64,000 bases of DNA from Agrobacterium tumefaciens. GTDB taxonomy: Bacteria; Pseudomonadota; Alphaproteobacteria; Rhizobiales; Rhizobiaceae. Each line of letters opens with the position of its first letter. Positions within the stretch are counted from its first letter, which is position 1. The position numbers and the translations under genes are program-made. Where the stretch lies: NCBI RefSeq assembly GCF_005221385.1, contig NZ_CP039903.1, forward strand, positions 248,001-312,000, read 5' to 3'. Of this stretch, positions 1-64,000 are shown piece by piece. Under the pieces are notes generated by a model. That model saw only the letters and a program-made list of their open reading frames with translations, was not told the origin of the DNA and made no database searches.

Positions 1-474
1 ACACCAGCCGGCGCCATGCTGCTGGTGCGCGGCATTCACGGCGATGATCTTTCCGGCCTGAACGCCGTGGTCATCGGTCGCTCGAACCTGTTCGGCAAGC
101 CCATGGGTCAGCTTCTCCTGAATGCCAACGCCACGGTGACCATGGCGCATTCGCGCACCAGTGACCTCGCGACCGTCTGCAAGACGGCCGATATTCTCGT
201 GGCGGCGGTCGGCCGCGCGGCTATGGTGAAGGGCGACTGGGTGAAATCGGGCGCAACCGTCATCGATGTCGGCATCAACCGTATTCCTGCTCCCGAAAAG
301 GGCGAAGGCAAGTCGAAGCTTGTTGGCGATGTCGCCTTTGACGAGGCAAGTGCCGTTGCTGCCGCCATCACCCCCGTGCCCGGCGGCGTTGGCCCGATGA
401 CGATCGCCATGCTGATGGCGAATACCGTCATCGCCGCTCATCGCGCGCTGGGTGAGACCGCGCCGAAATTCTGA
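1..474 (+). CDS. folD: FolD bifunctional methylenetetrahydrofolate dehydrogenase/cyclohydrolase, 5' truncated
   Basis: The open frame runs in from the window edge and ends at TGA 472-474, giving the last 157 residues of a protein that is normally about 290-300 long. The family's C-terminal NADP-binding half is clear: [13 protein letters not shown] is the dinucleotide-binding loop, followed by [16 protein letters not shown] and the terminal signature [14 protein letters not shown]. FolD interconverts 5,10-methylene- and 10-formyl-tetrahydrofolate in the cytosol for purine and formyl-Met synthesis. The ATG at 16 is internal (codons 1-15 read TPAGA in frame), so it is not the start. The convergent aglR gene ends 17 bases downstream. 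Identification is secure; the N-terminal catalytic lysine region lies outside the window. Confidence 0.96.
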
Positions 475-491
475 TTGAATTGACTGGCCGG

Positions 492-1517
492 CTATTCTTT
501 CGGAGCCGGCCCCGTCGAAGCGCGCACCACAAGCTCCGCCTTCCAGAGTTCCTGATGCGGTTCCGTCTGGTTCAGCTTGATGCGGTTGATCAGGCGCTGG
601 CCGACGCGCACGCCCGCCGCCCGCAGCGACGAGCGGGTGGTCGTCAGCGGCACGGAAAAATTATCCGGTTTCAGCAGCGGCAGCACGTCGTCATGGGCGA
701 TCAGCGAAATGTCCTTGCCGGGTTTTAACCCTCGCTGGTTCATCGAGCGGATAGCGCCCAGCGCAAGCGCGGTACTGGCGCAGAGAATGGCGGTCGGTTT
801 TTCCGGCTGGGACAACAGCGCCTCCATGCCGAGATAACCTTCCTCGTCCGTCATGCTGCTGTGCCGTTTATTGGCCGGGTGCAGGGCGAGGCCGCTTGCT
901 TCGAGCGCCTTCTCCACCCCGAGACAGCGCCGATAGGTAAAATCGTAGCCCTCCGGGCCGTTCAAAAGCCCGATGCGCTTATGGCCGAGCTGGAGGAGAA
1001 GCTGGGCCGCATCGCGAAAAGCGCCTTCATTGTCCACATCGAGATAGGGATAATTCTCCTCCACGCCGACGGACCTGCCATGCACGAGGAAGGGCAGGGA
1101 GAGCGACTGCATCATCGCAATGCGCGCATCGTTCTTTTTCATATAGGCGAGATAGATGCCATCGACGCTGCCGCTTGCCGCCAGCCCACGCAGCGCTTCG
1201 CGCTCCTTTTCCGGCTCCGTCGGCATGATGACGAGGTGAAAACCGCTGCGCGACGCTTCTTCGCCGAGACCGCTTAAGAATTCGCCGAAATGCACATCGG
1301 AACGGTGGTGTTCGCCAATCGGCATGACGAGCCCGATGGAGCCGACCTTGCCGGTCGCCAGCCGCTGCGCCGCGGCATTCGGGCGATAGCCCGTCTTCTC
1401 GGCGGCTTCCATGACGCGGCGGCGGGTTTCGGCGCTAACCTCGGGGTAGCCGTTGAGCGCCCTGCTGATGGTCGTCTGCGAAATGCCCAGCAGTTGCGAC
1501 AACTGTTTCAGGTTCAT
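492..1517 (-). CDS. aglR: LacI-family transcriptional repressor of the alpha-glucoside operon (AglR)
   Basis: A 341-residue LacI/GalR regulator. Residues 1-50 are the helix-turn-helix (LKQLSQLLGISQTTISRALNGYPEVS) and hinge, followed by a periplasmic-binding-protein-like effector domain ending VVRASTG. It is divergent from aglEFGAK, so it most likely represses that operon and is released by an alpha-glucoside or its breakdown product. The frame is open to 1577, but I chose ATG 1517 because the homologous N-terminus is MNLKQLSQ and GGAGG lies 11 bases upstream; the longer version would also read through a palindromic operator at 1575-1586. The role is inferred from position and family. Confidence 0.9.
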   Translation of the reverse strand: MNLKQLSQLLGISQTTISRALNGYPEVSAETRRRVMEAAEKTGYRPNAAAQRLATGKVGSIGLVMPIGEHHRSDVHFGEFLSGLGEEASRSGFHLVIMPTEPEKEREALRGLAASGSVDGIYLAYMKKNDARIAMMQSLSLPFLVHGRSVGVEENYPYLDVDNEGAFRDAAQLLLQLGHKRIGLLNGPEGYDFTYRRCLGVEKALEASGLALHPANKRHSSMTDEEGYLGMEALLSQPEKPTAILCASTALALGAIRSMNQRGLKPGKDISLIAHDDVLPLLKPDNFSVPLTTTRSSLRAAGVRVGQRLINRIKLNQTEPHQELWKAELVVRASTGPAPKE

Positions 1518-1574
1518 GTCTCTAATGTCCTCCATGCGTGCGCTCGAGAACACGGCAAAGCCTCTCCTCAATTC

Positions 1575-1586
1575 CAAAGCGCTTTA
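1575..1586. promoter_or_regulatory. Probable AglR operator O1 (aglR side)
   Basis: CAAAGCGCTTTA, with an AAAGCGCTTT palindromic core typical of LacI-family operators (central CG). It lies 58 bases upstream of the chosen aglR start and matches the second site at 1732 in 11 of 12 positions. It would allow autoregulation of aglR. Confidence 0.7.
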
Positions 1587-1693
1587 GATTTTTACCAGCC
1601 TCCACCCCATTTCTCAATCGAAAAGCATAGCCGCCTTCCTAATTAAATATGACTATTCATAAGGCACTGCAACGTTTCCGAACAAAGAGCCTC

Positions 1694-1723
1694 TTGACTC
1701 CGTCTTGATGACAATGAGATGAA
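1694..1723 (+). promoter_or_regulatory. Possible aglE promoter (-35/-10)
   Basis: TTGACT at 1694-1699 and GATGAA at 1718-1723 with an 18-base spacer. The operator palindrome at 1732 would fall at the start of transcription, as expected for repression. The -10 is a poor match, so this is tentative. Confidence 0.35.
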
Positions 1724-1731
1724 TAGACAGC

Positions 1732-1743
1732 CAAAGCGCTTTG
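1732..1743. promoter_or_regulatory. Probable AglR operator O2 (aglE side)
   Basis: CAAAGCGCTTTG is a perfect 12-bp palindrome 48 bases upstream of aglE. Its centre is 157 bp from that of the site at 1575, close to 15 helical turns, so a repressor tetramer or dimer pair could loop the DNA between them. Confidence 0.75.
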
Positions 1744-1790
1744 ATTGGAGAGGACGCTTTGAGCCTTTTATGTGATGGGAGGTAAATCAC

Positions 1791-3152
1791 ATGCAGAAGA
1801 CTCTTTTGGCGACGGCGGCTTCGATCATGCTGCTGTCCGGTGCGGCCTTTGCCGCCGACCTGAAATTTGCACCCGGCGGAGACGCCAAGTTCAACTGGAA
1901 AAGCTACGAGGACTTCAAGGCGGCCCATGCCGACCTGAAGGGCCAGACGCTGACGATTTTCGGGCCCTGGCGCGGTGAGGATGAGGCCCTGTTCCAGTCG
2001 GTGCTCGCTTATTTCGCCGATGCGACCGGCGTGAATGTCCGTTATTCCTCGTCGGAAAATTACGAACAGCAGATCGTCATCGATACGCAGGCTGGCTCGC
2101 CGCCCAATATCGCCATCCTGCCGCAGCCTGGTCTTCTGGCCGATCTCGCCGCCAAGGGCTTCCTCGTGCCGCTCGGCGACAAGACCGCTGACTGGGTCAA
2201 GGAAAATTACGGCGCGGGCCAGTCCTGGGTCGATCTCGGCAGCTACAAGGGCAAGGACGGCAACAAGGCCTATTTCGCTTTCCCCTTCAAGGCGGATGTG
2301 AAGTCGCTTGTCTGGTACGTGCCTGAGAACTTCGAGGAAGCGGGCTATAAAGTGCCCGAGAGCATGGAAGACCTGTTCAAGCTGACGGATCAGATCGTTG
2401 CCGATGGCGGCACGCCCTGGTGCATCGGTCTCGGTTCCGGCGGCGCCACCGGCTGGCCGGCAACCGACTGGGTGGAAGACCTGATGCTGCGCACGCAGCC
2501 GCTCGACGTTTACCAGAAATGGACGACCAACGAGGTCAAGTTCACCGATCCGGCCGTGGTCGAGGCGATCAACGAGTTCGGCAAATTCGCCAAGAATGAA
2601 AAATATGTCAGCGGCGGCGTCGCGGCCGTGGCCTCCACCGACTTCCGCGATAGCCCGAAGGGCCTCTTCGACATTCCGCCGAAGTGCTACCTGCACCATC
2701 AGGCATCGTTCATTCCGTCCTTCTTCCCTGAAGGCACCAAGGTGGGGACGGATGCGGATTTCTTCTACATGCCGACTTACGCGTCCAAGCCTGACCTCGG
2801 CAAGCCGGTTCTCGGTGCCGGCACGCTCGTCACCATCACCAAGGAAGCACCTGCCGCCAAGGCTTTCGTTGAATTCCTGCAGACCCCGATCGCCCATGAG
2901 GTCTGGATGGCGCAGTCCAGCTTCCTGACGCCCTATAAGGGTGTGAATGTCGACACCTATGCCAATGAGCAGATGAAGCGGCAGGGCGAAATCCTGACGA
3001 CCGCGACAAGCTTCGGCTTCGATGGTTCCGACCTGATGCCCGGCAAGATTGGTGCCGGCGCATTCTGGACCGGCATGATCGATTTCGTCGGCGGCAAGTC
3101 CGCCGATCAGGTCGCCGCCGATATCCAGAAGGCCTGGGACGGCCTGAAGTAA
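1791..3152 (+). CDS. aglE: Alpha-glucoside ABC transporter, periplasmic substrate-binding protein
   Basis: 453 residues with a Sec signal peptide (MQKTLLATAA to GAAFAAD, cleavage near residue 22) and a family-1 extracellular solute-binding fold of the maltose/alpha-glucoside type (for example AILPQPGLLADLAAKGFLVPL, GKPVLGAGTLVTITK). It captures alpha-glucosides such as sucrose, trehalose or maltose in the periplasm and delivers them to AglF/AglG. GGGAGG sits 8 bases before the ATG. It is first in the operon, separated from aglF by a 161-base gap with a stem-loop that may favour higher AglE levels. The specific sugar range is inferred from the operon's similarity to rhizobial agl genes. Confidence 0.92.
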   Translation: MQKTLLATAASIMLLSGAAFAADLKFAPGGDAKFNWKSYEDFKAAHADLKGQTLTIFGPWRGEDEALFQSVLAYFADATGVNVRYSSSENYEQQIVIDTQAGSPPNIAILPQPGLLADLAAKGFLVPLGDKTADWVKENYGAGQSWVDLGSYKGKDGNKAYFAFPFKADVKSLVWYVPENFEEAGYKVPESMEDLFKLTDQIVADGGTPWCIGLGSGGATGWPATDWVEDLMLRTQPLDVYQKWTTNEVKFTDPAVVEAINEFGKFAKNEKYVSGGVAAVASTDFRDSPKGLFDIPPKCYLHHQASFIPSFFPEGTKVGTDADFFYMPTYASKPDLGKPVLGAGTLVTITKEAPAAKAFVEFLQTPIAHEVWMAQSSFLTPYKGVNVDTYANEQMKRQGEILTTATSFGFDGSDLMPGKIGAGAFWTGMIDFVGGKSADQVAADIQKAWDGLK

Positions 3153-3164
3153 CAATCGGCCGAG

Positions 3165-3207
3165 CAGATTCCGGAAAAATGTTCTGCGGTTTTCCGGTCA
3201 GAATCTG
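3165..3207. repeat. Short palindromic intergenic element, copy A (aglE-aglF)
   Basis: Imperfect inverted repeat: CAGATT + CCGGAAAA at 3165-3178 pairs with TTTTCCGG (3190-3197) and AATCTG (3202-3207), with a four-base bulge. The GCGGTTTT core recurs in two other palindromes at 20229 and 20587. It lies between the binding-protein gene and the first permease gene, where stem-loops often stabilise upstream mRNA. Confidence 0.6.
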
Positions 3208-3313
3208 CGGTAAAACAAAAAGTCCCGGTGGTTTGCTGCCGGGCCTTTACCAATGGAACGGCCCGACGACCGCATAAAATCAGCGCGGCGCGGAGAGGAT
3301 CAAGGGAGGGAAC

Positions 3314-4327
3314 ATGGCTCAACAACTCGTGTCTGCCATCGGCGTCATGGTGGCGGGCGTTTTTGCCTGCGCTGCCTATTACTGGCTATCCGACAAGGCG
3401 CTGCAGGTGATCTTCCCCGTCCGCTCGGGAGACGTCATTCATGCATCCCGCAACCTCAATCGCCGCGCCGCCGTTCGGCCCTGGCTGTTCATCGGCCCGG
3501 CGCTGATCCTTCTGCTGGTCTATCTGGTGTACCCTGTCATCGCCACGCTGATCCTGTCCTTCTATGACCGGACCGGCAGCGAATTCGTCGGTCTCGCCAA
3601 TTATCGCTGGGCGTTTTTCGACGCCGGTTTCCGGCAGTCGATCTTCAACAATATTCTCTGGCTCGCCGTCGTGCCGGCCGCCTGCACCTTCTTTGGCCTC
3701 GTCATCGCTGTCATGACCGACCGTATCTGGTGGGGCAACATCGCCAAATCCATCGTCTTCATGCCGATGGCGATTTCTTTCGTCGGTGCCTCCGTCATCT
3801 GGAAATTCATCTACGAATACCGCGCCGAAGGCCAGGTGCAGATCGGCCTCTTGAACGCCATCGTCGAGTTTTTCGGCGGTAGCCCGGAGGTGTGGATTTC
3901 CATGCCCTTCTGGAACAATTTCTTCCTGATGGTCATCCTCATCTGGATCCAGACCGGTTTTGCCATGGTCATCCTGTCGGCGGCGCTGCGCGGCATTCCG
4001 GAAGAAACCATCGAGGCGGCTGTCATAGATGGCGCCAATGGCTGGCAGATTTTCTGGAAGATCATGGTTCCGCAAATCTGGGGCACCATCGCCGTGGTCT
4101 GGACGACGATCACCATTCTCGTGCTCAAGGTCTTCGATATCGTGCTGACCATGACCAACGGCCAATGGAACACCATGGTTCTCGCCAATCTCATGTTCGA
4201 CTGGATGTTCCGCGGTGGCGGCGACAGCGGCCGAAGTGCGGTCATCGCGCTCATCATCATGGCGGCCGTCACCCCGATCATGGTCTGGAACATCCGCCAG
4301 GCGAACCGCGAGATGGAGGGCCGCTGA
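3314..4327 (+). CDS. aglF: Alpha-glucoside ABC transporter, permease
   Basis: 337 residues, MalF-type inner-membrane permease. Hydrophobic segments start near residues 8, 60 and 115, and the EAA loop that contacts the ATPase is visible in the C-terminal third (EETIEAAVIDGANGWQIFWK). It forms the channel with AglG. AGGGAGGG lies just upstream of the ATG. The stop at 4325 is followed one base later by the aglG start, indicating translational coupling. Confidence 0.92.
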   Translation: MAQQLVSAIGVMVAGVFACAAYYWLSDKALQVIFPVRSGDVIHASRNLNRRAAVRPWLFIGPALILLLVYLVYPVIATLILSFYDRTGSEFVGLANYRWAFFDAGFRQSIFNNILWLAVVPAACTFFGLVIAVMTDRIWWGNIAKSIVFMPMAISFVGASVIWKFIYEYRAEGQVQIGLLNAIVEFFGGSPEVWISMPFWNNFFLMVILIWIQTGFAMVILSAALRGIPEETIEAAVIDGANGWQIFWKIMVPQIWGTIAVVWTTITILVLKVFDIVLTMTNGQWNTMVLANLMFDWMFRGGGDSGRSAVIALIIMAAVTPIMVWNIRQANREMEGR

Positions 4328-4328
4328 G

Positions 4329-5489
4329 ATGAATATCGTCAAACGCCTTCGCCGCGTCGGCCTGCCGCGCCTCATCGTCCACGCCAGCGTCCTCGTCGTC
4401 GTGCTGCTCTGGCTTTTGCCCACGCTCGGCATTCTCGTCAGCTCGCTGCGTGACAAGGACCAGATCACCGTTTCAGGCTGGTGGACGGCCTTCTCCAGTT
4501 CCGAACAGACCTCGGCGGTGCGCCTTGCGGATGCTTCCGTGCAGAAGCAGGATGGCAGCCGCTACGTCATATCAGGCAATGTTTTCGAGAACGGGCAGGG
4601 TGGCCAGGTAGCTGCCTTCGGTGTTCGCGTCCAGGAGCCGACGGCCTTCAAAGCCGGGGAGGCTGCCGATATCGGTGACGGCGAAACACTTCTCGTCAAT
4701 TCGGACGGCACTTATGAATACAGCAAGGCTGCAAGCTTTGAGGGTTCGCGCGGCAAGCGCGTCTATATTTCCGTCGCGACGCCGCCGGTCTTTACGCTCG
4801 ACAACTATCGGACGGTGTTGACCTCGGAAGGCATCGGCCAGTCCTTCGTCAACTCGCTGACCGTGGCCGTGCCGGCAACCGTCATTCCCATTCTCATCGC
4901 CGCCTTCGCCGCCTATGCCCTGTCATGGATGAACTTTTCCGGCCGCAATCTGCTGATTGCCATGGTGGTGGGCCTGATCGTCGTGCCCCTGCAGATGTCG
5001 CTCATCCCGCTGCTGCGGCTTTATAATGAGATAGGCACCATTTTCGGCGTGCCGTCCAAGACCTATGCCGGCATCTGGCTGGCGCACACCGCCTTCGGCC
5101 TGCCGCTCGCCATCTATCTGCTGCGCAACTATATTTCCGGCCTGCCGAAGGAGATCATCGAAAGCGCCCGTGTGGATGGCGCGAGCGATTTCGAAATCTT
5201 CGTCAAGATCATCCTGCCGCTCTCCTTCCCGGCGCTGGCCTCCTTCGCCATCTTCCAGTTCCTGTGGACCTGGAACGACCTGCTCGTCGCCATGGTCTTC
5301 CTCGGCACGCAGAAGGACGAGCTGGTGCTGACTGGTGCGTTGAACGCGCTGCTCGGCTCGCGCGGCGGCAATTGGGAAATTCTCACCGCCTCGGCCTTTG
5401 TCACCATCATCGTGCCGCTCTGCGTCTTCTTCGCCCTTCAACGTTATCTCGTGCGTGGCCTGCTCGCAGGCTCCGTCAAGGGAGGCTGA
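4329..5489 (+). CDS. aglG: Alpha-glucoside ABC transporter, permease
   Basis: 386 residues, MalG-type permease. After the first membrane segment (about residues 15-37) there is a roughly 100-residue hydrophilic stretch before the second segment, presumably periplasmic, then the permease core with the EAA loop EIIESARVDGASDFEIFVK. The frame opens upstream at 4215, but that portion overlaps aglF and has no binding site; ATG 4329 has GGAGGG about 10 bases upstream. It partners AglF. The long periplasmic insertion is shared with other alpha-glucoside permeases as far as I recall. Confidence 0.92.
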   Translation: MNIVKRLRRVGLPRLIVHASVLVVVLLWLLPTLGILVSSLRDKDQITVSGWWTAFSSSEQTSAVRLADASVQKQDGSRYVISGNVFENGQGGQVAAFGVRVQEPTAFKAGEAADIGDGETLLVNSDGTYEYSKAASFEGSRGKRVYISVATPPVFTLDNYRTVLTSEGIGQSFVNSLTVAVPATVIPILIAAFAAYALSWMNFSGRNLLIAMVVGLIVVPLQMSLIPLLRLYNEIGTIFGVPSKTYAGIWLAHTAFGLPLAIYLLRNYISGLPKEIIESARVDGASDFEIFVKIILPLSFPALASFAIFQFLWTWNDLLVAMVFLGTQKDELVLTGALNALLGSRGGNWEILTASAFVTIIVPLCVFFALQRYLVRGLLAGSVKGG

Positions 5490-5496
5490 TCATTCC

Positions 5497-7182
5497 ATGA
5501 ACGCCCATACCAGACAGGACACTTCCATGACCGCTTCGGTGACTTCCGCTTTGACGCCCAACAAGGACTGGTGGCGTGGTGCTGTGATCTATCAGATCTA
5601 TCCGCGCTCCTATCAGGACTCCAATGGCGACGGCATTGGCGATCTCAAGGGCATCACCGACCGGCTGGCGCATATTGCTGGCCTCGGTGCCGACGCCATC
5701 TGGATTTCGCCCTTCTTCACCTCGCCGATGAAGGATTTCGGTTACGACGTCTCGAACTATGTCGATGTCGATCCGATGTTTGGCACGCTCGCCGATTTCG
5801 ACGGGCTGATCGCGGAAGCTCACCGTCTCGGCATCCGCGTGATGATCGACCTCGTCATGTCGCACACGTCGGACCAGCATCCATGGTTCGTGGAAAGCCG
5901 CGCCAGCCGCAATAACCCCAAATCAGATTGGTATGTCTGGTCGGACAGCAAGCCTGATGGCACGCCGCCCAATAACTGGCTGTCGATCTTCGGCGGTTCG
6001 GGCTGGCAGTGGGACCCGACCCGCATGCAATATTACATGCACAACTTCCTGACATCGCAGCCGGACCTCAACCTGCATAATCCGGAAGTTCAGGAAGAGC
6101 TGCTGAACATCACCCGCTTCTGGCTGAAGCGCGGCGTCGATGGTTTCCGCCTCGACACCATCAACTTCTATTTCCACGACCTTGAACTGCGCGACAACCC
6201 GGCGCTGGCGCCTGAGCGCCGCAACGCTTCCACCGCGCCTGCGGTCAATCCGTATAACTTCCAGGAACACCTCTACGACAAGAACCGCCCGGAAAATATC
6301 GCCTTCCTGAAGCGCTTCCGCGCGGTGCTGGACGAATTCCCCGACATCGCCGCCGTCGGCGAAGTGGGTGACAGCCAGCGCGGTCTCGAAATCGTCGGCG
6401 AATATACCTCCGGCGATGACAAGATGCAGATGTGCTACGCCTTCGAATTTCTGGCGCCGGATGCGCTGACCCCGCAGCGCGTTGCCGATGTGCAGGCGGA
6501 TTTTGCGAGAGCCGCTCCTGAGGGCTGGGCCTGCTGGGCCTTCTCCAACCACGATGTCGTGCGCCATGTCAGCCGCTGGGGCGAGCATGTCGAAGATAAG
6601 GATGCCTTCGCCAAGGTACTTTCGGCGCTCTTGATGACGCAGCGCGGTTCCGTCTGCATCTATGAGGGTGAAGAACTCGGCCTCACCGAAGCGGATATTG
6701 CTTTCGAAGATTTGCAGGATCCCTACGGAATCCAGTTCTGGCCGGAATTCAAGGGCCGCGACGGTTGCCGCACGCCAATGGTGTGGGATGCCGGTCATGC
6801 GCAGGCGGGTTTCTCGACCGCCGACAAGACGTGGCTGCCCATTCCTGCCGAGCACAAGCAGCGCGCCGTCAGCGCCCAGCAGGGCAACGAGGCCTCGGTG
6901 CTTGAGCATTATCGTCGCTTCCTGACCTTCCGCAAAAAGCACCCGGCTTTTGCCAAGGGCGGCATCGAATTCCAGCCGGTTGAGGGCGAGGTGCTGAGCT
7001 ACACCCGCACGCTGGGCAACGAAACCGTGCTTTGCCTCTTCAATCTCGCCGCCACGCCGGCAAAAGCCACGCTGCCGGAAGGGAACTGGGAGGTTCTCGA
7101 AGGTCACGGCTTTGCAGGCGGTCTTGAAGGCAGAAGCGTAGAACTTCCGGCATGGGGCGCTTTCTTCGCCCGTTACGCCTGA
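5497..7182 (+). CDS. aglA: Alpha-glucosidase, glycoside hydrolase family 13
   Basis: 561 residues, a (beta/alpha)8 alpha-glucosidase of GH13. The conserved regions are visible: GAVIYQIYPRSYQDSNGDG at the N-terminus, DLVMSHTSDQHPWF (region I), GVDGFRLDTIN with the nucleophile Asp (region II), AAVGEVGD with the acid/base Glu (region III) and FSNHDVVR (region IV). There is no signal peptide, so it splits imported alpha-glucosides in the cytosol, freeing glucose for the Entner-Doudoroff genes nearby. ATG 5497 was chosen because GGGAGG precedes it; an alternative ATG at 5527 has no good site. It lies within the transporter operon. Confidence 0.93.
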   Translation: MNAHTRQDTSMTASVTSALTPNKDWWRGAVIYQIYPRSYQDSNGDGIGDLKGITDRLAHIAGLGADAIWISPFFTSPMKDFGYDVSNYVDVDPMFGTLADFDGLIAEAHRLGIRVMIDLVMSHTSDQHPWFVESRASRNNPKSDWYVWSDSKPDGTPPNNWLSIFGGSGWQWDPTRMQYYMHNFLTSQPDLNLHNPEVQEELLNITRFWLKRGVDGFRLDTINFYFHDLELRDNPALAPERRNASTAPAVNPYNFQEHLYDKNRPENIAFLKRFRAVLDEFPDIAAVGEVGDSQRGLEIVGEYTSGDDKMQMCYAFEFLAPDALTPQRVADVQADFARAAPEGWACWAFSNHDVVRHVSRWGEHVEDKDAFAKVLSALLMTQRGSVCIYEGEELGLTEADIAFEDLQDPYGIQFWPEFKGRDGCRTPMVWDAGHAQAGFSTADKTWLPIPAEHKQRAVSAQQGNEASVLEHYRRFLTFRKKHPAFAKGGIEFQPVEGEVLSYTRTLGNETVLCLFNLAATPAKATLPEGNWEVLEGHGFAGGLEGRSVELPAWGAFFARYA

Positions 7183-7202
7183 CAGATGAGGGAGGAACAC
7201 CC

Positions 7203-8291
7203 ATGACAAGTCTCGTTCTCAAGGATATCCGCAAATCATACGGGCAGGTGAAAGTCCTGCACGGCATCGATCTGGAGATCGAACAGGGCGAATTCATCGT
7301 TTTCGTCGGGCCCTCGGGCTGCGGAAAATCGACGCTGCTGCGCATGATCGCCGGTCTTGAGGAAATCACCGGCGGCGAGATGTATATTGACGGTCAGCTC
7401 GTCAATGAAATCCCGCCCTCGCGCCGGGGCATCGCCATGGTGTTCCAGTCCTATGCGCTTTATCCGCATATGACGGTCTATGACAACATGGCCTTCGGCA
7501 TGAAGATCGCCAAGGAAAACAAGCAGGAGATCGACCGCCGGGTTCGTGCCGCCGCCGAAATCCTGCAATTGACGCAATATCTGGAACGTCTGCCCAAGGC
7601 GCTCTCCGGTGGTCAGCGTCAGCGCGTCGCCATCGGCCGCGCCATCTGCCGCAATCCCAAGGTCTTCTTGTTCGATGAGCCTTTGTCGAACCTCGATGCC
7701 GCCCTGCGTGTCGCCACCCGCATCGAGATCGCCAAGCTTAACGAGCAGATGGCCGATACGACGATGATCTACGTCACCCACGACCAGGTGGAGGCGATGA
7801 CGCTGGCGGATCGCATCGTTGTTTTGAATGCGGGCCGTGTGGAGCAGGTCGGCCCGCCGCTCGAACTTTACGAAAGGCCGGCCAACCTCTTCGTGGCGAA
7901 GTTCATCGGCTCGCCCGCCATGAACATCATTTCGGCGAAGATCGTCGGAACCGGTGAACGGACCTCGATCGAACTCGTCGGTGGCAAGACACTTGCCGTT
8001 AATGTTCCTACACCCGCAACCGAGCAAGGCAAGGCCGCAAGCTTCGGTGTCCGGCCGGAAGATCTGAGCATCGTCACCGGCGATGACTATCTTTTCGAAG
8101 GCAAAGTCTCGATTGTCGAGGCTCTGGGCGAAGTGACGCTGCTCTATCTCGAGGCTCCGAACGGGCAGGAGCCGATCATCGTCAAGATACCGGGCATCCT
8201 TTCAGTCTCCAAGGGGGAAACCCTGCGGTTTGCAGCACCGCAGGAAAAGCTCCATCTCTTCGACGCTGACGGCAAGACCTATCGTCCATAA
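7203..8291 (+). CDS. aglK: Alpha-glucoside ABC transporter, ATP-binding protein
   Basis: 362 residues, MalK/UgpC type. Walker A GPSGCGKST (about residue 36), signature LSGGQRQR, Walker B VFLFDEPLSNLD and a C-terminal TOBE regulatory region (after about residue 240). It powers AglF/AglG. The start at 7203 follows GAGGAA and overlaps nothing; an upstream in-frame ATG at 7152 lies inside aglA. It is the last gene of the operon, followed 24 bases later by a terminator. AglK may be shared with other sugar transporters, as this ATPase type often is. Confidence 0.94.
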   Translation: MTSLVLKDIRKSYGQVKVLHGIDLEIEQGEFIVFVGPSGCGKSTLLRMIAGLEEITGGEMYIDGQLVNEIPPSRRGIAMVFQSYALYPHMTVYDNMAFGMKIAKENKQEIDRRVRAAAEILQLTQYLERLPKALSGGQRQRVAIGRAICRNPKVFLFDEPLSNLDAALRVATRIEIAKLNEQMADTTMIYVTHDQVEAMTLADRIVVLNAGRVEQVGPPLELYERPANLFVAKFIGSPAMNIISAKIVGTGERTSIELVGGKTLAVNVPTPATEQGKAASFGVRPEDLSIVTGDDYLFEGKVSIVEALGEVTLLYLEAPNGQEPIIVKIPGILSVSKGETLRFAAPQEKLHLFDADGKTYRP

Positions 8292-8315
8292 TCGCTGGCA
8301 GTACCTTAAAACACG

Positions 8316-8345
8316 CCCCGGAACCTCGCCGTTCCGGGGTTTTTT
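8316..8345 (+). terminator. Rho-independent terminator of the agl operon
   Basis: Perfect 9-bp stem CCCCGGAAC / GTTCCGGGG with a six-base loop, followed by six T residues. Confidence 0.93.
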
Positions 8346-8475
8346 CGTGACTTTTTGCCACTGTGGAAAAACAACGGAAATGTCCCGCTTCCGGTCCGTT
8401 AGAGGCAAGTCTGATATGAATTGTTAAAGACTATGGCCTAGTCTCGATCTGTTAAGAGAGCATGGGAGTCCGGGC

Positions 8476-8889
8476 GTGCAGAGCAGTGCGGGTGTCATCA
8501 GGAACAATTACCTGAGCAAAGAAGAATCCTTCATGTACGACCGCGAAGGCCGGTTTCGCATGGAAGACACCATGAATGCCGCGCGCATCGAATATACCGA
8601 GAAGGCCGTCATGCATATGGCGGCGCGGCGCTGCGACGTCATCCGCATCTCCCAGACCGAAGCGGTGCTGGCGCTGCTGACCAAATACAGCCTGCCGAAC
8701 CAGTTCTATCTTGATATTCCCGACGCCCGCATCACCAAGATCGGCTGCGTGATGTTGCGCGTCAACGCCAACAACACCATCCACGTCCGTTTCCTGCGGA
8801 TATTGACGCAGAAAGAACTGGACCGCGTTTTTGTGTTCAGTACGCACCCGGCGCATCGGGACCGGAAGCTCGATATCCGGTCTTTCTGA
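8476..8889 (+). CDS. PilZ-like domain protein (degenerate)
   Basis: 137 residues. The pattern RISQTEAVLAL..LPNQFYLDIP..KIGCVMLRV..TIHVRFLR resembles the beta-barrel of PilZ domains, which bind cyclic di-GMP, but the binding signatures RxxxR and D/NxSxxG are not intact here (ARRCD and RISQTEA in their places). It may therefore be a non-binding member or a protein-interaction module. GTG 8476 with GGGAG upstream is the assumed start; ATG 8534 is an alternative. It is a single gene between the agl terminator and a convergent phosphoesterase gene. The family call is from pattern alone. Confidence 0.6.
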   Translation: MQSSAGVIRNNYLSKEESFMYDREGRFRMEDTMNAARIEYTEKAVMHMAARRCDVIRISQTEAVLALLTKYSLPNQFYLDIPDARITKIGCVMLRVNANNTIHVRFLRILTQKELDRVFVFSTHPAHRDRKLDIRSF

Positions 8890-8913
8890 AACATCCAAAG
8901 CTGTCGAAAGGAC

Positions 8914-10278
8914 TTAAGAAAGCCCGCCCAGAACCGTCTGCTTCAGCTTCACTTCAGGCACTTCCGTGAACGCAAGATCGCTGCGGCCGAAATAGGATTT
9001 CTGGTTGGTGGCCGACCAGTCGTTGCAGACGAGCTTGTAACGTTGTTTCGTTTCCGGCTTCTCCGGCATGGCGTAGAGATAATCGCCGGTGCGCGCAGCA
9101 AGCGGAATGTCGCCGTCCTGGTTGCAACGTTCAAGGATCTGGGCAAGCGCTTCGCCATCCACTTCCGTCACCATCAGTTTGCCGTCGAAACGCAGCGAGG
9201 CGTTGAAATCATAGCGGCGAATATCGCCCTGCGGCAGACCGGCGCCGAGCGAAGTATGGCCGATGAAACCGACATCCGCGCCGGTTTTCGCAGCGATAAG
9301 CTGCGCCACATGGCGTCCGGCCTCATCGACAGTCATTGCCTTGGCGGATTTGCCGACAACCGCCCGTTCTTCCGCCGTCAGGTGCTTTTCGAGCGTCTGC
9401 TCGATCAGGCTCTTGAGGGCCAGGGAGGCGGGAGCGCCGCTATCGACCGCGACCGTTTCGATGGCCGGAGCCTTGCCGGGAGCGGAGATCGTTGCCACCG
9501 TCATGGAGGTGCACCATGAGCCGGTATGGACATAACGCGTGGCGCCCTGTTCATGCACGAAGTTCAGGTGATCGTGACCGCCGACCAGCAGCGTACCATC
9601 CGGTAGCAGCGACAGGATATCGCGGTCGGCAACGACGCCGGCATGGCTCAAGACGATGTTGATAGCGCCCGACTTAACGATGCCAGGCAGATTGGCCTTG
9701 GCCCATTCGACCGGCTGCGGAATGTCGAGCATCTCGCGCGTCGCCTTCGGATAGGTATTGATCGCATTGGTGGCGAGACCCACCACGATGACCTGCCGCC
9801 CACCGACGCTCACCTCGGCACGATCAGGCGCATAGGGCTTTCCACTGCGCTTATCGTTGATGTTGGACAGCACGGTGATGCCGAGTGCCTGGGCGCGGCT
9901 GACGAAATTGGCAAGATCATTGTCGATATCGGGCTCATGATTGCCGATATTGATGACGGTGGGGGCGAGCTTGGCGAGTGCAGCGAGGAACGTCCACTCG
10001 ATTTCGCCGGCCGAACGTGTGGCCACCGCGTTACCGAGTTCGAACAGGTCGCCATTCAGCAGGATGATATGAGGCGTCTTGTCGGCAGCGATGCGCATTT
10101 CGATGGCCGCGAGAAGCTGGCCGATGCGCTCATAGGCCGAATGCAGGTCGGAGATCACGATCGCACGCAGCGCGACATCCTGCGCCGTCGCTGGCGTGGC
10201 CAAGGCAATCAGCGGCAGCACGGCTGTGCCAGCCATAAGCTTCAGCACATCGCGGCGTTTGCTTGAGAAAATCGTCAT
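8914..10278 (-). CDS. Tat-exported metallophosphoesterase / 5'-nucleotidase family protein
   Basis: 454 residues. An N-terminal twin-arginine-like signal (SSKRRDVLKLMAG, cleavage after TPATAQ) indicates export. The calcineurin-like metal-binding motifs follow in order: SDLHS, NGDLFE, GNHEPD, LSHAG and GGHDHLN, then a 5'-nucleotidase C-terminal domain from about residue 280. This is the UshA/5'-nucleotidase layout; it probably hydrolyses phosphate from nucleotides or related esters in the periplasm. ATG 10278 was preferred over upstream in-frame codons because the signal peptide starts there. The substrate cannot be told from sequence. Confidence 0.82.
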   Translation of the reverse strand: MTIFSSKRRDVLKLMAGTAVLPLIALATPATAQDVALRAIVISDLHSAYERIGQLLAAIEMRIAADKTPHIILLNGDLFELGNAVATRSAGEIEWTFLAALAKLAPTVINIGNHEPDIDNDLANFVSRAQALGITVLSNINDKRSGKPYAPDRAEVSVGGRQVIVVGLATNAINTYPKATREMLDIPQPVEWAKANLPGIVKSGAINIVLSHAGVVADRDILSLLPDGTLLVGGHDHLNFVHEQGATRYVHTGSWCTSMTVATISAPGKAPAIETVAVDSGAPASLALKSLIEQTLEKHLTAEERAVVGKSAKAMTVDEAGRHVAQLIAAKTGADVGFIGHTSLGAGLPQGDIRRYDFNASLRFDGKLMVTEVDGEALAQILERCNQDGDIPLAARTGDYLYAMPEKPETKQRYKLVCNDWSATNQKSYFGRSDLAFTEVPEVKLKQTVLGGLS

Positions 10279-10495
10279 GTCTGGTCCCATCATCCGAAAC
10301 TGCACCGTCGTCCCACGGTTGCTCGAGAAGGCCCTATAGGGCGATCATCACAGCCGCATGACAAGTGTGACTTTTAAGAAATGGGAAATAAAGCGGTTTC
10401 TGTGCCGGATTATCAGAGGCGGGAAAGCGCAGTCGAACGATACCGCAAAGCAGGGTTGAGAGGCGAAAACCACATCGGCCTTCGCCCTCCAAAAA

Positions 10496-12316
<1,821 letters not shown>

Positions 12317-12442
12317 GGGCGTTCATCCTGTTCGTTGGTCGGCAACCGGCGTTCCGGGAGGTGAACGGCCGGTTGTCGTGTTTCTGTCTTCATGTCTTCG
12401 GGGCGCTTGTCGCCGGGCCGCGCGTGCGGCGGTACTTTCGGC

Positions 12443-13141
12443 TTACGGCGCCCAGTATATATCCACGGGCGTTTCTGCCCGGTTCAGCACGGCGCGAACA
12501 GGCATTTCGTCCTCATCCTCACCCGATTGGGCTTTTTCAAGCGTCGCCTTCTTGGCTGCACCTTCAATGTGCAGCACCAGAAAATCGGCGTCATGCAGGC
12601 TGGAGAAATTGAAGGTCAACCGCTCCTCTCCCGCATTCTCCGCCGCCATGGTCAAGACGCCGCGTGGCTCATCAAGGTCCAGCGCCTCATAGAGATTGTC
12701 GCCACCGGGGAAGAACGATGCCGTATGGCCATCCGTTCCCATGCCCAGAATGACGACATCGAAAGGATCGCAGATCGCTTCGGTCTTGACGGTTGCGAGC
12801 GTCGCCGCATCCTCCGGCGAGGCCGCCGACTGGAAAAGCGGCACGAAATAGGCCGCTTTCGCCTTGTCCTGCAACAGGTTCTCGGCAACCAGGCGATGGT
12901 TCGAGCGGTCGCTTTCCGGCGGCACGAAGCGTTCGTCCACCAGCGTCACGCTGATATTGGGCCAGTCGAGATCGTGTTTGGAAAGCGCCTGGAAAAACAG
13001 CTTGGGCGTAGAGCCGCCGGAAACGGCGATGCTCGCCGTGCCGCGCTCCTGCGTTGCGGCCGAAAGGCGACTGGCAACTTCTGTCGCCAGCGTGGAGGCC
13101 AGGTCGGCGGCGCTGTCGAAGACATGCAATGTCTCACTCAT
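12443..13141 (-). CDS. pgl: 6-phosphogluconolactonase
   Basis: 232 residues, DevB/SOL type. Motifs: SGGSTPKLFF near residue 45, TLVDERFVPP, and GMGTDGHTASFFPG near residue 140, which hold the active-site residues. It hydrolyses the lactone produced by Zwf. The open frame extends to 13294 but overlaps zwf; candidates are ATG 13150 (GGAG 7 bases upstream) and ATG 13141 (GAGG 9 bases upstream). I took 13141, which gives MSETLHVF. Either way it starts within 12 bases of the zwf stop, so the two are co-translated. Confidence 0.93.
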   Translation of the reverse strand: MSETLHVFDSAADLASTLATEVASRLSAATQERGTASIAVSGGSTPKLFFQALSKHDLDWPNISVTLVDERFVPPESDRSNHRLVAENLLQDKAKAAYFVPLFQSAASPEDAATLATVKTEAICDPFDVVILGMGTDGHTASFFPGGDNLYEALDLDEPRGVLTMAAENAGEERLTFNFSSLHDADFLVLHIEGAAKKATLEKAQSGEDEDEMPVRAVLNRAETPVDIYWAP

Positions 13142-13152
13142 CTCCGTCATCC

Positions 13153-14628
13153 TCAATCTCCATCGTGCCAGGTGCGGCCATCGCGCTCGATCAGCGCGAT
13201 CGAGCCGCTCGGACCCCAGGTGCCGGCGGTATAACCCTGCACGCCCTGCGCCAGATCTTCCCAGCTCTTGAGAATGGGGTCGATCCAGTCCCATGCGGCC
13301 TCGACCTCGTCGCGGCGCATGAACAGCGTCTGGTTGGAGCGGATGGTGTCCATCAGAAGCCGCTCATAGGCATCGGGGCTGCGCACGTTGAAGGCTTCGG
13401 CAAAGCTCATGTCCAGCGACACCTGACGCAGGCGCATGCCGCCCGGGCCGGGGTCCTTGATGAGCAGCGACTGCTTGACGCCTTCATCGGGCTGCAGGCG
13501 AATGACCAGCTTGTTGGCCTCGATCTTGCCGGCCGCATCGTCGAAGATCGAATGCGGGATCTGCTTGAAGGTGACGACGATTTCCGAAACGCGGGTCGCG
13601 AGGCGTTTGCCGGTGCGGATGTAGAAGGGAACGCCGGCCCAGCGCCAGTTGGCGATTTCAGCCTTGATGGCGACGAAGGTTTCGGTGTTGGAAACGCCGC
13701 CTTCCAGCTCTTCCAGATAACCCTTGACCGGGCCGCCCGCGGAAGCGCCGGCGCGGTACTGGCCGCGAACCGTCTGCTTTTCGACATTGCTGGTGTTGAT
13801 CGGCTTCAGAGAGCGCAGAACCTTGAGTTTTTCGTCACGCACGGCTTCCGCATTCATGGATGCGGGTGGCTCCATGGCCACGAGGCAAAGCAGCTGAAGG
13901 ATATGGTTCTGCACCATGTCGCGCAGCGCACCGGCCTTGTCGTAATAACCGGCGCGGCCTTCAAGGCCAACCGCTTCGGCAACCGTGATCTGCACGTGGT
14001 CGATATGGGCAGAATTCCACAGCGGCTCGTAAAGCGCGTTGGCGAAACGCAGCGCCATCAGGTTCTGCACCGTCTCCTTGCCGAGATAGTGGTCGATACG
14101 GAAGATCTGCTCTTCCTTGAAGACGTGGCCGATAGTGTCGTTCAGTTCCTGCGCGGAAGCGAGGTCACGGCCGATCGGTTTTTCAACGACGATGCGGGTC
14201 GAGCGGGTGATGAGCTTGTGCTCACGAATCTTGTCGGCGATATCGCCGAAAATGCCCGGGGCGACGGCCAGATAAAAGGCGCGTATGCGCTCCTTGCCCT
14301 CATCGAGCAGCTTCTTCAGCACGTCCCAGCCATTGCTGCCCTTGGCATCAACAGGCACGTAGAAAAGCCGGTTGAGGAACAGCGTGACCTGCGCGTCGTC
14401 ATATTCGCCGGCCTTCAGGTGCTCCTTCAGCGCGTCCTGCGCGAATTTGCGATATTCCTCATGGGTCATGACCGAACGCGACGCACCGATGATGCGGGTC
14501 GGCTCCGTGAACTGGCCTTCGACCTGCCGGTGATAAAGGGCCGGCAGAAGCTTGCGCTCGGCAAGATCGCCCGTGCCGCCGAAAACGACACAATCAAAAG
14601 GTTCAACAGGAATGATCTGACTGCTCAT
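13153..14628 (-). CDS. zwf: Glucose-6-phosphate 1-dehydrogenase
   Basis: 491 residues. NADP-binding VVFGGTGDLAERKLLPAL at the N-terminus, the catalytic RIDHYLGKETVQN near residue 175, and the usual C-terminal domain. It oxidises glucose 6-phosphate to 6-phosphogluconolactone and supplies NADPH. ATG 14628 (MSSQIIPVEP) fits the family length; an upstream in-frame ATG at 14664 would add 12 residues. It heads zwf-pgl-edd, the standard rhizobial order. I saw no clear HexR-type palindrome upstream. Confidence 0.95.
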   Translation of the reverse strand: MSSQIIPVEPFDCVVFGGTGDLAERKLLPALYHRQVEGQFTEPTRIIGASRSVMTHEEYRKFAQDALKEHLKAGEYDDAQVTLFLNRLFYVPVDAKGSNGWDVLKKLLDEGKERIRAFYLAVAPGIFGDIADKIREHKLITRSTRIVVEKPIGRDLASAQELNDTIGHVFKEEQIFRIDHYLGKETVQNLMALRFANALYEPLWNSAHIDHVQITVAEAVGLEGRAGYYDKAGALRDMVQNHILQLLCLVAMEPPASMNAEAVRDEKLKVLRSLKPINTSNVEKQTVRGQYRAGASAGGPVKGYLEELEGGVSNTETFVAIKAEIANWRWAGVPFYIRTGKRLATRVSEIVVTFKQIPHSIFDDAAGKIEANKLVIRLQPDEGVKQSLLIKDPGPGGMRLRQVSLDMSFAEAFNVRSPDAYERLLMDTIRSNQTLFMRRDEVEAAWDWIDPILKSWEDLAQGVQGYTAGTWGPSGSIALIERDGRTWHDGD

Positions 14629-14764
14629 ATCGATTCTCTCGATCTTCAAGGGTTGGGGCATCAATAATCTAATCGATTTAAAAATGCCAGACTCAGTTAT
14701 GTGAAATTATGAATTTTGGCTTTGTTCGCCCGTTCTGTTTCGGTAACTGGCTGTAAACATTATC

Positions 14765-16051
14765 CTAAAACCTGTCTCGCAACGCGTACCAAGATAGCGC
14801 CAGGAAAAGCAGCGGCGCGCGCATTGAAGTTCCGCCGGGGAATGAGGGCACCTTCAGCCGCGCAAATGGTTCCAGCATGTCCTTTTTGCCGAGTATGAGA
14901 TCGGCATAGAGCTTGCCGCAATAATTCGACAGCATCACCCCATGACCGGAATAGCCGCCGATGGAGGTGACATCAGGCATGACTTCGCGCACGAACACCT
15001 GTCGCGGCAGGGTGATGCCGACGGAGCCGCCCCAGGAATGGGTGATGTCGATATTTTTCAGTGCGGGATAGATTTCCGCTATCTGCCGGCGGATATGGCT
15101 GGAAATGTCGCGCGGCGTATCGGCCGTATAGGCTTCACGTCCACCGAAAAGCAGCCGGTTGTCGGCCGTCTTGCGGAAATAGCGCACCACGAAACGCGAA
15201 TCCGCCACGGCTTCCCGGCCTGGAATGATGTCGGGAAACGCATCGAGCGGTGCGGTCGCGCCGATAAAGGAGCGGATCGGCATGATATGGGCGGCCGTTA
15301 TCGGCTCCAGATTGCCGATATAGGCATTGGTCGCGATCAGCACCTTTGTCGCCGTCAGATTGCCGGAGGGCGTTTCGATGATTGTCTTGCCGCCGGACTG
15401 GCGAATGGATTTTGCCGGCGTCATTTCGTGAATGCTGGCACCCGCAGCTTTCGCCGCCTTTGCCAGCCCGACCAAAAGCTTCAGCGGATGGATATGGCCG
15501 GTGCCGGTGTCGCGCGTGCCGCCGAAATAATGGGTGGAGCCGACGCGTTGACGCGCCTCGCCGCGTTCCATGTAGGAAATATGCGGATAGCCGTAGCGAT
15601 TGTTCATCGCATCGACGCTTTTGCGATAGTCGTCCTCGTAGGCCGCCTTGTGCGCCACATAAAGCTGTCCCGGCAGATACTCCATGTCTATGCCGCGATT
15701 GACGGCGAAGCTGCGCACGTAATTCTTGGCATCCTCGGCAATGTCGAACAGCAGCTTCGATTGCTCGAAGCCGATCTCATCTTCCATTTCGTCGGGAAAA
15801 GAGCGCTGGCCGGTGCCGAACTGGCCGCCATTACGGCCGGAAGCGCCATCGCCGAAACGATGCGCTTCGATGAGGGCGACCGAGACGCCGTTTTCGGCAA
15901 GGTTACAGGCAGCCTGAAGGCCGGTATAACCGCCGCCGATAATCGCGACATCCACTTCTCTCGACCCATCGAGAGCGGGATAGTCCGGCCGCTCACCGAC
16001 GGTTGCCTGATACCAGGAAATCCCCGGCGCAATCGGGCTTTGCCATGTCAT
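14765..16051 (-). CDS. FAD-dependent amine oxidase, DadA/PuuB-like (possible gamma-glutamylputrescine oxidase)
   Basis: 428 residues. FAD-binding VDVAIIGGGYTGLQAACNLAENG at about 33-55, the RNGGQFGTGQR loop typical of the PuuB/DadA group, and the C-terminal GYSGHGVMLSNYCGKLYAD. These enzymes oxidise amines or D-amino acids with FAD in the cytosol. The gene lies 12 bases downstream of a PuuA-like glutamine synthetase on the same strand, so a role in gamma-glutamyl polyamine breakdown is the best guess. The substrate is inferred. Confidence 0.78.
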   Translation of the reverse strand: MTWQSPIAPGISWYQATVGERPDYPALDGSREVDVAIIGGGYTGLQAACNLAENGVSVALIEAHRFGDGASGRNGGQFGTGQRSFPDEMEDEIGFEQSKLLFDIAEDAKNYVRSFAVNRGIDMEYLPGQLYVAHKAAYEDDYRKSVDAMNNRYGYPHISYMERGEARQRVGSTHYFGGTRDTGTGHIHPLKLLVGLAKAAKAAGASIHEMTPAKSIRQSGGKTIIETPSGNLTATKVLIATNAYIGNLEPITAAHIMPIRSFIGATAPLDAFPDIIPGREAVADSRFVVRYFRKTADNRLLFGGREAYTADTPRDISSHIRRQIAEIYPALKNIDITHSWGGSVGITLPRQVFVREVMPDVTSIGGYSGHGVMLSNYCGKLYADLILGKKDMLEPFARLKVPSFPGGTSMRAPLLFLALSWYALRDRF

Positions 16052-16063
16052 GCTTGGGGTTCC

Positions 16064-17455
16064 TCACACGTTGAGAAGCAGGAATTCCCGCTCCCAGGGG
16101 CTGATGACCTGCATGAAGGTCTCGAATTCCCCACGTTTCAGGCCGGCATAAAGGCCGACGAATTCATGGCCGAAAACCCGGTCGAACTGCTCTTCACCTT
16201 CCAGCAGCGCCACGGCTTCCAGAAGGCCACGCGGCAGGTCGATGGAGCCTTCATTGGCCGTCTCGGCGGTCGGTTCGGTCGGCTCGATATTGTTGACGAT
16301 GCCGAGCCAGCCGCAGCCGAGCGAAGCGGCAAGCGCGAGATAGGGATTGGCGTCGGAACTCGGCAGGCGGTTTTCGACGCGCCGCGCCTGCGGGCTGGAA
16401 ATCGGCACCCGGAAGGCGGTCGTGCGGTTGTCGTAACCCCAGGCATTGTTGACCGGGCAGGCCATATCAGGCGTCAGGCGGCGATAGGAATTCACATAGG
16501 GCGCCAGCATGACCAGCGCATTGGGCACATAACGCTGCATGCCGCCCACGAAGGAGAAGAACTCCTTGGAGGGGCCGCCATCCTTGTTCGAGAAAATATT
16601 GCGGCCGCTGTCGATCTCTACCACCGACTGGTGGATATGCATGGCCGAACCCGGCTGGCCCTGCATCGGCTTGGCCATGAAGGTGGCGTAGATGCCGTGC
16701 TTCAGCGCCGCCTCGCGGATGGTGCGCTTGAACAGGAACACCTGGTCGGCGAGCTGGATAGGGTCGCCATGCCGCAGGTTGATTTCCAGCTGCGCCGGGC
16801 CTTCCTCATGGATCAGCGTATCGATCTCGAGGCCCTGTTTTTCCGAGAAGTGATAGATGTCGTCGATCAGCTCGTCGAACTCGTTGATGCCGGCAATCGA
16901 ATAGCTCTGCCCGCCGACGATCGACCGGCCGGAACGGCCTTTCGGCGGATGCAGCGGATAATCCGGATCGTCGTTCATGGCGACGAGATAAAATTCGATT
17001 TCCGGCGCGACGACCGGCTTCCAGCCCTTTTCGGTATAGAGCGAAAGCACGTTCTTCAAAACGTTGCGCGGCGTATAGGGAACGAAATTGCCCTCGGCAT
17101 CCACGACGTCGCAGATCACCTGCGCGGTCGGGTCGCTCTCCCACGGCACGACGGACAAGGTGGAAAGATCAGGCACCAGCTTCAGGTCGCTGTCGCGTGG
17201 CTCATAGCGGAAATTCGCCGTCTCGTCAGGATATTCGCCTGATATCGTATGGCGATAGAGCGCGGATGGCAGGGCAAGCGATGTGTCGCCCGTGAACTTT
17301 GCTGTCGGCATCATCTTGCCGCGCGCAACGCCGGCAAGATCGGGCGTGATGCATTCTATGTCCTCGATCCCGCGCGCCCGCAGCCATTGCGCGGCTTCGC
17401 GCCAGGAGGAAACGCCACGGGTAGAGGAGAGGTCGAGGGGAGGTGTCTTTGCCAT
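16064..17455 (-). CDS. Glutamine synthetase family protein, PuuA-like (gamma-glutamylpolyamine synthetase)
   Basis: 463 residues. GS catalytic features: APEIEFYLV, EEGPAQLEINLRHGDP, GSAMHIHQSV, NRTTAFRVP and ENRLPSSDANPYLALAA. This is the GlnA-like type III/PuuA branch, which ligates glutamate to putrescine or another amine, not assimilatory GlnA. ATG 17455 (MAKTPPLD) was preferred; ATG 17500 would add 15 residues, and neither has a strong binding site. It is directly upstream of the FAD oxidase, giving a PuuA-PuuB pair, and potFGHI lies about 6 kb away. Confidence 0.82.
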   Translation of the reverse strand: MAKTPPLDLSSTRGVSSWREAAQWLRARGIEDIECITPDLAGVARGKMMPTAKFTGDTSLALPSALYRHTISGEYPDETANFRYEPRDSDLKLVPDLSTLSVVPWESDPTAQVICDVVDAEGNFVPYTPRNVLKNVLSLYTEKGWKPVVAPEIEFYLVAMNDDPDYPLHPPKGRSGRSIVGGQSYSIAGINEFDELIDDIYHFSEKQGLEIDTLIHEEGPAQLEINLRHGDPIQLADQVFLFKRTIREAALKHGIYATFMAKPMQGQPGSAMHIHQSVVEIDSGRNIFSNKDGGPSKEFFSFVGGMQRYVPNALVMLAPYVNSYRRLTPDMACPVNNAWGYDNRTTAFRVPISSPQARRVENRLPSSDANPYLALAASLGCGWLGIVNNIEPTEPTAETANEGSIDLPRGLLEAVALLEGEEQFDRVFGHEFVGLYAGLKRGEFETFMQVISPWEREFLLLNV

Positions 17456-17626
17456 GGTTGCCTGTTTCTTCGGGCGGAGCATGGTTTTCTTCGGGGGCAT
17501 GTATCACCGGGTCTGTGTTTCGACTGGCGCCATCATAACCGTAGTTTGGCAATTGGCGAGGGGGAAAGCGCCATTGACAAGCGCCAGTACTTCGAAAAGA
17601 GGAGAGGAAACGGATCGGATGGAATG

Positions 17627-18808
17627 ATGACAGAGAAATGTGACGTGCTGATTTTAGGGGCGGGCGCCGCCGGCATGATGTGCGCCATCCGCGCCGGCCA
17701 GCGCGGTCGCTCCGTCGTCATTCTCGACCATGCCAAGGCGCCGGGCGAGAAAATCCGTATCTCCGGAGGCGGACGCTGCAATTTCACCAATATCCATGCC
17801 GGGCCGAAGAACTATCTCTCCGCGAACACGCATTTCGCCAAATCCGCACTCGCCCGCTACACGCCGCGCGATTTCATTGCTCTGGTGGAAAAGCATCGCA
17901 TCGGCTGGCATGAAAAAACGCTCGGCCAGCTCTTTTGCGATGACAGCGCCAAGGACATCATCCGCATGCTGCTTGGCGAAATGCAGGCGGTGAATGCGAA
18001 GCTGCGGCTCGAAACGTCAGTCTCGGCGGTCGCTCACGATGGCGGGCGTTTTCGCGTGACCACGTCTGGCGGTGTCATCGAGACCGAAAGCCTTGTCGTG
18101 GCGACAGGGGCTAAGTCGATCCCGAAAATGGGCGCGACCGGTTTTGCCTACCAGATCGCCGAGCAATTCGGCCTGCCGCTCATCGAGACGCGCCCGGGAC
18201 TCGTGCCGCTGACGCTCGATCCTGCCGCGCTGGAAAAGCTGAGCCCGCTTGCCGGTGTCGCGGTTCCAGCCGAGGTTTCTCACGGCAAGACCTCATTTGA
18301 AGAGGCGCTGCTCTTCACGCATCGCGGTTTGAGCGGTCCCTCCATCCTGCAAATCTCCTCCTACTGGCGTGAAGGCGACGCCATCCGCCTGAAGCTCGAA
18401 CCGGGCCGCGATATTGCCGCGCTGCTGAAACAGGCGAAACAGAAGAACGGCCGCCAGTCGCCCCAGACCGCTTTGTCGGAAATCCTGCCGAAACGGCTCG
18501 CCCAGCACGTCGTCGAACAATCTGGCCTCACCGGCCATCTGGCCGATATGTCCGACAAGGCTTTGGCGAAGCTGGCGGACGAGGTGCAGGACTGGCAGAT
18601 CAAGCCCGCCGGTTCGGAAGGTTATCGCACGGCGGAAGTCACGCTTGGCGGCGTGGATACGACGGGCCTCGATTCCCGCAGCATGGCGGCGAAATCCGTA
18701 CCCGGGCTTTATTTCATCGGCGAATGCGTGGACGTCACCGGCTGGCTCGGCGGTTATAACTTCCAGTGGGCTTGGGCCTCAGGGCAGGCGGCAGGCGAAT
18801 TTGCGTGA
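17627..18808 (+). CDS. HI0933/BaiN-family flavoprotein
   Basis: 393 residues. N-terminal FAD-binding CDVLILGAGAAGMMCAIRAG, then GEKIRISGGGRCNFTN, the hallmark of this family, and a C-terminal GLYFIGECVDVTGWLGGYN that closes the FAD site. Members are cytosolic NAD(P)/FAD oxidoreductases of mostly unknown physiological substrate (BaiN acts on bile acids in gut bacteria). The open frame extends upstream to 17249 but overlaps the divergent glutamine synthetase; MTEKCDVLI is the natural start, with another ATG three bases earlier. It stands alone. Confidence 0.85.
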   Translation: MTEKCDVLILGAGAAGMMCAIRAGQRGRSVVILDHAKAPGEKIRISGGGRCNFTNIHAGPKNYLSANTHFAKSALARYTPRDFIALVEKHRIGWHEKTLGQLFCDDSAKDIIRMLLGEMQAVNAKLRLETSVSAVAHDGGRFRVTTSGGVIETESLVVATGAKSIPKMGATGFAYQIAEQFGLPLIETRPGLVPLTLDPAALEKLSPLAGVAVPAEVSHGKTSFEEALLFTHRGLSGPSILQISSYWREGDAIRLKLEPGRDIAALLKQAKQKNGRQSPQTALSEILPKRLAQHVVEQSGLTGHLADMSDKALAKLADEVQDWQIKPAGSEGYRTAEVTLGGVDTTGLDSRSMAAKSVPGLYFIGECVDVTGWLGGYNFQWAWASGQAAGEFA

Positions 18809-18819
18809 AACCGCCTGTC

Positions 18820-18835
18820 TTAACACCTTGTTAAC
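18820..18835 (+). promoter_or_regulatory. CtrA-type box
   Basis: TTAACACCTTGTTAAC matches the alphaproteobacterial CtrA pattern TTAA-N7-TTAAC exactly. It lies 11 bases after the flavoprotein stop and 129 bases upstream of the small membrane ORF at 18964. Confidence 0.45.
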
Positions 18836-18918
18836 GGGCGCGGAGTCATCCTGACCGAATGCCAGCAAAGCCGGATCGCATTGCGCTCCCGCTGCACATG
18901 ATGTCCTGCTGGAGGCTC

Positions 18919-19266
18919 TTAACAGGGCATGGGTCGGTTGAGTTTTTCGTCAGGAACCCGCGCATGAACAGATCTGCACATCGCACCCCTCGCGCCATTG
19001 CCATCGCCCGCACTGACAACGAGAGCCGGCGGCTGGCCTTTCGCCTGAGCCTTATCGCAGCCGGTGCTCTCGCGGCCCTGATCGCTCTCTTTTACTGATC
19101 GGCGGCTCTTCGCCTTCATCAAGCCGATGAGCGCGCTGAAAAGCCGCCACGCGCGCGATGCCTCGGCCATATCAGTATAAAATTTCTCTTCCTGCAGAAT
19201 GGCCTCGCGCCGGGTGCGCGGCTGCTGGTTTTCGATGATGACCCGGGCTGCAAAAATCGCGTGCAT
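18919..19266 (-). CDS. Small hypothetical protein, divergent from LysR gene
   Basis: 115 residues from ATG 19266, which has GAGGAGAG seven bases upstream, a very good binding site. Residues 1-60 look like a real protein with an amphipathic helix (REAILQEEKFYTDMAEASRAW), but the second half (after about residue 60) is low-quality sequence that lies antisense to the small ORF at 18964-19098. It is divergent from the LysR gene with an 86-base gap, so it may be that regulator's target. I do not recognise a family. The 3' end may be mis-set if a frameshift is present. Confidence 0.45.
   Translation of the reverse strand: MHAIFAARVIIENQQPRTRREAILQEEKFYTDMAEASRAWRLFSALIGLMKAKSRRSVKESDQGRESTGCDKAQAKGQPPALVVSAGDGNGARGAMCRSVHARVPDEKLNRPMPC
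18964..19098 (+). CDS. Small single-span membrane protein
   Basis: 44 residues: a basic N-terminus (MNRSAHRTPRAIAIAR) and a C-terminal membrane segment LSLIAAGALAALIALFY. AGGA lies 8 bases before the ATG and third positions are mostly G/C, as in neighbouring genes. An in-frame ATG at 18859 would give 79 residues, but the added part looks non-coding. It is fully antisense to the minus-strand ORF at 18919-19266, so at most one of the two may be real. No family recognised. Confidence 0.4.
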   Translation: MNRSAHRTPRAIAIARTDNESRRLAFRLSLIAAGALAALIALFY

Positions 19267-19351
19267 GTCACTCTCCTCGTAATGCGGAGGGCCATAGTGC
19301 ACGCCGTTTTTTGATTTATCTGCCCAAGAAAATGCGCTACGTTTTTCATCA

Positions 19352-20224
19352 ATGAAAAACGTCACCTGGGATTCCTATCAGCTTTTCCTCGATGTGTCAC
19401 GCAGCGGCGGCCTGACGGGCGCCGCTGCGCTGACGGGTTTGAGCCCGGCAACTGTCGGGCGGCGCATGGTCGAACTGGAGGAGCGCATTGGCAAGGCCCT
19501 GTTCCAGCGCAGCCAGACGGGATACGCGCTGACGGCGGATGGCCGCGCTTTGTTCGACCGGCTTCAGGCAATGGAAAATGCGGCAAAGGATGTTGAAGGA
19601 TGGCAGAAGGCGTCATCGGCCTCTTCCGTTGTGCGCATTGCCGTCGGCACCTGGAACGCCTGGCTGCTGACCGGGAATTTTTCCGCCATCTGTACCGACC
19701 GCGATGATTTCCGCATCGATCTTTTCATCGCCGAACAGAGGGCGTCTCTTGCCCATCGCGAAAACGACATCGGTATCCGCGCTTTCGAGCCGCAGGAAAA
19801 GAACCTCGCCGCCATCAAGACGGGGGAGGTAGCCTATGCGCCCTACAGGTTGCGCAATGCTGCTGCATCGGTTGCCGACCGCTGGCTGGCGGTGGCGGAG
19901 GAAAACGCCATTTCAACCTATCTGCGCTGGCCGCATGAGAACCGCCGCAATGATATCGCGGTAACCGTGAACCGGCCGACGGCGCTTCTCGACCTTGTGC
20001 TGGCGGGGGCAGGCGTTGCCGTGCTTCCATGCTTCGTGGGCGATGCGGATGCCCGGCTTGCTCGGGAAGGTGACGAGATGGAAACCCTTCGCCACAATCA
20101 ATGGATCGTCATGAACAATGACGATCGCCACCGCCGCGATATACGGACGGTGGCGGACCGGATGACCCGTCTGATCAAGGGACATTCCGATTTATATGCC
20201 GGGCGCAAGAGCCGCCCGGCGTGA
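19352..20224 (+). CDS. LysR-family transcriptional regulator
   Basis: 290 residues. N-terminal winged helix-turn-helix (WDSYQLFLDVSRSGGLTGAAAL..LSPATVGRRM) and a LysR substrate-binding domain from about residue 90. The sequence around the recognition helix (PATVGRRMVELEERIG) is of the branch that often controls a neighbouring divergent gene, here the small ORF at 19266. The inducer is unknown. Confidence 0.86.
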   Translation: MKNVTWDSYQLFLDVSRSGGLTGAAALTGLSPATVGRRMVELEERIGKALFQRSQTGYALTADGRALFDRLQAMENAAKDVEGWQKASSASSVVRIAVGTWNAWLLTGNFSAICTDRDDFRIDLFIAEQRASLAHRENDIGIRAFEPQEKNLAAIKTGEVAYAPYRLRNAAASVADRWLAVAEENAISTYLRWPHENRRNDIAVTVNRPTALLDLVLAGAGVAVLPCFVGDADARLAREGDEMETLRHNQWIVMNNDDRHRRDIRTVADRMTRLIKGHSDLYAGRKSRPA

Positions 20225-20228
20225 GAGA

Positions 20229-20272
20229 GCATTTCCAGTAAAAGTGTGTCGCGGTTTTACGTCCGGAAATGC
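20229..20272. repeat. Short palindromic intergenic element, copy B
   Basis: Inverted repeat GCATTTCC / GGAAATGC with an inner GTAAAA / TTTTAC, enclosing AAAGTGTGTCGCGGTTTT. It is close to copy C at 20587 and related to copy A at 3165. It lies between the LysR gene and the convergent small gene at 20291. Confidence 0.6.
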
Positions 20273-20290
20273 GGAAAAACTCTAACCGTT

Positions 20291-20545
20291 TCAGGCCGCA
20301 GCGCCCTGCGCGACGATGACCGGGATCAGCAGATCGCCCCAGTTGCCGCCGCCGCCATGGTGGCGGGCCGAGCGAACCAGCTCGACGGAAACGCCGGCCT
20401 CAACGGCTTTCATGACAGCCTGGTTGAGGCGGTGCAGATCGTTGGCCAGCATGCGGATGGCGGCCTGCTGATCCTGCGTCATGGCGGAGGACTGCTCCTC
20501 GGCGCGTTCCTTGACGTGGGTCTTGATGGGGTTATGGGCATTCAT
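20291..20545 (-). CDS. Small conserved hypothetical protein
   Basis: 84 residues from ATG 20545, which has GGAG about 8 bases upstream. The N-terminal half is hydrophilic and helical (KERAEEQSSAMTQDQQAAIRMLA..LHRLNQAVMKAVEAG); the C-terminal part has RHHGGGGNWGDLLIPVIVAQGA. I do not recognise the function. It is on the same strand as aceA, but a terminator separates them, and short palindromes lie on both sides. Confidence 0.6.
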   Translation of the reverse strand: MNAHNPIKTHVKERAEEQSSAMTQDQQAAIRMLANDLHRLNQAVMKAVEAGVSVELVRSARHHGGGGNWGDLLIPVIVAQGAAA

Positions 20546-20586
20546 GGCATTTCTCCTCTCATTATTGGTTGGGGTTCTTGATTGGA

Positions 20587-20631
20587 GCATCGGACCGAAA
20601 AGTGTTACGCGGTTTTCGGAAAATCCCATGC
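20587..20631. repeat. Short palindromic intergenic element, copy C
   Basis: GCAT / ATGC outer arms and CCGAAAA / TTTTCGG inner arms around GTGTTACGCGG. It shares the AAAGTGT..CGCGGTTTT core with copy B. Confidence 0.6.
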
Positions 20632-20636
20632 TTGAA

Positions 20637-20666
20637 CAAAAACTTAGAGCGGATTACGCTCTAAGT
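20637..20666 (-). terminator. Rho-independent terminator of aceA
   Basis: 9-bp stem ACTTAGAGC / GCTCTAAGT with a seven-base loop, followed on the minus strand by TTTTT. A second 10-bp hairpin (GCCCTTCCCG / CGGGAAGGGC, 20673-20696) stands between it and the aceA stop. Confidence 0.8.
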
Positions 20667-20707
20667 TTGCAAGCCCTTCCCGTCACCGGGAAGGGCAGTT
20701 TTTCGAT

Positions 20708-21997
<1,290 letters not shown>

Positions 21998-22166
21998 ACT
22001 TCTCTCTCCCATGATAAATGCGGTTTCCGTAACGGGCCGAATTCAACATCATATGGCGCCGTTTGATGTGACTACATTTACATTTTTCGAGATTTGAGCG
22101 CCAGAACAAACACAAAAACAGTGACTTGAAAGAGGTTATCCTGTAGTGTGCGTGACAGGGTGGAGA

Positions 22167-22190
22167 TGTAAAATTGTAAATTTTGTAAAA
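22167..22190. promoter_or_regulatory. TGTAAA direct repeats, candidate regulator binding site
   Basis: Three closely spaced TGTAAA units (at 22167, 22175 and 22184) in the 254-base gap between aceA and its divergent regulator. A further TGTAAATGTAG reads on the minus strand at 22074-22084, nearer aceA. Confidence 0.4.
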
Positions 22191-22251
22191 GTCCTTCGCC
22201 CCAAGAATTTGTAACAGATTTGTATGAGTCGCAGGCACAGGGGGTGAGGCG

Positions 22252-23667
22252 GTGTCGGAAAACAAGATTTTTGCAGGCCCGCGCGTGCGCCGCATTCGCA
22301 ACGGTCTGGGGCTGACGCAGACGGCCATGGCCGAGGCGCTGGCGATTTCGCCGTCCTATCTCAATCTCATCGAGCGCAACCAGCGGCCGCTGACGGTGCA
22401 GCTGCTTTTGAAGCTTGCCTCGGTCTATAAGGTCGATCTGGATGATCTGCAGGGCGAAAGCGCCGGTTCCGCCGGGCAGCTGCGCGAGGTCTTCGCCGAT
22501 CCGCTGCTTGTAGGCGAGGTGCCGTCACCGCAGGAGTTGATCGAGGTTGCCGATGCCGCGCCCAATGCGGCAAGCGGTGTCCTCAAGCTTTACCGGGCCT
22601 ATCGGGAACAGGCGCAGCGCCTTTCGGATCTTTCCGATCTTCTGGCGCGCGAGGGGCATGAAACGGCGCTTTCCTCCACCCGTCTGCCGATCGACGAGGT
22701 GCGGCACGTCTTTGAAAACCGCCCGGCATATTTTCATTCCATCGATGCGGCGGCTGAAGAACTCCATAAACAATTGTCGACCGGCGATGATCTCGCCTCC
22801 GGTCTGCGCGCATGGTTACAGAAAAACCACGGCATCGTCGTCAGAACCCTGCCAGTGCATGCCATGCCCAATCTGCGGCGACGTTATGACCGCCATTCCA
22901 TGCGGCTGTTTTTGTCCGAGCGCCTGTCGCAGCCGGATCAGCTGCGGGAAATGGCGATGGAGACCTGTCTTCTGGCCCTTCGCGAAGAGATCGGTACGGA
23001 ACTGGAAGCGCTTGGCCTGAAGGGCGAGGAAGCCCGGCGCATTGCCCGTTTCGAACTGGCGCGATATGCCGCCCATGCGCTGATGATGCCCTATGGCGCG
23101 TTCCTGAGCGCCGCGCAGCGGGCGAAATACGATCTCGATGTTTTGCGGTCGCGCTTCAACGTTTCTTTCGAACAGGCAGCCAACCGCCTCGTCAGCCTGC
23201 AACGGCCGACAGCTGCGGCGATCCCGTTTTTCCTGATGGAGATCGACAATGCCGGCAACCGTTTCCGCCTCGCTGGGGCCAGCGGTTTTCCAAGGGCGCG
23301 TTTCGGCGGCCTCTGTCCGCGGCTCAATATCCATGCCGCTTTCGCCCAGCCGGGACAGGTGTTGGTGGAGGCGGTGGAGATGCCGGATGGCGACGCGTTC
23401 CTCACAGTGTCGCGCACGCTGGAAGGTCCTCAGGCGGGTTTCGGCGAAAGGGTGCGGCGAACGACCGTGCTTCTCGGCTGCGATCTCGCCCAGGCCGGAG
23501 AGACCGTCTATGGCCCCGCCGCTTCGGGTGCTGCGCCCGTCGCCGTCGGCCCTTCGTGCCGGCTGTGCGAAAGGCAGGGCTGTCTGTCGCGGGCCGAAGC
23601 GCCGCTCACAAGGCCGCTCGGCCTCGATGAAATGGTCACCGGTCTCAGTGTTTTCGACTTCCAGTAG
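22252..23667 (+). CDS. XRE-family short-chain-acyl-CoA-responsive regulator (RamB/ScfR-like)
   Basis: 471 residues. N-terminal Cro/C1 helix-turn-helix (GLTQTAMAEALAISPSYLNLIERNQRPL), a central ImmA/IrrE-like domain (about 150-290) and a C-terminal DUF2083 domain with a cysteine cluster (CRLCERQGCL) near residue 440. This architecture matches regulators of acetate and propionate metabolism such as RamB. It is divergent from aceA, its probable target. The start is GTG 22252 with a GAGG-like site close upstream; no better in-frame start is visible. Confidence 0.84.
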   Translation: MSENKIFAGPRVRRIRNGLGLTQTAMAEALAISPSYLNLIERNQRPLTVQLLLKLASVYKVDLDDLQGESAGSAGQLREVFADPLLVGEVPSPQELIEVADAAPNAASGVLKLYRAYREQAQRLSDLSDLLAREGHETALSSTRLPIDEVRHVFENRPAYFHSIDAAAEELHKQLSTGDDLASGLRAWLQKNHGIVVRTLPVHAMPNLRRRYDRHSMRLFLSERLSQPDQLREMAMETCLLALREEIGTELEALGLKGEEARRIARFELARYAAHALMMPYGAFLSAAQRAKYDLDVLRSRFNVSFEQAANRLVSLQRPTAAAIPFFLMEIDNAGNRFRLAGASGFPRARFGGLCPRLNIHAAFAQPGQVLVEAVEMPDGDAFLTVSRTLEGPQAGFGERVRRTTVLLGCDLAQAGETVYGPAASGAAPVAVGPSCRLCERQGCLSRAEAPLTRPLGLDEMVTGLSVFDFQ

Positions 23668-23819
23668 GTGTTTCCATTCGCTTTTTTGTGGCCGGAAAAC
23701 ATTCGGTTGAAAATGCTGTGCTGCACATTTCCCGCTTGCTCCCTTTTGTTTTCCTTTCTAGTCTCTCCCAAAAAAGGGGATCACGCTCCCACCGTGAGGA
23801 TGCGTTAACAGGAGACATC

Positions 23820-24917
23820 ATGAAAAACCGTTCTCTCCGCCTGACCTTGGCTCTCACCACCGCGCTCGTTGCAGCAGGCTCGGCAATGGCCCAGGAAAAG
23901 GTCGTCCACGTCTATAACTGGTCGGATTATATTGACGAATCAGTGCTTGCCGATTTCACCAAGGAAACCGGCATCAAGGTCGTCTATGACGTGTTCGACA
24001 GCAACGAGCTTGTGGAAACCAAGCTTCTGGCCGGCAGCTCCGGTTATGATGTCGTGGTGCCGACCGGCCCCTTCCTCGCCCGCCAGATCAATGCCGGCGT
24101 GTTCCAGAAGCTCGACAAGTCCAAGTTGCCGAATCTGAAGAACATGTGGCCTGAAGTCTCCGAGCGCCTGGCGAAATACGACCCCGGCAACGAATATGCC
24201 GTGAACTACATGTGGGGGACCACAGGCATCGGTTATAACGTCGCCAAGGTGAAGGCGGCGCTCGGCGATGTTCCGGTCGACAGCTGGGATATTCTCTTCA
24301 AGCCGGAAAATGCCGAAAAGCTGAAATCCTGCGGCGTCAATATTCTCGATGCTTCGGACGAAACCTTCGCCATTGCGATGAATTATCTCGGCAAGAACCC
24401 CGACAGCAAGGAAACCGCCGATCTGGAAGCGGGCGGCGAGGTCTATTCGAAGATTCGCCCCTATGTGAAGACGTTTAATTCCTCCGCCTATATCGACGAA
24501 CTCGCGAATGGCGACAGCTGCATCACCATCGGCTGGTCGGGCGATATCCTGCAGGCAAAAAGCCGTGCGGAAGAAGCCAAGAACGGCGTCGAAGTGAACT
24601 ACGTCATCCCGAAGGAAGGCACGTATATGTGGTTCGACAACCTTGCCATCCCGGCGGATGCCAAGAATGTCGAGGAAGCACATGCCTTCATCAATTATCT
24701 GATGCGGCCGGAAGTCATCGCCAAGGCGTCGAACTACGTTCAATACGCCAACGGCAACCTTGCCTCGCAGGCGCTGATGGATGAGTCGGTTTCGAAAAAT
24801 CCTGCGGTCTATCCCGATGCCGACACCATGAAGAAGCTCTTCACCATCTCGCCTTACGGACCGAAGGAACAGCGCGTGCTGAACCGCGTCTGGACGCAGA
24901 TAAAGACCGGCAGCTGA
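23820..24917 (+). CDS. potF: Polyamine ABC transporter, periplasmic binding protein
   Basis: 365 residues with a signal peptide (cleavage after GSAMAQ) and a spermidine/putrescine-binding fold: VHVYNWSDYIDES near the mature N-terminus and WGTTGIGYNV. It binds putrescine or a related amine in the periplasm. ATG 23820 has AGGAGA seven bases upstream. It is first of potFGHI; the 132-base gap before potG has no strong terminator. Confidence 0.92.
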   Translation: MKNRSLRLTLALTTALVAAGSAMAQEKVVHVYNWSDYIDESVLADFTKETGIKVVYDVFDSNELVETKLLAGSSGYDVVVPTGPFLARQINAGVFQKLDKSKLPNLKNMWPEVSERLAKYDPGNEYAVNYMWGTTGIGYNVAKVKAALGDVPVDSWDILFKPENAEKLKSCGVNILDASDETFAIAMNYLGKNPDSKETADLEAGGEVYSKIRPYVKTFNSSAYIDELANGDSCITIGWSGDILQAKSRAEEAKNGVEVNYVIPKEGTYMWFDNLAIPADAKNVEEAHAFINYLMRPEVIAKASNYVQYANGNLASQALMDESVSKNPAVYPDADTMKKLFTISPYGPKEQRVLNRVWTQIKTGS

Positions 24918-25049
24918 CATCTCCGTCCGCTGGCTGAGGAACGGCCGGCGGGCCTGTTTCTCTGATAGCTTTGCCGGCAGGTCACCCTGCCGGCGCTGCC
25001 CGCCCCGAAGCATCGATCGAAAGACCAACGGGATTTGAGGGTAGGGTGA

Positions 25050-26207
25050 ATGGCGAAAACTCTGGGGCCGGTCAAACGCAAATTCAGCCCGTGGGACAAC
25101 CCCGATGCGGTTCCCTTCATCCGCTTTGAAAACGTCACCAAGCGTTTCGGCGATTTCGTCGCCGTCAACAATCTGACGCTCGATATCTATGAACGCGAGT
25201 TCTTCTCGCTGCTCGGTCCGTCGGGCTGCGGCAAGACCACGCTGATGCGCATGCTGGCTGGTTTCGAGGAGCCGACGGATGGACGCATCCTGCTGCAGGG
25301 CAAGGATATTTCCGGCGTACCGCCCTATAAGCGCCCGACCAATATGATGTTCCAGTCCTATGCACTTTTCCCGCATATGTCGGTGGAGAAGAACATCGCC
25401 TTCGGTCTCGAACAGGACGGCTTGCCGAAAGCGGAAATCGCCGCCCGCGTCGAGGAAATGCTGCGGCTCGTCAAACTCACGGAATTCGCCAAACGCAAGC
25501 CGAGCCAGCTGTCGGGCGGCCAGCGGCAGCGCGTGGCGCTCGCCCGTTCGCTTGCCAAGCGGCCGAAGGTGTTGTTGCTCGACGAACCGCTCGGCGCGCT
25601 CGACAAGAAGTTGCGCGAGGAAACCCAATTCGAGCTGATGGACATCCAGACCAATCTCGGCCTCACCTTCCTGATCGTCACCCATGATCAGGAAGAGGCG
25701 ATGACGGTGTCGGATCGCATCGCCGTCATGGACAAGGGCAATGTCGTGCAGGTGGCGACGCCGGCCGAGATTTACGAGGCGCCGAACAGCCGCTACGTGG
25801 CTGACTTCATTGGCGACATCAATATTTTCGACGCCAATGTCGTCGCCAATGCCTCCGATATCGGCAAGCCGGGTCTGGTGACGCTCGATTGCGACGGGCT
25901 GAAAGTGGCGGTGGAGCAGGAATGCGCTGCGGCGACCGGCAGTCAGGTGGCTTACGCCATCCGCCCGGAAAAGGTCCGCATCTCGCTCGACCAACCGGCT
26001 GACAGCAGCGTCAATTCCGCCTATGGCGAGGTCTGGGATATTGGTTATCTCGGTGACTTCTCGGTCTTCATCGTCAAGCTCGCCGATGGCCGTGTCCTCC
26101 GCGCGGCGCAGGCGAATGTGTCACGTCTCGTTGATCGCCCGATCACCTTCGGCGATATGGTGTGGCTGAACTGGAAACCGGATTCAGGTCTTGTCCTGAC
26201 GCGCTGA
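25050..26207 (+). CDS. potG: Polyamine ABC transporter, ATP-binding protein
   Basis: 385 residues. Walker A GPSGCGKTT, signature LSGGQRQR, Walker B VLLLDEPLGALD and a TOBE domain after about residue 290. The 20-residue extension before FIRFENVTKRFG is usual in PotG. It drives PotH/PotI. Confidence 0.93.
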   Translation: MAKTLGPVKRKFSPWDNPDAVPFIRFENVTKRFGDFVAVNNLTLDIYEREFFSLLGPSGCGKTTLMRMLAGFEEPTDGRILLQGKDISGVPPYKRPTNMMFQSYALFPHMSVEKNIAFGLEQDGLPKAEIAARVEEMLRLVKLTEFAKRKPSQLSGGQRQRVALARSLAKRPKVLLLDEPLGALDKKLREETQFELMDIQTNLGLTFLIVTHDQEEAMTVSDRIAVMDKGNVVQVATPAEIYEAPNSRYVADFIGDINIFDANVVANASDIGKPGLVTLDCDGLKVAVEQECAAATGSQVAYAIRPEKVRISLDQPADSSVNSAYGEVWDIGYLGDFSVFIVKLADGRVLRAAQANVSRLVDRPITFGDMVWLNWKPDSGLVLTR

Positions 26208-26218
26208 GGGAGGCTTTC

Positions 26219-27127
26219 ATGGCGGTCACCACTCCCGAAAACCGGCAAAGCCCCTGGCGCTGGCTGGTCGTTGCGGTTCCCTATTTCTGGTTGCTGTTGT
26301 TTTTCGCAGCGCCGTTTTTCATCATCTTCAAGATCTCGCTGTCGGATACGGCCATATCCATGCCGCCCTACACGCCGGTCTTCGAAGGCTTTTCGAAGCT
26401 CGGCGCGTTCTTCTCGCAGCTGGATTTCGAAAATTATCTGTTCCTGACGGAAGACCCGCTTTACATCGACGCCTATCTGTCGTCGTTGCGCATCGCCTTC
26501 ATCTCCACTTGCCTGCTTCTGCTGATCGGTTATCCCATGGCGCTGGCCATGGCGCGCGCGCCGTCATCGGTGCGGCCGACGCTGGTGATGCTGGTGATCC
26601 TGCCGTTCTGGACGTCGTTCCTGATCCGCGTTTACGCCTGGATCGGCATTCTGAAACCCGAAGGCCTGCTGACGGTGCTGTTCCAATGGCTCGGTTTTCT
26701 CGGACCCGACCAGCAGGTCAATATCTTCCGCACTGAGACGGCGATCTTCATCGGCATCGTTTATTCCTATCTGCCTTTCATGGTGCTGCCGCTTTATTCA
26801 GCGCTGGAAAAGCTCGACAATACGCTATTGGAAGCGGCGGCCGATCTTGGCTGCCCGCCATGGAAAGCCTTCTGGAAGATCACTTTCCCGCTGTCGCTGC
26901 CGGGTGTTGTCGCCGGGTCGATGATCTGCTTCATCCCGATAACAGGCGAATTCGTTATTCCCGATCTGCTCGGCGGCGCGCAGACATTGATGATCGGCAA
27001 GACGCTCTGGACGGAATTCTTCGGCAACCGCGACTGGCCTTTGGCATCGGCCGTGGCCGTGCTGCTCCTGTTGTTGCTGGTGGTGCCGATCGCCATCTTC
27101 CAGAACCAGCAGAAGAAGGTGGGGTGA
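26219..27127 (+). CDS. potH: Polyamine ABC transporter, permease
   Basis: 302 residues, six membrane segments (first at about 18-38) with the EAA loop TLLEAAADLGCPPWKAFWK. ATG 26219 has GGGAGG just upstream; the in-frame start at 26162 lies inside potG. It forms the inner-membrane channel with PotI. Confidence 0.92.
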   Translation: MAVTTPENRQSPWRWLVVAVPYFWLLLFFAAPFFIIFKISLSDTAISMPPYTPVFEGFSKLGAFFSQLDFENYLFLTEDPLYIDAYLSSLRIAFISTCLLLLIGYPMALAMARAPSSVRPTLVMLVILPFWTSFLIRVYAWIGILKPEGLLTVLFQWLGFLGPDQQVNIFRTETAIFIGIVYSYLPFMVLPLYSALEKLDNTLLEAAADLGCPPWKAFWKITFPLSLPGVVAGSMICFIPITGEFVIPDLLGGAQTLMIGKTLWTEFFGNRDWPLASAVAVLLLLLLVVPIAIFQNQQKKVG

Positions 27128-27131
27128 GGCC

Positions 27132-27944
27132 ATGAAGCGCGGAAAATTCGACATCACCGTCCTCACCCTCGGTTTTGCCTTTCTTTATATCCCGATCATC
27201 ATCCTGATCGTTTATTCCTTCAATGCCTCCAAGCTCGTCACCGTCTGGGGTGGCTTCTCGCTTCAATGGTACCGCTCCATGTGGTCGAACCAGGGGCTGA
27301 TGGATGCCGCCTGGGTGACGCTGCGCGTCGGTATCCTCAGCGCCACCATCGGCACCATCCTCGGAACGCTGGCGGCGTTATCGCTGACCCGTTTTGCGCG
27401 CTTCCCGGGCCGGGTGCTGTTTTCCGGCATGATCTATGCGCCGCTCGTCATGCCGGAGGTTATTACCGGCCTGTCGTTGCTGCTGCTGTTCGTGGCTGTC
27501 GGGGTGGATCGTGGTTTCTGGACGGTGGTCATCGCCCATACGACTTTCACCATGTGTTATGTGGCGATCGTCGTGCAGTCGCGCCTGCTCACCTTCGACC
27601 GCAGCCTTGAGGAAGCCGCACTTGATCTCGGCTGCCCACCGGTGAAGACCTTCTTCCGCATCACCCTGCCATTGATCTTCCCAGCCGTCATCGCCGGCTG
27701 GATGCTGGCGTTTACGCTGTCGCTCGACGATCTGGTGATCGCCAGCTTCGCCACAGGCCCCGGCGCAACCACGCTGCCGATCAAGATTTACTCGCAGGTA
27801 CGTCTTGGGGTGACGCCGGAAATCAATGCCATCTGCACGATCCTCATCGGCCTTGTGACGATCGGCGTCATTGTCACCTCCATCACGTCCAAACGCACCG
27901 AACTGCAGCGGATGCGGGACGAGCACGCCGCCGCCCGCAACTGA
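27132..27944 (+). CDS. potI: Polyamine ABC transporter, permease
   Basis: 270 residues, six membrane segments and EAA loop LEEAALDLGCPPVKTFFR. It starts four bases after the potH stop, so it is translationally coupled. It completes the polyamine importer; together with the PuuA/PuuB-like pair at 14765-17455 the strain should be able to take up and degrade putrescine. Confidence 0.92.
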   Translation: MKRGKFDITVLTLGFAFLYIPIIILIVYSFNASKLVTVWGGFSLQWYRSMWSNQGLMDAAWVTLRVGILSATIGTILGTLAALSLTRFARFPGRVLFSGMIYAPLVMPEVITGLSLLLLFVAVGVDRGFWTVVIAHTTFTMCYVAIVVQSRLLTFDRSLEEAALDLGCPPVKTFFRITLPLIFPAVIAGWMLAFTLSLDDLVIASFATGPGATTLPIKIYSQVRLGVTPEINAICTILIGLVTIGVIVTSITSKRTELQRMRDEHAAARN

Positions 27945-28073
27945 TTATCGGCTCTGCTTCGATTTCCTCACGTTACTGTTGAAATCGCAATAAAATTAGA
28001 AACCTGTAATTTAGTTTTGGGACTCTACGGTCTCAAAATAGGAATTATCGTCGGTAATTGCTCGATTTTGGTT

Positions 28074-28088
28074 TTAACCGCTTGTTAA
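28074..28088 (+). promoter_or_regulatory. CtrA-type box in orphan intergenic region
   Basis: TTAACCGCTTGTTAA fits TTAA-N7-TTAA. It overlaps a possible -35 (TTGTTA, 28082-28087) with TAAACC at 28106-28111 as a weak -10, the arrangement of CtrA-activated promoters. Confidence 0.45.
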
Positions 28089-28117
28089 TAGGAGTTGGCG
28101 GAAAGTAAACCTAACGC

Positions 28118-28237
28118 AGGGTTGTCAAATTTCTGACGGCCGGGATTGATAATTTCCATATGGCGAGGTCGTCCCCCCTTTCTCTCGTTAAAAAAAGCAC
28201 AACTAATACAGGCGGCCGAAAGGCCGCCTTTCTTTTT
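28118..28237 (+). ncRNA. Candidate small RNA between potI and the iron-type permease gene
   Basis: The 313-base gap 27945-28257 has no ORF with a binding site. It contains a CtrA-type box and possible promoter (28074-28111) and ends in a strong terminator 173 bases after potI would have stopped being transcribed from its own end; no plus-strand gene lies between. The inferred transcript is about 120 nt with an unpaired pyrimidine-rich stretch (GTCCCCCCTTTCTCTCG) of the kind that pairs with ribosome-binding sites in alphaproteobacterial sRNAs. A CtrA-activated sRNA (GspR) is described in Sinorhizobium meliloti; identity with it cannot be judged here. The start is approximate. Confidence 0.5.
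28210..28237 (+). terminator. Rho-independent terminator (orphan, plus strand)
   Basis: AGGCGGCC / GGCCGCCT stem with a GAAA tetraloop, followed by TTTCTTTTT. No coding gene ends within 260 bases upstream on this strand; the convergent permease gene ends at 28258. Confidence 0.88.
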
Positions 28238-28257
28238 GCTGAGATACCGGGCGCTGC

Positions 28258-29922
28258 TCAGCTGTTTTCCGGATGATCCATGGATTTCGAGACGAGAAGC
28301 ACGGGAATAAGCCCGGCGATGATGATGATGATCGCCGGAACGGCGGCATCCTGCACCCTGGAACGGGATGCATCCTCATAGACCAGCGTGGCAAGCGTGT
28401 TGAAACCGAAAGGCCTGAGCAGGATGGTCGCCGGCAGTTCCTTCATGGATTCGATCAGCACCAGCAGAAAAGCGGTCAGCGCCGCCGGCCGCATATTCGG
28501 CAACAGCACCTTGAACAGCGTCTGCAAACGATTGCGCCCAAGCGTGCGCGAGGCCATGTCGATATGCGGCGAAAGCTTCTGGAAACCGGCATCGAGCGTG
28601 CCTTCCGCCATGGTCATGAAACGCACGCTGTGCGCATAGATGATGGCGAAGGCGGTGCCGGAAAGCAGCAGGCCGCTGGAAAAGCCGAAATGCGCGCGGA
28701 TGAAGCCATCGACGCTATTGTCGAGACTGGCCAGCGGAATGAGCACCCCGATGGCGAGCACGGTTCCCGGCACGCCATATCCCATGGAACCGAAGCGGGC
28801 GGCCACCTTCGAGGTGCGCGAGCGCTCGGTGCGGATGGCATAGGAAAACACGAAGGCGGCTATCAGCGTCACCAAGGCGGCGGAAAACGAGACTTCGAGA
28901 CTGTGTCCGAGCGCTTTCAGAAGCTTCGGCGCAAACAGTGCGTCGAGCCTCCTGGTGGCGTAACCGCCGAGCACGATGACGGGAATGAAAAAGCCGCTCG
29001 CGACAGGAACGAAGCAGAACAGGCTCGCGCACCAGCGCCGCCAGCCGGTGAGCGCCTTCAGCCGGTGACGCTGCGCCATGCTTGTCGCCTTCGGCGCGCC
29101 GAAGCGTTGTTTTTCGCGGGCATTGCGTTCGATGACGATCAGCGCGCCGACGATGATGAGGATGACAGCGGCGATCTGCGTCGCATTGGCGAGATTGCCG
29201 CGATTGAGCCAGGTCTCGTAAATGGTGAAGGTCAGCGTCTGGACACCGAGATATTCAACCGCACCGATATCGTTCAGCGTCTCCATCAAGACTAGCGAAA
29301 GCCCGATGGCAATCGCCGGCCGCGCCATCGGCAATTGCACGGAAAAGAACACGCTGAGCGGCTTTGCGCCAAGCGTGCGGGCCGCTTCCGCCGCAAACCG
29401 GCCCTGCATGGAAAAGGCGGCGCGGGCCGAGAGATAGACATAGGGGTAAAGAACGGAACTCAGGACGATCACCGCGCCGCCAAGCGAGCGTATGTCGGGA
29501 AACCAGTAATCGCGGATGCTGTGATAATCGAAAGCGGCGCGAATTGCGCTCTGCACCGGGCCGGTGAAATCAAGGAACTCGCCGAAGGCATAGGCAGCCA
29601 GATAGGAAGGAATGGCGAGCGGCAGCACGAGTGCCGCAGACAGCAGACGCCGCAGCGGAAATTCGAATGTCGTGACGAGCCATGCGCAGGCTATGCCGAA
29701 AAAGGCCGTCGTTGCGGCCGTCATCCCCAGTAATAGGAAGGTGCGAAACCCCGCACGCGGCAGGACATTGGCGAGAAGGTGTTGCCATCCTTCCGTACTG
29801 CCGGTCAGCGCCAGCCAGAAGATCGCCAGAATGGGCATGGCGGCAATGGCCGCGACGATGACCGCCGCGATAGGCAGTATCGAAACGCGTTTTGTGGCTG
29901 GAAGGGAAACCGTCATGGGCAT
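28258..29922 (-). CDS. Iron(III)-type ABC transporter permease, fused two-domain
   Basis: 554 residues with about 12 membrane segments in two repeated permease halves, each with an EAA-type loop (ARTLGAKPLSVFF near residue 195, and the ASRTLGRNRLQTLFKV stretch near 460). This is the FbpB/AfuB/SfuB architecture for ferric-iron uptake, though thiamine and other substrates use the same fold. No binding-protein or ATPase gene lies nearby, so its partners are encoded elsewhere. The kinase gene pdhS1 lies 75 bases upstream on the same strand. Confidence 0.82.
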   Translation of the reverse strand: MPMTVSLPATKRVSILPIAAVIVAAIAAMPILAIFWLALTGSTEGWQHLLANVLPRAGFRTFLLLGMTAATTAFFGIACAWLVTTFEFPLRRLLSAALVLPLAIPSYLAAYAFGEFLDFTGPVQSAIRAAFDYHSIRDYWFPDIRSLGGAVIVLSSVLYPYVYLSARAAFSMQGRFAAEAARTLGAKPLSVFFSVQLPMARPAIAIGLSLVLMETLNDIGAVEYLGVQTLTFTIYETWLNRGNLANATQIAAVILIIVGALIVIERNAREKQRFGAPKATSMAQRHRLKALTGWRRWCASLFCFVPVASGFFIPVIVLGGYATRRLDALFAPKLLKALGHSLEVSFSAALVTLIAAFVFSYAIRTERSRTSKVAARFGSMGYGVPGTVLAIGVLIPLASLDNSVDGFIRAHFGFSSGLLLSGTAFAIIYAHSVRFMTMAEGTLDAGFQKLSPHIDMASRTLGRNRLQTLFKVLLPNMRPAALTAFLLVLIESMKELPATILLRPFGFNTLATLVYEDASRSRVQDAAVPAIIIIIAGLIPVLLVSKSMDHPENS

Positions 29923-29997
29923 GCGGGCCTGTCTTGCGAAAGCCTCGAGCGGCGATCATTCCGCCGGTGGCTTTCGCATTGCTACGCCCGCATGACC

Positions 29998-32900
29998 TCA
30001 GTTGGCAAGAACCCGTTGCGACGGAAAGGTGATTTCCACCAGCGTGCCTTCATTCGGCGTCGAGGTGATGGAGAAATTTGCGCGGTTGGCATCCACCATC
30101 GCCTTCGTCAGTGGCAGGCCAAGCCCGGTGCCGTCGCCGCGCACGCGCTTGCTGGATGAGGCCACCTGCCGGAATGGCTTCATGGCCTGTTCCAGCTCCG
30201 CCCGCGTCATGCCGATGCCGGTGTCGCGGATGCGCAGCGAGACGCTGCCATTCGCCTCGTAGGCCGTAGACACCACGATCTGGCCGCCGGATGGCGTGAA
30301 GCGGATGGCGTTGGACAGAATGTTCAGCACGATCTGCTTGATCGAGCGCAGGTCGGCAACGATCTGCGGCACGGATTGTGACAGTGCGGTGCGGATGATG
30401 ACACGCTGATTGTTGGCCTGCGGCTGCACCAGCGAGACCGCTTCGGCCACCGTCTCGTTCAGCGGCACGGCGATGAAATCCACATCCATCTGCCCGGCCT
30501 CGATCTTGGAAATGTCGAGCAGATCATTGACGATGTCGAGCACGTGCCGGCCGGAGCGGCCGATATCATTGGAATATTCCGCATAACGCGGATGGCCGAT
30601 CGGCCCGAACCGCTCGGTCGCCATCATGTCGGCAAAGCCGATAATGGCGTTGAGCGGTGTGCGGATTTCATGGCTGACGCGGGCCAGGAAATCGGTCTTG
30701 TGGGCATTGGCGGTTTCCGCCGCGCGCTTGGCGTTGCGGAGTTCTTCTTCCGTGCGCTTCCATTGGGTAATGTCGCGGATGACGGCGCAATAGCCATGCG
30801 AGGATTTAAGCCGCCCGATGGTCATGAACAGCGGCAGGAAACCTCCTGACGCTTCGCGGCCGATCACCTCACGGCCATCATTCAGCACGCTGGCCACACC
30901 ATTATTGGCAAGGCCGGAGAGATAATCCAGCACGGCGCGCTGGCTCTCATGCGCAAACAGGGTGACGAAGGGCTTGCCGGCAATTTCGCCATTGTCATAG
31001 TTGAACAGCGCGCTGGCGGAACGGTTGAGCGAGCGGATTTCGCCGTTGTCTCCCAGTAAAACCACGCCGTCGGTGGCGGTCTCCAGAATGGAATGCAGTT
31101 CCTCGACTTCGCCCTGCAGCACGGAAACACTGCCGGCTTCTTCACCCGCTGTTGCTGCCGTATTTTCGTTCGCTGCTGCAACCGGCGTCTGCTTTTCTTC
31201 CAGCGGAACCAGCGACAGCATCAGTGCCTTGGTTTCTTCCCAGCGGATGGACTGTAACCGCGCCTTGACCGGAATGATGTCGTTTTCGGCGCTGACCACG
31301 ACCATGCCGCCCTCATTGTCAGGCATCTCGTCCAGCTCCTGCCGCTGCAGAAGCGCTTCCAGTCCGCCCACATCCTGGAGTTCCTCAAGCGAGGTGTAGC
31401 CCGTCAGCCGCAGGAAATCCGGGTTGGCGTGGATCAGCCTGTCGCCGGCATGGACAAGAAGCGCCACCGGCATCTGATCCAGTGTCTCGGCCGTGAGTAT
31501 ACCGGCGGGGCGAGGGGGAGGGCTAACCATCGCGGCGGCAATATCGGCCGTCGGCTGCTGGTCCGTTGCGGTGTCTTCCTTCTCGCCGGTATCGATTTCA
31601 GTCGTCGGCGCGGGGGCGGCAGCCGGCCGCTCACCGCGAACATAATCGGCGAAAAGGTCGTCCTCTTCCGCCGTTTCGGTTGCCTTGGCAGCCTCTTGAG
31701 CGTTCTGCGTTTCGTCCACAGGCGTTTCCGGGGCGATATCTTCACGACTATCCTGCGGAACCGGCGCGGCGGAATAAGCCTCTTCGTCCGCTTTGCGGTT
31801 CTCGTCTGCAAGGGCATCGATGGGCGCAAGTGTTCGGCCGATTTCCCTGAAGGCGGCCTGTTCGCCTGCGGTCAGACCCTCTCTCGAGCGTGAGCGGCGC
31901 TCTTCCAGATGAACGACCTTGTCGGAATAGGAGGGCTCGGCTTCTGGAGCGGGTGCCAGCGTCGGCGCTTCGAATTCCGCCGGGCTGTCATCGTGATGCT
32001 GGTCTTCGTCTGAAATCTCGCCCGTGGTGCCGTCAGATTCAACCGGGGTCTCATCGCCACCGGCAGAAACAGCATCGTCTTCGGCGGCGTCATCCTCTTC
32101 GAGAAAAGCCAGCAATTCGTGGCTTTCATCCTCGGTGTCCGGTTGTGGCGAAGCCTCGGTCGGAAAAATCTCCTGACCTTCCAGGAAGGTCAGGCCGGTG
32201 GCATGCGGATCTTGCGCGGCGTCGGCAAGCCGCACGATGCCGAAACCACGGAATCCGTCGAATTCGCGCGAGCGCGTATAGGTGGGCAGGGCGGCGAGGT
32301 CGATCGGCACCATCAGTGAGGTGCCTTCCACCGGCCAATAGATCGTCTTGCCCGACCATGTGTCGCGACGGCTAAGAAGTTCGCGAATCTTGCCATCCGG
32401 ATCGAGGTTGAAAAGCGCGGCCACATCGGCAAAGCCCATGCCTTCGACAGCCGCCGCCTTTGTGCCGACAGCTTCTGCGAATTCATGCGAAATCGAGCTG
32501 AAGCGCCCCTCTGCATCGATTTTCCAGACGAAACGGGATGCGCGGGCACCGGCATTAAACACAAAAGCCGGTGCTTCTTCTGCGGCTTCCGTTTCCGCCG
32601 GGATATCCCCTTCCGCCGGCGCGGCGGCCTGAGCAGTCACGGTTTCGGTGATCTCTTCCGCTGGTGCGCTCTCAGCTTCTTCGAATGCCTCTTCAGCATG
32701 GTCGTGACCGGCGGCACGCTCGATTGCCGGCGCCTCTTCATCATCTGCATCGAGTTCGAAGAGATCGGCAATATCGTCCGTCATGGCCTCCTGCGCGGCG
32801 GCATCGGCATCTTCGACAGGAATATCCAGCAGGGCCTCGGCCTGTTCTTCTGCCGGCAGGGGAAGGGCGTCCAGTTCCTGTTCCGCCACAATCTCGTCTT

Positions 32901-33756
32901 CGATATCGGCAGGCAGTTCCGGCACGTCCTCCACATCCTCGATACCGGCAACGGCATCAAGCACGGAATCAAAGGAGGCCGCGGCTGCGGCAACAGGTGC
33001 GGCCTCTGCGGCCGGCAAAACTGGCTGAACGGCAGCCGGTGCTTCCTGCGGCTTGTCTTCAGCAAAACCGTTGACGGGATCGAGCGTACCAAGCGCGGTC
33101 TCGACCACGAACATCAGGTTGAGTTCGGGTGACGCCGTGATCTGGCCCGTAGCCGCCGGCAGATAACCCTTGCCCGTCGGCACGGGACGTTTGACGAGAT
33201 GGCCGGACTGGCCTGCGGCCATGCGCACCAGCGTCCTTGCCGTATTCGGCGTAATACCGAGTGACGAGAAGCGCGGCGAAGCAGCGATAATCTCGTTTTC
33301 GCCGTTCAGAACCGCCATATGAATATCGGGGTCGTCAAAACCTTCGATCATGCGCCGGGCGCATTCCGCCGTGTCAGGCGCGGCCTGATCGGTAAGGGCG
33401 GAAAACAGTATTGCGGGCTGGCCCGGTTCCGCTTCAATGATTTCCGCCTTGGCGGTCACGGCAATGCTGCGGAACCCGGCATTGATGCGAATGGTAAACG
33501 GCAGGCTGTCGCCCGCCTGGGAAAGCCGTGCCGCCGTTGCCGCCAGCTGCCGGAAGGTCACATCCTGCCGCTTCGGGCCCTGTTCCAGAAAATCGTAGAC
33601 CATCGGCGTGCCGAACAAAGCCGCACCCCGGCCGTTGGCCCAAAGGGCGCTCTGAAGGTCGAGCGAAAACAAAGCCATCGCCTCGCCGCGCCCGAAACCT
33701 TCACGCACCCGTTCATGCACTGCTATATCGATAAAGGGATACTGGACGGCGGGCAT
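29998..33756 (-). CDS. pdhS1: PAS-domain sensor histidine kinase, PdhS/CbrA family (PdhS1)
   Basis: 1252 residues. PAS-like regions at about 20-130 and 400-525, an acidic Ala/Glu-rich linker between and after them (about 230-400 and 530-740), two PAS domains at about 755-995, then HisKA (H-box ARVSHEIRTPLNAIIGF, about 1015-1080) and HATPase (LNILSNAIRFTPSGG, DTGIGM, GTGLGLPLTKAMV, about 1105-1250). It is cytosolic or membrane-peripheral, as no membrane segment is visible. PdhS-type kinases act on DivK and PleD and so on CtrA, controlling division, polarity and envelope state; the Sinorhizobium counterpart is CbrA. The frame is open to 33906, but ATG 33756 (MPAVQYPF) fits the family. A CtrA-like box lies about 90 bases upstream. 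Confidence 0.82.
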   Translation of the reverse strand: MPAVQYPFIDIAVHERVREGFGRGEAMALFSLDLQSALWANGRGAALFGTPMVYDFLEQGPKRQDVTFRQLAATAARLSQAGDSLPFTIRINAGFRSIAVTAKAEIIEAEPGQPAILFSALTDQAAPDTAECARRMIEGFDDPDIHMAVLNGENEIIAASPRFSSLGITPNTARTLVRMAAGQSGHLVKRPVPTGKGYLPAATGQITASPELNLMFVVETALGTLDPVNGFAEDKPQEAPAAVQPVLPAAEAAPVAAAAASFDSVLDAVAGIEDVEDVPELPADIEDEIVAEQELDALPLPAEEQAEALLDIPVEDADAAAQEAMTDDIADLFELDADDEEAPAIERAAGHDHAEEAFEEAESAPAEEITETVTAQAAAPAEGDIPAETEAAEEAPAFVFNAGARASRFVWKIDAEGRFSSISHEFAEAVGTKAAAVEGMGFADVAALFNLDPDGKIRELLSRRDTWSGKTIYWPVEGTSLMVPIDLAALPTYTRSREFDGFRGFGIVRLADAAQDPHATGLTFLEGQEIFPTEASPQPDTEDESHELLAFLEEDDAAEDDAVSAGGDETPVESDGTTGEISDEDQHHDDSPAEFEAPTLAPAPEAEPSYSDKVVHLEERRSRSREGLTAGEQAAFREIGRTLAPIDALADENRKADEEAYSAAPVPQDSREDIAPETPVDETQNAQEAAKATETAEEDDLFADYVRGERPAAAPAPTTEIDTGEKEDTATDQQPTADIAAAMVSPPPRPAGILTAETLDQMPVALLVHAGDRLIHANPDFLRLTGYTSLEELQDVGGLEALLQRQELDEMPDNEGGMVVVSAENDIIPVKARLQSIRWEETKALMLSLVPLEEKQTPVAAANENTAATAGEEAGSVSVLQGEVEELHSILETATDGVVLLGDNGEIRSLNRSASALFNYDNGEIAGKPFVTLFAHESQRAVLDYLSGLANNGVASVLNDGREVIGREASGGFLPLFMTIGRLKSSHGYCAVIRDITQWKRTEEELRNAKRAAETANAHKTDFLARVSHEIRTPLNAIIGFADMMATERFGPIGHPRYAEYSNDIGRSGRHVLDIVNDLLDISKIEAGQMDVDFIAVPLNETVAEAVSLVQPQANNQRVIIRTALSQSVPQIVADLRSIKQIVLNILSNAIRFTPSGGQIVVSTAYEANGSVSLRIRDTGIGMTRAELEQAMKPFRQVASSSKRVRGDGTGLGLPLTKAMVDANRANFSITSTPNEGTLVEITFPSQRVLAN

Positions 33757-33842
33757 GTCGAAACCTATTCTGGCACTACCGGACCTCGAGGGCTTTTCAG
33801 CCTCCTCATGAAGCTGAAAGGTAAACCCGCTATGGCACCACG

Positions 33843-33857
33843 TTAACAGAATTTTAA
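33843..33857 (-). promoter_or_regulatory. CtrA-type box upstream of pdhS1
   Basis: On the gene's own strand the sequence reads TTAAAATTCTGTTAAC, matching TTAA-N7-TTAAC. It is about 87-101 bases before the pdhS1 start. Confidence 0.45.
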
Positions 33858-34070
33858 ATAACTTCACAGGCCGGCGGGGTCCACCATCCGGCGGATGAAT
33901 CGCCAAATAGAGTTAACATGAACAGGCCTCGGCTCCGCCCCTTATCCGTCTCGGCGCAATGAAAGCGCTTGCCTTTCGACGCCTTTTTTCGCAAAATTCA
34001 CAGAGGCACTTGCAAATGGGGGAAACACCTTTTATGTCACCCCCCGTGACGCCGCTTCGGCGTTTCATGT

Positions 34071-34147
34071 GCGGTTGTAGCTCAGTTGGTTAGAGCGCAG
34101 GTTTGTGGCACCTGAGGTCGGTGGTTCGACCCCACTCAACCGTACCA
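34071..34147 (+). tRNA. tRNA-His (anticodon GTG)
   Basis: 77 nt including encoded CCA. The arms fold: acceptor GCGGTTG / CAACCGT (first pair G-U), D arm GCTC..GAGC, anticodon stem CAGGT / ACCTG with loop TTGTGGC, and T arm GGTGG / CCACT with loop TTCGACC. The discriminator is A73 and the base before position 1 is T, so the usual G-1 and C73 of tRNA-His are absent. Confidence 0.96.
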
Positions 34148-34154
34148 TTCCCTT

Positions 34155-34208
34155 CTCCCGATAAGTCTATATGTCACAACGACTTACCGGGAGATGGGAG
34201 TAATTTTT
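34155..34208 (+). terminator. Probable terminator of the tRNA-His gene
   Basis: CTCCCGATAAGTC / GACTTACCGGGAG stem (one mismatch) with a 13-base loop, then a T run TAATTTTT ten bases later. The gap before the T run makes it imperfect. Confidence 0.5.
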
Positions 34209-34418
34209 CTCCCTGTCTGATATCCCGGTTTTCAAAAGTTCGCGAAAATGATCACAGCGATTGTGGCAGTCCGCGCCTGCCTTTCTCATCGCAAGTGAAC
34301 CGTTGCCGTTTTCGGTGCGGGAAAAACCATTTGGCTAAAATCTCTTGCGCTGGTATTGTCTGCCCAACGAAACCTTATGAAAGCCAGCAGCATAGCGTCT
34401 TCGCTTGTGCGCGGCGAA

Positions 34419-36008
34419 ATGGACAAGACAGTGATCGACCCCGGAAACGGCCCAAAGCCGTCGGACCAAGGGGCATCGGTGGCGAACAAAGGGAAAGCGA
34501 AGCGATCCCGTCGTGGCAAGAAACACAAGCGTGACGGGAAGCCCCGTGACGCCGCTGTGCTGTCGCATGATGTTGCCGCGGATGTTCCGGCCGGTTCTCC
34601 CTACGTGTCGGCTCTCGAGCCGGATGCCGAACCACGCAAGAGAAAGCGCCGGCGGCGTTCTCGCGGCAAAGGCGCGTCCACCCAGCAGAGTGTGTCTGCA
34701 TCCGGTGAACAGGCGCAGGATCCAGTTGCAACGGACGCGACAAATCCATCCTCCGCACCGCCCGGCGGTGTTCGCAAATCGCGCAACCGCAAGCGTGCTC
34801 ACCGCGATCCGCGTGGACGGGATCCGCAGGGGCGCCCGCTGGTTCCCTCCCAGGCACCAAGACATGTCGGCAAGCAGAACGGTCGCGCCAACGGGGCTTC
34901 TCAGGATCCGCACCGGCAGCAATCGGATTCCGCACGTCAGGCGGGTCGTCATCACGAGCATGGCCAGGACACGCCGGCGGATATGTATGCGGCGCTCGAT
35001 CTCGGCACCAATAATTGCCGCCTGCTGATTGCGCAGCCGACACGTCCAGGCCAGTTCCGGGTCGTCGACGCCTTTTCGCGCATCGTCCGGCTGGGCGAGG
35101 GGCTGGTGTCCACCGGCCGGCTTTCCGACGACGCGATGGATCGCGCCGTCGAAGCTCTGAAGGTCTGCTCGGCGAAACTTTCCGGTCGCCCGATAAGGCG
35201 CATGCGGCTGATCGCCACCGAAGCCTGCCGTGCGGCTACCAATGGTGAAGAGTTTCTGTCGCGCGTCACCCGCGAAACCGGCTTGAGACTCGAAATCATC
35301 AGCCGCGAGACGGAAGCCCGGCTTGCGGTCTCGGGTTGCGCCTCGCTTGTCGGGCGTGAAGCACGCTCCGTTGTGCTGTTCGATATTGGCGGCGGATCGT
35401 CGGAAATCGCGGTCATCAAGGTCGGTGAAAACCGGTCGAACCGGCTCGCCAACCACATCACCCACTGGACCTCGCTTCCGGTCGGCGTCGTCACGCTCTC
35501 GGAACGCCATGGCGGCCGTGATGTGACGCCTGATGTCTTTGCCGCCATGGTGCGGGAAGTTGAAGGGCTGCTGGATGCCTTCCATTGCCCGCCTCTGGCG
35601 CCGCATTTGCATCACGAGGATTTCCATCTGATCGGAACATCCGGCACGGTGACGACGCTTGCGGGTGTTCACCTCGATCTGCCGCGCTATGATCGCCGCA
35701 AGGTGGATGGCCTCTGGCTTTCCGATGCCGAGGTGACCGCGATGCAGGACAAGCTTCTGGCATGGGATTTCGCCGGCCGCGCCGCCAATGCCTGCATCGG
35801 TCCTGACAGGGCCGATCTGGTTCTGGCGGGTTGCGCCATTCTTGAGGCCATTCGCCGCCGCTGGCCGTCACGCCGCATGCGGGTGGCTGATCGTGGCCTG
35901 CGCGAAGGGCTTTTGACGGATATGATGGCGGATGACGGCGCTTGGCGGCGCAACCGCATAAGGCGCATGCAGATGGTACGGCAGGACAGAACGGAAGGTT
36001 TGACATGA
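34419..36008 (+). CDS. ppx: Ppx/GppA-family exopolyphosphatase
   Basis: 529 residues. The first ~180 are basic and low-complexity (stretches such as [12 protein letters not shown]), probably disordered and nucleic-acid binding. The Ppx/GppA domain follows: [16 protein letters not shown] (phosphate-1 loop), [26 protein letters not shown] and [14 protein letters not shown]. It should hydrolyse polyphosphate or pppGpp. ATG 34419 (MDKTVIDP) and ATG 34377 are both possible; neither has a clear binding site. It overlaps rlmE by four bases (ATGA). Confidence 0.86.
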
Positions 36009-36745
36009 GCAAGGCGCCGACAAGCACCAATCGTACCGGCCGCAAGATCGGCCAGAAGGTCAAGAAGACCAAGCTCAAGGCCTCGTCGCGCCGTTGGCTG
36101 GAGCGTCATATCAATGACCCCTATGTGCAGCGCGCCAAGCTGGAAGGCTATCGCGCCCGCGCCGCCTTCAAGCTGTTGGAAATCAACGACAAGCATCAGA
36201 TTCTGAAGGGTGCGACCCGCATCATCGACCTTGGCGCCGCACCCGGAAGCTGGTCGCAGATCGCCTCCAAGGTCACGGATTCCACCGAGGATGATATCCG
36301 CGTTGCGGCCATCGATTTTCTTGAAATCGATCCGATCCCCGGCGTGAAGATCCTGCAGCTCGACTTCCTCGACCCGACCGCGCCGGACCAGCTGATGGAA
36401 GCTGTCGGCGGCACGCCCGATCTTGTCTTGTCGGATATGGCGGCGCCAACCACGGGCCACCAGAAGACCGACCACATCCGCACCATGCATCTATGCGAAG
36501 TCGCAGCCGATTTTGCGGTTCAGGTGTTGGCGGAAGGCGGCCATTTCCTGGCCAAGACCTTCCAGGGCGGCACCGAAAAGGCGCTGCTGGACATGCTGAA
36601 GAAGAACTTCAAGCAGGTGCTGCACATCAAGCCGGCGTCGTCACGCTCGGAATCGGTCGAGATGTTCCTGCTTGCCAAGCACTTCAAGGGCCGCAAGAAC
36701 GAGCCCGCTATCGATGCCGACGCTGAAGAAGCGGCTGAAGACTGA
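36005..36745 (+). CDS. rlmE: 23S rRNA (uridine(2552)-2'-O)-methyltransferase RlmE (FtsJ)
   Basis: 246 residues. The K-D-K-E catalytic set is visible: [19 protein letters not shown] (SAM-binding), [17 protein letters not shown] and [10 protein letters not shown]. It methylates U2552 of 23S rRNA late in 50S assembly. The N-terminus (about 40 residues) is a basic extension. Its start overlaps the ppx stop. Confidence 0.95.
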
Positions 36746-36795
36746 TCAATCCGCCGGTTGCGAAACCCTGTCACTCCGCCGGTTGCGAAACCTTG
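36746..36795. repeat. 25-bp tandem duplication at the MFS gene 3' end
   Basis: Two adjacent 25-base units beginning TCAATCCGCC and TCACTCCGCC differ at two positions. Each starts with a TGA stop on the minus strand. Confidence 0.8.
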
Positions 36796-38168
36796 CCGCG
36801 GTGGCCGGAGACGGCCGCCCCGGCCTGTGCGTCCATGCGGATGATCGGCACGACGGCGAACAGCGAAACCAGCGCCACGATGGTGAAGGCGATGTGGAAA
36901 TCGGCAAGCTGAAGATGCGTACCCGACATCATGTTGCTGACTTCCAGAATGGACGCGGCGAATGCCACGCCAAGTGCCAGGCTGATCTGTTGCAGCACCG
37001 AGGCCATCGAGGTTGCCTGGCTGGCCTGACTGTCCTCGATATCGGAATAGCTGAGCGCGTTTGATCCGGTGAAGAAGAACGACCGGGCAAATCCGGCCGT
37101 GACCAGAAAGATCATGATTAGCGGGTAGGGCGTATCCGGCGTGAAGAAGCTGTTGGCGAGTGTCGTGCAGGCGCCGACGATGCCGGCCCCGATCAGCGTT
37201 GACTTGAACCCGGTTGCCGCAAACACCCGCTTGGCCATGAATTTTGTGGTGATCGCGCCAATCGCACCGGCAAAGGTGATCATGCCTGACTGGAACGGGT
37301 TGAGCCCGAAGCCGATCTGCAACATCAGCGGCATCAGGAAGGGAATGGCGCCCGTTGAAATGCGGAAGATCGTGCCGCCAACGGAGGCCGCCCGGAAGGT
37401 CGCATTCTGAAAAATCCGGAAATCCAGAATGGGGGCGGGGTGGCGCGCGGCGTGGCGCATGTAAAGAAATCCGCAGATAAAACCGATGATCGTCGAGGCG
37501 ATGCCGATGGCGGGTGGCAGAGCCGGAAGACTGACCACCGACACACCGAATACCACGCCCGAAGCGGCGATGCCTGAGAGCACGAACCCCTTGCCATCCA
37601 TCGGCGGGGGATTGGTGGTTTCGATTTCCGGCAGGAAGATGGTGGAGAGCCAGATGCCGATGATGCCGATGGGCACGTTGATCAGGAAAATCCAGTGCCA
37701 TGAAAAATAGGTGGTGATGAAGCCGCCAATCGGCGGACCGGTGAGCGGCCCGACAAGTCCCGGTATCGTCAGCAACGCCATGGCGGAAACGAGTTCACTG
37801 CGCTTGGTCGTGCGCAGGAGAACGAGGCGACCAACGGGCGTCATCATCGCACCGCCCATGCCCTGCAGGAAACGCGAGAGCACGAATTCAAACACCGACG
37901 ATGAGACCGCGCAACAGATCGACCCGACCACAAAGACGCCGATGGCGAAACGGAAGATTTTCTTCGCGCCATATTTGTCGGCCATCCAGCCGCTGATGGG
38001 AATGAAGATCGCCAGCGCCACCATATAGGCGGTCAGCGCGAGCTTCAGCGTGATCGGTCCGACATTGAGGTCTGCTGCAATCGCCGGAAGCGAGGTGGCG
38101 ATGACGGTGGAGTCCATCTGCTCCATAAAGAGAGCGACTGCCAGGATCAGGGGAATGATGCGGTTCAT
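36771..38168 (-). CDS. MFS drug-exporter family transporter (DHA2-like)
   Basis: 465 residues with about 14 hydrophobic segments. MFS motif A (GWMADKYGAKKIFR) near residue 65, MDSTVIATSLPAIAADL at the N-terminus, and motif C-like GPLTGPPIGGFI. This layout is of drug:H+ antiporters of the EmrB/QacA type. ATG 38168 was taken (MNRIIPLI); the longer frame starts at TTG. The stop lies inside a duplicated 25-base unit. It is divergent from the hydrolase gene at 38374. The substrate is unknown. Confidence 0.85.
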   Translation of the reverse strand: MNRIIPLILAVALFMEQMDSTVIATSLPAIAADLNVGPITLKLALTAYMVALAIFIPISGWMADKYGAKKIFRFAIGVFVVGSICCAVSSSVFEFVLSRFLQGMGGAMMTPVGRLVLLRTTKRSELVSAMALLTIPGLVGPLTGPPIGGFITTYFSWHWIFLINVPIGIIGIWLSTIFLPEIETTNPPPMDGKGFVLSGIAASGVVFGVSVVSLPALPPAIGIASTIIGFICGFLYMRHAARHPAPILDFRIFQNATFRAASVGGTIFRISTGAIPFLMPLMLQIGFGLNPFQSGMITFAGAIGAITTKFMAKRVFAATGFKSTLIGAGIVGACTTLANSFFTPDTPYPLIMIFLVTAGFARSFFFTGSNALSYSDIEDSQASQATSMASVLQQISLALGVAFAASILEVSNMMSGTHLQLADFHIAFTIVALVSLFAVVPIIRMDAQAGAAVSGHRGKVSQPAE

Positions 38169-38373
38169 GAGGCTGCCTGCGGCTTTCCGCTGCGACAAGG
38201 ATATCGCCGTTCCTCCTACGCCTGATAGGCCGGCTTGCCAACACGTTAATTATCAATTTCGGAAGTTCCGATCAAACCTGCGTGAGGCCGGTTTTCTTGC
38301 AACTTTCTCGCTCTATTGTCCGTTGGGTGAGTTCAGTTGGTGATAACGGCCAGTTGGCGAAATCGGAGACAAG

Positions 38374-39378
38374 ATGATGACCCAATCCTTGAGCATGAGC
38401 AGACGCGGCCTCATCGGTGCGGCCGGCGCAACCGTCCTCGGCGCGCCGCTGTTGATGGCGCGCACCGCAACGGCCCAGACCAACCAGCCACAAACCTCCA
38501 TGGAGATCAAACACGCCATGCCGCCGGAAACCAACCGCTTCAAGCTCGGCAATTTCGAAGTGCTTGTCGTGAAGGACGGCGCGCGCGCCGCGCCCAATCC
38601 GGGCGAGACCTTCGGCACTGACCAATCGGCGGAGACGGTCGGTAAACTGCTGGAAGACAATTTTCTGCCGAAGGACCAATTCGTCAATTCCTTCTCGCCG
38701 GTTCTCGTCAATACCGGCTCAGACCTCGTGCTGTTCGACACCGGCTTCGGCGAGGCCGGCCGTGGGGCGGGGAATGGCCGCCTGATCGAAGGCATGGCGG
38801 CGGCCGGTTACACGCCGGAGGATGTGACTGTTGTCGTGCTGACCCACATGCACGGCGACCATATTGGCGGACTGATGGAAAAGGGTGCACCAGCCTTTTC
38901 AAAGGCGCGTTACGTGGTCGGTCAGGCGGAATATGATTTCTGGACGGATGAGAAGCGGGTCGGCACGCCTGCCGAGGGTGGGCACAAGGGCGTTATCGCC
39001 AACGTCAAGCCACTGGCGGAAAAGGCAACCTTCATCGGTGACGGCGACAATGTGGTGTCCGGCATCACCGGCATCGCGGCTTTCGGCCATTCGCCGGGAC
39101 ACATGATTTTCCGTGTCGAATCGGAAGGCAGGCAGCTGATCCTGACGGCGGATACTGCCAACCATTTCGTCCTGTCGCTGCAAAGGCCGGACTGGGAAGT
39201 GAAGTTCGACATGGACAAGGCAGCGGCCGCCGCCACCCGCAAGAAGGTCTATGACATGATCGCCACCGACCGTCTGCCCTTCCTCGGCTATCACATGCCT
39301 TTCCCTTCCGTCGGTTATGCGGAAAAGCTGGATACGGGTTATCGTTTCGTGCCGAAATCCTACCAGTTCGATATCTGA
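38374..39378 (+). CDS. Tat-exported metallo-beta-lactamase-fold hydrolase
   Basis: 334 residues. Twin-arginine signal (MSRRGLIGAAGATVLG, cleavage after ARTATAQ), then the metal-binding HMHGDHIGG near residue 155, a second His in AFGHSPGHM and Asp in LTADTANH. It is probably a periplasmic hydrolase of lactone or related type (the lactonase-like branch), not an antibiotic lactamase. GGAG lies 5 bases before the ATG. Divergent from the MFS exporter, so the two may share regulation. Confidence 0.8.
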   Translation: MMTQSLSMSRRGLIGAAGATVLGAPLLMARTATAQTNQPQTSMEIKHAMPPETNRFKLGNFEVLVVKDGARAAPNPGETFGTDQSAETVGKLLEDNFLPKDQFVNSFSPVLVNTGSDLVLFDTGFGEAGRGAGNGRLIEGMAAAGYTPEDVTVVVLTHMHGDHIGGLMEKGAPAFSKARYVVGQAEYDFWTDEKRVGTPAEGGHKGVIANVKPLAEKATFIGDGDNVVSGITGIAAFGHSPGHMIFRVESEGRQLILTADTANHFVLSLQRPDWEVKFDMDKAAAAATRKKVYDMIATDRLPFLGYHMPFPSVGYAEKLDTGYRFVPKSYQFDI

Positions 39379-39404
39379 TATCTGCTGCAATGCAGCAACA
39401 GAGG

Positions 39405-39432
39405 AAACCCGGAAGGTTATTCCGGGTTTTTT
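39405..39432 (+). terminator. Rho-independent terminator after the hydrolase gene
   Basis: AAACCCGGAA / TTCCGGGTTT stem with a GGTTA loop and a T run. Confidence 0.9.
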
Positions 39433-39557
39433 CTATTCCCTTCCTGTCATGAACGTGTTACCAGCCCTCGCCAACTTCCAAGCAATCCTTGCAGGGCGCC
39501 GGGGTGAACTTTTCGTTCCGGAACGGCCACGCATTTTCAGTATGAAGGAATTTGGTC

Positions 39558-41063
39558 ATGGCACGCATCATTCAAACACCCACTGGTTTGGACGCTCTCA
39601 CATTTGACGATGTGTTGCTGCAGCCCGGGCATTCCGAAGTCATGCCGGGGCAGACGAATATCGCCACCCGCATCGCCCGCGATATCGATCTCAACCTGCC
39701 GATCCTGTCTTCTGCCATGGATACGGTCACCGAAGGCCGTCTTGCCATCGCCATGGCCCAGGCCGGCGGCATCGGTGTCATCCACCGTAACCTGACCCCC
39801 ATCGAGCAGGCCGAAGAAGTGCGGCAGGTGAAGAAGTTCGAAAGCGGCATGGTCGTCAACCCGGTCACAATCGGCCCAGATGCGACGCTTGCCGAAGCAC
39901 AGGCCTTGATGAAGGCGCACGGCATTTCGGGCATTCCGGTGGTTGAAAACGGCGGTGCCGGTGGCCATAAGAACGGCCGGCTCGTCGGCATCCTGACGAA
40001 CCGCGACGTGCGTTTTGCCTCCGATCCGCAGCAGAAGATCTACGAACTGATGACCCGCGAAAACCTGGTCACGGTCAAGGAAAGCAGCGTCGACCAGCAG
40101 GAAGCCCGCCATCTCTTGCACAAGCACCGCATTGAAAAGCTGCTGGTGGTGGATGGAAAAGGCAATTGCGTCGGCCTCATCACCGTCAAGGATATCGAGA
40201 AGTCGCAGCTGAACCCCAACGCCACCAAGGATGCGCAGGGCCGCCTTCGCGCCGCTGCCGCCATCAGCGTCGGTGCTGACGCCATCGAGCGCGCCGAGCG
40301 CCTCATCGATGCCGGCGTCGACCTTCTGGTCGTCGATACCGCGCATGGCCATTCGCAGCGCGTGCTGGATGCCGTCTCGCAGGTCAAGAAGATGTCGAAC
40401 TCGGTTCGCATCATCGCCGGCAATGTCGCCACCGCTGACGGCACCAAGGCGCTGATCGATGCCGGCGCCGATGGCGTCAAGGTCGGCATCGGCCCCGGTT
40501 CCATCTGCACCACCCGCATCGTCGCCGGTGTCGGCGTTCCGCAGCTTGCAGCGATCATGGCCTCGGTCGAAGTGGCCAATGCGGCCGACATCCCCGTCAT
40601 TGCCGATGGCGGCATCAAATTCTCGGGCGATCTGGCCAAGGCAATCGCTGCCGGCGCTTCCGCCGTCATGATCGGCTCGCTTTTGGCCGGCACGGATGAA
40701 AGCCCGGGTGAAGTGTTCCTCTATCAGGGCCGTTCCTTCAAGGCTTATCGCGGCATGGGTTCCGTTGGCGCCATGGCGCGCGGTTCCGCCGACCGTTATT
40801 TCCAGGCCGAAGTGCGTGACACGCTGAAGCTCGTGCCGGAAGGTATCGAAGGTCAGGTTCCCTACAAGGGACCGGTCTCCGGTGTGCTGCACCAGCTGGC
40901 CGGCGGCCTGAAGGCTGCCATGGGTTATGTCGGCGGCAGCAACATCAAGGAATTCCAGGAGCGCGCCACCTTCGTTCGCATCTCCAGCGCCGGCCTGCGT
41001 GAAAGCCACGCACATGACGTGACGATCACCCGCGAAAGCCCGAACTATCCCGGCGCGGTTTGA
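39558..41063 (+). CDS. guaB: Inosine-5'-monophosphate dehydrogenase
   Basis: 501 residues. TFDDVLLQP and [10 protein letters not shown] at the N-terminus, a CBS-domain pair (about 95-210), the active-site loop [11 protein letters not shown] (catalytic Cys near residue 320) and [10 protein letters not shown]. It makes XMP from IMP, the first committed step to GMP. ATG 39558 has AAGGA eight bases upstream. Confidence 0.97.
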
Positions 41064-41105
41064 TCTTTCGAACCGAATCCGTAAGAAGATAGACTGAGTA
41101 TTTGG

Positions 41106-41140
41106 CGCTTCCCGATTCCAGCCGGATCGGGAAGCGTTTT
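41106..41140 (+). terminator. Rho-independent terminator of guaB
   Basis: CGCTTCCCGAT / ATCGGGAAGCG, 11-bp perfect stem and TTTT. Confidence 0.85.
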
Positions 41141-41159
41141 CATGATTGGGGGAGAAAAC

Positions 41160-41579
41160 ATGTCACCGACGACCGCAATGTTCTGGCCGATGATCGCCCA
41201 TGTCTTTCTCGTTTTCTGGCTTTACGGGCTACTGCTCTACCGTCGCAAGAAATATACCTTCACGGATCGCGAATCGGCCATTCGTCTTCGCGACAAGAGT
41301 GAAGAAGCGCGGGAAAGCTATCTGGTGAACCGCAATATCGCCAACCAGTTCGAACTTCCCGTCCTGTTTCATATCGCCTGCCTGCTGCTCTACATCACCG
41401 ATGCGGACAACATCGTCACCATCGTACTGGCCTGGCTGTTCGTGCTCTCGCGTTATGCCCATTCCTATGTCCACGTTACCACTAACCGGCTGCGTCACCG
41501 CGGGGCACTGTTCGGCATCGGCTTTGCCCTAATCGTGTGCCTGTGGGCATGGCTCGCCATCTGGTTGGCGCTGGAATGA
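41160..41579 (+). CDS. MAPEG-family membrane protein
   Basis: 139 residues, four membrane segments, with ANQFELPVLFHIACLLLY and SRYAHSYVHVTTNRLRHR, the usual MAPEG signatures (membrane-associated eicosanoid/glutathione metabolism proteins). ATG 41160 has GGGGGAG seven bases upstream. The function in bacteria is usually glutathione-linked or unknown. It lies just after the guaB terminator. Confidence 0.82.
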   Translation: MSPTTAMFWPMIAHVFLVFWLYGLLLYRRKKYTFTDRESAIRLRDKSEEARESYLVNRNIANQFELPVLFHIACLLLYITDADNIVTIVLAWLFVLSRYAHSYVHVTTNRLRHRGALFGIGFALIVCLWAWLAIWLALE

Positions 41580-41674
41580 AACAGCACCGTCAGGTTGACT
41601 CATAAGTGAGACAATCGCGCCTTTAAAATCACCCGATTTGCGATGGGTCAATTCCATGACGTCCCATCCCCGTT

Positions 41675-41715
41675 AATCTCTGCCTGCCGTCGAGGATTTC
41701 AGGCGAGCAGAGATT
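41675..41715 (+). promoter_or_regulatory. Leader stem-loop upstream of alcohol dehydrogenase
   Basis: AATCTCTGC (41675-41683) pairs with GCAGAGATT (41707-41715), and inner CCTG/CAGG can extend it. It stops just before the GAGGAG binding site of the gene at 41728. Confidence 0.45.
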
Positions 41716-41727
41716 GAGGAGTATGTC

Positions 41728-42756
41728 ATGGCAAAAACAATGAAGGCAGCCGTCGTCCGCGCGTTTGGAAAACCGCTGACCATCGAGGAAGTGGCGATAC
41801 CGGATCCCGGCCCCGGTGAAATTCTCATCAACTACAAGGCGACGGGCGTTTGCCACACCGACCTGCACGCCGCAACGGGCGATTGGCCGGTCAAACCCAA
41901 CCCACCCTTCATTCCCGGCCATGAAGGTGCGGGTTATGTCGCGAAAATCGGCGCTGGCGTCACCGGCATCAAGGAAGGCGACCGCGCCGGCACGCCCTGG
42001 CTCTATACCGCCTGCGGATGCTGCATCCCCTGCCGCACCGGCTGGGAAACCCTTTGCCCGAGCCAGAAGAATTCCGGCTATTCCGTCAATGGCAGCTTTG
42101 CCGAATATGGCCTTGCCGATCCGAAATTCGTCGGCCGCCTGCCGGACAATCTGGACTTCGGCCCGGCGGCCCCGGTGCTCTGCGCCGGTGTCACCGTCTA
42201 TAAGGGCCTCAAGGAAACCGAGGTCAGGCCCGGTGAATGGGTGGTCATTTCAGGCATTGGCGGCCTGGGTCACATGGCCGTGCAATACGCCAAGGCCATG
42301 GGCATGCATGTCGTTGCCGCCGATATTTTCGACGACAAGCTGGCGCTTGCGAAAAAACTCGGTGCAGATGTCGTCGTCAATGGTCGTGCGCCTGACGCGG
42401 TGGAGCAGGTGCAGAAGGCGACCGGCGGCGTCCATGGCGCGCTGGTGACGGCGGTGTCGCCCAAGGCCATGGAGCAGGCCTACGGCTTCCTGCGCTCCAA
42501 GGGCACCATGGCGCTTGTCGGCCTTCCGCCGGGCTTCATCTCCATTCCGGTGTTCGACACGGTACTGAAGCGCATCACGGTGCGCGGTTCCATCGTCGGC
42601 ACAAGGCAGGATCTGGAGGAAGCGCTGACCTTTGCCGGTGAAGGCAAGGTGGCGGCCCACTTCTCCTGGGACAAGCTCGAAAACATCAACGATATCTTCC
42701 ACCGCATGGAAGAGGGCAAGATCGACGGCCGTATCGTCGTCGACCTCGCCGCCTGA
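41728..42756 (+). CDS. adhP: Zinc-dependent alcohol dehydrogenase, AdhP type
   Basis: 342 residues. Catalytic zinc Cys in GVCHTDLHA, His in GHEGAG, a structural zinc set CGCCIPCRTGWETLC, and NAD-binding GIGGLGHMAVQ. It interconverts primary alcohols (ethanol, propanol) and aldehydes. Start ATG 41728, GAGGAG upstream. A hairpin lies just before the binding site. Confidence 0.93.
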   Translation: MAKTMKAAVVRAFGKPLTIEEVAIPDPGPGEILINYKATGVCHTDLHAATGDWPVKPNPPFIPGHEGAGYVAKIGAGVTGIKEGDRAGTPWLYTACGCCIPCRTGWETLCPSQKNSGYSVNGSFAEYGLADPKFVGRLPDNLDFGPAAPVLCAGVTVYKGLKETEVRPGEWVVISGIGGLGHMAVQYAKAMGMHVVAADIFDDKLALAKKLGADVVVNGRAPDAVEQVQKATGGVHGALVTAVSPKAMEQAYGFLRSKGTMALVGLPPGFISIPVFDTVLKRITVRGSIVGTRQDLEEALTFAGEGKVAAHFSWDKLENINDIFHRMEEGKIDGRIVVDLAA

Positions 42757-42880
42757 GACAAATGACATGGGTTGCGGCGCTCACGCAAAAGTGTGGCGCC
42801 GCTTCCGCCCACCCCGTTCCCCGCGGGGCGATCTGCGTTATCCTCCCTGCCGCATCCGCGCGCTCAAGGAGGACAGGGTG

Positions 42881-43756
42881 ATGGACAAGCCGAAGATTAC
42901 GCAGGCCATGATCGACGCTTACGATGAATATACCCATCTCAGCCTCGACCGCCGCAAATTCATGGAAAAACTCACAGTACTTGCCGGTTCCGGCGCTGCT
43001 GCGGCGGCGATCGCGCCGCTTCTTTCGGCCAACAGCGCCCGTGCGGCCATCGTCGCGCCTGACGATGCGGGGATCGTGGCGGAAGACGTGACCTATCCCG
43101 CTCCCGGTGGCGAGATGAAAGGTTACCTCGTCACGCCGAAATCGGTGTCGGGACCGATCGGCTCCGTCATCGTCATCCACGAGAACCGTGGCCTGAACGA
43201 CCATATCCGCGATGTGGCAAGACGTGTGGCGCTTGCCGGTTTCAGGGCGCTTGCGGTCGATTTCCTCTCCCCGCAGGGCGGTACGCCTGCCGATGAGGAC
43301 AAGGCGCGGGAAATGTTCAGCGGCCTCGACATGGACGCAACGGTCGCCAATGCCGAAGCGGGCCGGGTGTGGCTCGCGGCCCGGCAGGGTGCGAACGGCA
43401 AGGTCGGCGCGGTCGGCTTCTGCTGGGGTGGTGGGCTGGTCAACCGTTTCGCCACCAAATCGGCCGGCCTGAATGCCGGCGTCGCCTATTACGGTCAGCA
43501 GGCCCCGGCGGCCGATGTGCCTGATATCAAGGCGCCGCTGCTCTTGCACTATGCGGGTCTCGACGAGCGCATCAATGCCGGCATCGATGCCTATAAGAAG
43601 GCGTTGGAAGACAACGGCAAGACCTTCGAAATCTTCGTTTATGACGGCGTCAACCACGCCTTCAACAATGATACGTCCTCGGCACGCTACGACAAGAAGG
43701 CCGCCGATCTCGCCTGGGGGCGGACGGTGGAGTTTTTCAAGAAATATCTGGGGTGA
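42881..43756 (+). CDS. Dienelactone hydrolase family protein
   Basis: 291 residues with an N-terminal DRRKFMEKLTVLAGSGAAA stretch resembling a Tat signal, so it may be exported. Alpha/beta hydrolase with nucleophile Cys in GFCWGGGL, Glu in HENRGLN, and His in GVNHAFNND. Catechol-lactone hydrolases use this triad; the natural substrate here is unknown. AAGGAGG lies upstream of ATG 42881. The stop codon sits in a sequence context that resembles that after glyS (see findings), and an RIME-like repeat follows. Confidence 0.85.
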   Translation: MDKPKITQAMIDAYDEYTHLSLDRRKFMEKLTVLAGSGAAAAAIAPLLSANSARAAIVAPDDAGIVAEDVTYPAPGGEMKGYLVTPKSVSGPIGSVIVIHENRGLNDHIRDVARRVALAGFRALAVDFLSPQGGTPADEDKAREMFSGLDMDATVANAEAGRVWLAARQGANGKVGAVGFCWGGGLVNRFATKSAGLNAGVAYYGQQAPAADVPDIKAPLLLHYAGLDERINAGIDAYKKALEDNGKTFEIFVYDGVNHAFNNDTSSARYDKKAADLAWGRTVEFFKKYLG

Positions 43757-43837
43757 TGGGTTTTCGAGGTGGCCGCTTGTTCCTTCTTCCCGTCGGGGAA
43801 GGAGGAAAGGCTCTAGATGTTGTCCACTTATAATGGG

Positions 43838-44031
43838 CCAAAGGTGCGTGGGGCTTTACCCCCTCTGCCCTGCCGGGCATCTCCCCCTCAAGGGGGGGAG
43901 ATCGATACGCGGATAGGTTTCGCCCATCTCATAGTCTGAGAATGAAGTGGAGGTAGCCCCTCCTGCTGATCTCCCCCTTGAGGGGGAGATGCCCGGCAGG
44001 GCAGAGGGGGTAAAGCCCCACGCACCTTTGG
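43838..44031. repeat. RIME-like inverted repeat element, copy 1
   Basis: 58-bp perfect inverted arms (43838-43895 and 43974-44031), with cores CCCTGCCGGGCATCTCCCCC and TCAAGGGG, the familiar rhizobial intergenic mosaic motif. It fills the gap between the hydrolase gene and moaB (minus strand). Confidence 0.85.
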
Positions 44032-44050
44032 TCCGATCTCAGGGGATGCT

Positions 44051-44596
44051 CTAAACCCCACCACCCCCACGCTTCAAATGCTCATCCAGCCTTGGCATGA
44101 TCTCCACGAAATTGCAGGGCAGGTGGCGATAATCCAGCTGGGCCTTGAGGATACCGTCCCAGGCATCCTTGCACGCACCCGGAGAGCCGGGCAGCACGAA
44201 GATGAAGGTGGCGTTGGCGACCCCGCCGGTTGCCCGCGACTGGATGGTGGCAGTGCCGATCTTGTCATAGGAGATGCGATGGAAGACGGCGGAAAACCCG
44301 TCCATGCGCTTTTCGAACAGCGGTTCCAGCGCGTCGGGCGTCACGTCGCGGCCAGTAAAACCGGTGCCGCCGGTGGTGATGACCACATCCACGCCCGGGG
44401 CCAGCGTCCAGTCACGCACGGTGTTGAAAATGGCGGCCCTGTCATCCGGTACAATGGCGCGCGCGGCGAGACGGTGTCCCGCCTCCTCGAGCCTAGCGAC
44501 GAGCGTATCGCCGGATTTGTCGTTCTCCAGCGTGCGGCTGTCCGACACGGTCAAAACCGCAATGCCAAGGGGAATGAAGGGTCTTTCGCCTGCCAT
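44051..44596 (-). CDS. moaB: Molybdenum cofactor biosynthesis protein MoaB
   Basis: 181 residues. AVLTVSDSRT near the start and TTGGTGFTGRDVTPD near residue 78, the MoaB/MogA fold that adenylylates molybdopterin, and a C-terminal LPGSPGACKDAWDGI. GAGG lies before ATG 44596. It is the last gene of the ispB-TPR-ispE-moaB group. Confidence 0.93.
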   Translation of the reverse strand: MAGERPFIPLGIAVLTVSDSRTLENDKSGDTLVARLEEAGHRLAARAIVPDDRAAIFNTVRDWTLAPGVDVVITTGGTGFTGRDVTPDALEPLFEKRMDGFSAVFHRISYDKIGTATIQSRATGGVANATFIFVLPGSPGACKDAWDGILKAQLDYRHLPCNFVEIMPRLDEHLKRGGGGV

Positions 44597-44622
44597 GGCC
44601 TTATCCTCGAATTATATGGTCC

Positions 44623-45507
44623 TCAAATGGTCCGCGTCGCCTGAAAATACCAGCCGGGGCGTTTCTTCCGAAGCGATGTTTCCGCGTTTCGGGCGGCATC
44701 GAAGGAATGGAAAACCCCGAAGCATGTCGCACCCGAACCGGACATGCGGACAAGCGCGGCATCTTCCTGCGACAGCATGTCGATGATCTCGCCGATCTCC
44801 GGCAGCAACGTTTGCGCGGGTGGTTGCAGATCGTTGCGGCTTTGCGCCAGAAAATCCACCCAGCCAATTGTCGCACGTGCCGGCAGGCGAGGATTGGTCT
44901 TGTTTTGCAGGCGTCGGAATATATCCGGCGTCGAGACGGCTTTCAGCGGATTGGCGAGCACCAGAAACAGGCAGGGCAGATCGGAGACCGGTTCGATCTC
45001 CGCGCCAATGCCGCGTGCGATGAGGGGCCGGCTTTCAAGGCACATCGGCACATCCGCGCCGAGTGTGAGCGCAAGCGATGCCAGTCTTTCCGGCTCTATC
45101 GTAACCTGCCAGTGCCGCAGAAGCGCCCGAAAGGTAGCCGCCGCATCCGCCGAACCGCCGCCAATGCCGGAGGCGACCGGAAGGTTCTTTTCGAGGTGAA
45201 TGGCAACCGGACGGCCTGACTGACCCGTGGCCGCAAGCGCATCACGCAGTCTGTCCCGGGCGCGGGTGACGAGATTGTCGCCGCCATCGTCGGTACGCAG
45301 GAGATCGCCGAAAGGGCCGGAGATAGAGAAGGCATCGGCATCCGCATCGCGAATACGGATCACGTCGCCGGCCTCGGTGAATGTCACCAGCGTTTCGAGC
45401 AGATGATAGCCATCCGCCCGCTGGCCGGTCACATGCAGTGCCAGATTGATTTTTGCCGGGGCCGCCTCGATGGTCTCGGTGGCCCCGGAAACCTCATGCA
45501 CACGCAT
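44623..45507 (-). CDS. ispE: 4-diphosphocytidyl-2-C-methyl-D-erythritol kinase
   Basis: 294 residues, GHMP kinase. AKINLALHVTGQRADGYH (N-terminal) and PVASGIGGGSADAAA (ATP loop). It phosphorylates CDP-ME in the non-mevalonate isoprenoid route. It starts 6 bases after the TPR gene stop. Confidence 0.95.
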   Translation of the reverse strand: MRVHEVSGATETIEAAPAKINLALHVTGQRADGYHLLETLVTFTEAGDVIRIRDADADAFSISGPFGDLLRTDDGGDNLVTRARDRLRDALAATGQSGRPVAIHLEKNLPVASGIGGGSADAAATFRALLRHWQVTIEPERLASLALTLGADVPMCLESRPLIARGIGAEIEPVSDLPCLFLVLANPLKAVSTPDIFRRLQNKTNPRLPARATIGWVDFLAQSRNDLQPPAQTLLPEIGEIIDMLSQEDAALVRMSGSGATCFGVFHSFDAARNAETSLRKKRPGWYFQATRTI

Positions 45508-45513
45508 GCGGCG

Positions 45514-47358
45514 TCAGGATTTCTTGTCCGGGGTAGGAGCGGCCGGTGCCGGAGGAGCCGGCGGCTGCGGCGCGGCATCCTTCTTGGCGGTGTTTTCGGC
45601 ATCTTTTTCCACCGGCGGCAAGCCGTTGGCGATCTTTTCCTTCACCTTCGCCTTGTCCACATCATCGCTGTCGCCGATCATGGCACGGTTCCACTGGTAG
45701 ACGGCCTCGATCTTGCGGCCCACGCGCCAATAGGCGTCGCCCAGATGGTCGTTGATGGTCGGGTCGCCGGCCTTGAGTTCGATTGCCCGCTCCAGCTCCG
45801 TCACGGCGTCATCGAAAGCGCCGAGGCGATAATGCGCCCAGCCAAGCGAATCGACGATGTAACCATCATTGGGGCGAAGCTCGACGGCGCGGCTGATCAT
45901 CTTCATGCCTTCGTCGAGATTGATGCCCTTATCCACCCAGGAATAACCAAGATAGTTCAGCACCTGCGGCTGCTCCGGGTTCAACTCCAGCGCCCGCTTG
46001 AAATTCGGTTCGGCCTTGTCCCATTCCTTCAGCCGCTCATAGGCGATGCCGCGCTGGAAGAACACCGACCAGTCGGATTTCTGCGGCACGGCGCCGATAA
46101 CCTCGATGGCCTTGTCGTAATTTTCGGCCATGGCGCGATAGTCCTTGGCGTCCGAAAGCACGCTGCCATAAGCGAGGTAGGAGCGGACGTCCTTCGGGTC
46201 GGATTCAAGCAGGGATTTGAGGTGCTGGCGCGCCTCATCCACCTTGCCGGTCTGCGCGAGCGTCAGTCCGAGCTGCAGCTCGGAGATGCGATACATCGGC
46301 GAATCCTTCGGCACATCGCGGTAAAACACGATGGCGCGTTCAGGCTGCTTCATGGCTTCAGCAAGCCCGCCGAGAAGAATAAGCGTATCGGGGCTTTTTT
46401 GATCGAGCGCGCGTGACGTCTGCAGATAAAGCGTAACGATTTCCTCGGCGCCTTCGCGGTTCAATGCCCCGGCAATGGAGAACATGACGCTGGCCGCGCC
46501 TTCCACCGCATTGGTGATCTGCTGTTCCGGCTTCTCACCCTTTTCGATTGCTTCGCGCAGCGCTTTCAGCGGCGCATAATTGGGCGCGAAAGTATCGCCG
46601 ACCGCAATCGCATCCAGCGCCTTCTGCCTGTTGCCGGCGGAAGCCTCCAGGCGTGCAAGCGCCATCACCGCGCGCATATAGGTATCGGACGCCGTTGCGC
46701 CGCCTTCGCGATCCGTCACCGCTTCGTTGAGGCTTTTCCGGGCGGCATCGATATTGCCGCTGACAAGGGCGATGGCGGCCGCATTGTATTTCTGGAAGAT
46801 CGAAATCCAGCCCGGGCCCTTCATGTTGTTGACGAGCGCCAGCGCTTCCTTCGGCTTGCCGGAACCGGCACGCGCCCATGCGGTCAAAAGCGTGTTGACC
46901 ATGCGGTCAAGATCGTTCGGGCCGGTATATTTCAGGATTTTTTCGGCCTTGGTGAATTCCTTGTCCTTGATGGCGTCAAGGCCGCGCACGATGGTCGTCA
47001 CCCGTTCGACGGACGTATCGTCCTTCATCGAATCGGCGATCTTGGCGCCAGCCTCGAAATTGCCGCTCAGAAGTTCGGCGATCATCAGCCGCTGGCGGAT
47101 TTCCGTATTGGCCGGATCGAATTCCAGCGCCTTCTTGTAGAGCGAAATCGCCGTCGGATAATCCTGGTCGACATCGGCATTCCGACCGGCAAGGAAAGCG
47201 CCGGAGAAGGTGTTCACCTTGCCGGGATCGAAGGTGACGGCCTTGTCTTCCGTTTTCGCCTTTGTCTCAGCAAAGCCGGGGCTTGCACCCGCACCAATCG
47301 TGAGAGCGGCGGCAAGAGCCGCGCTGCAGAGAAGACGAAGTGCTGGTTTACGCCGCAT
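45514..47358 (-). CDS. Secreted tetratricopeptide-repeat protein
   Basis: 614 residues. A signal peptide (MRRKPALRLL to SPGFAE, cleavage about residue 30) and TPR-like repeats from about residue 55 (for example YPTAISLYKKALEFDPANTE) through 560, ending in a Pro/Ala-rich tail (PAPPAPAAPTPDKK). A periplasmic or outer-membrane-facing role is likely. ATG 47358 was preferred (AAGG 8 bases upstream). The position in ispE and moaB operons is common in rhizobia. The function is unknown. Confidence 0.82.
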   Translation of the reverse strand: MRRKPALRLLCSAALAAALTIGAGASPGFAETKAKTEDKAVTFDPGKVNTFSGAFLAGRNADVDQDYPTAISLYKKALEFDPANTEIRQRLMIAELLSGNFEAGAKIADSMKDDTSVERVTTIVRGLDAIKDKEFTKAEKILKYTGPNDLDRMVNTLLTAWARAGSGKPKEALALVNNMKGPGWISIFQKYNAAAIALVSGNIDAARKSLNEAVTDREGGATASDTYMRAVMALARLEASAGNRQKALDAIAVGDTFAPNYAPLKALREAIEKGEKPEQQITNAVEGAASVMFSIAGALNREGAEEIVTLYLQTSRALDQKSPDTLILLGGLAEAMKQPERAIVFYRDVPKDSPMYRISELQLGLTLAQTGKVDEARQHLKSLLESDPKDVRSYLAYGSVLSDAKDYRAMAENYDKAIEVIGAVPQKSDWSVFFQRGIAYERLKEWDKAEPNFKRALELNPEQPQVLNYLGYSWVDKGINLDEGMKMISRAVELRPNDGYIVDSLGWAHYRLGAFDDAVTELERAIELKAGDPTINDHLGDAYWRVGRKIEAVYQWNRAMIGDSDDVDKAKVKEKIANGLPPVEKDAENTAKKDAAPQPPAPPAPAAPTPDKKS

Positions 47359-47481
47359 GAGGGAACCTTTGCCTTTGTGCGAATGCACGGAAAAATCAGT
47401 TTCCATTGTTTGGTCACGATAGAATGGCTTTTTTGAAGCAACCCCGCAAGAAATTATGGCCCGGCCACAATTGCGCCTTGC

Positions 47482-47507
47482 GAAAAATCCGGCCCGAAAC
47501 ATCGGGC
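47482..47507 (-). terminator. Possible terminator of ispB
   Basis: GCCCGA / TCGGGC stem with a four-base loop and ATTTTT downstream on the minus strand; the stem is short. Confidence 0.4.
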
Positions 47508-47548
47508 GGATGGTCCTGCCCATCCGCCGTTCGCGTGGGCCTTCAGCC

Positions 47549-48565
47549 TCAGTTCAGACGCTCGATGCAGAAGTCGATCACTTCCAGAAGCGCATTTTTC
47601 CACGGGCTCTGCGGCAGCGGGGCCAGCGCATCGCGGGCAATGGTGCCATAATGTGTGGCGCGGCCGATCGTATCGCCAAGACCATTATATTTGGTAATCA
47701 GGCCCAGCGCCTTTTCGAGGTTCTCGTCGCTGCTTTCGCCCTTTTCAATGGCGTTACGCCAGAAGGCGCGCTCGTCCTGCGTGCCGCGACGATAGGAAAG
47801 GATGACCGGCAGCGTAATCTTGCCTTCGCGGAAATCGTCGCCGGTATTCTTGCCGAGATCGGCGGACTTGCCGCCGTAATCCAGCACATCGTCGACGAGC
47901 TGGAAGGCAAGGCCGAGATTCATGCCGTAGGATTTCAGCGCGCTACGGGTGGCCTTGTCGGTCTTCGCAACGATCGGGCCGACTTCCGCCGCAGCCGCAA
48001 ACAGGGCCGCGGTCTTGGCGCGAATCACCTGCAGATAATCGTCTTCGGTGGTTTCCATGTTCTTGGCGACCGAAAGCTGCAGCACCTCGCCCTCGGCGAT
48101 AACAGAAGCGGCGGTGGACAGCACGTCGAGCGCATCGAGAGAGCCGACATCCACCATCATGCGGAAGGCCTGGCCGAGCAGGAAGTCGCCGACGAGAACG
48201 CTCGCCTGGTTGCCCCAGATGGTGCGGGCGGTGGATTTGCCGCGGCGCAGGTCGCTTTCATCCACCACGTCGTCATGCAGAAGCGTCGCGGTGTGCATGA
48301 ATTCCACGCTGGTGGCGAGCTTGATGTGGTGGTCGCCCTCGTAACCGAACATCGAGGCCGAAGCGAGCGTCAGCATCGGCCGCAGGCGCTTGCCGCCGGA
48401 TGAGATCAGATGGTTGGCCACCTCGGGTATCATCTGGACATCGGAACCGGCCTTGGAGAGGATAAGCTGGTTCACCTGTTCCATGTCGGGGCGGGTCAGG
48501 TCGACAAGCGGCTTGACGGATGCGAGTTTGTTTTTGCTTTCTTCAAGCGGTATGACGACGCCCAA
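47549..48565 (-). CDS. ispB: Octaprenyl-diphosphate synthase (polyprenyl synthetase)
   Basis: 338 residues. Two aspartate-rich motifs, LLHDDVVDESDLRRG near residue 96 and FQLVDDVLDYGG near residue 225, bind Mg and the allylic diphosphate; GGKRLRPML is also present. It makes the isoprenoid tail of ubiquinone. No in-frame ATG fits: TTG 48565 with GGAG nine bases upstream gives LGVVIPLEES, the expected N-terminus. Confidence 0.92.
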   Translation of the reverse strand: MGVVIPLEESKNKLASVKPLVDLTRPDMEQVNQLILSKAGSDVQMIPEVANHLISSGGKRLRPMLTLASASMFGYEGDHHIKLATSVEFMHTATLLHDDVVDESDLRRGKSTARTIWGNQASVLVGDFLLGQAFRMMVDVGSLDALDVLSTAASVIAEGEVLQLSVAKNMETTEDDYLQVIRAKTAALFAAAAEVGPIVAKTDKATRSALKSYGMNLGLAFQLVDDVLDYGGKSADLGKNTGDDFREGKITLPVILSYRRGTQDERAFWRNAIEKGESSDENLEKALGLITKYNGLGDTIGRATHYGTIARDALAPLPQSPWKNALLEVIDFCIERLN

Positions 48566-48676
48566 GGGACAGGACTCCTGTTCGAATTTGAATTCGACAA
48601 TAAAAACTGGCGCCTTGCGCGGCAAGGGGCGAATTGCCGCTAGCCATTCAAAAAGATGGGAATTTAGGGCTTATCC

Positions 48677-48907
48677 ATGCGTGAATTGATCCGTACCAAC
48701 GATGCCGTGCTGCTCTCCTTCGCTGAAAGCCTGATGAAGGACGCCGGCATCCACTGCCTTGTTGCCGATCAGGCGATGAGCATTCTGGAAGGTTCGCTCG
48801 GCCTTTTGCCCCGAAGGTTCCTTGTGGAAGAGGAGCGTGCCGATGAGGGGCGGCGCATCCTCATCGATGCCGGGCTGGGCGACGAGTTGCGGGGCGAAGA
48901 GGCTTAA
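48677..48907 (+). CDS. DUF2007 domain protein
   Basis: 76 residues. MRELIRTNDAVLLSFAESLMK and the C-terminal VEEERADEGRRIL fit DUF2007, a small fold found at the start of many alphaproteobacterial methylase operons. It is divergent from ispB. The function is unknown, though a ligand-binding role has been proposed. It is followed six bases later by the methylase gene. Confidence 0.8.
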   Translation: MRELIRTNDAVLLSFAESLMKDAGIHCLVADQAMSILEGSLGLLPRRFLVEEERADEGRRILIDAGLGDELRGEEA

Positions 48908-48913
48908 GGCGAC

Positions 48914-49714
48914 GTGGGCGACGATATTTCCGAAACGATTGACGCCTTTCACCGGGGCCGGTTTCACATCCTTCAGCCGAAGGGCAGGGGGCACCGCGCC
49001 GGCATGGACGCCATGCTTCTGGCCTCGCTGGTGGCCGATGACCGCCCCTGCCGGATTGCCGATCTCGGTGCGGGCGCAGGTGCGGCGGGTTTTGCGGTTG
49101 CCGCCCGGCTGGAGACGGCCGAGGTAACGCTCTACGAACGTTCGCCGGAAATGGCGGATTTTGCCCGCCGCAGCCTGCTATTGCCGGAAAATGCTGGCTT
49201 TTCCGCTCGGCTAAGCGTGCGCGAGGCCGACGTGACGCTGCGGGCGAAAGCGCGTATCGAGGCGGGCTTGCCCGATGACTATTTCCATCACGTCATCATG
49301 AACCCGCCCTATAATGATGCGGGTGATCGCCGCACGCCGGATGCCCTGAAGGCCGAAGCCCACGCCATGACGCAGGGCCTGTTCGAGGACTGGATCAGAA
49401 CCGCAGGTGCGATCATGGTTTCGGGCGGGCAGTTGTCGCTGATTGCACGGCCACAATCGGTGGCGGACATCATTGCCGCCTGCGGCAGCCGCTTCGGCGG
49501 CATGGAGATTACCCTCATTCATCCACGTCCCGGCGAAGACGCGGTGCGCATGCTGGTTACCGCCATAAAGGGCTCGCGGGCGAGGCTGTCTTTTCGGGCC
49601 CCGCTCATCATGCATGCGACTGACAGCCACGCCTTTACCCCCTTCGTAGACGACCTGAACAATGGCCGTATCGCCTATCGCCGCAATGTAAAGGCAATCA
49701 AACCCGGCTTATAA
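48914..49714 (+). CDS. tRNA1(Val) N6-adenine methyltransferase-like (TrmN6)
   Basis: 266 residues, GTG start at 48914. SAM-binding RIADLGAGAGAAGFA near residue 45 and the catalytic MNPPYNDAG near residue 133, which mark an N6-adenine methylase of the TrmN6/YfiC group. Likely target A37 of tRNA-Val, but rRNA is possible. Follows DUF2007 directly and precedes sppA. Confidence 0.85.
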   Translation: MGDDISETIDAFHRGRFHILQPKGRGHRAGMDAMLLASLVADDRPCRIADLGAGAGAAGFAVAARLETAEVTLYERSPEMADFARRSLLLPENAGFSARLSVREADVTLRAKARIEAGLPDDYFHHVIMNPPYNDAGDRRTPDALKAEAHAMTQGLFEDWIRTAGAIMVSGGQLSLIARPQSVADIIAACGSRFGGMEITLIHPRPGEDAVRMLVTAIKGSRARLSFRAPLIMHATDSHAFTPFVDDLNNGRIAYRRNVKAIKPGL

Positions 49715-49803
49715 ATATCGCCGTTCCGCCGGCCGCACCATTGTGTTTTCCCGGGCGATACATACATGCCTGACGAACAGGCAAATGCTGCGAGGATTGA
49801 GTT

Positions 49804-50670
49804 GTGGGTTTTTTGAAGTATCTGGTACCGAAACGCTTTCGCAAAAAAGAACTCGTCATCCCTGTCGTGCGCATGCATGGTGCGATCATGGCGGGCGGCA
49901 GCCAGTTTCGCCCCGCGCTTAATCTAGCCTCCTATGCGCCGCTGCTTGAAAAGGCCTTCGCCATCAAGGACGCGCCGGCCGTCGCCATCTCGCTCAACTC
50001 TCCCGGCGGCTCTCCGGTGCAGGCGCGGATGATCTATAATCGCATCCGCCAGCTTGCCGAGGAAAACGAAAAGAAAGTCCTGATCTTCGTTGAGGATGTG
50101 GCGGCCTCCGGCGGCTACATGATCGCGCTTGCCGGTGATGAGATCATTGCCGACCCCACCTCCATCGTCGGCTCGATCGGCGTCGTCTCCGGCGGTTTCG
50201 GTTTCCCCGAAATGCTGCGGAAGATCGGCGTGGAGCGTCGCGTCTACACGGCCGGCGAAAACAAGGTCATCCTCGATCCCTTCCAGCCGGAAAAGGAAGG
50301 CGATATCGACTACCTGAAGTCGCTTCAGGTCGAAATCCACAATGTTTTCATCGATATGGTGAAGATGCGCCGCGGCGCGAAACTGGTGGACGATGAGACG
50401 ATCTTCTCCGGTCTGTTCTGGACCGGCATGCGCGGTCTCGATATTGGCCTGATCGACGGGCTGGGCGATATGCGCGAGGTGTTGCGCCGTCGTTACGGCG
50501 AAAAGGTCAAGCTCCAGCTCGTCAGCGGCGGGCGCACCCTGTTCGGCAAAAAAGTGCCGGGCGTGAATGCGGCACTCGGGCTGAATGGCGAAAGGCTCGC
50601 TGCAGGGGCAGTCTCGGGACTTGCGGAGGTTGCCGAAGAAAAGGCATTGTGGTCGCGTTTCGGTCTTTGA
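49804..50670 (+). CDS. sppA: Signal peptide peptidase SppA-type S49 serine protease
   Basis: 288 residues, GTG start. The ClpP-like fold has LNSPGGSPVQARMI, the nucleophile Ser in DVAASGGYMIA near residue 102, and the Lys in GENKVILDPFQP near residue 155. It digests released signal peptides or membrane fragments. No obvious signal or long membrane segment is seen at the N-terminus, so association with the membrane may be peripheral. Confidence 0.9.
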   Translation: MGFLKYLVPKRFRKKELVIPVVRMHGAIMAGGSQFRPALNLASYAPLLEKAFAIKDAPAVAISLNSPGGSPVQARMIYNRIRQLAEENEKKVLIFVEDVAASGGYMIALAGDEIIADPTSIVGSIGVVSGGFGFPEMLRKIGVERRVYTAGENKVILDPFQPEKEGDIDYLKSLQVEIHNVFIDMVKMRRGAKLVDDETIFSGLFWTGMRGLDIGLIDGLGDMREVLRRRYGEKVKLQLVSGGRTLFGKKVPGVNAALGLNGERLAAGAVSGLAEVAEEKALWSRFGL

Positions 50671-50690
50671 TGTCGCGGGAATAGAGCCTT

Positions 50691-50885
50691 ATGGCGCAGC
50701 TGATTACAATCATCCTTCTGGTGGTGGGATCCATCATCCTTTACCGCCGCTTTGTGCGCGATGCGCAAAAGCTGTCTGCAAAATCGAAACAGCGCGAAAA
50801 GGAACGCGAAACCGGTGCCATCGGCACGCTGATCAAGGACCCGGAGACCGGCGAATATCGCGTCAAGCGCGAGGATGATGCGTAA
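50691..50885 (+). CDS. Small single-span membrane protein
   Basis: 64 residues: an N-terminal membrane segment LITIILLVVGSIILYRR, then a charged helix with KQREKERE, and a hydrophilic end. It is 20 bases after sppA, so probably in the same transcript. Function unknown. Confidence 0.7.
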   Translation: MAQLITIILLVVGSIILYRRFVRDAQKLSAKSKQREKERETGAIGTLIKDPETGEYRVKREDDA

Positions 50886-51093
50886 CCGCGGGCGCGAAGC
50901 GACGCGTTGCGCCAGCATCGGGGCTTAAGTCACAGGTTAACCCAAAAAGCAGCTTGTTCAGATATACCCCAATTTCTGCAAGTATTTTTGCAGGATTTAT
51001 GCAACTACTGGTCCACGATATTTGAGATTGATCTGCAGCGCTTCGCCCAAAGCCGGCTGAAGCCTCGCACGAGGTTGCTGGACGGGGTATTTT

Positions 51094-52074
51094 TTGCAGA
51101 AAGTTCATTCCATTCAGTTTTTGCGAGCAGTCGCAGCGCTGGCCGTCATGTTTTTCCACATTGCCGGCACGCCTTTCACGATCGGCGCAGCCGGAGTGGA
51201 TGTTTTCTTCGTCATATCGGGATTTGTCATGGGGCTGGTCGCTGACAAGTCGCCGCCCGGCAAGTTCCTGCGCCATCGTCTCTTCCGTATCGTGCCGCTT
51301 TACTGGGCCATCACATTCGTCATGTGCCTTGGCGCACTGGCCGGGGTGTTTTCCACCTTCACCTTCACAATGGAACATCTCTGGAAATCACTGCTCTTTG
51401 TCCCCTATGTCAACGCTGCGGGCCAAGTGACGCCGCTGGTGCTGGTGGGCTGGACGCTGAATATGGAGATATTCTTCTATCTCGTTTTCGCGCTGGGTCT
51501 TGCATTGCGTGCGCCGATCTCCGTAACCGTCGTCATCCTGTCGGCAATGGTGGCCGTGGGGCAAATGGCGGACTGGCAATCGCCGTTCATGCAGATTTGG
51601 GCATCGCCCCTGCTGCTGGAATTCCTCGCCGGGCTTATCCTGTCCCGGATTGCCTTTGCGGGCATGCGCAGTGGCATCGCCGCTCTGGCCCTGTCTTTTG
51701 TCGGTTTTGTTTTCGCGGCCGGTATCGGTGAGCAATTTGGCCTTTTGCGCATACTGAGCTGGGGTTTGCCTGCCTTTCTGCTCGTTGCGGGTTGTGTCTG
51801 GATCGAAAGAGCCGGTGGCTGGCCGGAATCGTGGCTGAAGCCTTTCGAAATTGTTGGCGACGCCTCCTATGCGCTTTATCTCCTGCATGGTCTGGTCATT
51901 TCGATAGTCCTGAAGGTCATTGCGCCGGGCTTTGCGGCGAGCATCGTGATCGTTGTTGTTGCACTGGCTGTGTCTATTGCGGCGCATATTCTGTTCGAAA
52001 AGCCCGTCATCAGGCTTTTCAGAAAGTTCGCCGATCGCGGTGTCGCAAGTTCACGCGCAGAAGCTGCGGGCTGA
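51094..52074 (+). CDS. Acyltransferase 3 family membrane protein
   Basis: 326 residues with about ten membrane segments. SIQFLRAVAALAVMFFH at the N-terminus, GVDVFFVISGF and FLRHRLFRIVPLYW, all usual for OatA/ExoZ-like O-acyltransferases. It acetylates or acylates a surface polysaccharide, lipid or glycan. The start is TTG 51094, with no ATG in frame near the beginning. Substrate unknown. Confidence 0.82.
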   Translation: MQKVHSIQFLRAVAALAVMFFHIAGTPFTIGAAGVDVFFVISGFVMGLVADKSPPGKFLRHRLFRIVPLYWAITFVMCLGALAGVFSTFTFTMEHLWKSLLFVPYVNAAGQVTPLVLVGWTLNMEIFFYLVFALGLALRAPISVTVVILSAMVAVGQMADWQSPFMQIWASPLLLEFLAGLILSRIAFAGMRSGIAALALSFVGFVFAAGIGEQFGLLRILSWGLPAFLLVAGCVWIERAGGWPESWLKPFEIVGDASYALYLLHGLVISIVLKVIAPGFAASIVIVVVALAVSIAAHILFEKPVIRLFRKFADRGVASSRAEAAG

Positions 52075-52195
52075 TCAGCCGAGGGCCGAAGGCGGCTTAT
52101 GCATAAAACCTTGACCCCCACGCCATGCCGTGGCACGTGTCCGCATCCGAAGTAAGTCAGTGCTTACTTGTCCTCCTAACGCCGCGATGACTGCA

Positions 52196-53149
52196 ATGAC
52201 CGATATTCCAGACCATATGAACCCGAAGCGTTCCTTTCAGGCGCTGATCCTGACGCTGCACAATTACTGGGCCGATAAGGGCTGCGCGGTGTTGCAGCCT
52301 TACGATATGGAAGTGGGCGCGGGTACATTTCATCCGGCAACGACGCTGCGCGCACTCGGCCCGAAGCCGTGGAAGGCCGCCTATGTGCAGCCGTCGCGTC
52401 GTCCTTCCGACGGTCGTTACGGCGAAAACCCCAACCGTTTGCAGCACTATTACCAGTACCAGGTCATTCTGAAGCCCAACCCGTCGAACCTGCAGGAACT
52501 CTATCTCGGTTCGCTGAAGGCAATCGGTCTCGATCCGTTGCTGCATGACGTACGCTTCGTTGAAGACGACTGGGAAAGCCCGACGCTCGGCGCCTGGGGT
52601 CTTGGCTGGGAATGCTGGTGCGACGGAATGGAAGTCTCGCAATTCACCTACTTCCAGCAGGTCTGTGGCATCGAATGCTCGCCGGTTGCCGGCGAGTTGA
52701 CCTATGGTCTGGAGCGTCTGGCCATGTATGTTCAGGGCGTCGACAATGTCTACGACCTGAACTTCAACGGCCGCGAGGGTGAAGAGAAGATTTCCTATGG
52801 CGACGTCTTTTTGCAGGCCGAGCAGGAATATTCCCGCCACAACTTCGAATTTGCCGATACCGGCATGCTGCATCGGCATTTCATCGACGCCGAAAAAGAA
52901 TGCCAGGCGCTGCTCGCCGCCGGCGCACCTGATGATAACGACAACCAGCGCCTGCACAAATGCGTTTTCCCGGCCTATGACCAGTGCATCAAGGCAAGCC
53001 ACGTCTTCAACCTTCTGGATGCGCGCGGCGTGATCTCGGTGACGGAGCGCCAGAGCTATATCCTGCGCGTGCGCACGCTGGCGAAAGCCTGCGGCGAGGC
53101 CTTCCTGCTGACGGATGCGGGCGGGCTGAACTGGAACAGGGCCGCCTGA
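52196..53149 (+). CDS. glyQ: Glycine--tRNA ligase alpha subunit
   Basis: 317 residues. [56 protein letters not shown] and [22 protein letters not shown] are alpha-subunit signatures. Together with GlyS it charges tRNA-Gly as an alpha2beta2 enzyme. Starts at 52187, 52196 and 52217 are all possible; none has a strong binding site. It is separated from glyS by 4.6 kb. Confidence 0.95.
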
Positions 53150-53190
53150 TTTTTGAAGGCGAGTTCAAGCCAGACTTTTAATGAAAATGG

Positions 53191-53218
53191 AAGGCCGTTC
53201 TTGACGGCCTTTTATTTT
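53191..53218 (+). terminator. Rho-independent terminator of glyQ
   Basis: AAGGCCGT / ACGGCCTT stem with a TCTTG loop, then TTATTTT. Confidence 0.8.
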
Positions 53219-53257
53219 GTGTGGATTGGTATCCTTAATATAGCAGTGGGTTTAACC

Positions 53258-53641
53258 GTGAATAATATTAGAAATTTCTGTTTTTTATTTGTGCTTACAC
53301 TCGGATGCATTTTCGGCAATGGCGCGGCTGCGGAAACGACAGACTGGATGAGCGGCAAGGATGCCTTTGCCCGCGCCGACAAACTGCGTTCTTTCGGAAT
53401 GATCGTCACCCGCATGGAATGCAAGGATAGCGGCCAGCGCTCTCTCGATGTGGGCAGCGCGCTCGTCCGCATGCACTACACGCGTAATACGAAAATGCTC
53501 GACTGGGTCATTGACGGCTGGAATCATCTGGAAGGAAACAAGGAATATTGGGCCGAGCGCGGCTACAGGCTTGCCTCCTATACTCTTTTTGTACGCAAGG
53601 TATCCGGTCTGAAGTTATATTGTACCGTCTTTTATAAATAA
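53258..53641 (+). CDS. Small secreted hypothetical protein
   Basis: 127 residues from GTG 53258, downstream of the glyQ terminator. A signal peptide (FCFLFVLTLGCIFGNGAAAE, cleavage near residue 23), then a mature part with two Cys (RMECKDSG and LYCTVFYK) that could form a disulfide. The N-terminal coding region is AT-richer than the surrounding genes. No family recognised. Confidence 0.6.
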   Translation: MNNIRNFCFLFVLTLGCIFGNGAAAETTDWMSGKDAFARADKLRSFGMIVTRMECKDSGQRSLDVGSALVRMHYTRNTKMLDWVIDGWNHLEGNKEYWAERGYRLASYTLFVRKVSGLKLYCTVFYK

Positions 53642-53761
53642 CGGGTGTTTGCTTCTCGCGGCGTCTCTCTTCCGGCAAAAACACAGAGAATGACCGAAGC
53701 CTCATGACTTTGCGGGAATGAGCGGCTATCGTGCGCGCATCGAAGCTGGGAATCGCAATTC

Positions 53762-54313
53762 ATGTTCATCACGCTGGCAATCATCGCGGCAATCGCGCTT
53801 TATGTCGTCTTCATCTATAACGGGCTGGTCAAGGCGCGGCAGATGAAGGAAGAGGCGTGGTCGGGCATCGACGTGCAGCTGAAGCGCCGCGCCGATCTCA
53901 TCCCCAACCTCATCGAGACCGTGAAGGGTTACGCGGCACATGAAAAGAGCACCTTCGAGGAGGTGATCGCCATGCGCAACCGGGCGCAGGCCGTGCCGGC
54001 AGGGGATGTCGAAGGCCGCGCCCAGGCGGAAGGGCTGCTGTCGCAGGCGCTCGGCAAACTCTTCGCGCTCGCCGAAGCCTATCCCGACCTCAAGGCCAAT
54101 ACGAACTTCCTGGAATTGCAGCGTTCGCTTGAAACCATCGAAGGCGAGCTCCAGATGTCGCGCCGTTATTACAATGGCGCCGCCCGCGATCTCAACGTCA
54201 AGGTGGAAAGCTTCCCGTCCAATCTGGTTGCAGGCCAGTTCGGATTTGCCAAGGCGCCCTATTTCGAGATCGAGAACCCGGCTGACCGCGCCGTGCCGAC
54301 AGTGAAGTTCTAA
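53762..54313 (+). CDS. lemA: LemA family protein
   Basis: 183 residues. An N-terminal membrane segment and QLKRRADLIPNLIETVKGYA, with FLELQRSLETIEGELQMSRRYYN, are LemA signatures. LemA proteins form a helical bundle exposed outside the inner membrane, of unknown function. DUF2207 proteins often lie close, as here (55699). Confidence 0.93.
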   Translation: MFITLAIIAAIALYVVFIYNGLVKARQMKEEAWSGIDVQLKRRADLIPNLIETVKGYAAHEKSTFEEVIAMRNRAQAVPAGDVEGRAQAEGLLSQALGKLFALAEAYPDLKANTNFLELQRSLETIEGELQMSRRYYNGAARDLNVKVESFPSNLVAGQFGFAKAPYFEIENPADRAVPTVKF

Positions 54314-54397
54314 GGGTACTGCCCCCGCGGCTTAAAACCTCCCGCTCAAATTCCGATAATCCGGCTCTTCGCCGCATTCATTGACAAGACGACAATC

Positions 54398-55675
54398 ATG
54401 ATCGAATTGACCATCACCCCACCCGGCCACCCGCTTTCCGGCAAGGTCGAACCGCCCGGCTCCAAATCCATCACCAACCGTGCGCTTCTCTTGGCTGGTC
54501 TTGCCAAGGGCAAAAGCCGTTTGACCGGCGCACTGAAAAGCGATGACACGCTTTATATGGCAGAAGCCCTGCGCGAGATGGGCGTGAAGGTCACCGAGCC
54601 TGATGCCACGACCTTCGTGGTGGAAGGCACGGGCGTTTTGCAACAGCCGGAAAAGCCGCTTTTCCTCGGCAATGCCGGCACCGCCACGCGCTTCCTCACT
54701 GCCGCTGCCGCACTTGTGGATGGTGCCGTCATCATCGATGGCGACGAGCATATGCGCAAACGCCCGATCATGCCGCTGGTGGAGGCGCTGCGTTCGCTCG
54801 GCGTCGAAGCGGAAGCGCCGACCGGTTGCCCGCCCGTCACGGTCTGCGGCAAGGGCACGGGTTTCCCGAAGGGCAGCGTCACCATCGATGCCAACCTGTC
54901 CAGCCAATATGTGTCGGCACTTCTGATGGCCGCCGCCTGCGGCGACAAGCCTGTCGATATCATCCTCAAGGGCGAGGAAATCGGCGCGAAAGGCTATATC
55001 GACCTCACCACATCAGCCATGGAAGCCTTCGGTGCCAAGATTGAGCGGGTCAGCAACGCCATCTGGCGCGTGCATCCGACCGGCTATACCGCGACGGATT
55101 TCCACATCGAGCCGGATGCCTCCGCCGCCACCTATCTCTGGGGCGCGGAACTTCTGACCGGTGGTGCGATCGATATCGGCACGCCCGCCGACAAGTTCAC
55201 CCAGCCGGATGCCAAGGCCTACGACGTCATGGCCAAGTTCCCGCATCTGCCCGCCGAAATCGACGGTTCGCAGATGCAGGACGCCATTCCCACCATCGCG
55301 GTTCTTGCTGCCTTCAACGAAACGCCGGTGCGCTTCGTCGGCATCGCCAACCTGCGCGTCAAGGAGTGCGACCGTATCCGTGCCGTTTCGCTCGGCCTCA
55401 ACGAAATCCGCGATGGTCTGGCACATGAAGAAGGCGACGACCTGATCGTGCATGCCGATCCCGCACTTGCAGGCCAGACGGTCGATGCTTCCATCGACAC
55501 CTTCGCCGATCATCGCATCGCCATGAGCTTTGCGCTGGCGGCGCTGAAGATCGGCGGCATCGCCATCCAGAACCCGGCCTGCGTGGCCAAGACCTATCCC
55601 GGTTACTGGAAGGCGCTCGCCTCGCTCGGCGTCGATTACACGGAAAAGGAAAGCGCTGCCGAGCCGCAGCACTGA
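54398..55675 (+). CDS. aroA: 3-phosphoshikimate 1-carboxyvinyltransferase (EPSP synthase), class-I-like
   Basis: 425 residues. PPGSKSITNRALLLAGLA (PEP and shikimate-phosphate site), FLGNAGTATRFLTAA near residue 90, SSQYVSALLMAA, LRVKECDRI and FADHRIAMSFAL are EPSP synthase motifs. It couples shikimate 3-phosphate with PEP. The PEP-site loop has GNAGTA, the class-I (E. coli-like) form, not the GNAATGCR of the class-II enzyme known from Agrobacterium strain CP4; the residue aligned with the conserved Pro101 is Phe. It may be a second EPSP synthase in the genome or the sole one. Confidence 0.9.
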   Translation: MIELTITPPGHPLSGKVEPPGSKSITNRALLLAGLAKGKSRLTGALKSDDTLYMAEALREMGVKVTEPDATTFVVEGTGVLQQPEKPLFLGNAGTATRFLTAAAALVDGAVIIDGDEHMRKRPIMPLVEALRSLGVEAEAPTGCPPVTVCGKGTGFPKGSVTIDANLSSQYVSALLMAAACGDKPVDIILKGEEIGAKGYIDLTTSAMEAFGAKIERVSNAIWRVHPTGYTATDFHIEPDASAATYLWGAELLTGGAIDIGTPADKFTQPDAKAYDVMAKFPHLPAEIDGSQMQDAIPTIAVLAAFNETPVRFVGIANLRVKECDRIRAVSLGLNEIRDGLAHEEGDDLIVHADPALAGQTVDASIDTFADHRIAMSFALAALKIGGIAIQNPACVAKTYPGYWKALASLGVDYTEKESAAEPQH

Positions 55676-55698
55676 AGCCAATGAGGAGGGATCGCCCC

Positions 55699-57639
55699 GT
55701 GAAGACCATCGCCGCAAGACTTCTCGCGCTGTTCGTCTTCCTGGGCGTCGCCTTTCCGGCCCTAGCGGAGGAATTCATCCGCTCCTACCATTCCGTCGTC
55801 GAGGTGGCGGCGGATGGCAAGCTGGCGGTGACGGAAACCATCACCGCCCGCGCCGAAGGCCAGAACATCAAGCGCGGCATCTTCCGCGATTTTCCGCTTT
55901 ATGCGCTGGACGCGAATAACCGCCGCACGAAGGTGGATTTCAACGTCGTTTCGGTCGAGCGCGATGGCACGCCGGAAAGCTGGCGCACCGAAAATATTGA
56001 TGGCGGCATCCGGATCTATACCGGCAGCGCCGACCGTTTTCTGCCGACCGGCGAACATGTCTTCCAGATCACCTACACCACCGCCCGGCAAATCCGTTAT
56101 TTCAGCGATTATGACGAGCTGACCTGGAACGTCACCGGTAATGGCTGGCAATTCCCGATGGGCGAGATTTCCGCGACCATCACTCTGCCGCAGGGCGTCA
56201 AGGCCACCGATACCGCCGTCTTCACCGGCCCGCTTGGCGCGAAGGGCAAGGATGCGCGCATTCTGAACGAAGGCAACGAGGTGTTCTTCGCCTCCACCCG
56301 CCCGTTTACGGTTGGCGAGGGCATGACGGTTGCCGTCAAGCTGCCCAAGGGTGCGATTGCCGCCCCCGATACCTCGCAGGAGGCGGGCTGGTGGCTGCGG
56401 GATAATCTCGCCATCCTGCTTTCGGGCGGCGGGCTTCTGGCTGTGCTGTTTTATTACCTGCGGGCATGGTTCGCCGTTGGCCGCGATCCGGCGAAGGGCG
56501 TGGTCGTGCCGCGCTGGGATGCGCCGGAGGGCCTTTCTCCGGCTCTCGTCAATTATGTCGACAACAGGGGTTTTTCCGGCGCTGGCTGGACGGCACTCTC
56601 TGCCTCGGCCCTTGATCTGGCGGTAAAAGGCTATGTCGTTCTGGAAGATCTGAAGAACTCCATCGTCATTCGCCGCACGGAAAAGGCAGCCGCCGCCGAT
56701 CTGCCGACTGGGCAGAAGACGCTGCTTTCCTCCATCGGCGGTCCGGGCGAGACGCTCACCATCGACAAGGCCCATGGTGCGGAGGTCGAAAAGGTCGGCA
56801 AGCAGTTCCGCGCAGCGATTGAAAAAGAGCATCGGGGCAAATATTACCACAGCAATTCCGGTTATATTTTCTTCGGCATCTTCTTCAGCATCGCCCTCAT
56901 CGTTGCAACACTGGTCTTCGGCGATCTGGATGAGTTTGCCATTGCCGCCGTGCTGGTCTTCGGCTTTTTCGCCTTCTTCTTCAGCATCCTGTCGATCGGC
57001 ATCGGCCGGCAGTTCTCGCGCGGCGCATCTCTGAGGAAACGCATCGGCGGTATCGTCATGCTGGCCTTTGCCGGTTTCGTGGCTTTTTCAGCCATCGGCG
57101 GCATCGCCACACAAGTCCTGCTGGATGTGACGCATGACACCAAGTCGCTGGCGCTGGCGGCTATCGGTGGCATCGTGCTTACCAATGCGCTTTTCCTGTT
57201 TCTGATGGGGGCGCCCACACCGCTCGGCCGCAAGCTGATGGACGGCATCGAAGGCCTTAGAACCTATCTGACGCTGGCGGAAAAAGACCGGATGAACATG
57301 GCGGCCGCTCCCGCCATGTCGCCGCAGCATTTCGAGACGCTGTTGCCCTATGCCGTGGCGCTCGGCGTTGAAAAACCGTGGAGCCGCACCTTCGAGACCT
57401 GGCTCGCAACAGCTGCCGCAGGTGCCGCCGTGGCAAGTTATGCGCCCGGTTGGTATTTGGGCAGCAATTACGGCAGCTTCGGCGACAGGATCGGCGGCTT
57501 TTCCACCTCCATGGCGAGCACCATCGCCTCCACCATCCCACAACCCGTCAGTTCGTCCAACTCCAGCTTTTCGGGCGGTGGCGGCGGCGGCGGTTTTTCC
57601 GGCTCCGGTGGCGGCGGCGGTGGTGGCGGCGGCTGGTGA
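55699..57639 (+). CDS. DUF2207 membrane protein with Gly-rich tail
   Basis: 646 residues from GTG 55699, which has AGGAGG 10 bases upstream. A signal peptide (cleavage after FPALAEE), an exposed beta-rich DUF2207 domain (about 25-220), a membrane segment near 240, a cytosolic region, three more segments (about 395-510), and a C-terminal glycine tail (GGGGGGGFSGSGG) of about 25 residues. The GTG start lies 24 bases after the aroA stop. Function unknown, frequently paired with LemA. Confidence 0.85.
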   Translation: MKTIAARLLALFVFLGVAFPALAEEFIRSYHSVVEVAADGKLAVTETITARAEGQNIKRGIFRDFPLYALDANNRRTKVDFNVVSVERDGTPESWRTENIDGGIRIYTGSADRFLPTGEHVFQITYTTARQIRYFSDYDELTWNVTGNGWQFPMGEISATITLPQGVKATDTAVFTGPLGAKGKDARILNEGNEVFFASTRPFTVGEGMTVAVKLPKGAIAAPDTSQEAGWWLRDNLAILLSGGGLLAVLFYYLRAWFAVGRDPAKGVVVPRWDAPEGLSPALVNYVDNRGFSGAGWTALSASALDLAVKGYVVLEDLKNSIVIRRTEKAAAADLPTGQKTLLSSIGGPGETLTIDKAHGAEVEKVGKQFRAAIEKEHRGKYYHSNSGYIFFGIFFSIALIVATLVFGDLDEFAIAAVLVFGFFAFFFSILSIGIGRQFSRGASLRKRIGGIVMLAFAGFVAFSAIGGIATQVLLDVTHDTKSLALAAIGGIVLTNALFLFLMGAPTPLGRKLMDGIEGLRTYLTLAEKDRMNMAAAPAMSPQHFETLLPYAVALGVEKPWSRTFETWLATAAAGAAVASYAPGWYLGSNYGSFGDRIGGFSTSMASTIASTIPQPVSSSNSSFSGGGGGGGFSGSGGGGGGGGGW

Positions 57640-57739
57640 AGCCTGCCAGCGGTAATTTAACCGAATGCCTTGGTGACTTTTGCCGCGTTGCTTGCTAAGC
57701 CGACCGCAATCGTCCGACAACAGATAAAGTCCTGATCCC

Positions 57740-59962
57740 ATGCCCGATCTTCTGCTTGAACTCCGCTCCGAGGAAATCCCCGCCCGCATGCAGCGCAAGG
57801 CGGCGGGCGATCTGAAGAAACTCGTCACCGATGCGCTTGTGGAGAGAGGGCTGACCTATGAGGGCGCGCGTGAATATTGGACGCCGCGCCGCCTGACGCT
57901 GGATATTCGCGGCCTCAACGCCCGCTCCGCCGATGTGCGCGAGGAAAAGAAAGGCCCGCGCACCGACGCCAATGAAAAGGCCATCGAGGGCTTTCTGCGC
58001 GGCGCCGGCCTCAACGATATTTCCGAGGCTCAGGTCGTTTCCGATCCGAAGAAGGGCGATTTCTACGTCGCCATCATCAACAAGCCGGGCCGCCCGGCGG
58101 AAGAGATCATCGCCGAGGTGATGCCCGGCATCATCCGCTCCTTTCCCTGGCCGAAATCCATGCGCTCCGGCCCGGCCTCCATGCCGAAGGGTTCCAGCTA
58201 TGCCGGCATCGAAGGCAAGGGCTCGGAAAGCCTGCGCTGGGTGCGCCCGCTGCAATCCATCGTCTGCCTGTTCGGCCCCGAACATGACGAAACCCAGGTC
58301 ATTCCTTTCGCCATCGACGGCATCGTCGCCGGCAACGTCACCTATGGCCATCGTTTCCATGCGCCCGGCCCGATCACCGTGCGCCGTTTCGAAGATTATG
58401 TTTCGAGCCTCGAAAAGGCGAAGGTCATTCTCGATGCCGAGCGCCGCAAGGATATCATCCTGCACGACGCCAAGGATCTGGCTTTCGCCAACGGTCTCGA
58501 TCTGGTGGAAGACGAAGGCCTGCTAGAAGAAGTCTCCGGCCTTGTCGAATGGCCGCAGGTGCTGATGGGCACCTTCGAGGAGGACTACCTGCAGATCCCT
58601 GCGGAAATCATCCGCCTCACCATCAAGACCAACCAGAAGTGTTTCGTCACCCGCAATCAGGGTGCGGAAGAAGGCCTTTCCAACCGCTTCATCCTGATCT
58701 CGAATATCGAGGCAAGCGATGGCGGCAAGGAAATCATCCACGGCAATGGCAAGGTCGTGCGCGCCCGCCTGTCGGACGCCCGCCACTTCTGGAACCGCGA
58801 CCAGGGCGACCTGCCGGATCTGGAAACGCTGAAAGATTCGGCCGCGAAATTCGGCCTCGATCTCAAGAAGCCGCTCGATCAGCGCATGGCGAAGCTCGAT
58901 GCATTGAACGTCACCTTCCATGCCAAGCTCGGCACGCAGGGTGAGCGCGTCGCCCGCATCCGCGAACTGGCGAAGGCACTGGCCCCGGTTGTCGGCGCCG
59001 ATGCCGATTTGGTGGACCGCGCCGTGGTGCTGGCCAAGGCTGATTTGCGCACCGAAGCCGTGGGTGAATTCCCCGAGCTTCAGGGCCTGATGGGCCGCAA
59101 ATATGCGGCGCTTCAGGGCGAAAACGAAAGCGTCGCCGCCGCCATCGAAGATCACTACAAGCCGCAGGGTCCGTCTGACCGCCTGCCGGCCGACAAGGTG
59201 GCGATTACGGTCGCTCTGGCCGACAAGCTCGATACACTCGTTGGTTTCTGGGCCATCGATGAGAAGCCGACCGGTTCGAAGGACCCCTTCGCGCTGCGCC
59301 GTGCGGCGCTCGGTGTGGTGCGCATTATTCTGGAGCGGAATGTTCGGCTGCCGATAGCGGGCATTTTTGAACCATGGCTACAGCACGTTACGGAAAACGT
59401 AACTTTCGCGAAAAATCCAGATGACGTCATGTTTGAAGTTGAGGCTGATCTCTTGGCCTTCTTCCACGACCGCCTGAAAGTCTATCTCCGCGATCTCGGC
59501 GCGCGTTACGATCTGATTGACGCCGTCCTGACACCGGAATCCGACGATCTGCTGATGATCGCCCGCCGTGTCGAGGCGCTCACCGCCTTCATCACCGGTG
59601 AGGAAGGCCGAAACCTTCTGGCGGGCGCCAAGCGCGCCACCCAGCTTCTGGCCGCCGAGGAAAAGAAGGGCACCGTGGTTGCCGATGGCGTCTCTGAAGA
59701 GCTGCTGAAGCTCGACGCCGAAAAGGCGCTTTATGCGGCGATCAAGACTGCCTCTGCCGATGCCGCGAAGGCCGTCGAAGGTGAGGATTTCCGCTCGGCC
59801 ATGCAGGCGCTTTCGACGCTGCGCGTCCCTGTCGACAAGTTCTTCGAGGATGTGCTCGTCAATGACGAGGATGCGGCCATCCGCGCCAACCGTCTGGCGC
59901 TGCTGAAGGCCATCCGCGAGGCGACCGGAACGGTTGCGGATTTCTCGAAGATTACGGGGTGA
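57740..59962 (+). CDS. glyS: Glycine--tRNA ligase beta subunit
   Basis: 740 residues. [15 protein letters not shown] at the start, [49 protein letters not shown] and [16 protein letters not shown]. It binds tRNA-Gly and edits or supports the reaction of GlyQ. The stop falls in GGGGTGATGGGTTTC, a sequence context similar to that following the gene at 42881. Confidence 0.95.
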
Positions 59963-60002
59963 TGGGTTTCGGGGTAGCCAGGTATGTAAGCGTGCTTGGT
60001 TC

Positions 60003-60158
60003 ACCCCCCTCTGTCCTGCCGGGCATCTCCCCCTCAAGGGGGGAGAACGACCCGTGGCAACCTCCCAGCCACATTGAACGTTTCGGGAAGAGCGAGGAGC
60101 ATGCCTCTTGCCGATCTCCCCCCTTGAGGGGGAGATGCCCGGCAGGGCAGAGGGGGGT
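60003..60158. repeat. RIME-like inverted repeat element, copy 2
   Basis: 44-bp arms (60003-60046 and 60115-60158), with the same CCTGCCGGGCATCTCCCCC core as copy 1 at 43838. One arm base differs (TGTCC against TGCCC). It lies between glyS and the DUF523 gene. Confidence 0.85.
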
Positions 60159-60194
60159 AAGCCGCAGCCTCCATTCCCGCAGGATGACTCCCCA

Positions 60195-60689
60195 TTGACC
60201 CACGCACCTCCCAAAATCCTCATCAGCGCCTGCCTCCTCGGCCAGCCCGTCCGCTACGACGGCAAGGGCAAATCTCTATCCCACCCTGCAATAGAGCGCT
60301 GGCGAAGCGAGGGCAGGCTGGTGACGATCTGTCCGGAGATGGCGGGTGGTATGCCCGTTCCGCGTCCACCGGCGGAAATTGAGAGGGGCGCGTCCGGTCT
60401 CGATGTGCTGGAGGGCCGCGCCCGTGTGCTGGAGGTGACCGGTGGCGATGTCACCGCGCAATTCATCGCCGGTGCGCAAAAGGCGCTGGCCTTCGCCAAG
60501 GCCAATGGCTGCACCCATGCGCTGCTGATCGATGGCAGCCCGTCCTGCGGGTCGGTCGCGATCTATGACGGTTCGTTCTCCGGCCTCAAACATCCGGGCA
60601 ATGGCGTGACGGCGGCGCTGCTCGGAAAAGCCGGTATTACCGTATTTTCACCTGCCGATATCGATCGTCTCGATACGCTGACCCGCTGA
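60195..60689 (+). CDS. DUF523 family protein
   Basis: 164 residues from TTG 60195. ILISACLLGQPVRYDG, CPEMAGGMPVPRPPAEI and DGSPSCGSVAIYDG are DUF523 signatures with three conserved Cys, and suggest a metal or Fe-S site. The frame continues upstream into the repeat arm (TTG 60108), but that part is repeat sequence (SPLEGEMPGR), so it is not counted. The start has AGGA 10 bases upstream. Function unknown. Confidence 0.82.
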   Translation: MTHAPPKILISACLLGQPVRYDGKGKSLSHPAIERWRSEGRLVTICPEMAGGMPVPRPPAEIERGASGLDVLEGRARVLEVTGGDVTAQFIAGAQKALAFAKANGCTHALLIDGSPSCGSVAIYDGSFSGLKHPGNGVTAALLGKAGITVFSPADIDRLDTLTR

Positions 60690-60856
60690 AATGAGACGCC
60701 GCCAATACGGCGTTGCCTGCTTCTCAACGTTGCAAGTACTCTCTGCCGTCATCCTCCCCCTTAAGGCAAGAATCCTGAACGCAGTCTGGCCATGGATCCT
60801 GGGGTCGAGCCCGAGGATGATGCCGGATATGTGGGGAACGGTTGGAAAACCACATA

Positions 60857-60884
60857 AAAATGCCGGGTCTGTGCCCGGCATTTT
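60857..60884 (-). terminator. Rho-independent terminator of the chemoreceptor gene
   Basis: AAAATGCCGGG / CCCGGCATTTT 11-bp stem, loop TCTGTG; TTTTT continues on the minus strand. It could also stop plus-strand transcripts. Confidence 0.85.
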
Positions 60885-60911
60885 GTTTCAATCGCATGAG
60901 ACCGTTAGTGG

Positions 60912-62735
60912 TCACCCCGCCATACGCATCTGCTCTGCCATGCCGTGAAGCTGGTGGCCGGCGGAAACGCGGAAGCCGCGGATGAGGTTCAGCAATTCTT
61001 CGGTATCCACGGCCAGCGCTTCGGCCGAAGCCGTGGTTTCTTCCGCCATGGCGGCATTGTGCTGGGTGGCGACATCGAGCTGGTTGAGCGACGAGGAGAT
61101 CGAGCGCAATGTCGTGTCCTGTTCGGCAGCCGAATGGGCGATCTTGCTGACGATCTCGTTAGCGGATTTGATCTGGTCCGAAATGCGTTTCAGCGCGTCA
61201 CCGGCCTCACCGACAAGGCGCACGCCGTTTTCGACCTGGCTGGAAGAACGGGCGATCTGGTCCTTGATCTCCTTGGCAGCGGCGGCGGATTTCTGCGCCA
61301 GTTCGCGCACTTCCTGCGCCACCACGGCAAAACCCTTACCGGCTTCACCGGCACGTGCTGCCTCCACACCGGCATTCAGCGCCAGAAGGTTGGTCTGGAA
61401 GGCAATGTCGTCGATCACGCCGATGATGTTCGAAATCTGGTCGGAAGATTGCTCGATGCCGCTCATCGCTGATATCGCCTCTTCCACCACCCGGTCGCTG
61501 CGCATGGCCTCCGAGCTGACGGTGGTGACGCGCTTGGCGGCGTCGGCTGCACCCTCTGCTGTCTGGCGCACTGCAACGGTCAATTCATCCAGAGCGGCCG
61601 AAGTTTCCTCGAGGTTTGCTGCCTGCCGTTCGGTGCGCTGCGAAAGCTCGTTGGAGGCCTTGCGGATTTCCTCCTTGGAGCCGCCGATGTCGATGCTCTT
61701 GGAGTTCACCTTGGCCATGGCGGCGTCGAGATGGGTCAGGGCCTCGTTGAAATTGTCGCGCAGCGCCGCATAACGGTTGCCGAGATCGCCGCAGCGAACG
61801 GTCAGATCGCCGCCGGCGAGCTTCTCCAGCGCCTCGCCGATGGTGGTGACGACGCGCGCCTGCAATGCGGCTTCGTCGCGCTGCATGTCGAGATTGTTCT
61901 GGCGTTCCGTGTCGAGCTGTTCCTGCTGTTCTTCCTGCCGGCGCTGCATGGCGTGGCGCTCGCGCACCTTGTCCTGCAGCGAGGCGGTGGCCTTCGCCAT
62001 CATGCCTACCTCGTTGGTGAGACCGGTATGGGGGATTTTGAGCGAGACATTCTCATTGGCCACTTCGCCAAGCGCACGGTGAATATCGCCAAGCGGTTTG
62101 GAAATGCCGCGGATGACGTAGAAGGCGGCGGCAAGCGCCAGGATGAAGATGGCGGCACCGATGGACAGCGCCTTCATCACTTCGCCGCGCACCTGCGCGT
62201 TCAGATCGTCGATATAGACGCCGGTCACGACCACCACCTGCCAGGGCTCGAAGGCAAGTGCGTAGGAACTCTTGGCGTAATCATTGCCTTCCATGCCGGG
62301 CTTCGGACCGTAGAAATCCGTCTGGCCGCCGCCCTTGCGACCAAGCCGCACCAGCTCGTCGCGATAAGCGAACCCCTTGCTATCAGGCTTGCCCTTGAAG
62401 TTTTCGCCGACCCGCTTGGCATCGGGATGGAACTTCATCGTCACGTCATAGTCGTACCCGAACAGATAGCCATCAGGGGTGAACCGTATGGCGCTGACGG
62501 TGGCGTAAGCCTGTTTCATGGCTTCTTCCCGCGACAGCGTTCCGGCGGTTTCCTTGTCATGGAAGGATTGCAGAATGGAAATGGCCGATTGCACCTGCGT
62601 CCGCAGCATGCCGTAGCGTTCCTCATAGATCGCATCGGTGGCGGATTTCAGCTGGTAAAACGTCGCCACGGAGAAGGCGGCCATAAGGGCCACAACGAGT
62701 ACGATCAGCTGGCGGGAAATGGAGAGGTTCTTCAT
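60912..62735 (-). CDS. Methyl-accepting chemotaxis protein with a Cache sensor
   Basis: 607 residues. A membrane segment at about 8-28, a periplasmic Cache-type domain (about 35-190; YLFGYDYDVTMKFHP, FEPWQVVVVTGVYIDDL), a second segment at about 192-212, HAMP, and a signalling domain with the highly conserved tip DIAFQTNLLALNAGVEAARAG near residue 455. It senses a small molecule outside and relays to CheA/CheW. The C-terminus does not end in a clear CheR-docking pentapeptide. ATG 62735. Confidence 0.93.
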   Translation of the reverse strand: MKNLSISRQLIVLVVALMAAFSVATFYQLKSATDAIYEERYGMLRTQVQSAISILQSFHDKETAGTLSREEAMKQAYATVSAIRFTPDGYLFGYDYDVTMKFHPDAKRVGENFKGKPDSKGFAYRDELVRLGRKGGGQTDFYGPKPGMEGNDYAKSSYALAFEPWQVVVVTGVYIDDLNAQVRGEVMKALSIGAAIFILALAAAFYVIRGISKPLGDIHRALGEVANENVSLKIPHTGLTNEVGMMAKATASLQDKVRERHAMQRRQEEQQEQLDTERQNNLDMQRDEAALQARVVTTIGEALEKLAGGDLTVRCGDLGNRYAALRDNFNEALTHLDAAMAKVNSKSIDIGGSKEEIRKASNELSQRTERQAANLEETSAALDELTVAVRQTAEGAADAAKRVTTVSSEAMRSDRVVEEAISAMSGIEQSSDQISNIIGVIDDIAFQTNLLALNAGVEAARAGEAGKGFAVVAQEVRELAQKSAAAAKEIKDQIARSSSQVENGVRLVGEAGDALKRISDQIKSANEIVSKIAHSAAEQDTTLRSISSSLNQLDVATQHNAAMAEETTASAEALAVDTEELLNLIRGFRVSAGHQLHGMAEQMRMAG

Positions 62736-63061
62736 GGGCGCTCACAAGCGTTTGGCGTCGCGGCCTTAAAAGGTCGCGCGCTGCCGAAGTTTCGGAAATG
62801 GAAAGGGCGCCTGATGCGCGGTGAAGGGCCTGAAAAGCGAGCGTCCGCCCAGGCCTCATATTGTGCTGCATTGCACCATGAAGTCACTTAGCGGCCAAAA
62901 ATTTGAATAAATATTTAATTAGCGAAAGCTTTATCAGCTTGGCTGACAGAATAACGGCCGGAAAATATATTATTCTCCGAATGGTTGCTGAGAGCTACGA
63001 TAAATACAGCAATGACGCGATTATTTAACGTTTGTCAGGAAAACGCGCCGAGTGCTGCCCG
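62736..63061. other. AT-rich non-coding gap
   Basis: 326 bases between the chemoreceptor start and the small secreted protein's stop. The middle part (about 62890-63030) is AT-rich, with stretches such as AAATATTTAATTAGCG and AAAATATATTATTC; the promoter of the chemoreceptor is probably in here. I find no ORF, tRNA or convincing terminator. Confidence 0.5.
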
Positions 63062-63571
63062 TCAGTTGCCACGCAATTTGAAATCCGGGAATACGGGTGC
63101 GGTAATCGCCGAGGCGCTGGTTGGAGCTGCGGCATCATCGCCAGAGATTTCCTTGACGCCTGCGGTCGTCGTCGTCACGTCGATACCGGCAGGTGTCGAA
63201 ACCGTTTCTTCCGGGTGCGCCACGGGTTCGGCATCGTCATAGGTTGCGATTGCGGTACTGGAGGTTTCCGACATCCATGCGGGATTGGTGCTGACGAAGG
63301 TAACCGGCGCACCGCCGAGCCAGGCCTCGGTGCGGATGAGTGTGCGTTTGCCATCGACTTCGCGCATTTCGGTATGTTGCGTGCCCGGCTCGATGGATGG
63401 GATGGCATAACCTTGCGCTGCCGTTTTGTCTTGTACTGGTTCGCAGCCCGTGCAGTCACGGCGAACAAAGCTACCGTTACTGACATGTACGCCATTGATA
63501 TATTCGATGGAAGACGCCATGGCCGAACCGCCGGTCAGCGCGAGAATGGCTGTCAAAAGAAGACGACGCAT
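63062..63571 (-). CDS. Small secreted hypothetical protein
   Basis: 169 residues from ATG 63571 (GGGGG about 7 bases upstream). A signal peptide (MRRLLLTAILALTGGSAMAS), then NGSFVRRDCTGCEPVQ with a CxxC pair, a stretch of RTEAWLGGAPVTFVSTNP, and a Thr/Ala-rich disordered end. Similar rhizobial proteins are sometimes labelled HPE1-like effector, but I cannot support a function. It is on the same strand as purD and 155 bases downstream of it. Confidence 0.65.
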   Translation of the reverse strand: MRRLLLTAILALTGGSAMASSIEYINGVHVSNGSFVRRDCTGCEPVQDKTAAQGYAIPSIEPGTQHTEMREVDGKRTLIRTEAWLGGAPVTFVSTNPAWMSETSSTAIATYDDAEPVAHPEETVSTPAGIDVTTTTAGVKEISGDDAAAPTSASAITAPVFPDFKLRGN

Positions 63572-63726
63572 CGAAAAACCCCCGAAATAACCGCAAAATC
63601 CGTGGCTCAGGCACGGTGCGTCATTCAATATTCGGGCAAATATTACTGGTCTTTCGTTTCCATCGGGTCAGCAAACTTGGTAAAAATTGAACGAAATATT
63701 CGCTCCATCACCGTTTGCTGCAAGTA

Positions 63727-64000
63727 TCAGGCCTTTTCGCGGGCCACGGCCTGCCAGCCGATATCGCGGCGGCAGAAGCCATTTTCCCATTCGACCTTGT
63801 CCGTCAAAGCATAGGCGCGTGCCTGGGCCTCCGTCACGTCTTTTCCAAAAGCGGTGACGTTCAGCACACGGCCACCGGTTGCGACGAGTTTGCCGTCCTT
63901 CAATGCTGTTCCGGCATGGAAGACCTTCGCCTCTGCGCTGGCATCGGGAATATGGGCGATCGGCGTGTTCTTGTCGTAAGTGCCGGGATAACCCTTGGAT
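63727..64000 (-). CDS. purD: Phosphoribosylamine--glycine ligase, C-terminal part
   Basis: 91 residues of the C-terminus, continuing off the window edge. On the minus strand it reads SKGYPGTYDKNTPI, then ALKDGKLVATGGRVLNVTAFG and ends AVAREKA at TGA 63727. This is the usual end of GlyS-ligase PurD, which attaches glycine to phosphoribosylamine in purine synthesis. The ATP-grasp core lies outside the window. Confidence 0.93.
   Translation of the reverse strand, partial: SKGYPGTYDKNTPIAHIPDASAEAKVFHAGTALKDGKLVATGGRVLNVTAFGKDVTEAQARAYALTDKVEWENGFCRRDIGWQAVAREKA

Follow-up and report, generated by a model that had tools for sequence, protein, structure and literature searches.

The 313-bp intergenic gap at positions 27945–28257 of the Agrobacterium tumefaciens DNA analysed here (a 64-kb stretch, referred to below as the window) very probably holds a conserved small-RNA gene with a CtrA-type promoter. 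That this is an independent gene encoding a trans-acting sRNA is by far the best reading and one that we consider likely. The gene, its structure, the position of its CtrA-type box and its linkage to pdhS1/cbrA are supported by sequence evidence, and beyond these we infer that the gene is transcribed, where exactly it starts, that CtrA activates it and does not repress it, and that Hfq and target mRNAs are involved. The gap lies between the end of potI at 27944 on the plus strand and fbpB at 29922–28258 on the minus strand. potI (27132–27944, plus strand), the last gene of potFGHI, is named from operon context and carries the Pfam domain BPD_transp_1; the convergent fbpB-type ABC permease gene (28258–29922, minus strand) has two BPD_transp_1 stretches and takes its name from S. 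meliloti, where fbpB is described as flanking cbrA (PMC11500502). Beyond it on the minus strand is a gene for a pdhS1/cbrA-type histidine kinase (29998–33906; HisKA, HATPase_c and PAS domains), the TTG start of which at 33906 is probably too early, the true start probably lying near 33756. The PdhS1/CbrA kinase acts upstream of CtrA, the master regulator of the cell cycle. The first-pass annotation had placed the gap next to pdhS1; fbpB intervenes (approximately 1.8 kb), while the proximity itself recurs in other genera, where the element is likewise found near pdhS1/cbrA.

Within the gap, a conserved upstream block is followed by the CtrA-type box, a promoter core, the RNA gene and its terminator. 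The small-RNA gene, of approximately 123 nt, occupies 28115–28237 on the plus strand as delimited by two covariance models, R1 and R2, with its start placed by conservation, within 3 nt of the start at 28118 proposed previously; both models, whose training sets include the window's own sequence, match G000:C1:276115-276237, which is 28115–28237. It is intergenic, has an intrinsic terminator and contains no conserved ORF, as is expected of a small-RNA gene. Sequence conservation, covariation, the fixed distance of the box and synteny strongly support the earlier proposal that an sRNA of some 120 nt lies downstream of a CtrA-type box. The upstream block (AATAGGA..., 28037–28059, plus strand, at roughly -78 to -56 relative to the start of the RNA) lies in a stretch, 28036–28073, with a mean pairwise identity of 0.933 among 21 genus members, and overlaps the range of SciP sites in Caulobacter CtrA promoters. 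The promoter core (28089–28114, plus strand) is conserved at a mean identity of 0.934. A -35/-10 pair suggested for this region was not recovered, as the promoter scan gave no consensus sigma-70 -35/-10 pair on the plus strand and its sole match was on the minus strand.

The CtrA-type box TTAACCGCTTGTTAA at 28074–28088 on the plus strand is, as first annotated, an exact TTAA-N7-TTAA, and its 5' base is at -41 from the RNA start. Three exact TTAA-N7-TTAA sites are present in the 64-kb window against 0.10 expected from shuffles, and at the genome-wide rate approximately 0.003 sites would be expected in the 313-bp gap. Genome-wide there are 48 such sites versus 51 for a reversed control pattern; the bare motif is therefore not enriched, and the case for the box rests on conservation. 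Of the 38 genus members that were parsed, 37 have the exact box at -40 to -42 and one, L074, has a single changed base; the box is also seen by eye at the same place in L066, the 39th genus genome and outside the parsed set, giving 38 of 39 in all. In other genera TAA-N7-TTAA is present in 23 of 42 members (all R1 matches outside the genus below 1e-4, minus a second copy in G288), at -40 or -39 in every case, and is absent from seven upstream control windows of the same size. The exact box is absent in the remaining 19 of 42, of which a few had a misplaced anchor and most by eye retain a half site there. TAA-N7-TTAAC is the consensus reported from five verified S. meliloti CtrA sites (PMC3616915), and in Caulobacter full TTAA-N7-TTAA sites with the 5' base near -35 are described as going with activation by CtrA (PMC4287350). 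With its 5' base at -41 from the conserved start, and nearly fixed across genera where exact, the box in the gap would fit this near -35 criterion of a CtrA-activated promoter.

A genuine box that is read by a regulator other than CtrA, or at which CtrA represses, is an unlikely alternative that draws on the conservation of more sequence than CtrA needs. The half sites are identical throughout 21 close genomes (identity 1.000), yet the N7 between them is also partly conserved (0.886), and many members from other genera have in common GGTAAGG..TTGTTAAG, which exceeds the requirement of the CtrA consensus; some members have half sites alone, and a similar box could serve other regulators. Against this, half-site pattern and spacing are those of the CtrA consensus reported in two species (PMC3616915, PMC4287350), a position near -35 fits activation rather than repression, and CtrA is reported on the S. 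meliloti cbrA promoter (PMC4433202). Two further exact TTAA-N7-TTAA sites were observed in the window. One (TTAACACCTTGTTAA, 18820–18834) is just past an ORF ending at 18808. The other, at 33843–33857 on the plus strand, is approximately 90 bp upstream of the likely pdhS1 start, in agreement with the report that in S. meliloti the cbrA promoter is bound and controlled by CtrA (PMC4433202). One short region thus probably holds two predicted CtrA outputs, the kinase PdhS1 and the RNA.

The predicted RNA consists of two hairpins, the first at the 5' end, followed by a conserved linker and a terminator. The 5' hairpin SL1 (28120–28141, plus strand) has 7 pairs, two of them with compensatory changes in alignment A2, and in alignment A5 such changes are found in 6 of 6 pairs. 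Hairpin SL2b (GCGAGG/TCTCGT, 28163–28188, plus strand) displays the C run TCGTCCCCCCTTTC in its loop; all of its cells in the alignment are paired (100%), yet it is almost invariant and so carries little information. An alternative, SL2a, which buries the C run, is also compatible with the alignment and competes with SL2b in close relatives. The linker CTCTCGTT..AAGCACAA (28184–28209, plus strand), conserved in alignments A4 and A5, is likely a pairing or Hfq-binding stretch. The intrinsic terminator identified by the terminator scan (28210–28237, plus strand) is strong, with 8 pairs, a GAAA loop in the window and a T-rich tail TTCTTTTT, and compensatory changes are present in 6 of 7 pairs in A5; it had been recognised in the first-pass annotation together with a pyrimidine-rich stretch, which is present at approximately 28172–28186. 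Four terminator sites were scored between 27700 and 28500 against 0.8 expected.

A5 contains 35 diverse sequences and 17 pairs in three helices, and compensatory changes were found in 16 of the 17. The proportion of cells that pair was 89.9% compared with 75.8 +/- 1.0% in shuffled alignments, double-change cells numbered 104 compared with 28.6 +/- 7.4, and the covariation score was 0.507 compared with 0.233, the observed values being attained in 0 of 500 shuffles; these shuffles ignore relatedness and the alignment also supplied the structure, yet observed and shuffled values are far apart. When the structure was slid along A5, pairing dropped to 30–58% with at most 24 double-change cells. On this evidence all three helices, those of the 5' hairpin, the second hairpin and the terminator, very probably form in the RNA. 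A closing helix joining the 5' end to the linker is only suggestive: own pairs gave -6.7 versus -6.2 kcal/mol for swapped pairs, with 123 of 2000 swaps equally stable, in a comparison counting 34 of 37 sequences, three without the anchor motif having been dropped. By eye, most A5 members (rows L062–L145) have a second RNA motif, GACATGATGT, or something near it. This motif is not kept in the window's clade, where the C-rich loop is found instead, and this clade may have changed targets.

The element was found at the same place in all 39 genus genomes searched (23 close and 16 diverged; L066 by eye) by looking beside fbpB. A DNA search had recovered either the whole gap or its 3' two thirds from 20 of 36 other sampled genomes of the genus, and the 16 diverged members had escaped nucleotide search. 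A DNA search with the L021 sequence among 297 family genomes, with two candidates scored per genome, likewise gave three matches only, corresponding to two genus members and one 28-nt match to the terminator. Nucleotide search is too blunt for this element, and covariance models and synteny were used instead. In five diverged Agrobacterium genomes (L061, L063, L064, L065 and L067) an extra stretch, by eye a gene, is present between the RNA and fbpB; box and RNA are intact in these despite the insertion.

At E <= 0.01, R1, built from 27 Agrobacterium sequences, found matches in 75 of the 394 family genomes. The covariance search across the Rhizobiaceae proposed at the outset gave its widest result with R2, built from 35 sequences of many genera, which matched 98 of the 394 (E <= 0.01) in 27 of 109 genera, its training sequences counting among the matches; 64 genomes scored below 1e-7. 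In a sample of the order R2 matched 12 of 297 genomes, two of them outside the family (L181 and L183), and these two were set aside as chance matches, their 3.1-kb loci showing no pdhS1 and no box being present. Some weak matches are real, exemplified by five in g97 (E 5e-5 to 2.6e-3) that directly adjoin pdhS1 with a box at -40. Eighteen R1 matches in a 111-genome subsample comprised 14 near pdhS1, three elsewhere and one in a genome without a pdhS1 match; the three away from pdhS1 (G062, G156 and G168, best E 5e-4 to 9e-3) are probably due to chance. G288 has two equally scoring RNA copies (C11:762443-762569 and C16:411643-411769), possibly an artefact, since the assembly is listed with 9% contamination. 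When pdhS1 3' flanks were taken from genomes without an R2 match, 6 of 20 held a candidate at E < 0.03, all convergent with pdhS1, and the other 14 held none at that threshold; a TAA-N7-TTAA precedes five of the six candidates by 14 to 40 nt, with a distance of 40 nt in three cases. More members probably exist than the models detect.

Linkage to pdhS1/cbrA is close to complete. The PdhS1 kinase region was matched in 98 of the 111 subsampled family genomes, and 22 of 23 R2 matches there are on the same contig as pdhS1, approximately 10 nt to 4.6 kb from it and all convergent with it, the 23rd being in a genome (G148) with no pdhS1 match. An fbpB-type permease gene is the convergent neighbour of the element in 26 of 42 relatives from other genera. 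Twelve wide loci, drawn from 11 other genera, all have the element between potFGHI, 2.2–4.5 kb upstream, and the pdhS1 side, with which it is convergent, the downstream side being fbpB-pdhS1 in seven and pdhS1 directly in five. This arrangement lends something to a role in cis, in which the RNA and its terminator would act on the 3' end of the convergent fbpB-pdhS1 transcript in an antisense or insulating manner instead of on distant mRNAs: where no fbpB intervenes the RNA model and kinase matches end only 11–35 nt apart (six genomes: G088, G132, G083, G153, G162 and G165), and the terminator stem also passes a loose scan on the minus strand, where its tail is interrupted (GTATTAGTTG). We regard this role as improbable, however, as an insulator requires no CtrA box, no covarying 5' hairpin and no conserved linker, and in the remaining linked relatives of the subsample 1.7–4.6 kb separate the RNA from pdhS1.

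The distribution of conservation within the gap bears on whether the terminator simply ends the potI transcript, the conserved sequence then being a potI 3' UTR. potI shares the strand of the RNA and ends 170 nt before it, and the terminator scan showed no further plus-strand terminator between potI and that at 28210–28237. Even so, this explanation is very improbable, since box, core and RNA are conserved whereas the first 91 nt after potI are poorly so (identity 0.715 among 21 genomes, and 0.37 between the window and L021), and since the models still match the element in the 12 wide loci where potI is 2.2 to 4.5 kb away. Mean identity of the RNA in 21 close genomes (210 pairs) was 0.882 versus 0.665 for potI four-fold sites; after the terminator it was 0.487. 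Seven ORFs of at least 20 aa touch the gap, and the earlier statement that it contains no ORF is correct only in that no frame is kept among relatives, as two of these ORFs, both on the plus strand, run through the RNA (one of 54 aa from a TTG at 28146, the other of 38 aa from an ATG at 28160). Although both frames are open across the RNA in the window, it is scarcely credible that the gap holds a small protein gene or that its conservation arose by chance, given the covarying pairs and a C run, crossed by both ORFs, that varies by single bases (4 to 6 C) among 21 relatives, so that no reading frame is kept.

For an independent sRNA gene the following mechanism can be proposed. Phosphorylated CtrA would bind the TTAA-N7-TTAA box at -41 to -27 and recruit RNA polymerase to a promoter without a good -35/-10 of its own, and transcription from approximately 28115 to the terminator at 28237 would produce a 123-nt RNA with the hairpins, linker and terminator described above. 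CtrA-P would thereby turn the RNA on, perhaps jointly with pdhS1, and the RNA would use its C-rich loop and linker to base-pair with mRNAs, probably aided by Hfq.

As one target picked in advance, ctrA was examined by comparing duplex energies with those at background starts, which are ORFs of the window only, some of them probably spurious. Over -45 to +15 the duplex energy of the window's RNA with ctrA was ordinary, 21 of 66 background starts being equally good. At the ctrA ribosome-binding site (-25 to +6), four of seven close genomes, at -25 to -27 kcal/mol, beat all 44 background starts; in the other three the corresponding counts were 1, 2 and 10 of 44, the value of 10 belonging to the window's own variant; in two diverged sister-clade species they were 13 and 12 of 44. 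Pairing above all background was thus seen in four of nine genomes overall, the window's own not included. The modelled energies make ctrA feedback possible in part of the A. tumefaciens complex; as a conserved function it is unproven, and so is the cell-cycle loop suggested in the first-pass annotation. We offer only tentatively the broader idea that a CtrA-activated sRNA, maintained beside cbrA/pdhS1 across much of the Rhizobiaceae, feeds back on the CtrA circuit; in the A. tumefaciens complex its C-rich loop, which reads GUUGUCCCCCUUUCU in the majority of close relatives, would then pair with the ctrA ribosome-binding site AAAGGGGAUAAUUAUG and switch off ctrA translation after CtrA fires.

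Rhizobial and agrobacterial CtrA regulons have been described, in the literature consulted, via protein-coding genes, and the main text of the S. meliloti CtrA ChIP paper (PMC4433202) does not contain 'sRNA', 'small RNA' or 'noncoding' in these unhyphenated spellings. A conserved RNA with a CtrA-type box at a near-fixed distance, near the gene for a kinase upstream of CtrA, would give the cell-cycle circuit a defined RNA output that can be tested, in a large family of bacteria to which both plant symbionts and A. tumefaciens belong. Its interest lies in this wide conservation, the tie to cbrA/pdhS1 and direct testability.

Comparison with Rfam 15 gave no family at the gathering threshold in the 64-kb window except one tRNA, and when nine loci were searched with E values of up to 10 allowed, STnc50 scored highest on the element, with 26.5 of 55 bits (E 1.3). 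No description of the locus was found in open-licence main texts, and RNA-seq tables may well list the RNA without a name. In the 24-row Northern table published for A. tumefaciens C58 (PMC3738593) no entry resembles the locus, by rough coordinates only, and none of the sRNA families in the main text of Reinkensmeier 2011 (PMC3927594) could be placed there. The SmelC151/sm190 and SmelC165 families described in that text resemble the element in being Rhizobiaceae-wide small RNAs. SmelC151 was rejected as its S. meliloti relative, as it overlaps sm190 between SMc00821 and SMc00822 at 843 kb according to the published descriptions and is not beside fbpB/cbrA (PMC2573895, PMC7143759). SmelC165 (910 kb), described as absent from A. 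tumefaciens C58 (PMC3927594), is an unlikely relative; it had been a guess from gene numbers and was dropped.

Several described sRNAs share individual properties with the element. PmaR (C10) of A. tumefaciens is also an Agrobacterium trans-sRNA with a C-rich loop but differs by description in lying between two hypothetical ORFs and in being restricted to Agrobacterium and Rhizobium sp. IRBG74 (PMC6234868). In Caulobacter, CCNA_R0094 and CcnA are reported as cell-cycle-regulated ncRNAs of the CtrA network (PMC4287350, PMC8959179); CCNA_R0094, placed among CtrA boxes at the chromosome origin (PMC4287350), belongs to another class of locus. EcpR1 (SmelC291) is, like the element, a conserved Rhizobiales trans-sRNA, and one that acts on the cell cycle (PMC7143759), but it is described as repressing dnaA and gcrA and as ppGpp-induced from a sigma-70 promoter at the celR2/rpmG locus (PMC7143759, PMC2780559). 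The parallel drawn in the first-pass annotation was to GspR (SmelC775) of S. meliloti as a CtrA-activated sRNA. The published description does not bear out that characterization, as GspR represses ctrA and cspA5 and its 5' end is without a known promoter signature (PMC5928217). GspR resembles the element in being a trans-sRNA of similar size (143–144 nt) tied to the CtrA circuit, but it is described as Sinorhizobium-restricted and lacking in A. tumefaciens, and its locus is between SMc03844 and SMc03845 (PMC5928217), compared with potFGHI-pdhS1 for the element in the window and in 12 of 12 wide loci. On the published description, GspR and the element are distinct RNAs from distinct loci.
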